The translations under genes and the position numbers were made by a program. Under the pieces are notes generated by a model that had not been told where the DNA came from, searched no databases, and was given only the letters and a program-made list of their open reading frames with translations. From the NCBI GenBank assembly GCA_003247225.1, contig QKAK01000212.1, forward strand, positions 1-34,493: a stretch of DNA of 34,493 bases, read 5' to 3'. This document shows, piece by piece, positions 1 to 34,493 of the stretch (its first letter is position 1; every line of letters begins with the position of its first letter). This stretch comes from Spirochaetota bacterium. GTDB lineage: Bacteria; Spirochaetota; Spirochaetia; Treponematales; UBA12059.

Positions 1-13
1 GGGCCGCGGGCGC

Positions 14-1357
14 TTGAGCCGGCCGGCCGCGCGCGTCGCCCTGGCCTGCGCGGCGCTGGCCTGCGGCGCGGCGCTAGCCCACGGCCAGGCGACGGTCGTG
101 TTCAGGACCGCGCCGCCCGACGCGGCCCTGCTCGACGCGTCGGCGCCCGGCCTGGATACGGCGCTGCGGCTGAGAGCCGCGGATAACGGCGGCCGGGCCG
201 CAGAGCTGCCGGCCGGAACCCACGAGATCACGCTGATAGCCGAGGGCTACAGGCCCGCTCGCGTCACGGTCGCGGTTCCCTACGGAACGGGCGGGACGCC
301 CCTCGTCGTCGAGGCCAAGCTCGAGCGGGCCTCGTCCGTCCTGAGGCTCGCGCGGGTGATCGCGACGGGCCGGCGCCCGAAGAGCGTCGAGTTCACCCCG
401 GACGGCCGCTACGTCGTCGTCGCGCCGCTGTCGGGCGATGCCGTGGAGCTGATCGACCCGCGTACCGGCCGGCTCGTCGCCAGCATGGCGCCCCCGGAGC
501 GGTGGGCGAGGAGCCAGGGCTTCGTCGAGACGGCCTTCCCCCCCGGGCGCGGCGAGCTCTGGGTCAGCCAGATGTATACCGACCTCGTGCACGTATTCTC
601 TCTCGACGACTTCTCGTACCTGCGCTCCGTCCCGTGCGGAGGCTCGTTCCCGAAGGTACTGCTGGCCCATCCTGACGGCCGCGCGTTCGTCTCGAACTGG
701 CTGTCCGAGACCGTCAGCGTCCTGTCCGCCGACGGCGCCGAACGGCTCGGCTCGATGCGCGCGGGCTCGACGCCGCGCGGGCTGGCCCTGTCGCCGGACG
801 GCGGGACGCTGTACGTGGCGAATTTCGGGAACGGCTCGATCGAGGCCTTCGACGCGCGCTCGTATGCGCGGCTGCCGGCGCCGTTCGGACGGGCGGCCGC
901 CCCGCGGGCCGGCTCGGCCAAGCGCCACCTCGTCGTCGATCCGGTCAGGAACAGGCTGTACGCCTCGGACATGGGGCGGGGGAGCGTGTTCGCGTACGAC
1001 CTGGCGGAAGACCGGCAGCTGGCCGAGATAGCGATAGCGCCGAACGCCAAGACGAACACGATAGCCCTGTCGCCCGACGGCCGGTGGCTCTACGTCTCGA
1101 CCCGGGGGCCGAACAACCCGGTCGACTACGAGCGCAAGGGGCCGGCCTTCGGAGAGCTCCTGGTCATCGATACCGACAGCCTGGCCATCGTCGAGCGGCA
1201 CTGGGGCGGCAACCAGCCGACCGGCCTCGCCGTGTCTCCTGACGGCCGCCTCGTCGTCTTCACCGACTTCCTGGACCGCCGCGTCGAGGTCTACGAGCGG
1301 TTCGAGGCGCTCGCCCATAGCCTGCGGCGCAGGACCGCGCTCCGCTCGATACCCTAG
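14..1357 (+). CDS. PEGA-domain / YVTN-type beta-propeller protein, probably exported; start (TTG at 14) uncertain because the window edge is adjacent
   Basis: 447-aa ORF. N-terminal hydrophobic segment, PEGA-like 'AELPAGTHEITLIAEGYRPARVTV', then repeated propeller blades 'VEFTPDGRYVVV', 'LALSPDGGTLYVANFGNGSIEAFD', 'LAVSPDGRLVVFTD'. Confidence 0.8.
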   Translation: MSRPAARVALACAALACGAALAHGQATVVFRTAPPDAALLDASAPGLDTALRLRAADNGGRAAELPAGTHEITLIAEGYRPARVTVAVPYGTGGTPLVVEAKLERASSVLRLARVIATGRRPKSVEFTPDGRYVVVAPLSGDAVELIDPRTGRLVASMAPPERWARSQGFVETAFPPGRGELWVSQMYTDLVHVFSLDDFSYLRSVPCGGSFPKVLLAHPDGRAFVSNWLSETVSVLSADGAERLGSMRAGSTPRGLALSPDGGTLYVANFGNGSIEAFDARSYARLPAPFGRAAAPRAGSAKRHLVVDPVRNRLYASDMGRGSVFAYDLAEDRQLAEIAIAPNAKTNTIALSPDGRWLYVSTRGPNNPVDYERKGPAFGELLVIDTDSLAIVERHWGGNQPTGLAVSPDGRLVVFTDFLDRRVEVYERFEALAHSLRRRTALRSIP

Positions 1358-4300
1358 TCCTGGCCGCCCAGCTCCAGTATCAGCTCCACCTCGCCGCGCG
1401 ACAGCTTGACCGCGCGGGCTATCTCCTCGACCTTCCAGCCCTGGTGGGACAGCTTGCGCACGGTCTCCTGGACCGATAGGGGCGGGGCGCCCTTGTCCTT
1501 GCGCCCGGCGCTCGGCTCGTCCTTGAGCAGGTCGTTGAGCAGCTTGAGGTGATCCTGGGTCTTCTTATTGAGCTCGTCGAAGCGCGTCTCCGCGCGGGCC
1601 AGCCATTCGCGGGCCTTCTGGAGCTCGGCCGCCCGCTTCTCCGCGTCGGCCAGCACGCCGTCCACCTCGTCGAGCCTGACCACCGTGGCGTCCAGCTTGG
1701 GCTTCCAGGACATGACCTCGTCGAGCGATCGCTTGAGGTCGATGACGCGGTCGGGGATCTCCCGGATGTCGGCGTCCATCGTCCTGACGTTGCGCTCGAG
1801 CTCGCCTATCGCCTGGAAGTTCTTGTCGATCGCGTCGGCGGTGGCGTTCAGTATGTTCGACTTCTTCTCGACGCGCTCGTACTTCTCCGCCGCCTCGTCC
1901 GCGGCGTCGACCACGCGGCGGAACTCGGCCTCGAGCTGGGTCAGCTGGTCGTTGTTCGACGTCACCGAGGCCAGCTTCTGGTCGACCGTCTGCGACAGGG
2001 CGAGGAGGCGCTTGAAGTCGTCCTCCATCGCGTCGAGGCGGCGCTTCTCGGCCAGGAACCTGGCTATTTTCTGCCCGAGCTCGTCCTCGAGCCGCTTGAC
2101 GCGGCTGTACTGGGTCTCGAGCTCGGCCATCTCGGCCCGGCGCGACTCGACGCGGGCCAGGTCGGCCTTCATCGCCTCGACCGCCTCGCCGAGCGACGCC
2201 TTGAGCTCGTCCGCGCGCTCGAACAGCTTCGTCTGGGCCTGGAACGCCTTGACCTGCTTATCCATCTCCTCGAAGGCCTTCTCGCGGCTCTTGCGCTCGG
2301 CGTCGAGCGAGCCGGCCATCTGGGCCTTGGCCTGCTCGAGGCCTTCCTGGAGCAGGCGGGACTCGCGGCGGTAGTCCTCGACGGCGGCGCCCATCGCCGC
2401 GACCGATTCCCTGGCCTTGCGCGCCGCGTCCTGGGCCATGCCGTCGTAGGAGCGGTTGAAGTCGTCGAGGGCCTGGGCCGTCTTCTGCGCCAGCTCCTGG
2501 CGGAAGCGGCCGACCTCGTCGGACAGCGAGCGAACGTCCTTCGAGAGGGCGTCGCGCTCGAGCTTGGCCGCGTCGATGACCTTGCGGCGCTCCTTCTCCC
2601 AGTTGTCGGAGATGGCGGCGACGTCGGCCTTGAACGATTCGCCGAGGGCGGCTATCGCCGCCGCGTGCTCGGCCTCGGCGGTCCGCGTCGACTCGGCGTA
2701 TTCCTTCTTCCAGGCCTCGGCGTGGGCGAGCACGGTGGCGCGGGCCTCGTCGAAGGCGGCGCGGGCCTTATCGGCGGCCTCGGCGAGGGCCTTGCCGTCG
2801 GCCATGGCCTGGCGCTCCGCGCCGCGGAGCCGCTCGCCGGCGTCGTGCTTCCAGCGGTCCAGCTCCGCGTTCATGAACGCGTTCGCCGCGGCGCGCGCGT
2901 CGTCGAGGTCCGCCTTGACGGAGGCCTTGAGCGACGACAGGGCCTCGTCCGCCTCGCCGACCCGCTCGCTGATCGCCGATCGGTGGGCGTCGACCTGGGC
3001 GCCGAGCTTATCGAGCTGTTCCTGGACGCGGCCCTGGGTCTCGGCCAGCCTGGCGCGCGCCTCCTCGGACCAGGCGCGGTCGGTCTCGGCGCGGGCCGCG
3101 TCGGCCTCGCGTATCGACGCCTCGAGCCGCTCGTCCATCTCGGCGCGCCAGACCGCGAAGCGCTCGTTGGCGTCGTCGCTGCGCTGGCGCAGGTCGGCGA
3201 AGAACTCGTCCTCGAATATCTTGAGCTTCTCCGAGACGTCGGCGTAGGCCTTGCTCTTGAGCGCGTTCAGGTCGCTCTCGAGGTCCTTGACCGCCGACTT
3301 GACCCGGGCCGAGTCGTCCCTGAATTCGGCCTCGAACGACGCCTGCCTGGCCGCCAGGTCCTTGCCGAACAGCGCGAAGTCCTCCTCGACGCGGCGCTCG
3401 ACGCCGGCCATCGACTCGCGCAGCGCCGACTCCATGCGGTCGGCGTCCAGCCTGATGCCCTCGAGCCTCGTAAGGCCCTGCTCGACGACGCCGCGCAGCT
3501 CGGCCGAGCGTGCCTCGAAGCCGGCTAGCACGCGCTTCTCGAGATCGGCGCCGCGATCGGTGAACTTGGCGCTCAGGGCCGCGACCGCGTCGTTGGCGCG
3601 CTTCTCGGCGGCGCCGAGCGACGCGTCCATCGCGGCGATGCGGGCGGCCTGCTCCGCGGCCGTCTCGTCGATCCGGGACTTGAACGACGACAGGGCCTCG
3701 GCCATCTCCCTGACCGCGCCCTCGGCGGAGGACTTCGTGTCGGCGAGCCCGTCCTTGATAGCGCCGCGGATGGCGGACTGCCGCTCGGCGAGGTCCTCCT
3801 GGTAGGCCTTGAGCTGGTCCTTGATCTTGGCCTGCACGGCCTGGGCCGTCTCCAGGGCCTTGGCCTCGGCCTTGGCGGCTCGGGCCTCGGCGTCCTCCAT
3901 GCGGGCGTCCACCTTGACGACGGTCGCCTCGGCCTCGGCGCGGGCGCCGGCCAGCAGCTCGTCGGCGTCCTTGCGCCACTCGGCCTTGAACGACTTGAGG
4001 AGGCCCTGCGTCTCGGCGACCTTCTCCTTGGCCTGGTCGCGCAGCGCGTTGAAGCGGGCCTCTATCGCGTCCCCGAGCTTGGCGCCGCGCGCGTCGATCT
4101 GGGCCTCGAGCCGCTTGAAGCTCTCGTCCTCGAGCCTCTCGCCTTCCTCGCGGGCGCGCTTGAACGCGTCGGCCAGCATCGCGTCGATAGCGCGGTAGCG
4201 TTCCTCGGCGGCCCGGACCGCCTCGGCGTTGGTCTCGGCCACCTCGGCGGTACCCTGCTCGGCGCGCTCCCTGAGCGCCTCGACCTGGGCCTGGGCGTCG

Positions 4301-4842
4301 TCCATCGCCGATCGCAGCTCGTCGGAGTAGGTCCGGCGCAGGTCGTCCATCATGTCCTTGGCGTCGGCCGCGATGCCCTCCCGTATGCCGGGTATCGACG
4401 ACTTCAGGGCTTCTATCTCGAGCTTGGCGGCCTTGAGCGTCCTGGCGACGCCGTCGACGAAGGCGCTCTCGTCGTGGATGACGGACAGGTTCTCGTCGAC
4501 CCTGGCGCTCATGTCCTTGAGCTCGGCGAGCGCCTTGTCGTACTCGGCGATGCGCGCGGCCATGCCGCCTATCTGGTCGGCCTTCGCGCTCAGCGCCTCC
4601 TCGGCCAGCTGTACGCGGCGCAGGACCTCCTTGGCGGCCTTCTGGTGCACCTCGAGGTCTATCGCGTAGGCCTTCAGGTCCTCGGCGCGCTGGTCGGCGT
4701 GGGAGGACAGCTCCTCGCGCAGCTTGTCGGCGTATTTCTTGACCTTCTCGAGCGATCGGTTGTCCCGGTCGAGGATACGGTACGCGAGCAGGATGATCAG
4801 CGTAATGCCTATGGCGACGAGGTTGCCAAGGTCGAACATCAT
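1354..4842 (-). CDS. Giant coiled-coil protein (SpiroCoCo-like) with N-terminal TM helix and C-terminal helix-turn-helix-like segment
   Basis: ORF trimmed to MMFDLGNLVAIGITLIILLAYRILD (ATGATG at 4842, GGGAGAA upstream). About 1,100 aa of A/E/K/R/D-rich heptad-like sequence. C-terminus 'VQETVRKLSHQGWKVEEIARAVKLSRGEVELILELGGQD'. Confidence 0.85.
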   Translation of the reverse strand: MMFDLGNLVAIGITLIILLAYRILDRDNRSLEKVKKYADKLREELSSHADQRAEDLKAYAIDLEVHQKAAKEVLRRVQLAEEALSAKADQIGGMAARIAEYDKALAELKDMSARVDENLSVIHDESAFVDGVARTLKAAKLEIEALKSSIPGIREGIAADAKDMMDDLRRTYSDELRSAMDDAQAQVEALRERAEQGTAEVAETNAEAVRAAEERYRAIDAMLADAFKRAREEGERLEDESFKRLEAQIDARGAKLGDAIEARFNALRDQAKEKVAETQGLLKSFKAEWRKDADELLAGARAEAEATVVKVDARMEDAEARAAKAEAKALETAQAVQAKIKDQLKAYQEDLAERQSAIRGAIKDGLADTKSSAEGAVREMAEALSSFKSRIDETAAEQAARIAAMDASLGAAEKRANDAVAALSAKFTDRGADLEKRVLAGFEARSAELRGVVEQGLTRLEGIRLDADRMESALRESMAGVERRVEEDFALFGKDLAARQASFEAEFRDDSARVKSAVKDLESDLNALKSKAYADVSEKLKIFEDEFFADLRQRSDDANERFAVWRAEMDERLEASIREADAARAETDRAWSEEARARLAETQGRVQEQLDKLGAQVDAHRSAISERVGEADEALSSLKASVKADLDDARAAANAFMNAELDRWKHDAGERLRGAERQAMADGKALAEAADKARAAFDEARATVLAHAEAWKKEYAESTRTAEAEHAAAIAALGESFKADVAAISDNWEKERRKVIDAAKLERDALSKDVRSLSDEVGRFRQELAQKTAQALDDFNRSYDGMAQDAARKARESVAAMGAAVEDYRRESRLLQEGLEQAKAQMAGSLDAERKSREKAFEEMDKQVKAFQAQTKLFERADELKASLGEAVEAMKADLARVESRRAEMAELETQYSRVKRLEDELGQKIARFLAEKRRLDAMEDDFKRLLALSQTVDQKLASVTSNNDQLTQLEAEFRRVVDAADEAAEKYERVEKKSNILNATADAIDKNFQAIGELERNVRTMDADIREIPDRVIDLKRSLDEVMSWKPKLDATVVRLDEVDGVLADAEKRAAELQKAREWLARAETRFDELNKKTQDHLKLLNDLLKDEPSAGRKDKGAPPLSVQETVRKLSHQGWKVEEIARAVKLSRGEVELILELGGQD

Positions 4843-4905
4843 TATTTCTCCCATTATCGATTCCGCCCGGACGTGCCGGCGGCCGGGATCGGCCCGATTG
4901 GAGTG

Positions 4906-4934
4906 AGTATATAGCACTATGGAGGAATAATAAA
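4906..4934 (-). promoter_or_regulatory. Putative sigma70-type promoter of the coiled-coil gene (TTTATT-17-TATACT)
   Basis: Minus-strand TATACT (4911-4906) with a weak TTTATT 17 bp upstream, in an AT-rich patch. Confidence 0.4.
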
Positions 4935-5116
4935 GAATCGAGCGAAACCGACGGCCGTGCCTGAAGCGATCTCCCGCGGCGTCTGGTAGGCGGCTATGAT
5001 ATCGTGAAAAACGCCGTACGCCGCTCCGTCCGGGACGGACCCGCTGGCACGCTCTCCGGCCTTGTAGCGCCACGAGGTCTCCGTTACGGCATTGCATTTT
5101 TTCGCCGGCCGTGTGA

Positions 5117-5122
5117 TATACT
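5117..5122 (+). promoter_or_regulatory. Putative -10 element (TATACT) of the lipoprotein gene
   Basis: TATACT about 50 bp upstream of the SD/ATG. Possible TTGCAT -35 at 5092-5097, but the 19-bp spacer is long. Confidence 0.4.
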
Positions 5123-5171
5123 ACTGCCATCGCAAGATAAAGCGATAATGATTTATCCAAATGGAGGAACT

Positions 5172-6056
5172 ATGAAACGAATCGCCTCAGCATTCGCGGT
5201 CGCCGCGATCGTGGCTTCCATGATGGGTTGCCAACTCATGGACGCGCTCTTCTTCAACGCCGACGAGGTGAAGGCTTCGGAACTCTCGACTTTCACCGGC
5301 GATACCCCGTCTACGAAGGACGAGGCTTTGGCGTCCGCCGTGATCGGCCTCTCGACCGCCGCTGCGACGTCTGGCATCATGAAGTCGATTACCCAGGCTC
5401 CGGGCACCGTCCCCGAGACCGTCGCCAGGCTGCTCTCGGCCGCTAACTGCTCCGACGCGCTCGCCTCGGGCGCGGCGTCGCTCGCCCGGACGATCACGCC
5501 CGCGGATGCGTTCACGGCGTTCCAGGCCGACGTTGAGGCCGACGGCGCCGGCGAGCTCGACGTCAAGCTCGTCGCCGAGGATTTCGATAGCGACGGCGTC
5601 ATTACGGTCGACGGCGATATCGAGCTGAGCGTCACCGGCGCTACCGAGGGCAGCACCTCCGCATCAGGCTCGGTCAAGGCCGACCTGTCCGCTACGGTGG
5701 AGTCTTTCACCGGCACGGCCTTTAACGGCGCGATCGTTAACCTCAAGCTCGACGCCGACGCGAACATCGCGTTCGACGCCGTCGGCGACCTCACCTCGCT
5801 TTCCGGCTACGCTGCGTTCGCCACGTTCGCGGGCTTCTCGATCGACGAGATCGAGGGCGTATGCAAGGGCGGCAAGTACGTCCTCGGATTGAAGTACACG
5901 AATTCCTACTCGTATAGCGCGACCGATACGGACCCGACCGCCGCGGTTGAAGCGGAGCTAACGCTGAAGGTCTACGACGCCTCGAACAAGGTCGTAGGGG
6001 ACTACTCGTATACCGATGACGAGCTCATGGCCTTCGCGCAGAGCATGGAGATGTAG
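5172..6056 (+). CDS. Putative lipoprotein of unknown function
   Basis: SD GGAGG then ATG at 5172. Lipobox-like signal 'MKRIASAFAVAAIVASMMGC|QLMD'. No recognised domain. The in-frame GTG at 5004 is rejected as start. Confidence 0.85.
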   Translation: MKRIASAFAVAAIVASMMGCQLMDALFFNADEVKASELSTFTGDTPSTKDEALASAVIGLSTAAATSGIMKSITQAPGTVPETVARLLSAANCSDALASGAASLARTITPADAFTAFQADVEADGAGELDVKLVAEDFDSDGVITVDGDIELSVTGATEGSTSASGSVKADLSATVESFTGTAFNGAIVNLKLDADANIAFDAVGDLTSLSGYAAFATFAGFSIDEIEGVCKGGKYVLGLKYTNSYSYSATDTDPTAAVEAELTLKVYDASNKVVGDYSYTDDELMAFAQSMEM

Positions 6057-6097
6057 TCGAGAGACGCGTCCCGCGGGCGCTCGGCGACCGCTAAACG

Positions 6098-6138
6098 GCC
6101 CGGAATGGAGCTTCGCTTCCGTTCCGGGCGTTTTTTTT
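6098..6138 (+). terminator. Intrinsic terminator of the lipoprotein gene
   Basis: GCCCGGAA...TTCCGGGC stem with UUCG-containing loop, then G and T8. The T-run runs into the proC stop codon on the opposite strand. Confidence 0.9.
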
Positions 6139-6937
6139 ACGAGTTCAGCTCCCGGCTGCGCGCGGCGGCCGCGTCGACGGCGTCCATCACGATGGCGCGG
6201 AAGGCCTTGCGCTCGAGGCTGTGGATGCCGGCCATCGTGGTGCCGGCCGGCGAGGCGACGATGTCCTTGAGCTCGCCGGGGTGGCGGTCCGATTCGAGGA
6301 TGATCTTGGCGGCGCCCATCACGGTCTGCGCCGCGAATTCGTAGGCCTGGGCGCGGTCCATGCCGTTAAGCACGGCGCCGTCGGCCATCGACTCGATGAA
6401 CAGGAACGCGAAGGCCGGCCCCGAGCCGGACAGCGCGGTGACCGTGTCGAACAGCCGCTCCTCGACGAGCCTGGCCCGGCCGACCGACGAGAACAGCGCC
6501 AGCAGGGCGTCGACGTCCGCCTGCCTGACGGCCTCGTCCGGGCAGATGGCGGTCATTCCGCAGCCGGCCTTGAGCGGCAGGTTCGGCATGATGCGTACGA
6601 TGGCCGGGGGCGCCGCGAAGTGCGTCTTGATCGCGTCGATGGTCACGCCGGCGGCCATCGATATGACCAGGGCGTCGTCGCGTACGCTCAGGCAGGCCTC
6701 CGACAGGACCTTGGCCACCGCGTACGGCTTGACCGCGACGAAGAGCCAGTCCGACCGTTCGGCCAGGTCCTTGACGCTCGGCGACACGCGGACCGGGTAG
6801 CGCGCGGCCAGCGCCTCGGACCGCGAGGCCGTCCGGTTCCAGACCCATAGCTCGTCGTCGCCGAAGGCGGGGCAGAGCGCGCCGAGCATGATGTCGACGA
6901 TCTTGCCCGCCCCTATGAACCCTATCGTCCTTCCCAT
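6137..6937 (-). CDS. proC: Pyrroline-5-carboxylate reductase
   Basis: 'MGRTIGFIGAGKIVDIM' Rossmann motif, 'FVAVKPYAVAKVL', 'RIMPNLPLKAGCGMT', 'DTVTALSGSGPAFAFLFIESMADGAVLNGM', 'SPAGTTMAGIHSLE'. Start at 6937 with AAAGGATG SD. Confidence 0.93.
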   Translation of the reverse strand: MGRTIGFIGAGKIVDIMLGALCPAFGDDELWVWNRTASRSEALAARYPVRVSPSVKDLAERSDWLFVAVKPYAVAKVLSEACLSVRDDALVISMAAGVTIDAIKTHFAAPPAIVRIMPNLPLKAGCGMTAICPDEAVRQADVDALLALFSSVGRARLVEERLFDTVTALSGSGPAFAFLFIESMADGAVLNGMDRAQAYEFAAQTVMGAAKIILESDRHPGELKDIVASPAGTTMAGIHSLERKAFRAIVMDAVDAAAARSRELNS

Positions 6938-6941
6938 ATCG

Positions 6942-9182
6942 TCATCCTTTCGACTGTCCCGATACGATCCTCGCCTCGACCGCACAGGCGGCCAGGAAGA
7001 ACCTGAAGCCGCGGTGAGCCGCCAGCTCGTCGTCGAGGCAGGCTTCCTCCAGTACCGTGGCCGCGCCTTCGTCCAGGAAGCCGGAGCCGGCGATGGCCCT
7101 GGCGACGACCTCGCCGCGCTCCCCGAGGCCGACGAAGGCGCGGATCGAAGAGGAGAAATCGTCCCGCGCCGGGCCGCCCGTCGCGGCCGCGCCGTCGAGC
7201 TGCTCGAGCAGCGCCGACACGGCGCCGTCGGGGCCCTGCTCGAAGTCGTAGTAGAGCCGGTAGAAGCCGCTCAGGCCGCCGAGTATGCCCGACAGCGCCA
7301 GCACGATCTCGTCGAACGCGTAGGGCGGCGGCTCCCGGCGCTTGAGCACGGAGACGAGGGCCGGTACCGACGAGACCCGGCCGAACGCCTCGATGGCGGA
7401 GGCCGCGCTGACCATCAGGCGCGGGTTGTCGGTCTCGCAGGCGAGCGCCTCGATGGCCGGCAGGCTCTCCTCGTCGCGGAGCGCCGCGAGGGCCGTGACC
7501 GCGGCGCCGCGCAGCATGTAGTCGTCGGTCCCGAGCGCCGAGCGCAGGGCGGGCAGGGCCTCGACGCAGCGGCGCCTGCCGAGGACGCGGGCGGCGATAT
7601 AGGCGGTCGTGTACGGGTGGCGCTCCACCTCGCGTATCATCGCCCGGAGCGCCTTGGGCGACAGCCTGGCCAGGTTCTCCATGGCCAGGAGCGCCTCGAC
7701 GCGCACGTCGAGCCTCGGGCTGGAAAGGTAGGCCAGCAGCTCGCGCTCGGCCACCGAGGTGCCGTACGCGCCGATCTCCCGGATGATGCGGATCTCGTCG
7801 GCCGGCGAGCCGGTTCGCTCTAGCCGCTCGAGGAGGCCGATCGCCTTGAGGTCGCGCATCGAGAACAGCACGCCGAGCGACTCGCGCACCGACGCCGAGT
7901 CCGGGGCGCTTAAGGAACGGGCGCCGATCGCCGACAGCCCGGTGACGGCGAGCAGGATCGCGAACAGGAAGCGGTACGACGAGACCGTGTCGAGTCCCGC
8001 GGCGCTCGCCGCGTCGAGGAAGACGCCGCCCACGGTCGACCCGAGCGCGCCGCCCACGCCGAAGATCACGTAGTAGACGACGCCGAGGTCGAGCATGTGG
8101 CTCGGCTTGACGATGGAGAAGAAGTAGGTCTGGCCGGCGTTCTCCTGTCCCGCCACGCCGGCGCCGACTATGAAGTTGATCAGGGCCAGGTAGGCCGCGG
8201 CGCGCAGGGCGTCGGGCGTCGCGGGGCTCCAGGCTACCGGCGCCATCGCCAGGGCCATCGCGACGGCGAAGAGCACGTACAGCGGCTTCGCGCCGAGCCG
8301 GTCCATGAGCTTGCGCGACAGGTAGCCAACCGCGACGCTGCCGAGGTTGAAGGCGACCGAGTAGGCCATGACGAGGGCCGGGCTCTGGCCGTAGAGCACG
8401 CTGGCGTGGGTGACGACGAAGGTGCGGGCGGTGCCTCCGGCGAACGATAGCGGCGCGAATACCGCCACGAAGCGCCTGAGCCGCTGGTCCGCCCAGGCCT
8501 CGCGCACGGTGGCCGCGAACGACGATCCCGGTTCCGGCCTGTAGGCCTCCGGCTCCGGCAGCGACAGGAGCAGCGACGAGGCGACGGAGCCGGAGGCCAC
8601 GCCGAGCGCCAGGATGCCGGCGTACAGCGGGCTGCCCGACCAGAGCGCGAGCGCCAGCATGGTCAGCGCGCTCGTGGCTATGGCCGACAGGCCGTTCGTG
8701 ATCTGGACGCTCGACAGGAAGGCTCCCCGGTCCCTATCGCCGGCCATCAGGCCGAGCACCGGGTTGTTGCCGATCAGGCCGACGCCCCTGAAGATATTGA
8801 AGACCAGGCTGCCCGCCAGCAGCAGGGCGAGGCCCAACGACGGATAGCCGGCCATCGCCACGAACGGCGCGGCTACGGCCGGCGCCATGCCCCAGTATCG
8901 CAGCATCCACGACCAGCCGAACACCCTGATGATCGGCCTGCCGCGTATCGCTCGCCTGCCGAGCGGCATGAAGAAGTACGTGATGAAGTTGAGCGAGCCG
9001 AGCAGGCCTATATAGGTGCCGGACGCGCCGAGGTCCAGGGCGAACAGCGTCGGTATGCTGCCCGAGAGCAGCATGAACGAGAACGAGTTGAGCACGTTGA
9101 AGGCCAGGAAGCGCGAGCGGTAGCGCTCGATCCTGGTCCTTCTCCTGCGTCGCGACGAAGGGGCCGCGGGCTTGTTTCCCAT
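6942..9182 (-). CDS. MFS transporter fused to C-terminal HEAT-like repeats
   Basis: Starts MGNKPAAPSSRRRRRTRIERYRSRFLAFNVLNSF. About 12 hydrophobic helices, then an alpha-helical repeat region ('RLDVRVEALLAMENLARL', 'DDYMLRGAAVTALAALRDEESLPAIEALA'). Stop lies 4 bp before the proC ATG (operon). Confidence 0.85.
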   Translation of the reverse strand: MGNKPAAPSSRRRRRTRIERYRSRFLAFNVLNSFSFMLLSGSIPTLFALDLGASGTYIGLLGSLNFITYFFMPLGRRAIRGRPIIRVFGWSWMLRYWGMAPAVAAPFVAMAGYPSLGLALLLAGSLVFNIFRGVGLIGNNPVLGLMAGDRDRGAFLSSVQITNGLSAIATSALTMLALALWSGSPLYAGILALGVASGSVASSLLLSLPEPEAYRPEPGSSFAATVREAWADQRLRRFVAVFAPLSFAGGTARTFVVTHASVLYGQSPALVMAYSVAFNLGSVAVGYLSRKLMDRLGAKPLYVLFAVAMALAMAPVAWSPATPDALRAAAYLALINFIVGAGVAGQENAGQTYFFSIVKPSHMLDLGVVYYVIFGVGGALGSTVGGVFLDAASAAGLDTVSSYRFLFAILLAVTGLSAIGARSLSAPDSASVRESLGVLFSMRDLKAIGLLERLERTGSPADEIRIIREIGAYGTSVAERELLAYLSSPRLDVRVEALLAMENLARLSPKALRAMIREVERHPYTTAYIAARVLGRRRCVEALPALRSALGTDDYMLRGAAVTALAALRDEESLPAIEALACETDNPRLMVSAASAIEAFGRVSSVPALVSVLKRREPPPYAFDEIVLALSGILGGLSGFYRLYYDFEQGPDGAVSALLEQLDGAAATGGPARDDFSSSIRAFVGLGERGEVVARAIAGSGFLDEGAATVLEEACLDDELAAHRGFRFFLAACAVEARIVSGQSKG

Positions 9183-9188
9183 GGATAG

Positions 9189-9194
9189 AGTATA
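9189..9194 (-). promoter_or_regulatory. Putative -10 box (TATACT) 6 bp before the MFS-HEAT ATG
   Basis: Minus strand ...GCTCTATACTCTATCCATGGGAAAC... Confidence 0.5.
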
Positions 9195-9214
9195 GAGCGT
9201 CGCGAGCGTATAGG

Positions 9215-10576
9215 CTATCGCCCCGCCGCCTCGGGGCCCGTCCGCACCACGGCCTTCCGCTTCCAGCGGCCGCCCAGGTAGTACCAGGTCGAGAACGCCG
9301 CGCCCATCAGCCAGCCGGCCGGCACGCTCCACCAGATGCCGTCCGAGCCCATGCCGAGCGGGCCGGAGAATAGCACCGCGCAGGGGATACGCACTACCCA
9401 GAGCGCGAGCACCGTGTTGATCATCGGTATGAACGCGTCGCCGGCGCCGCGCATCACGCCGTTGTTGATGAACATCGTCGAGAACAGCAGGTAGGTCGCG
9501 CCGACTATGGCCAGGTAGCGGGCGCCTATGGCCATCACCTCGGCGTCTCGGGTGAACATGCCCATCAGGCCGCGCCCGAACAGGATGACCGCGACGCCCA
9601 CGGCCACGGAGATCGCGGCGCCGACCAGGATGGCCGACAGGTGGCCGCGCTTGACCCGGTCGGTCTTGCCGGCGCCCATGTTCTGGCCGGTGAAGGTGGA
9701 TACGGCCTGGCTCAGGTTCATCGCCGGCATCGACGCGAAGGTGTCCAGCCTGGAGGCCGCGGCGAAGGCGGCTATCGTCGCGGTGCCCTGGCCGTTGACC
9801 AGCCTGGTCAGCGCCATCATGCCGAGCGCCACCATCGTCTGCTGGATGCCGGTAGGCAGGCCGATGCGCATGCTGTGCTTGAATACGTCGCGGTCGAAGC
9901 GCAGGCCTCGCAGGTTCAGGCTGACCAGGGGATTCCTCTTGGCCACGTAGGCGAGGCCGCCTAGGAACGACGCGCCCTGCGAGATGATCGTCGCCCAGGC
10001 CACGCCGGCGACGCCCCAGCCGAAGGCCACCACGAACAGCAGGTCGAGCGCTATGTTGAGCAGGCTGGCGCCGACGAGCAGGTACAGCGGCGTCTTGGAG
10101 TCGCCGAGGCCTCGCAGGACCGCGGAGATGCCGTTGTAGCCGAAGGTGGCGAGCATGCCGCCGAAGATGATCCGGAGGTATGCCGCGGCCTCGTCGAATA
10201 CGTCGGCCGGCACCTTGAGGACGGTCAGGATGGCGTTCGTCGATAGCACGCCTATGATAGACATGGCCAGGCCCGACCAGAACATGATGATGTAGCCGGT
10301 GTCGACGGCGGCGCGGACCTTGGCGCGGTCCTTCGCGCCGAAGTACTGGGACACGAGGACCATCGTCCCCATCGTCAGCCCCATCACCAGCGATATCATC
10401 AGGAAGATCACCGGGAACGAGGTTCCGACCGCGGCGAGCGCGGTCGTACCGACGAAGTTGCCGACCACGATGCTGTCGACCATGTTATAGAACTGCTGGA
10501 AAACGTTGCCGATAAGCATCGGTAGGGCGAACGCGATGATGGTCCGCGTCTCGCCGCCCTGGGTCAGGTCTTTCAT
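9215..10576 (-). CDS. MATE family efflux transporter
   Basis: Trimmed to MKDLTQGGETRTIIAFALPMLIGNVFQQFYNMVDSIVVGNFVGTTALAAVGTSFPVIFL. Typical MATE/NorM N-half; SD GGCGAGG upstream. Confidence 0.92.
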   Translation of the reverse strand: MKDLTQGGETRTIIAFALPMLIGNVFQQFYNMVDSIVVGNFVGTTALAAVGTSFPVIFLMISLVMGLTMGTMVLVSQYFGAKDRAKVRAAVDTGYIIMFWSGLAMSIIGVLSTNAILTVLKVPADVFDEAAAYLRIIFGGMLATFGYNGISAVLRGLGDSKTPLYLLVGASLLNIALDLLFVVAFGWGVAGVAWATIISQGASFLGGLAYVAKRNPLVSLNLRGLRFDRDVFKHSMRIGLPTGIQQTMVALGMMALTRLVNGQGTATIAAFAAASRLDTFASMPAMNLSQAVSTFTGQNMGAGKTDRVKRGHLSAILVGAAISVAVGVAVILFGRGLMGMFTRDAEVMAIGARYLAIVGATYLLFSTMFINNGVMRGAGDAFIPMINTVLALWVVRIPCAVLFSGPLGMGSDGIWWSVPAGWLMGAAFSTWYYLGGRWKRKAVVRTGPEAAGR

Positions 10577-10602
10577 GTAGCCTCGCCGGTATAGGTGTAG
10601 CG

Positions 10603-10609
10603 TATAATA
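10603..10609. promoter_or_regulatory. TATAATA element readable as a -10 box on both strands, between MATE and the DapF-like gene
   Basis: TATAAT on + (10603-10608) and TATTAT on - (10609-10604), between divergent genes. No convincing -35 on either side. Confidence 0.4.
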
Positions 10610-10682
10610 GTAACGACGGCGCCCGCCGCGGGCAAGCCGACGGGCCTTGATCGCCTCGCCCGCGAGCGCTAGGGTAGTCGTC

Positions 10683-11510
10683 ATGAACATACCGTTCCTG
10701 AAGCTGCGCGTGGCCGACTGCGCGTGGATCGTGTTCGACAGGTCGACGACGACGGCCGCGCCGCCGTCGTCCGACGGCGAACGGCCATGGCCGGCGGTCG
10801 CCCGGGCCGTCTGCGATCGCCATCGCGGCGCGGCCGCCGTCGGCGTGGCCGTGATCGAGGTCGACGGCGGCCGGCTCGGCGTACGGACCTGGGACTCGGG
10901 CGGCGAGGAGCGCTCCCCGACGCCGGCGGCGCTGCTCTGCGCGTCGCGGCTGCTGTTCGACGCCGGCCGCGCCGACGCCGAGACCATAGGGCTGCTGACC
11001 CGCGACGGGGCCGCGGAGATACTCGTGCTCGACTCGAGGAGCTTCGGCCTGTCGGTCGGCCTGCCCGCCACCGACGACGGCTCGCCGCTGGACAGGCGCT
11101 ACGGCTCGGGCGGGCTGGGCCTGGCGGCCGCCCCGGGCGCCGGCGTGGCCATGTCGCTGCGGGTCGGCGGGGAGAGGGCGGACGTGGCGCTGTACGACGG
11201 CCCCCGGAGCGCGCGCGGCGACGCGCGGCGCGGCGGGGCTCGGCGCGCCCGCGGCGAGCCCGCCCGCGTCGACGCGATCGCCGTCGCCAGGCACGAGCTG
11301 CGGATCCGCCGCGGCTCGGCCGACCCTATCCTGGCCGCGGCCGCCTCGACGGCGGCCGCAGTGGTAGCCGACTACGCCGACCGGGAGACCGTCGTCGTAG
11401 TCGGCGGCGACCGTCTCGTCGTCCAGTGGCCCGAGGGCGGGCCCGTCTTCGTGGCGGCGGCGCCTGAATATTGCCTATCGGGGGAATTCTGGCTGCCCGA
11501 GGAGGCGTAG
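10683..11510 (+). CDS. Diaminopimelate epimerase-like (DapF-fold) protein lacking both catalytic cysteines; probable pseudoenzyme
   Basis: N-term 'FLKLRVADCAWIVFDR', 'VARAVCDRHRGAAAVGVAVIE', 'VRTWDSGGEERSPTPAALLCASRLL', C-term 'PILAAAASTAAAVVADY...VVVVGGDRLVVQWPEGGPVFVAAAPEYCLSGEFWLP' follows the DapF layout. Confidence 0.6.
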   Translation: MNIPFLKLRVADCAWIVFDRSTTTAAPPSSDGERPWPAVARAVCDRHRGAAAVGVAVIEVDGGRLGVRTWDSGGEERSPTPAALLCASRLLFDAGRADAETIGLLTRDGAAEILVLDSRSFGLSVGLPATDDGSPLDRRYGSGGLGLAAAPGAGVAMSLRVGGERADVALYDGPRSARGDARRGGARRARGEPARVDAIAVARHELRIRRGSADPILAAAASTAAAVVADYADRETVVVVGGDRLVVQWPEGGPVFVAAAPEYCLSGEFWLPEEA

Positions 11511-11515
11511 CCGGC

Positions 11516-12427
11516 TCAGGCGAAGTACGAGACGCGGTAGTCCCGCACGTAGGCGAAGCCCATGGCCAGGTAGAGCGAGCGGGCTACGGCGTTCGCCTTC
11601 TTCACGAACAGCGAGGCCGCGCGGCCTTCCGACAGGATGGAGGCTACTAGCGCCTCCATGACGAGCCTGCCCAGCCCGAGCCCGCGCTGCGCCGGCTCCA
11701 CGAAGACCCCGCCTATCTGGTCGGTCGCGATGCCCCGGGCGTTGGTCTGGGCTCGCGCTACCGGCCTGCCCCCGACGGTCGCGATATAGACGATCTGGCT
11801 CGACAGGCTCCGGGCCTGGGCGGCGCGGCAGGCCCCGGGATCGAAGGCGTGCAGCTCGGTCATCACCTCGGCCTTCTCGTAGGCGGCGGCTATCGGGTAG
11901 AGGGCGTCCAGGTCCTCCGGGCCGGCGCGCCTGACCTCGGCCAGGCCGGACGAGAAGCGCGCGTCGGGAGGCCGGCGGCCGGCGGCTAGCCGGGCGTCGG
12001 GCGGCAGCCGCATCGCGTCGTACTCGACCTCGAGCGCCGGCCTCCAGCCCAGGGCCGCCTCGAGGGCCGCCACGTGGTCGGACGCCCCGACGCAGGCCGA
12101 CGGGCGGTAGGCCCGTACCGCTCGCGAGCGGCCGAGCCCGCGGAGCGCCTCCGCCGCGTCGCTCCCGCCTGCTTCGAAGCGCCCTCCGAGCACCGGGAAG
12201 GCCGATCCTCCTGCCGGCAGCAGCACCGCCATCGACGGCCGTCCGCCCCGGCTAGGCTCGGGCAGTATGAAGAGGCCGCCCCGCTCGGTGCGGACGCGCG
12301 TCAGGTCGCCGGAGGCGGAGAAGGCCTTGTGCGAGAATCCCGTGGCGTAGCCCTCGCGCGGCTCGAGGAAGTCGCGGAGGGCGGGCGCGTCGCCGTCGGC
12401 GGCCCTCCGCCAGCCTTCGGGGCTCAG
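11516..12427 (-). CDS. GNAT-family N-acetyltransferase, apparently initiated at CTG (12427)
   Basis: C-terminal GNAT motif 'IGGVFVEPAQRGLGLGRLVMEALV...FVKKANAVARSLYLAMGFAYVRDYRVSYFA'. The open frame continues upstream of ATG 12232 through 'LSPEGWRRAADGDAPALRDFLEPREGYATGFSHKAFSASGDLTRVRTERGGLFILPEPSRGGRPS'. Confidence 0.75.
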   Translation of the reverse strand: MSPEGWRRAADGDAPALRDFLEPREGYATGFSHKAFSASGDLTRVRTERGGLFILPEPSRGGRPSMAVLLPAGGSAFPVLGGRFEAGGSDAAEALRGLGRSRAVRAYRPSACVGASDHVAALEAALGWRPALEVEYDAMRLPPDARLAAGRRPPDARFSSGLAEVRRAGPEDLDALYPIAAAYEKAEVMTELHAFDPGACRAAQARSLSSQIVYIATVGGRPVARAQTNARGIATDQIGGVFVEPAQRGLGLGRLVMEALVASILSEGRAASLFVKKANAVARSLYLAMGFAYVRDYRVSYFA

Positions 12428-14220
12428 GAGCCGGCCTCTATCGGCAGTCGCCCGATAGCCTCGACGTCGCCGGCCAGCACCGCGAAGGCCGCCTTGAACG
12501 ACTCGCGAGCGTAGGAGTAGACCGCGACGATCGTGGCGTCGTCCTTGAATTCCATCGCGTACGCCGGGTTGAGCGACGAGACGACGTAGAGCCGCTTGCC
12601 GGCCTTTCGGGCCGCCCGCGCGAACGCCGCGCCCTCGGGGTTTGCCACGCAGACGACGACCGCGTCGGCCGCGGGGAGCCGCGCCTTGAACGACGCCAGC
12701 TCCGCGGCCAGCTCGTCGGCGCTCGGCTGGTACGAGAACCTGTAGATCGTCGCCCGGGGCACTCTGGCCGCCGCCTCGGCCGCGAAATCGCCGAAGGGGC
12801 CGGCGACCAGCACCCGGCCCGTCTCCGGCAGGGGCAGCTCGGCGCGGCCGAGGACCGTCGCGCTGCGCACCGCCTGCTCGGCGAAGAACTCTCGCGACTC
12901 GTCGCTGCGCATCGCGGCTTCCGGGTCGGCGTCGGGCCTGACCCCGTCGCGGCCGAGCGGCAGTAGCCAGCGCAGCTTGGCGCGGAGCACGCGCCTAGCC
13001 GACTCGTCGACCCTCGACCTGAACGACGGGTCGCTCCGGTACAGCCTGGCCAGGCGCGCCCAGGCCGCGTCGTCGAGCGAGAGCGTCCGGCTGAACATGA
13101 GTATGTCGTTGCCGGCGCGGATCGCCAGCTCGCAGGTCTCCGATAGGCCGCCGGAGCTGGCCGCCCCGCTCATCATCAGGTCGTCGGTGATCACCAGGCC
13201 GTCGTAGCCCATCCTGTCGCGCAGCAGCTCCTGGATGAAGTGGCGGGACAGCGAGGCCGGCTCGTTCGATCCGGAGATCCTCGGGAAGGCCAGGTGCCCG
13301 CTCATCACGCCGGGCACGCCCTCGGCCGCCAGCATGCGGTACGGCACCAGCTCGCGGTTCCAGAGCGTCTCCTCGTCGATGTCGATGACCGGCAGGATGC
13401 CGTGGGAGTCGAGCTCGGTGTCGCCGTGGCCGGGATAGTGCTTGGCGGTCGCCAGCACCCCGGCGTCGGCCATGCCCCGCGCCCAGGCGGCGGCCAGGAT
13501 GCCGGTCTCGGTAGGGTCGGACGAGAAGGCGCGCGGGCCGATGATGGTCGATTCGGGGCGCGTGGCCAGGTCGACCGTCGGCGCGAAATTCATCGTGACG
13601 CCGAGCGCCGACAGCTCGACGCCTATGTAGTAGGCGCTGCGGTAGGCGTCGCTCGGCCAGCCCGAGGCGCCTATCGCCATGTTGCCCGGCGTCACGCTGG
13701 TCGAGCCGCGCACGTGCCTGATCCAGCCGCCCTCCTGGTCGGTGGCGACGAACGGCGGCACGTCGAGCGGGCCGTTCTCGGCGGCCTTCTGGATGTCCTC
13801 GATGGCGTCGGCGAGCTTGCCCGTGTCGTCGGCGTTCCAGCCGAAGATCTTGACGCCGCCGAGCCCTCGCCGGCGTATCCACGAGTACAGGAGCGGCGTC
13901 GGCTCCTCGCCGCCGTAGGACAGCATGAACAGCTGGCCGAGGCGCTCGTCCGGTCCCATCCGGGCCAGGAGCGCGTCCAGGGCCGCCTCCTCGTCGACGC
14001 CGGCGAGCGACCAGAACGACGACGCGTCGACCGGGACGGCCGGCTCCTCGGCCAGCAGCGCCTCGGCCGATACGGCGGCGCGCGCCGCCTCGGCGTCGAC
14101 CCGCTCGTTGCGGGTCAGCGAGTACGAGAAGGGGATGGCCGCGCCGACCGCCGCGACGACGGCCAGGGCCGCGATGCCGAGGCGCCAGGCTCTAGCGTAA
14201 CGGGTCGGTTCGGTGGCCAT
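12424..14220 (-). CDS. Glycoside hydrolase family 3, beta-N-acetylhexosaminidase (NagZ-like), membrane-anchored or exported
   Basis: 'FVATDQEGGWIRHVRG', 'NFAPTVDLA', catalytic loop 'AKHYPGHGDTELDSHGILPVID', 'GVMSGHLAFPRI', 'GLVITDDLMMSGA'. N-terminal TM helix. Confidence 0.92.
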   Translation of the reverse strand: MATEPTRYARAWRLGIAALAVVAAVGAAIPFSYSLTRNERVDAEAARAAVSAEALLAEEPAVPVDASSFWSLAGVDEEAALDALLARMGPDERLGQLFMLSYGGEEPTPLLYSWIRRRGLGGVKIFGWNADDTGKLADAIEDIQKAAENGPLDVPPFVATDQEGGWIRHVRGSTSVTPGNMAIGASGWPSDAYRSAYYIGVELSALGVTMNFAPTVDLATRPESTIIGPRAFSSDPTETGILAAAWARGMADAGVLATAKHYPGHGDTELDSHGILPVIDIDEETLWNRELVPYRMLAAEGVPGVMSGHLAFPRISGSNEPASLSRHFIQELLRDRMGYDGLVITDDLMMSGAASSGGLSETCELAIRAGNDILMFSRTLSLDDAAWARLARLYRSDPSFRSRVDESARRVLRAKLRWLLPLGRDGVRPDADPEAAMRSDESREFFAEQAVRSATVLGRAELPLPETGRVLVAGPFGDFAAEAAARVPRATIYRFSYQPSADELAAELASFKARLPAADAVVVCVANPEGAAFARAARKAGKRLYVVSSLNPAYAMEFKDDATIVAVYSYARESFKAAFAVLAGDVEAIGRLPIEAGS

Positions 14221-14231
14221 GCCGCTTCGGC

Positions 14232-15167
14232 CTACAGGTAGGCCTTGCCCTCCAGCTCGTCGATGTACTGGGCCGCGCAGTGGGCGGCTATAGCGCCGTC
14301 TGAGACGGCGGTGACGACCTGCCTGAACGGCGTCGCGCGGACGTCGCCGGCCGCGAAGAGGCCGGGCACGCTCGTCTCCATCCGGTCGTTCGTCACTATG
14401 GAGCCGCTATCGTCCTTGGCCACCTCGGGGGGCAGCGCGTCGACCTGCGGGATCGAGCCGACGAACACGAACACCGCCGAGGTCGGAACCTCCTCGACCT
14501 CGCCGGAACGCAGGTTCCTGAGCACGGCCGCCTCGACCGCCTTGGTCCCCTTGATCTCGTCGAGCACGGTCTCGAACCGGACCTCGATCTTCGGGTTCGA
14601 CAGGACCCGGGCCGCTACGGCTTTCTGGGCGCGGAAGCGGTCCTTGCGGTGGACCATCACGACCTTGTCCGCCAGCTTCGACAGGAACATCGCCTCGTCG
14701 CAGGCGGAGTCGCCGCCGCCGACCACGATCATGCGCTTGCCCCGGAAGAAGGGGCCGTCGCAGGTGGCGCAGTACGACACGCCCCGGCCGGCGAATTCCT
14801 CCTCGCCCTTGGCGCCGAGGTGGCGGTGCTTGGCGCCGGTCGCGATCACGACGGCCTTGGCCGCGATCGGGCCGTCGCCGGTCTCGACGACGAAGCGCTC
14901 GCCGTCCTTGCGCACCGAGGCGACGCTGGACGACATGACGGCCGCGCCGAAATCGACGGCCTGCGTCCGCATCGTCTCCGACCAGGTATAGCCGTCCACC
15001 GGCTCGGGTATGCCGGGGTAGTTCTCCAGCTTGTCTATGAGCAAGGCCTGCCCGCCGTGGGCCATCTCCTCGATGACGAGGGTCTTCAGGTTGGCCCGGG
15101 CGCCGTATTGCGCCGCTCCCAGCCCGGCGGCCCCGGCTCCAACTATGACAAGGTCGTACGATTCCAT
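14232..15167 (-). CDS. trxB: Thioredoxin-disulfide reductase
   Basis: 'VIVGAGAAGLGAAQYGARA', redox motif 'CATCDGPFFRGK', 'VVGGGDSACDEAMFL', 'GLFAAGDVR'. SD GGAGG upstream. Confidence 0.93.
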   Translation of the reverse strand: MESYDLVIVGAGAAGLGAAQYGARANLKTLVIEEMAHGGQALLIDKLENYPGIPEPVDGYTWSETMRTQAVDFGAAVMSSSVASVRKDGERFVVETGDGPIAAKAVVIATGAKHRHLGAKGEEEFAGRGVSYCATCDGPFFRGKRMIVVGGGDSACDEAMFLSKLADKVVMVHRKDRFRAQKAVAARVLSNPKIEVRFETVLDEIKGTKAVEAAVLRNLRSGEVEEVPTSAVFVFVGSIPQVDALPPEVAKDDSGSIVTNDRMETSVPGLFAAGDVRATPFRQVVTAVSDGAIAAHCAAQYIDELEGKAYL

Positions 15168-15210
15168 CGGCGTTACCTCCGCTCGCGTAGCACGTGATTT
15201 TGCGATGCTC

Positions 15211-15216
15211 TATAAT
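15211..15216 (+). promoter_or_regulatory. Putative -10 box (TATAAT) of the transglutaminase/TPR gene, 9 bp before its ATG
   Basis: Perfect TATAAT in a GC-rich background. It overlaps the trxB -10 on the opposite strand. Confidence 0.5.
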
Positions 15217-15240
15217 ACCGATACCATGGGTATTTGTCAC
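15212..15240 (-). promoter_or_regulatory. Putative sigma70-type promoter of trxB (GTGACA-17-TATTAT)
   Basis: Minus strand: GTGACA (15240-15235), 17-bp spacer, TATTAT (15217-15212). Confidence 0.6.
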
Positions 15241-16533
15241 TCTCGAGGATATGGATCGACGACGGGCCGGATCGCCTATGCCCTTCGCGGCTTCGGCGTC
15301 GCCGCGGCTCTCGCCCTGGCCGCCGCGGGCGCGCCTCCGATAGCCGCCGCCCCCGTCCTGCCGGCGCCGCGCGCCGAGGTCCTGGCGCTGGCCGCCGGAC
15401 CCGAGGCGCCGACGGCCGCCGAGCTGCTCGCCGCTGCCATCCTGTTCTCGGGCGCCGACGCCGCGCGCGCCGCGGCCGCCGAGGCCGTCGGGCTCGAGGC
15501 GATCGCGGAGGCCGAGGCCCTGGCCGCCTCGGCCTCCGGCGAGTACGGGCTCGGCGCGGCGCTGCTAGAGGCGATGCACGCGCGGCTGTCGGACTATCGG
15601 CTGACCGAGTCGCGCCTGGACCGCGCGCTCATAGAAGGGCGGTATAACTGCGTCGGCTCGTCGACGCTGTACGCGATACTCGCGAGCGCCGCGGGCCTGC
15701 GCGTCCGGGGCGTGCTGCTCGACGACCACGCCTACTGCTACCTCGAGACGGCCGGAGGCCGCGTCGACGTGGAGACCACCGCGGCCGGCGGCTACGACGC
15801 CCGCAAGGGCGATCCGCCGGCCGGCGCCGCCGACGTGTCGGCCAGGGGAGTCGTCGCCCTGGCCCTGCGCAACCGCGCGACGATGTACGAGCGCTCGGGG
15901 CTGTGGGACGCGGCGCTGGCGCTCGCGGTAGACGCGTACGCCTACGCGCCCGATCCGTCGTCGTTCTCTACGCTCGTCGGCAGGGTCAATAACGCGGCGG
16001 CCTACCGCATGAGGAAGGGCGCCTACGGCGAGGCCCTGGACCTGGCGGAGGCCGCCCGGGCCGCGTACGGCCCGGACCGGCGGCTGGACGATATCCGCCG
16101 CGCCGCCGCGCTGGCCGCGGCGACCGAGGCGCTGCGCGTCGCCGACGCCGACGAGGCGCTCGCCATAGCGGACAGGGCGGCCGCGGACGGCGTCGCCGAC
16201 GAGGCCTGGCTCGAGCGCGCGTACGCCTTCGCCTACGCGGGGCTCGCCGAGCGCCTGCGGGCCGCCGGGGACCACCTCGGGGCCTGGGCCCTGGCCTCCG
16301 AGGCGGCCGAGCGTTTCCCCGCCAACGAGGCCGTCGCCGCGCTGGAGCGGACCGCCAGGACCAACTGGGCGAGGTCGGAGCATAACCGCTTCGCGGCGCT
16401 ATATAACGCGGGAGCCTACGGCGAGGCCCTGGAGGCCGTGAGGGCGGCCCTCGCCCTGGCCCCGGGGGAGGCGACGCTGCTGGCCGACGAGAAGGCGGCC
16501 GTCCAGGCTATCGGTCCTGGGCCGCGTCCCTGA
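15226..16533 (+). CDS. Exported transglutaminase-like / SirB1-like protein with TPR-like repeats
   Basis: Signal-like N-terminus. Putative Cys-His-Asp core 'YNCVGSSTLYAILASAAGLRVRGVLLDDHAYCYLE...VDVETT'. C-terminal TPR-like 'MYERSGLWDAALALAVDAYAYAP', 'RKGAYGEALDLAEAARAAY'. Confidence 0.75.
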   Translation: MGICHSRGYGSTTGRIAYALRGFGVAAALALAAAGAPPIAAAPVLPAPRAEVLALAAGPEAPTAAELLAAAILFSGADAARAAAAEAVGLEAIAEAEALAASASGEYGLGAALLEAMHARLSDYRLTESRLDRALIEGRYNCVGSSTLYAILASAAGLRVRGVLLDDHAYCYLETAGGRVDVETTAAGGYDARKGDPPAGAADVSARGVVALALRNRATMYERSGLWDAALALAVDAYAYAPDPSSFSTLVGRVNNAAAYRMRKGAYGEALDLAEAARAAYGPDRRLDDIRRAAALAAATEALRVADADEALAIADRAAADGVADEAWLERAYAFAYAGLAERLRAAGDHLGAWALASEAAERFPANEAVAALERTARTNWARSEHNRFAALYNAGAYGEALEAVRAALALAPGEATLLADEKAAVQAIGPGPRP

Positions 16534-18046
16534 CGGGGAACCTAACCGTCGTGACGGCGCCCGAGCGGCCCGGGGCGGCCTCGCCGTCAGCCGTCGGACG
16601 GCTTCGCTCCAGGCGGCCGCCGAGCTGGGCGGCCAGCGCCTCGACCAGGTCCATGCCGATGCCCTTGCTCTTGCCGGCAGGCGCGGAGGCGCCTCGGCCC
16701 TGCTGCCCGGCCCTGAAGCCGGCGCCGTCGTCGGACACCGTGAACGCGTACTCGTCGCCGTCCCGGGCCATGGCTATGCTAACCCGGCCGCCCGACCCGT
16801 CGGCGAAGCCGTGCTTGAACGAGTTCGATACGAGCTCGGTCGCTATGATCGACAGGGGCATCGCGGTATCTATGGAGAGCACGACGTCGGTCGGCTCGAC
16901 CAGCAGCCGGATGCCGCGGTTGCCGGCGTCGTGCACCCCGGCCAGGTACTCGGCTAGCCTCTCGAAATAGGCGCTGGCCTCGACCCCGTCGAGCGTCGAG
17001 CCGCGGTAGATCTGCTCGTGGACCAGCGACATCGACTGCACCTGCGTCTGGCACTCGACGAAGACGGCCTTGGCCCTCTCGTCCTCGACGCAGTCGCTCT
17101 CGAGCGACAGGAGGCTCGATACTACCTGCAGGTTGTTCTTGACCCGGTGGTGTATCTCCTTGAGCAGGAGGTTCCTGGCGTCGAGCTCCTTGCTCATCCT
17201 GCGCTCGTGCTCGCGGCGCTCGCTGACGTCGTGGATCAGGCCTATCGTCCCGGTGCCCCTGCCCTGGAATTCCGGGAGCCGCACGCCGAGGCTCGTAACC
17301 TCGCCCCACGAGTCGACGGACGTGTCCGCCCATTCGCCCGAGCCGCGATGCCGTAGCCGGACCTCGAGGTTGCGGGTCATCCGCTCGCCTCCGCGGCGCT
17401 CGTCGAACAGCTTCGGGGCGTCGTCGGGGCCCGTCGCTACGCCCTCGTAGCGCCCGAGCACCAGGCTGCGGCAGACGTTCGGCAGGTCGTCCGGGTGGAC
17501 CAGCTCGGCGAAATGCTTGCCTATCAGCTCCGAAGGCTTCCATCCGAGCTGCGAGACGGCGTCGTTCAGGTAGGCGAAGCAGCCGTCGCCGTCGAGCACG
17601 TAGACGATGTCCGGTACCGCGCGCAGCAGGTTCATGTAGCTGCTCTCGGCCCTGATGATGTTGCTGTTCTGGCGGTCGAGGCTCTCGCGTATGGCCGCCG
17701 CCTTGCGCACGAGCATCGGGATGAAGCCGACCCACAGGCCGGCCGGGTCTCGCCGTATGAAGGAGCTGGACTCGTCGACGAGGTCGGCGGCCAGCTTGGC
17801 CGGGTCGGCGCTCAGGTCGGTGACGAGCACTGCGGGGATGGGCCAGAGCGAGAGCCAGTCGGCGAAGGCTCCCGCGGCGAATTCGGTATCGGTCACGATC
17901 ACGTCGGAGTCGCCCATGCTCTGCTCGACGGCGCGCAGGTCGTCGGCGTGACCGCAGAGGCAGTCCGCGGCCGCCAACGCGGCTTCTACGAGCGACGCTT
18001 CGTCGGGTGAGGTAATCGCTAAAAGGACCTTGATCCTTCTATGCAT
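16508..18046 (-). CDS. PAS-domain sensor histidine kinase, HisKA_2 type, with degenerate receiver-like N-terminus
   Basis: 'AVPDIVYVLDGDGCFAYLNDAVSQLGWKPSELIGKHFAELVHPDDL' (PAS), 'LLKEIHHRVKNNLQVVSSLLSLES' (HisKA_2 H-box), 'ELVSNSFKHGF', 'DDGAGF', 'GIGMDLVEALAAQLGG'. Confidence 0.9.
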   Translation of the reverse strand: MHRRIKVLLAITSPDEASLVEAALAAADCLCGHADDLRAVEQSMGDSDVIVTDTEFAAGAFADWLSLWPIPAVLVTDLSADPAKLAADLVDESSSFIRRDPAGLWVGFIPMLVRKAAAIRESLDRQNSNIIRAESSYMNLLRAVPDIVYVLDGDGCFAYLNDAVSQLGWKPSELIGKHFAELVHPDDLPNVCRSLVLGRYEGVATGPDDAPKLFDERRGGERMTRNLEVRLRHRGSGEWADTSVDSWGEVTSLGVRLPEFQGRGTGTIGLIHDVSERREHERRMSKELDARNLLLKEIHHRVKNNLQVVSSLLSLESDCVEDERAKAVFVECQTQVQSMSLVHEQIYRGSTLDGVEASAYFERLAEYLAGVHDAGNRGIRLLVEPTDVVLSIDTAMPLSIIATELVSNSFKHGFADGSGGRVSIAMARDGDEYAFTVSDDGAGFRAGQQGRGASAPAGKSKGIGMDLVEALAAQLGGRLERSRPTADGEAAPGRSGAVTTVRFPVRDAAQDR

Positions 18047-18087
18047 AGGCCGAGAACTCCTTCAATAGGCACAATTTTAACTATATT

Positions 18088-18099
18088 TGACATTTGTCA
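18088..18099. repeat. Inverted repeat TGACA-TT-TGTCA in an AT-rich intergenic island (operator-like)
   Basis: TGACATTTGTCA, 42 bp upstream of the histidine kinase start; adjacent AGTTTT-AA-AAAACT at 18099-18112. Confidence 0.4.
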
Positions 18100-18138
18100 G
18101 TTTTAAAAAACTAGTTCGACTATTGGAATCTGTCAAGC

Positions 18139-18160
18139 CCGCGCCGCCTAAGCGGCGCGG
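18139..18160. repeat. Perfect GC-rich hairpin, 9-bp stem (CCGCGCCGC-CTAA-GCGGCGCGG)
   Basis: Exact inverted repeat between the histidine kinase gene and the giant Ig gene. Confidence 0.8.
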
Positions 18161-18163
18161 CGG

Positions 18164-18191
18164 TCCGCGGAAGGCTGGCGCCTTCCGCGGA
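18164..18191. repeat. Perfect hairpin, 12-bp stem (TCCGCGGAAGGC-TGGC-GCCTTCCGCGGA), possibly terminator-like for the giant gene
   Basis: Exact inverted repeat 8 bp past the stop of the minus-strand giant gene. No U-tract. Confidence 0.8.
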
Positions 18192-18199
18192 TCGCCTGG

Positions 18200-21100
18200 T
18201 CAGAATAGACCGATACGGGCGCCGAAGGCGATGTTCGGGCGGATGAATTCCTCCAGCCGCGTCGAAGCCTCCGACGGTATGAACACCAGCCCGCCCTCGA
18301 AATAGAGCCCGACCGACTTGAGGACGCGGCTGTCGAAGGCGAATTTAGCGAATTCCCACTGCCCGACCACGCCGGACAGCACCATGTAGCGATCGTCCGG
18401 CGGCGAGAATATCTGGCCGATCGCGTCGCGCATGCTGAAGTAGGTGAAGCTCGCGCCGAGCGTGAACGACATCGAGAAGAAGTCCCAGTCGGGGCCGAAC
18501 CAGTACGAGAACGGCAGGTAGGCCACGTTGGCCAGCAGCCTGGCGCCGAGCACGTAGCCGCCGAAGCGCGACAGCTCCGACGCGGGCGTATCGTCCGTCG
18601 CGAAGCCGAGCAGGTTGGTCCACGACGGCTGGGCGTCGAAGCCCCGGCCGAGCTCCACCTGGAGGCGCACGTTGTCCTCGAAGAACGACAGCCCGAGGCC
18701 CGCCTCGAAGCGGGTCGCGCCGAGCAGGTGCAGGTCGGCGTAGGAGCCCTGGATGAAGCCGGGGATCTCGTACTTCGACTTGTCGCCCGATCTCAGGAGC
18801 ACCGATACCTCCGATAGGCCGTTCGCGTCGGAGGCGACGCCCTCGACCGATACGACCCCGTTGTAGCGGCCGTTCTCGGCCGGCTTCAGGATCTCGATGG
18901 CCGGCGGCCTCGTGTCGAGCACGACCATGCGCTTGCGGACGGCGCTGTCGCCGCCCGAGAAGGTGGCCCTGACCGTCAGCCTGAGGACGCCGTCCGGGTA
19001 CTCCTGGGTCTCGAGCCTGTACTTGAAGGCGGCGGCGCCCGAGGCGTCCTGCCAGGTCTTGCCGTTGTCGCGGCTGATCTCGACCCGTACCGGCTTGCGG
19101 CCGGCCGCGAGCTTCTTGTACGCGGCCTGCGCTTCCTTGTCCGCCGATTCGGGCGCCGGGGTGTCCCAGCCGGCCGAGCCGACCAGGTACGGCCGGCCTA
19201 TCACGAAGTCGCCCGTGGCTAGGGAGTCGATGTCGACCCAGGGGCCGTCCAGGCGGTACTCTATCTCCCGCGGCTCGGAGGCGAACGCCGTTCCGGACGG
19301 CGATACGGCCTCGACCCTGAAGGAGCGCCGGCCGTCGGCCACGGAGCCGGGCTCCACGGCCAGGCTGAACCAGCCTCCGGCGCCGAGCTCGACGGTCGCG
19401 AAGGGCTGGCCGTCGAGGGTGATAGCCGCGCGCTCGATGCGCTCGGCGGAGACGACCCGGCCGTCTATCGTGAAGCGACCGGCTACCGGCTCCCCGTGGG
19501 CCGGGAACGCGAGCTCGGCGTAGTCGGCCTTCCTCGACTCGAGCACGACGACGTTCCTCGAGTCGTAGGCCTCGTTGCCGGCCATGTCGACGGCCCGCGC
19601 CTGTATGTTGTACCAGCCCGGGGCCAGGGCGCCGAGGTCCACGTCCTCCCTGAATACGCCGCTGGCCGACGACTCCACTACCAGCTCGGGATCGTCCGAG
19701 CCGAGCCTGGTGACGATAAGGCTGAGGCCCTTGAGCGCGATGCCGTCCTCGACGCGGCCGCCCACGGTGATCGAGCCGATAGCCTCCTCGCCGTCGGCCG
19801 GCGTGTCTATCGACACGGTCGGCGCGCTGTTGTCCACCGATAGGAGGCCGGCGGCCAGGCCCGGCGTGCCGTAGCCGTCCGTCAGCCTCAGGTACACGGC
19901 GTGCACGCCGTCGGGCACTATCCTCGTGTCGAGCGAATAGCTCCACTCGGTCGTCCCGACGGCGGCGTCGTAGGTGGAGCCGTTGTCGAACGACAGGCGC
20001 ACCGACTCGATGCCGTTGGCGTCGGAGGCGACGCCCGACAGCGTTATGACGCCGCGGTTCGTCACCTCGACGGCCGGCGCGTCGAGCCTGCCTACCGGCT
20101 CCTCGCGGCTCACCCTGAAGCCGAGCGATACCGTCTCGCCCGCGACCTCGTTCAGGTCGACGGCGTAGGCCTCGAAGCGGTGCTCGTTATCGGCCAGGTC
20201 GAGCAGCCTGAACGGCACCGCGAAGCCGTTCGACACTTCCAGCGGCGTCCAGTCGGAGCCGTCGAGGCGCCAGAAGACCTTCGAGACGCCGTCGTCGTCG
20301 AAGGCCATGCCGGAGACGGTGAAGTCCGAGCGCATGACCTCGTTCTCGGCCGGTATCTGGATCTGCACGGTCGGCTTGTCCGCCTCGATGTCGACGGCGA
20401 AGGCCGGCCCCTCGGGATCGAGCGGGCGGATCGTCGTGACGTTGCCCGACGCGTCGGTAGCGCGGAGCGCCATGGCCAGGCCTCCCTCCGGCAGGGAGCC
20501 CAGGTCGACGAGGCGGCTGAACGATAGCCCGCGCGTATCGGCCGGCCCGGCCTCGGCGCCGCGGGCCGCGCCGCGCGCCGCGCCTTCGAGCGCCTCCCAC
20601 GCGACGCCGTCGGGGCTGTACTCTACGCCGACGATCGGCGAAGCGTCCTCGGCGTAGCCCGATAGCAGCACGGTGCCGTTGACGGTGTCCACGGCGCGCG
20701 GCGTCTCGAAGGATAGGGCCGGAGCGGCGGTATCGCGGGATACGGCGGTCAGCGCGTAGCTCGCTGCCCCCGACCCGTCGACCGCTCGCACGAGCAGTCC
20801 GACCGGTCCGTCGTCCGCCTCCGGCGACAGCTCGGCCGAGTACGCCGGGCCGTCTCCCGGCTCGATCGGCGTCCAGCTCAGGCCGCCGTCGGCCGACCAG
20901 GCCAGCTCGGCCAGGCCGTTCGCGTCGGAGGCCTCGCCGGCCAGCCGCCACGAGCCGGTCGTCGGCGCGCCGGAGGCAGGCTCGGCTATGGTCAGCGCCG
21001 GCGGGCCCGAGTCGACGACCAGGCGCAGCGGAGAGGAGCGGAAGCTCTCGCCGTCGACCGTCCTGACGACCAGCGTCACCGGCTCGGCCCCGACGCCGCC

Positions 21101-24100
21101 GTCGGCCAGGCCGGTCAGGCGCAGGGCCCGGCCGTCGAAGGTCGCCTCCGCGTACTCGACCGGCGGCTCTATGGCCAGCTCGGCGACAGGCCTGCCGTAC
21201 CATAGCGAGCCTATCGCGGTACCCGGCGCGACGACGGCCGCGCCGTCGGCGACGCGCTCGTCGTACAGGTAGACGCCCTCCGCGGCCGTCGACTCGAGGC
21301 CGCGGTCCGGGGCGACGCGATAGAACGACGCGGTAGCCTCGGCCGCCTGGCCGAAGGCGTCCGTTACCCTGAGGCGTACCAGGTTACGCTCGTACGCCAG
21401 GCCGGCCGGCAGAGGCAGCCTGAGCTCGTACGAGCCGTCGGCGCCCGGCTTCGGGGCGGCCAGCGACGACCAAGCGCCGCCGTTCAAGGCCCACTCGGCC
21501 TTGGCCAGCCCGTTCGGGGCCTCGGCCGACGCGACGATGACCGTCTTGCCGTCCGAGACCAGGGCCGAGCCGGACCGGAACGCGGCCGGTTCGGGCGCCG
21601 GGCCGGCCGAGGCCGGCGTCATGACCGAGGTAAAGGATAGTCGAGGCGCGGCTCCGCGCTGGACGAAGGATACGGGAACAGGAGCGGACGAGACTCCGGT
21701 CGCGTCGGCGGCGCGCGCCATGGCCGACCGCTTGCCGAGCCTCGGCTCCCCGAGGTCGATAGCGTAGAGTGGCCCGGCTCCGCTAGCCTCGACGGCTACG
21801 CCGTCGACGGTCAGCGTCGCCCCGGCCAGAGCGTCGTCGTCGGACGCGTAGACGAAGGCGAGCGCCGGTCCGTCCGCGAGGACGTCGCCGTCGGCCGGCG
21901 CCAGGAAGCGCGCCTTCGGGGCGTCCGCCTCGGCGTCGTAGGCCACCGCGAGCGTCGACTGCGACCGGTTACCCGAGCCGTCGACCGCGATGACCCGTAT
22001 CGTCACGGAGCCCGCCTTGGGCGGGAACGAGAATCGCCGGGCCGCGTCTCCCGAGCCGGGCGCGAGCTCGAAGCCGCCCGACTCGTCGCCGGCGACGTAC
22101 GACAGCGCGGCGACCCCTGCCGCGTCGGAGGCCCTGACGACCAGCGTGAAGGCGCCCGGCGAGGAGGCCTTGCCGTCGGCCGCGGCCGGCGCCAGTATCT
22201 CGATCGCCGGCGGGGTCGAGTCGTACTCGAGGGCCGCCCTGGCGTAGGCTAGCTCGCCGGAGGCCTCGGTGACGGCGACCCATACGTCGCTCCGGCCGTC
22301 GGGACGAGGCGCCAGCTTGACGGCCGCCGTCCATTGGTCCGGCGCGGCGCCCTTCTTGAGGGCGAGCGGCTGCGTCAGCTCCCCGGGACCGTAGCCCCAG
22401 AAGGCCACGGGCTTCTTCGGATCGGGCGTGACGCCCGAAAGGCTTATCGACAGCGACGCCGCGCCCGAGGCGCGGATCGGGGAGGCCGCGTAGTCGGGGA
22501 AGGCCGCCTCGTCCGGCTCACGGACCACGGGAGCGGTGAACGACAAGGCTCCGGTCGCGTCGGATCCGGCGAATACCGCGACCGGGCCGGACAGGTCGGC
22601 CGGCAGGGCGGCCGCGTTCGTCTTGACGGCCTCGAGCGGCGCCGGCGCGGCGGCCGGGGCTTCGGCCGGCTCGAGTCCGTCGGCCGGGTCCAGCTCGGTC
22701 GAGTTGCCGGCGCGGTCGGTCAGCCTGAGCCGTAGGCCCGCCGCGGGATCGGCCGTGAAGGTTATCAGCGCGGCCGGTTCGAGGGGCTCGTAGCCGCCGC
22801 CGGAGTCCAGCTCCACGCGCTCGAGCGACTGGAGCCCCTCGCCGGCCTCGAACGCGAACAGGGTCGGTCCGGCGGGCCGGTCGCCCGGCCTGGGCAGGAG
22901 CCTGACCGGCGCAGGCGCCGTCGAATCGGCCATGAAGGCGGTGGATACCGTAGCGGCGTTGCCCGACGGGTCGATAGCGCGCAGGTCGAGGCGTACCGGG
23001 CCGGAACGGCCCGCTAGGTCGATCTCGCCGGAATACGATCCCCCCTTCGCGCCGTCGGCCGCGAGCGGAGTCCATTCGCCGCCGTCGATCGCGTACTCGA
23101 GCGAGGCGACCCCGTCGCCGTCGCTCGCCTCGGCGCGCACGGTAACGCGGCCGCGCAGCCACGAGCCGAAGGCCGGCTCGACGACGGCTACGGCCGGCGG
23201 AGCGTCGTCGGTCTCGAACGTGAACGGGCCTTCGGAGAAGACGTGGCCCCGCTCGGTCTCGACGATCACCGCGGTGGGAGCCGTCCGGCCGTCCGCGACG
23301 CGCTCGACGCGCACGAACGTGCCGTCGATCGACGCGCGGAGGAGGCCGGTCTCGGGCTCGAGCCTGACCGAGCGCGGGGCCTCGCCGTCGAACGGCGTGA
23401 CGAAGGCCCCGACGAGGGGCGCGCCGTCGCGCAGGGTCACCGTCGGAACGTCGGCGGAGGCCCGGAGCGGCGAGCCGGACGGCGCCGCGGACGGCGCGGC
23501 CTCGAGCCCGAAGTCCAGGAGCGGACCTACCCGCGCCCTCGAGTAGTCTGTCGCCAGGACCGGGGCCCTAGCGGCGCCGCGCTTGCCGAACGAGTCGACG
23601 GCCTCGACGCGCAGGTCGAGCACGCCGTAGGGCAGCGACGGGGACAGGGGCAACGAGAAGCTCGCGCCGTCAGCCGTCTTGGAGAACGGCAGCTTCATCG
23701 GCGCGCCGCCGTTTATCGCGTATGACAGCTCGACGAGCGGGTTCGCCGCCCGTACCGAGCCTTGTAGCGAGGCCTTGCCGTCTATCGTCGATACCGCGAC
23801 GCCCGGCGCGAAGTCGATCGAGCCTGTCGCGTCGCTCGCGCGCTCGATAGCCACCGAGGGCGCCGCGCCTGAGTATACGAAGGGCAGCCTGAGCCAGGGG
23901 CCGGCCAGCCCGTTGGAGTCGACGGCCCGCAGCGACAGCTCGCGCCGGCCGCTCGGCACCGCGCCGAGCTCGAGCGAGAACGCCCCGGCGCTCGGTATGA
24001 GCGTCTCCGGGCCGCCGTCGAGGCTCCAGGCCACCGACGCGACGCCGTCGTCGTCCCTGGCCATGCCTACGACGCGCACGGTTCCCTCTAACGTCGATTC

Positions 24101-25252
24101 AGGCGCCGGATAGGCCAGGGCGACGGTCGGAAGGTCGGCCGCCGGGTCCACGCGGCGGGTCACGCCGACGACGGCCTGGTTCCCGGCGACGTCGGTCGCC
24201 GTCAGCTTGACGGTCATCGGGCCGGACTTGGCTGGCGCGGTGAACGGAATCGAGAAATACGGGTTGCCGGGCACGAGCTCCGCCTCGCCGGTTTCCTTAC
24301 CGTAGGCCCATGACAGGCTCCGGAGTCCCACCGTGTCGTAGACCCGGCCCCTCAGCTCGAAGCGGCCGTTGACCGCCTCGCCGTCGGCCGGCGACAGCGC
24401 GACCAGCTCCGGCGCGGTATTGTCGACGAAGTACAGGAAAACGGCGACGCCCTCGGATCCGACCGCGTCTACGCTCTTGAGCCACAGCACCGCGGGCCCG
24501 TCGTCGAGCTTCCTCGTGTCGACGGCGAGCGAGAAGGAAGCCGTCCTGGTCTTCTTGTCGTACGAATGGCGGAGCGGCTGCCAGGTCTCGCCCGAGTCGC
24601 CCGAGTAGGATATCGACGATAGGCCGTTGGCGTCGTAGACCGTACCGGTCACCGTCAGCCGCCCCGAGGCTATCGCGCCGAAGGCCGGCTTGGAGACCTC
24701 GTGGAGCGGCTTGGTACGGTCCAGGTGGAAGGAGACCGAGCTTTCGCCGCCGACCAGGCCGTTGGAGTCGACGCCGCGGGCCGAGATCGTGTGGAGGCCG
24801 TCGGCGACGCCCGCGGTAGGCAGGTAATACGACCAGTAGTCGGAGCCGACGGCGCGTACCCACTCGCCGTCGTCGAGCCGGAGCTCGACGTGGCCGACGG
24901 CGTCGTCGTCCACGCAGGTGCCGACGATGTTCAGGTCGGCGCCGACCCGGGAAAAGGGTAGCGGGTTGACTATACCGGCGATGGGCAGGTCCGAGGCCGG
25001 GTCGACGATAAGGTCGAACGGAATGGCGAACGTGACGTTGCCGGCCGCGTCTACGGCCCTGGCGAGCAGGTTGTACGAGCCTGGCTTCAGCCCCGATACG
25101 TCGTATTCGGTGGTCCAGTTCTCGAGCCCGTCGGCGCTCTGGTAGTCCGTCCCCGGCTTTCCGGCCGGCTCGCCGCCATCCTGCGCGATGGCCGGCGCGG
25201 AGAGCGTGCAGGCGAACAGCGCGACGAGTATGCGATATGCCCTCTTACCCAT
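18200..25252 (-). CDS. Giant (2350 aa) exported protein: long array of bacterial Ig-like modules with a C-terminal outer-membrane beta-barrel-like region
   Basis: Signal peptide 'MGKRAYRILVALFACTLSAPAIAQ'. Many repeats of 'D(D/A)(N/D)G(L/V)..(L/V).(W/Y)S.DGG..W..L'. C-terminal ~190 aa rich in amphipathic strands, ending 'NIAFGARIGLF' (terminal Phe). Confidence 0.85.
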   Translation of the reverse strand: MGKRAYRILVALFACTLSAPAIAQDGGEPAGKPGTDYQSADGLENWTTEYDVSGLKPGSYNLLARAVDAAGNVTFAIPFDLIVDPASDLPIAGIVNPLPFSRVGADLNIVGTCVDDDAVGHVELRLDDGEWVRAVGSDYWSYYLPTAGVADGLHTISARGVDSNGLVGGESSVSFHLDRTKPLHEVSKPAFGAIASGRLTVTGTVYDANGLSSISYSGDSGETWQPLRHSYDKKTRTASFSLAVDTRKLDDGPAVLWLKSVDAVGSEGVAVFLYFVDNTAPELVALSPADGEAVNGRFELRGRVYDTVGLRSLSWAYGKETGEAELVPGNPYFSIPFTAPAKSGPMTVKLTATDVAGNQAVVGVTRRVDPAADLPTVALAYPAPESTLEGTVRVVGMARDDDGVASVAWSLDGGPETLIPSAGAFSLELGAVPSGRRELSLRAVDSNGLAGPWLRLPFVYSGAAPSVAIERASDATGSIDFAPGVAVSTIDGKASLQGSVRAANPLVELSYAINGGAPMKLPFSKTADGASFSLPLSPSLPYGVLDLRVEAVDSFGKRGAARAPVLATDYSRARVGPLLDFGLEAAPSAAPSGSPLRASADVPTVTLRDGAPLVGAFVTPFDGEAPRSVRLEPETGLLRASIDGTFVRVERVADGRTAPTAVIVETERGHVFSEGPFTFETDDAPPAVAVVEPAFGSWLRGRVTVRAEASDGDGVASLEYAIDGGEWTPLAADGAKGGSYSGEIDLAGRSGPVRLDLRAIDPSGNAATVSTAFMADSTAPAPVRLLPRPGDRPAGPTLFAFEAGEGLQSLERVELDSGGGYEPLEPAALITFTADPAAGLRLRLTDRAGNSTELDPADGLEPAEAPAAAPAPLEAVKTNAAALPADLSGPVAVFAGSDATGALSFTAPVVREPDEAAFPDYAASPIRASGAASLSISLSGVTPDPKKPVAFWGYGPGELTQPLALKKGAAPDQWTAAVKLAPRPDGRSDVWVAVTEASGELAYARAALEYDSTPPAIEILAPAAADGKASSPGAFTLVVRASDAAGVAALSYVAGDESGGFELAPGSGDAARRFSFPPKAGSVTIRVIAVDGSGNRSQSTLAVAYDAEADAPKARFLAPADGDVLADGPALAFVYASDDDALAGATLTVDGVAVEASGAGPLYAIDLGEPRLGKRSAMARAADATGVSSAPVPVSFVQRGAAPRLSFTSVMTPASAGPAPEPAAFRSGSALVSDGKTVIVASAEAPNGLAKAEWALNGGAWSSLAAPKPGADGSYELRLPLPAGLAYERNLVRLRVTDAFGQAAEATASFYRVAPDRGLESTAAEGVYLYDERVADGAAVVAPGTAIGSLWYGRPVAELAIEPPVEYAEATFDGRALRLTGLADGGVGAEPVTLVVRTVDGESFRSSPLRLVVDSGPPALTIAEPASGAPTTGSWRLAGEASDANGLAELAWSADGGLSWTPIEPGDGPAYSAELSPEADDGPVGLLVRAVDGSGAASYALTAVSRDTAAPALSFETPRAVDTVNGTVLLSGYAEDASPIVGVEYSPDGVAWEALEGAARGAARGAEAGPADTRGLSFSRLVDLGSLPEGGLAMALRATDASGNVTTIRPLDPEGPAFAVDIEADKPTVQIQIPAENEVMRSDFTVSGMAFDDDGVSKVFWRLDGSDWTPLEVSNGFAVPFRLLDLADNEHRFEAYAVDLNEVAGETVSLGFRVSREEPVGRLDAPAVEVTNRGVITLSGVASDANGIESVRLSFDNGSTYDAAVGTTEWSYSLDTRIVPDGVHAVYLRLTDGYGTPGLAAGLLSVDNSAPTVSIDTPADGEEAIGSITVGGRVEDGIALKGLSLIVTRLGSDDPELVVESSASGVFREDVDLGALAPGWYNIQARAVDMAGNEAYDSRNVVVLESRKADYAELAFPAHGEPVAGRFTIDGRVVSAERIERAAITLDGQPFATVELGAGGWFSLAVEPGSVADGRRSFRVEAVSPSGTAFASEPREIEYRLDGPWVDIDSLATGDFVIGRPYLVGSAGWDTPAPESADKEAQAAYKKLAAGRKPVRVEISRDNGKTWQDASGAAAFKYRLETQEYPDGVLRLTVRATFSGGDSAVRKRMVVLDTRPPAIEILKPAENGRYNGVVSVEGVASDANGLSEVSVLLRSGDKSKYEIPGFIQGSYADLHLLGATRFEAGLGLSFFEDNVRLQVELGRGFDAQPSWTNLLGFATDDTPASELSRFGGYVLGARLLANVAYLPFSYWFGPDWDFFSMSFTLGASFTYFSMRDAIGQIFSPPDDRYMVLSGVVGQWEFAKFAFDSRVLKSVGLYFEGGLVFIPSEASTRLEEFIRPNIAFGARIGLF

Positions 25253-25290
25253 GGCGGACTCCCTGGAACGAACGGATTAGCCTGCCTCTA

Positions 25291-25312
25291 ATATCGGCAG
25301 TACCAACGATAT
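25291..25312. repeat. Inverted repeat ATATCG-N10-CGATAT in the divergent giant-gene/pfk intergenic region
   Basis: Read directly: atatcg gcagtaccaa cgatat. Confidence 0.35.
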
Positions 25313-25379
25313 GATATACGCTATATTTATGCGACAAAATTGTAGCACATAATTGGGCGTATCGCTTAAAATCCTGTGA

Positions 25380-25408
25380 TTGAGAAAGGCGCCCGCATCC
25401 GCTATACT
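25380..25408 (+). promoter_or_regulatory. Putative sigma70-type promoter of pfk operon (TTGAGA-17-TATACT)
   Basis: TTGAGA 25380-25385, 17-bp spacer, TATACT 25403-25408; predicted ~60-nt leader before ATG 25474. Confidence 0.75.
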
Positions 25409-25473
25409 CTTTGCCGTCGCGATGCCGGGCCGCCCCTCTATCATGGCGAGGCATCGCCCGGCAAGGATGGAAC

Positions 25474-26805
25474 ATGTCCGACGATCTAGACTTCACCGTT
25501 CCGGATCTCGGGGCGCGCACGGTGCGCTCCCCGCTGGCCTTCTCGCTGTCTTCCGGAGATTCGATCGCTAACTACGTCGACGACGCCGACCGGATACGCT
25601 GGAATTCGAGCGCCCGGGCCTCCGGCGACGGCTGCGCCGACTCGAGCCTGCTCGAGAAGGCCGGGCCCAGGGAGCGGCTGTACTTCAATCCCGCCCACGT
25701 GCACGCCGGCATCGTGACCTGCGGCGGGCTCTGCCCTGGCCTCAACGACGTCATCCGCGCCCTGGTGCGCTGCCTCTGGAACCGCTACGGCGTCAGGCGC
25801 GTCTCCGGCGTACGCTTCGGCTACAAGGGCTTCCTGCCGGAGTACGGCCTGCCGGTCAAGGAACTGACGCCCGACGTCGTCGACGACATCCACAAGATAG
25901 GCGGCACGATACTCGGCTCGTCGCGCGGCGGCGGCGAGCGTACCGCCGAGATAGTCGACGCGATAGAGCGGATGAACCTGAACGTGCTGTTCGCCATAGG
26001 CGGCGACGGCACGCAGAAGGGCGCGATGGCGATAGCCGACGAGCTCGACCGGCGCAGGCTCAAGGTCGCCGTGGTCGGCATACCCAAGACCATCGACAAC
26101 GACCTCCTGTTCGTCGACCGCAGCTTCGGCTTCGAGACGGCGGTCGAACGGGCCAGCGACGCGGTGACGGCCGCCCACGCCGAGGCCCACTCGTCGATCA
26201 ACGGCGTCGGGCTCGTCAAGCTGATGGGCCGCGACTCGGGCTTCATCGCGGTGCATACGGCGCTCGCGACCCACGAGGCCAATTTCGTGCTGATACCCGA
26301 GGCGCCGTTCGACCTGGACGGCCCGAACGGCCTGCTCGCCCACCTGGAGCGCAGGCTCCAGGCCAGGAACCACGCCGTCATCGTCGTCGCGGAGGGAGCG
26401 GGCCAGGACGCGATCGTCAGCGATCCGTCGGCGACCGACGCGTCGGGCAACCGGCGCCTCGGAGACGTCGGCGCGTGGCTCAAGGACGCGATAACGGCCC
26501 ATTTCAAGGCGCGCGGCGTCGAGCTGAACCTCAAGTACATCGACCCGAGCTACATGATACGGAGCGCGCCGGCCTGCCCGACCGACTCTGTCTACTGCGA
26601 GCGCCTGGGCAACAACGCCGTCCACGCCGCGATGGCCGGCAAGACCCGCGTCCTGATCGGCATGGTCAATAACGAATTCGTCCACCTGCCCACCGGCGTC
26701 GTCGTGACCCGGCGCAACAAGGTGGATCCCGAGGGCAGCCTGTACCGCGACGCCATCGACGCGACCGGCCAGCCCGTCTCGATGCGCAACGCGCGGGAGG
26801 CGTAA
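25474..26805 (+). CDS. pfkA: 6-phosphofructokinase (long/plant-like ATP-PFK group by active-site signature)
   Basis: '[17 protein letters not shown]', 'ILGSSRGGG', '[13 protein letters not shown]', '[12 protein letters not shown]', '[14 protein letters not shown]'. SD AAGGA at 25463-25467. Confidence 0.9.
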
Positions 26806-26806
26806 C

Positions 26807-28090
26807 GTGGCCAAGGCCAGCGTGCTGATCATCGACGAGTCCGACCTGTTCAGGGATTACCTCAAGGCCAGGCTCGGCCGGGCCGGGCTCGTGGCGGAGG
26901 CCGCGATCAACGGCCTCGACGGCATCTCGAAGATGCGCGACGACCCTCCCGACCTCGTCGTCATGGACTACCACCTGACGCGCAAGACCTGCCAGGAGGT
27001 GCTCGAGGAGAAGGCCCGCAACCCGAACACCGCGGGCATCCCCGTCGTGCTCACCGCCCACAAGATCGACAAGAGCCGCCTCCTCGAGCTGGTCCGCTAC
27101 AACATACGCAAGGTGTTCATGAAGCCGATCAAGATGGACGGCTTCTACCAGATAGTCTCCGAGATCACCGGCGCCCGCTTCGAGGTCGACAAGACGCCGT
27201 GCATCGTCGAGGCCCACGTCAACGATAACATCGTGTTCGTCGAGCTGGCCAAGGGCATCAACCTCGAGAAGGTCGACCTGCTGCGCTTCAAGATCCGGGA
27301 GCTGCTCGACCTGTACGCGATCCAGAAGCCGCGCGTGCTCGTGATGCTGTCGGACATGGAGCTGAGCTTCGTCGACGGGCCGAACCTCGAGGCCCTGCTC
27401 GAGACGGTCTCCGAGGCGTCGAGGGCGAAGCCGCGGCACATCAAGGTGCTGAGCCGCTCGGGCTTCGCCAAGGAATTCGTGGCTGGCCAGCCGCGCTTCG
27501 CCGACATCGAGGTGGTATCGAGCCTCGAGTACGCCCTCGACGGGCTCGTCGCCGAGGCGGCGAGGGCCGCCGACGCGCCAGGCGACAAGGCGGCCATCAT
27601 CACCGACCGCATCCTGTCCGCCCAGGGCTCGGCCTCCGGCGGCGAGTCGGTGGAGATGCGCTTCGAGGCGGAACGCGGCTCGGCGCCGCGGCTGTCGATC
27701 GAGTCGGCCAGGCACCTCGGCGACGGCCTGTCGATAGCCGTGGTCGACGACGACTTCGTCATCCAGGAGCTGCTCAAGACCACCTTCGAGGCGATAGACG
27801 CGAAGGTGCATACCTTCCCGAACGGCAGGGAATTCCTGACCGCGGTGCGCTCGAGGGTGTTCGACCTCGTCTTCCTCGACCTGCGCATGCCCGAGGTCGA
27901 CGGGTTCGGGGTGCTCGCCGAGCTGTCCGCCCAGGACCTCGAGATGCCGATCATCGTGCTGTCCGCCGTCACCCAGCGCGAGTCGGTGGTCAGGGCCTTC
28001 AAGGCCGGCGTCAAGAGCTACCTGGTCAAGCCGCTCAAGCCGGAGCAGATACTCAGGAAGACCCTGGAGATACTCAAGGCCAATTTCTAG
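26807..28090 (+). CDS. Response regulator with two receiver domains flanking a STAS-like middle domain (GTG start)
   Basis: REC1 'VLIIDESDLFRDYL...LVVMDYHL...VLTAHK...VFMKPI'. Middle 'NDNIVFVELAKGINLEKVDLLRFKIRELLDLYAIQKPRVLVMLSDMELSFVDGPNLEALLETV'. REC2 'IAVVDDDFVIQELL...LVFLDLRMPEVDGFGVL...VLSAVTQ...YLVKPL'. SD GGGAGG. Confidence 0.85.
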   Translation: MAKASVLIIDESDLFRDYLKARLGRAGLVAEAAINGLDGISKMRDDPPDLVVMDYHLTRKTCQEVLEEKARNPNTAGIPVVLTAHKIDKSRLLELVRYNIRKVFMKPIKMDGFYQIVSEITGARFEVDKTPCIVEAHVNDNIVFVELAKGINLEKVDLLRFKIRELLDLYAIQKPRVLVMLSDMELSFVDGPNLEALLETVSEASRAKPRHIKVLSRSGFAKEFVAGQPRFADIEVVSSLEYALDGLVAEAARAADAPGDKAAIITDRILSAQGSASGGESVEMRFEAERGSAPRLSIESARHLGDGLSIAVVDDDFVIQELLKTTFEAIDAKVHTFPNGREFLTAVRSRVFDLVFLDLRMPEVDGFGVLAELSAQDLEMPIIVLSAVTQRESVVRAFKAGVKSYLVKPLKPEQILRKTLEILKANF

Positions 28091-28120
28091 CGAGCCGCCC
28101 TCGGCGGGGCAGGAGCGACC

Positions 28121-30559
28121 ATGACAGCGCCCGACGACATATTCCGCGCCTCGTTCACCCAGGCCAGGCAGGCGATGATCGTGCTCGACGAGCGGGGCAT
28201 CCCGGCCGTCTGGAACGCCGCGTTCGAGGAGCTGTTCACCGAGCTGGCCGGCTTCGTGCCCGAGCGGCTGGCGGTGCCGCTGTTCGACTGGCTCGAGGAG
28301 CGGGAATCCTTCGGCTTCTCCTATTACGTGACCGAGGTGCTGCACGGCCGGATGGGCAAGGCCGTCGTCGAGGCCGGCGCGCGGACCGCCACCGGCCGCC
28401 GCCTCTGGCTGCGTACCACGCTGTCGCCGCTCCGTATCGACGGCGACGCGCGCGGGCCCGGCCCCATCGACCCGGCTCTCGGCGAGCGCTGGATATGGTG
28501 CTCGTTCCAGGACGTCACCGAGCAGAAGCTCAAGGAGCGCGAGCTGGTCTCGGCCAAGGAGGAGGCCGAGAAGGCCACCCAGACCAAGAGCCAGTTCCTG
28601 GCCAACATGAGCCACGAGATACGCACGCCGATCCAGACCATCCTCGGCATGACCGAGCTGCTCGGCGAGACGGCGCTGGACCGGGAGCAGGCCGACTACG
28701 TGCGCACGGTACGGTTCTCGGCCGACGTGCTGCTCGGCCTGATCAACGACGTGCTCGACTTCTCCAAGATCGAGGCCGGTAAGCTCGATATCGAGGCCGC
28801 CGACTTCGACCTCCGCGCCACGCTCAGGCAGGCCGTCGACCTGATCATCCTGGAGGCGCACACGAAGGGCCTCGAGGTCATAGTCGATATCGACGAGGCG
28901 CTGCCCGAGGTCGTCCACGGCGACCCCGGCCGGCTCAGGCAGATCGTCGTCAACCTCTTCAAGAACGCGGTCAAGTTCACGCATTCGGGCGAGGTGGTGG
29001 TAGCCGCGAGGGGCGCCCCCCGCAAGGGCGGGCCCGCCTCGATGGCGCTGTCGGTGGCCGACAGCGGGACCGGCGTACCGGAAGCCGTCAAGGGCAGGCT
29101 GTTCACGCCGTTCACGCAGGAGAGCGCCGGCTCCAAGACCAGGGGCGGCACGGGGCTCGGGCTCGCCATATCGCGCCACCTGGTCGAGGCGATGGGCGGC
29201 AGGATCTGGCTCGAGCCGAACAAGCCGCGCGGGTCTCGCTTCTGCGTCGAGCTGCCGCTCGGCGAGCCGACCGATTGGCCGCCGCGCCCGCCCAAGCCGC
29301 CGCGGGGCAGGCTCAAGCCGGCGCGCGTGCTCGTCGTCGACGACCACCCGATGGCCCTCGCGCAGGCGATGCGGCTGGCCGTATCGTTCGGGCTCCGGGC
29401 CGACGGCGCGACGTCGGGTGACGAGGCGCTGGCGGCGATGCGGGACGCGGCGGCCGCCAAGAAGCCGTACGCGGTCTGCCTCGTCGACCAGAACATGCCG
29501 GGCATGGACGGCTGGCGGCTCGGCGCCGAGGTTACCGCGGATAGGCAGATAAACGGCTCGCGCCTCGTGCTGCTGGCGCCGGAGGGAGCCATAGGCCCGG
29601 ACGCCAAGATGAAGCTGCTGCAATGGTTCAACGGCTACGCGGTCAAGCCTATCAATCCCGACGAGCTCTACGGCGTGCTCGAGCGCGCGCTGGCGGACGA
29701 GGTGGACCTTCCGTCGGCCGAAGAGGCCGAGCCGGCGGCCGAGGCCGCGCCCGCGGCCGACGCGGCCGCCTCGGATCGGGCGGCGGGCGCCAGCCTGAAC
29801 CTGACCGTGCTGCTCGCCGAGGACCATCCGGTGAACCAGGAGCTGTTCGCGGCGCTGCTGCGCAAGCTCGGCTGCGAGGTGGGGCTGGCCTCGGACGGCG
29901 CCGAGGCGCTGGAGCTGGCCTCGCGCGGCGACTACGACATGGTGCTGATGGACATCTTCATGCCGAGGATGAACGGCTACGAGGCGGCCCGGGCCCTGCG
30001 GGAGCGCGGCTACGCCAAGCCGATCATCGCGGTGACCGCGAGCGCCCTCAAGGGCGAGCGCGACAAGTGCATCGAGGTCGGGATGAACGACGTGCTCGTC
30101 AAGCCGTTCAAGAAGTCCGACCTCGCGGCGACCCTGGGCTTCTGGGCCGAGAAGGCCAGCGAGGCCGAGGCGCCGGTCTACGCCGCGGCGCCGGAATCGG
30201 GCGTCGGCGGCCAGGAAAGCGCCGCGCTCGACTTCGACGGCCTCGTCGAGACCTTCCTCGGCCAGCGCGGCAAGGTGATCGAGCTGCTCTCCCGCTTCTC
30301 TACGAAGACCCGGTCGCAGCTCGCCGACCTCGAGGCGGCGGCCGCCGCCGGCGACGCCAAGACGATGCGCGAGATAGCCCATTCCATAAAGGGCGCCGCC
30401 TGGAGCCTGTCGGCCAGGTCGCTCGGCGACGCGGCGATGATCATCGAGAAGGCGGCCGCCGACGGGGACGCCCAGGCCGCCGGCGCGTCGCTCCGTGAGC
30501 TCGGCGAGCGCTTCGCCGAATTCGAGTCGATAGCCAAGTTCTACTCGGAGCGGTCGTGA
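28121..30559 (+). CDS. Hybrid sensor histidine kinase (PAS-like, HisKA, HATPase_c, REC, REC, Hpt)
   Basis: '[26 protein letters not shown]', '[20 protein letters not shown]', '[19 protein letters not shown]', 'LVVDDHPMA...[12 protein letters not shown]', '[12 protein letters not shown]...[15 protein letters not shown]...VTASA...LVKPF', Hpt '[23 protein letters not shown]'. Confidence 0.93.
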
Positions 30560-31161
30560 ACGGGAGAGCGGGGCAGGGCGACCTGTTCGGGCCGCCCGAC
30601 CTGTCGTCCTACCGGGTCGTCTGCGGCATCGACGAGGCGGGGCGAGGCCCGCTGGCCGGGCCCGTGTCGGCGGCGGCGGTGATCCTGCCCGACGGATTCC
30701 CGCTGCGCCTGCTCGACGACTCGAAGGCCCTGTCGGCCAAGGCCCGCGACGAGGCGTACGCCGTGATAGTCGAACGGGCCCGCTGGGCCAACGAGTGGGC
30801 CTGGCCCGCGGAGATCGACGAGCTGAACATACTCGGGGCGACGATGCTGGCGATGCGGCGGGCCTTCGCCCGGCTCGGCGAGACGCCCGACCTGGTCGTC
30901 GTCGACGGCAACCGGGACCCCGGCCTGCCATGCGCGTGCAGGCCGATGGTCAAGGCCGACGCTATCGTGCCGGCCGTTATGGCGGCGTCTATAGTCGCGA
31001 AGGTCTCGAGGGACCGGCTGATGGAGCGCTACGATTGGCTGTACCCGGAATACGGCTACGCGCGCCACAAGGGCTACCCGACGGCCGCGCACCGGGCCGC
31101 GTGCCGCGCCCTGGGGCCGTCCCCGGTGCAGAGGATGAGCTTCGACTATTCGAGGGAATGA
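30556..31161 (+). CDS. rnhB: Ribonuclease HII
   Basis: '[25 protein letters not shown]', '[12 protein letters not shown]', 'PDLVVVDGN', '[21 protein letters not shown]', '[20 protein letters not shown]'. GTG start overlaps the upstream TGA (GTGA). Confidence 0.95.
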
Positions 31162-31162
31162 T

Positions 31163-31181
31163 CGCGGGGCCCGGCCCCGCG
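31163..31181. terminator. GC-rich palindromic hairpin between convergent rnhB and the PUR gene; possible bidirectional terminator
   Basis: CGCGGGGC-CCG-GCCCCGCG directly after the rnhB stop; no T-tract. Confidence 0.45.
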
Positions 31182-31198
31182 GCGATTGGCTCTCGGGG

Positions 31199-31795
31199 CT
31201 ACTCGTCCCGCTTCGGGACCTTCTTGACCGTCAGGCGCTTGCCGGCCGGCTTCTTCTCGGGCGTAGCGGCCGCGGGGGCGGGCTTGACCGCCTTCTTGAC
31301 GCGCAGCACGCGTCCGGTGGTCCTGGCGCGGCGGTCGTCGTTCGGGCCTACCGCCGAGCGCCCGGTAGCCTTCTCGATGTCGCGGCGTACCGAGTCGCGG
31401 CGTACGGAGTCGCGGTCGCCCGCGGCGGCCTTGTCGCGCTTCTTGCCGGTGTCGATGTAGTGCCTGGGCTTCTCGTCGTCGGATAGGCGGCGCTCGGCGT
31501 CCCTGCCGTCGTCGCGCGGGGCCATGGCCTCGCGCCTGGTCCGGGGCGGCTTGGAGCGCTCGGAGGGGGCGGCATCGTTCATCGCCTCGAGCGACTTCGA
31601 GAAGGCCTTGAGGAATTCGTCGGCGTTGTCCTGGAACACGACGATCGATCGCCGGTCGAAGTCGCCGGTCTCGGTGGGCTTGCTCTCGACGATCGAGAGG
31701 AAGAGGTCGCCCATGCGGTTTTCCTTGACGTTAAAGAAGTACGTCCTGCCGTCACACGCCATGCGCGTTGAAAAGAGCTCTCCACGAAGGCCCAT
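31199..31795 (-). CDS. PUR (DUF3276) single-stranded nucleic-acid-binding-like domain protein with basic C-terminal tail
   Basis: 'MGLRGELFSTRMACDGRTYFFNVKENRMGDLFLSIVESKPTETGDFDRRSIVVFQDNADEFLKAFSKSLE' matches the bacterial PUR pattern (e.g. Borrelia BpuR). Tail 'RVLRVKKAVKPAPAAATPEKKPAGKRLTVKKVPKRDE'. SD GGGAGGG. Confidence 0.85.
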   Translation of the reverse strand: MGLRGELFSTRMACDGRTYFFNVKENRMGDLFLSIVESKPTETGDFDRRSIVVFQDNADEFLKAFSKSLEAMNDAAPSERSKPPRTRREAMAPRDDGRDAERRLSDDEKPRHYIDTGKKRDKAAAGDRDSVRRDSVRRDIEKATGRSAVGPNDDRRARTTGRVLRVKKAVKPAPAAATPEKKPAGKRLTVKKVPKRDE

Positions 31796-31845
31796 CGATC
31801 CCCTCCCTATGAATACACTCGCGGATCTTAACGCTTTATGCGGTT

Positions 31846-33771
31846 TTATGCAATAGAGTCCGCTTCGATCACCATCTCCGTATGGTATCCGAGGAGCAGG
31901 GACTCGAGCGACGCGTCCGCCCCGCGTACGTCGGCCATTACGCGGAAAACCGGTTCGGTGCCCGACCCGCGCATCCACAGGAAGCCGGCCGCATGGCCGT
32001 CGGCGCCCGACAGCAGCAGCTTGAGGCCGCCCGAGCCCGAGTCGCCGAAGCGTCCCGATAGCTCGCGCTCCGACTGGCCCGAGCTGGCGAGCGCCTTCCA
32101 TGAAAGCGGCCCGAGCCGCGGCTCCAGCTCCTTGGCGATGGTCGGCCAGCGGCGGCGGAAGATCGCCTCGTAGGCGTTCTTCAGGGCCGCGTGATCGCGC
32201 GATCGCACGCGCAGCGCGGCCCGGTCCTCGAAGACGCTCGTCGTCGCGAAGCGCGGAAGGCTGGCGAGCACGTCGGCTAGGCCGAAGTCGTCCCGGTAGG
32301 CGTCGCCTTGGCCGGATCGATCGAGCCACAGCCTGAAGGGGCCGGGCGCGTCGCCGTCGTCGCGCAGGTACAGCAGCTTGAGCAGGGCCGTCATCGTGTT
32401 GAGCGGGTCGCGCACGCTGGCGGGGTGGGTGATGACGCCGCCGTTCGAGCCCTCGCCGAGTATCCTGACCTCGTAGCCGCTCTCGCGCAGGGCGCGGGCC
32501 AGGCCTACGACGTTCGCCTCGCCGGTCTCGGCCCGGAACACCCGCGCGCCGAGGGCGGAGGCCAGCGCCTCGACGCGGAGGCTGGTCGCGTCGTTGCAGG
32601 CGACCGCGAGCCTCGGCGTCTCCCCGACGGCGAAGGCGCGGGCGGCCGAGCGGGACAGCTCGGCGAGCGCGGCCAGCGCGAAGGTATCCTGGGCCTCGAG
32701 CGCCTTGGCCTCGCCCTCGGCCTCGTCCCAGTAGACGATGTTGCCGCGGTCGCCGTCGCAGTCCGGCACGTAGCCGAGCGAGAAGCGCGGGTCGGCCCGC
32801 CTGGCCTCGGCCAGCGCGAGCCGGCACGGCTCGAGCGACTCGCCCTCCGGTACGATGCGGTGAGCGAAGCGGCGCGGCTCGTCGTTCAGGCGCAGCGTCG
32901 CGACGCCGAGCGACGATAGGTAGTCGCCGTCTATCGACAGCGAGCGGGCCGAGCCGTTCATCTCGGCGACGACGCCGGCGCCGCCGGCCGCGATCGCGGC
33001 CTCGAGCGCGTCGAGCTCCCGCTCCTGCTCGGGCAGCTCCGGCGAGGCGCCGGCTACCTCGCGGGCGAACAGGGTGTAGTCGGAGACCGCGCGGCGCTTG
33101 GCCGCCGCGCAGCCGGAGTACAGCGCGGCCACCGCCCTCGGCTCGGCCGCCGCGGTCAGCGCCGCCATGGCGGCTATATCGTCCGCCGCGCAGGCCCCGT
33201 CCCTGAGCGTCGCTATCAGGGCCTTGGCGTCGGGGCCGGGCAGCACGCCGCCGTCGGACAGGCCGAACTTGACGCCGTTGTGGCCCGGCGGGTTGTGGCT
33301 CGCGGAGACGTAGCAGAACGCGTCGAGCCGCTCGGGATGGTCCTCCGGCAGGGCCCCGGCGCGCCTGGCCCACGCCATGATCTCCGGCGCGGCGCAGATG
33401 AACGCGTAGCGTACCGACAGGCCGCGGGCCAGGAAGACGCGGGCCATGGCGTCGGCGATGGCCGGTCCCGTCGGCCTCGTGTCGACGCCGAGCGCGACGA
33501 CTGGAGGCTTCGCGCCGGTCCGCGAGCGTAGCAGGAAGCCGGCGAAGGTATCGGCCATCCTGGCCGCCGCGTAGGCCGCCGCCGGCGCGATAGCCTCGCC
33601 CAGGTCGTCGTCTGACGATCCGAACACGCCGCGCCAGCCGGAGGCCGACAGAATGAGCGTATCGAAGAAGGCTCGCGCCAGTTCGGGCGTCGGCCGTGTA
33701 GCGAGCGGGTCGACATACGGGTCGCCTATCGCGAATCCCGTCGCGGGATGCATCATCATCGTGGGTTCCAT
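31846..33771 (-). CDS. Phosphoglucomutase/phosphomannomutase family (alpha-D-phosphohexomutase)
   Basis: Catalytic serine loop 'YVSASHNPPGHNGVKFG', metal-binding-like 'YVPDCDGDRGN', sugar-binding-like 'LGEGSNGGVI', phosphate-binding-like 'WMRGSGTEPVFRVMADV'. Confidence 0.92.
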   Translation of the reverse strand: MEPTMMMHPATGFAIGDPYVDPLATRPTPELARAFFDTLILSASGWRGVFGSSDDDLGEAIAPAAAYAAARMADTFAGFLLRSRTGAKPPVVALGVDTRPTGPAIADAMARVFLARGLSVRYAFICAAPEIMAWARRAGALPEDHPERLDAFCYVSASHNPPGHNGVKFGLSDGGVLPGPDAKALIATLRDGACAADDIAAMAALTAAAEPRAVAALYSGCAAAKRRAVSDYTLFAREVAGASPELPEQERELDALEAAIAAGGAGVVAEMNGSARSLSIDGDYLSSLGVATLRLNDEPRRFAHRIVPEGESLEPCRLALAEARRADPRFSLGYVPDCDGDRGNIVYWDEAEGEAKALEAQDTFALAALAELSRSAARAFAVGETPRLAVACNDATSLRVEALASALGARVFRAETGEANVVGLARALRESGYEVRILGEGSNGGVITHPASVRDPLNTMTALLKLLYLRDDGDAPGPFRLWLDRSGQGDAYRDDFGLADVLASLPRFATTSVFEDRAALRVRSRDHAALKNAYEAIFRRRWPTIAKELEPRLGPLSWKALASSGQSERELSGRFGDSGSGGLKLLLSGADGHAAGFLWMRGSGTEPVFRVMADVRGADASLESLLLGYHTEMVIEADSIA

Positions 33772-33777
33772 GCGCGT

Positions 33778-33783
33778 ATTATA
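33778..33783 (-). promoter_or_regulatory. Putative -10 box (TATAAT) 6 bp before the phosphohexomutase ATG
   Basis: Minus strand ...ACTATAATACGCGCATGGAA... Confidence 0.55.
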
Positions 33784-33829
33784 GTAAAAAACATCGCCGA
33801 TGAAAGGCCCCGAAGCGCGAAGGCCGTTC

Positions 33830-34493
33830 TAGGCTCCGTCACGTCAAGGCGCTAAGGCACCAGGATCACGAAGAAGACAGAACATGATGATCACGATGGG
33901 GCCGGATGACCAGGATGAAAGCTTAGGTCTTGTCTACCCTGTTCACGATGTTTTCATCTTGTCGTCATGTTCATATTCGATAATCCGCCGCTAGGCTCAG
34001 TCGCTGAAGGGAGACAGGATAGACATGATAAGTCAAGGCTATCAGTAGCCGTAAGCGCTGCGACCGATAGACGGGCTTTATCTTGTCCATCATGTCCATA
34101 TTCTTGATCTACGGCGCCCCGCCCCGAGAAGGTTGCTCGTACCCAGGCCTCGTGGTAGCGCGGAGGCGGGTGTCGTTTGGGATGAATATGGACATGATTT
34201 ACAGGATAAGACAACGCTAGCAGCATCCAATACTGCTACGACCGAATGTCAACTAGGCGCTTGAAAACTACCGCTACCCGGCACGACGCGCCGCCCCGAG
34301 AAGGTTGCTCGTACCCAGGCCTCGCGGAATCACTGAAGCGGGTACGATACGAATAATGGGGACAGGATAAACATGATAATGCGCGGCAATCGGACGCCAT
34401 GATTGCTTCGACCGAAACGAAAACCGGATCCTAAGCTCTACCCGCAACCGGCACGGCTGGCGTCAAGGCACGGAGGAATCGGTATACGCGAAG
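33830..34493. repeat. Non-coding region of degenerate ~170-178 bp repeats with short 'acaggataaacatgat'-type motifs, continuing to the window edge
   Basis: 34-bp identical direct repeat ccgccccgagaaggttgctcgtacccaggcctcg at 34119-34152 and 34291-34324 (172 bp apart). cgaccga at 34061, 34239 and 34409. gacaggat(a)(g/a)acatgata at 34013 and 34361. No credible ORF. Confidence 0.75.

Follow-up and report, generated by a model that had tools for sequence, protein, structure and literature searches.

A GNAT acetyltransferase gene with a probable CTG start codon at a conserved GH3-GNAT gene overlap in a genus of Spirochaetota

Comparison of orthologous loci indicates that a GNAT acetyltransferase gene in a Spirochaetota draft genome is translated from a CTG codon at position 12427, as the second gene of a GH3-GNAT pair with a 4-nt overlap, a reading to which we assign a probability of roughly 0.87. 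The gene lies in a 34,493-nucleotide stretch of DNA (hereafter the window) from a draft assembly of 224 contigs (G000) of an uncultured spirochaete, whose closest named records are MAGs of Spirochaetota. CUG starts occur naturally, if very rarely, and the GNAT gene would constitute a well-supported new case of this known kind. Gene finders limited to ATG, GTG, and TTG truncate such proteins; here, the first 65 amino acids would be lost. The features concerned, all on the minus strand, are as follows.

12425-12427, minus strand: putative GNAT start codon, CTG in the sequence; CTG in four other species of the genus, and ATG or GTG at this overlap in 11 family orthologs
12424-12426, minus strand: TGA stop of the GH3 gene (ORF list), with two bases in common with the CTG; GH3 tail conserved as ...GRLPIEAGS followed by the stop
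12435-12439, minus strand: AGAGG, Shine-Dalgarno (SD)-like, with a 7-nt spacer to the CTG; its GAGG pairs with the anti-SD (dG -5.8)
11516-12427, minus strand: GNAT gene as read from the CTG, 303 aa, putative two-domain acetyltransferase; Pfam Acetyltransf_1/FR47 at residues 208-294, AlphaFold pLDDT 91.6
12233-12427, minus strand: N-terminal 65 codons, lost with a start at ATG 12232; invariant W6, R7, R24, and E25, dN<dS, predicted fold
12424-14220, minus strand: gene for a 598-aa GH3 glycoside hydrolase, the partner upstream of GNAT; PF00933 (1.5e-69), carries KHYPGHGDTELDSH
12230-12232, minus strand: ATG favoured by standard gene callers (ORF list), internal to the proposed gene and inside the predicted strand 63-70

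On the minus strand the GH3/GNAT junction reads CCGATAGAGGCCGGCTCCTGAGCCCCGAAGGCTGG, in which the CTG of GNAT and the TGA of GH3, on the same strand and with two bases in common, form a CTGA tetranucleotide. The GNAT frame runs from CTG 12427-12425 to 11516 (303 codons plus stop), and its first ATG, GTG, or TTG is ATG 12232, at codon index 65. Upstream of the CTG the frame remains open for 189 codons within GH3, and ATG, GTG, and TTG are absent from it all the way from the in-frame stop at codon -190 to 12232. A sequence-only reading of the window had proposed that the frame is open upstream of 12232 without a canonical start as far as the GH3 stop, and that AGAGG and a 7-nt spacer precede a CTG overlapping the GH3 TGA; the sequence and the ORF list confirm the former, and the latter is found on the minus strand as described. 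Within the AGAGG, pairing with the anti-SD involves GAGG only, and the interval 12425-12439 that the reading assigned to the gene start covers only the SD to the CTG. AGAGG is identical in G005 and G007, and weaker or different in G006 and G002. The kinase-to-rnhB junction, which had been offered as a normal GTGA, is one: the GTG of rnhB (30556-31161, plus strand) at 30556 overlaps the stop of the gene at 28121-30559. Since C precedes TGA in four of the seven TGA-ending genes of the G+C-rich window, the CTGA tetranucleotide is uninformative on its own, and the argument must rest on orthologs.

Matches to the 303-aa GNAT protein were found in 51 of the 59 genomes searched, and in 20 of 23 genomes of the family. 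All 16 family genomes with an overlapping GH3-GNAT pair carry a 4-nt NTGA overlap at the homologous place, the start codon being ATG in six (G016, G014, G019, G020, G022, and G012), GTG in five (G001, G011, G017, G021, and G015), and CTG in five (G000, G005, G007, G006, and G002), with no other codon represented; the five CTG genomes all belong to one genus. Three sister-family loci have GTGA (G041) or ATGA (G028 and G025) at the junction, and in G004, G009, and G018 GNAT has an ATG without the 4-nt overlap. G003, of the same genus, yielded no match to GNAT, and its GH3 genes were merely ~34% identical. Whether orthologs carry ATG or GTG where the window has CTG had been put forward as a check; 11 family orthologs do so (ATGA or GTGA), while CTGA is found in four further species of the genus. 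Reading on from the CTG, the first canonical codon in the five species occurs at indices 65, 63, 20, 44, and 10, all past W6-R7, and this scatter leaves no shared alternative start. In G005, where an in-frame stop lies 23 codons upstream, the candidate starts are the CTG and one ATC only. A distant Spirochaetaceae homolog (L033, around 5001) also has CTGA at the junction; because an ATG just precedes its conserved W, the CTG is probably not its start and was not counted.

An alignment of 15 sequences shows W6, R7, R24, and E25 to be invariant and D13 nearly so, all upstream of 12232. The proposal that the upstream 65 residues are a real N-terminus is supported, conservation beginning at W6, well before the position of 12232, where no ortholog starts. 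For the N-terminal 61 codons, comparison of G000 with G005 yields a dS of 0.46 and a dN of 0.158, with 8/7/21 differences at codon positions 1/2/3, which resembles the rest of the gene; dN is below dS in every pair of CTG species, for the N-terminus and the remainder alike. The AlphaFold model computed from the alignment (mean pLDDT of 91.6 over the whole chain) places residues 7-8 in a strand, 11-35 in a helix, and 51-57 and 63-70 in strands, residues 6-65 being built into the opening strand and helix of the N-terminal domain and into its hairpin. According to this model, a protein beginning at M66 would have a disrupted N-terminal domain, lacking strand 1, helix 1, and one of the hairpin strands. 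Profiles PF00583, PF08445, PF13508, and PF13673 match the protein above the gathering score; profile searches returned no match for the N-terminal half, and in a Foldseek search the full-length model matched tandem GNATs, among them VipF and MshD, at a TM of about 0.5.

These observations bear directly on the reading in which GNAT starts at ATG 12232 (238 aa) and high G+C, together with the overlap with GH3, accounts for the open frame upstream. While ATG is a far better start codon, and long spurious open frames are common in the G+C-rich window, such a start would have to be reconciled with the family-wide conservation of an N-terminus that has its own ATG or GTG at the overlap, with dN<dS upstream of 12232, with the loss of the predicted secondary structure elements just named, and with the lack of conservation in the position of the first canonical codon; we consider it very unlikely. 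Little credence is likewise given to a decay of the five CTG genes following loss of a good start. The very low efficiency of CUG in reporters (PMC11497404) would be in keeping with decay, but the frames are intact and free of internal stops in all five species, dN stays below dS in every pair on both sides of 12232, and the residues of the GNAT domain are invariant.

Ribosomes shifting into the -1 frame where GH3 ends would yield a GH3-GNAT fusion comparable to the fungal enzyme RmNag. In favour of this, GNAT lies in the -1 frame relative to GH3, and in the window that frame is uninterrupted over the 189 codons before the CTG; a fused fungal GH3-GNAT enzyme does exist (PMC4680927; PDB 4zm6 match). 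However, an X-XXY-YYZ slippery site is absent from the junction, in-frame stops occur 23 (G005) and 14 (G001) codons upstream, and orthologs have a proper start codon exactly at the overlap, all of which make a frameshift improbable. A sequencing or assembly error hiding an ATG or GTG, for which the fragmented assembly of 224 contigs might speak, is excluded by the occurrence of the same CTGA in five separate species genomes, the other four encoding proteins 58-83% identical to the GNAT of G000 in intact frames, with no indel or hidden ATG or GTG in these close relatives. The comparative tests support a GNAT start at the CTG in NTGA coupling geometry, as had been proposed from the sequence.

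Translation of GNAT from this CTG would most likely proceed by re-initiation, in which (i) a 70S or 30S ribosome that has just terminated at the GH3 UGA would sit over the overlapping CUG, (ii) GAGG with its 7-nt spacer would aid positioning through some pairing with the anti-SD, and (iii) the ribosome would accept fMet-tRNA for re-initiation at CUG, although pairing at the first codon base is a C-U mismatch. Given that the GH3 stop is one base from the start codon, positioning need not depend on codon strength. GNAT output would be expected to be low relative to that of GH3. Strong folding is predicted for the junction RNA (70 nt, -27 to -32 kcal/mol), which counts against CUG initiation; translation of GH3 would open the local fold. 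NTGA is the commonest close arrangement of co-oriented prokaryotic genes (PMC12548453), and coupling at such overlaps is established (PMC12548453, PMC6728339). In reporters, output from CUG is under 1% of that from AUG (PMC11497404); work cited in the same paper describes CUG as the rarest NUG start codon in bacteria, accounting for 0.024% of initiation codons, with 0.86% of AUG efficiency in one reporter. The CUG of Caulobacter dnaA is bound by 30S subunits in vitro (toeprint), yet unused in vivo (PMC8443254). It is conceivable, if doubtful, that the overlap itself relaxes start-codon stringency, ribosomes parked at the UGA accepting CUG well enough for CTGA to persist over genus-level divergence. 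In that case, second genes with a CTG start may have been overlooked as a class and be systematically truncated by gene finders. The CUG of five species, set against the ATG and GTG of their relatives, offers a clean natural test of the tolerance of re-initiating ribosomes, and raises the question of whether these tolerate codons that de novo initiation rejects.

Among known systems, the rep gene of RepFIB plasmid replicons has a bacterial CTG start proven experimentally by N-terminal sequencing and mutation (PMC11983097). GNAT resembles it as a bacterial gene with a probable CTG start, of a kind routinely mis-annotated at a downstream codon, and is likened to it in expression, which the CTG of rep is thought to hold low; fMet-tRNA must be used at the rep CTG, and we infer the same for GNAT, with fMet as the first residue. 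Unlike rep, for which a good SD and not stop/start coupling is discussed, GNAT has a putative start that overlaps an upstream stop, and evidence that is comparative (PMC11983097). The geometry of GH3-GNAT is identical to that of coupled NTGA (-4 nt) pairs and is conserved in 16 of 16 overlapping orthologs; in the CTG species the first base of the overlap is C in place of A, G, or T (PMC12548453, PMC6728339). A text search returned no mention of CUG in PMC12548453, nor of CUG or CTGA in PMC6728339. A study of start-codon evolution counted 4 CTG switches among about 69,000 ancestral starts (PMC5622118). As in those switches, a canonical start appears to have been replaced by CTG at an orthologous position; they were identified in triplets of close genomes, in contrast to the GNAT CTG, which is common to five diverged species.

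In GNAT trees, all CTG genes and the GTG gene of G001 fall into one genus group, with CTG requiring two changes. The CUG would have replaced a GUG or AUG in an ancestor within the genus and been kept in the five species sampled, and these trees are most simply read as a single gain of CTG, with G001 later reverting to GTG. Support within the group is moderate, and G001 branches first in 8% of bootstrap trees, in which case a single gain would suffice. In GH3, the C of the CTG occupies the third position of the final codon (TCC or CCC; TCG in G001), so that a change to GTG would leave the GH3 protein unaltered. That five species retain the C is not itself significant, since in the GH3 tail all five likewise have C at 22 of 216 fourfold sites, and positive selection for CTG is not supported. 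CTG appears to have been long tolerated, and the data do not show a preference for it. SD duplex energies range from -3.8 to -5.8 in CTG species and from -1.5 to -5.7 in ATG species; compensation for CTG by a stronger SD is suggestive only, the CTG species forming one group.

To look for CTG starts elsewhere in the genus, NTGA junctions were surveyed, together with upstream coding potential, in G000 (253 kb, 187 genes) and G007 (772 kb, 541 genes). NTGA starts in use in G007 comprised 33 ATG, 10 GTG, and 4 TTG. In-frame CTGA without a canonical codon upstream occurred 11 times, nine of these having a normal start 1-3 codons on; the other two were a signal-peptide gene (with an SD, and ATG 10 codons on) and the present GNAT. 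No other convincing CTG start was found in this 1.0-Mb survey (728 predicted genes), the power of which is low, as the GNAT of G007 itself scores merely 1.3 because of a GTG 20 codons in. Neither an altered initiator tRNA nor a missing IF3 could be identified: in G007, all three G-C pairs of the anticodon stem (GGG/CCC) are retained by the initiator tRNA (L141), and infC was found in all six genomes searched. On the same grounds, no lineage-wide CTG-start habit is evident, and initiation in the genus is probably not generally unusual. The infC genes themselves (L131-L136) have an apparent TTG start in GGAGGTCCATTGGCGGACAA; the open frame begins a few codons upstream of the TTG in four of the six loci, without ATG or GTG there.

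With regard to function, KHYPGHGDTELDSH in GH3 is presumably the NagZ-type motif known from GH3 enzymes. Further Foldseek matches of GNAT were 5kf1, a glucosamine N-acetyltransferase, and 4zm6, the fungal RmNag in which GH3 and GNAT are fused. Like the fused RmNag (PDB 4zm6, PMC4680927), the pair at 11516-14220 (minus strand) places a GH3 with this motif next to a putatively two-domain GNAT, and GNAT could plausibly be an amino-sugar N-acetyltransferase working with an N-acetylglucosaminidase. Conservation of the overlap in the family and into the sister family suggests an amino-sugar recycling pair. Elsewhere in the window, a 2350-aa open frame at 18200-25252 (minus strand), with the start MGKRAYRILVALFACTLSAPAIAQ, apparently encodes a very large exported protein, and the gene at 6942-9332 (minus strand) joins an MFS transporter to C-terminal HEAT repeats (PF07690 plus PF13646), a combination that looks unusual.
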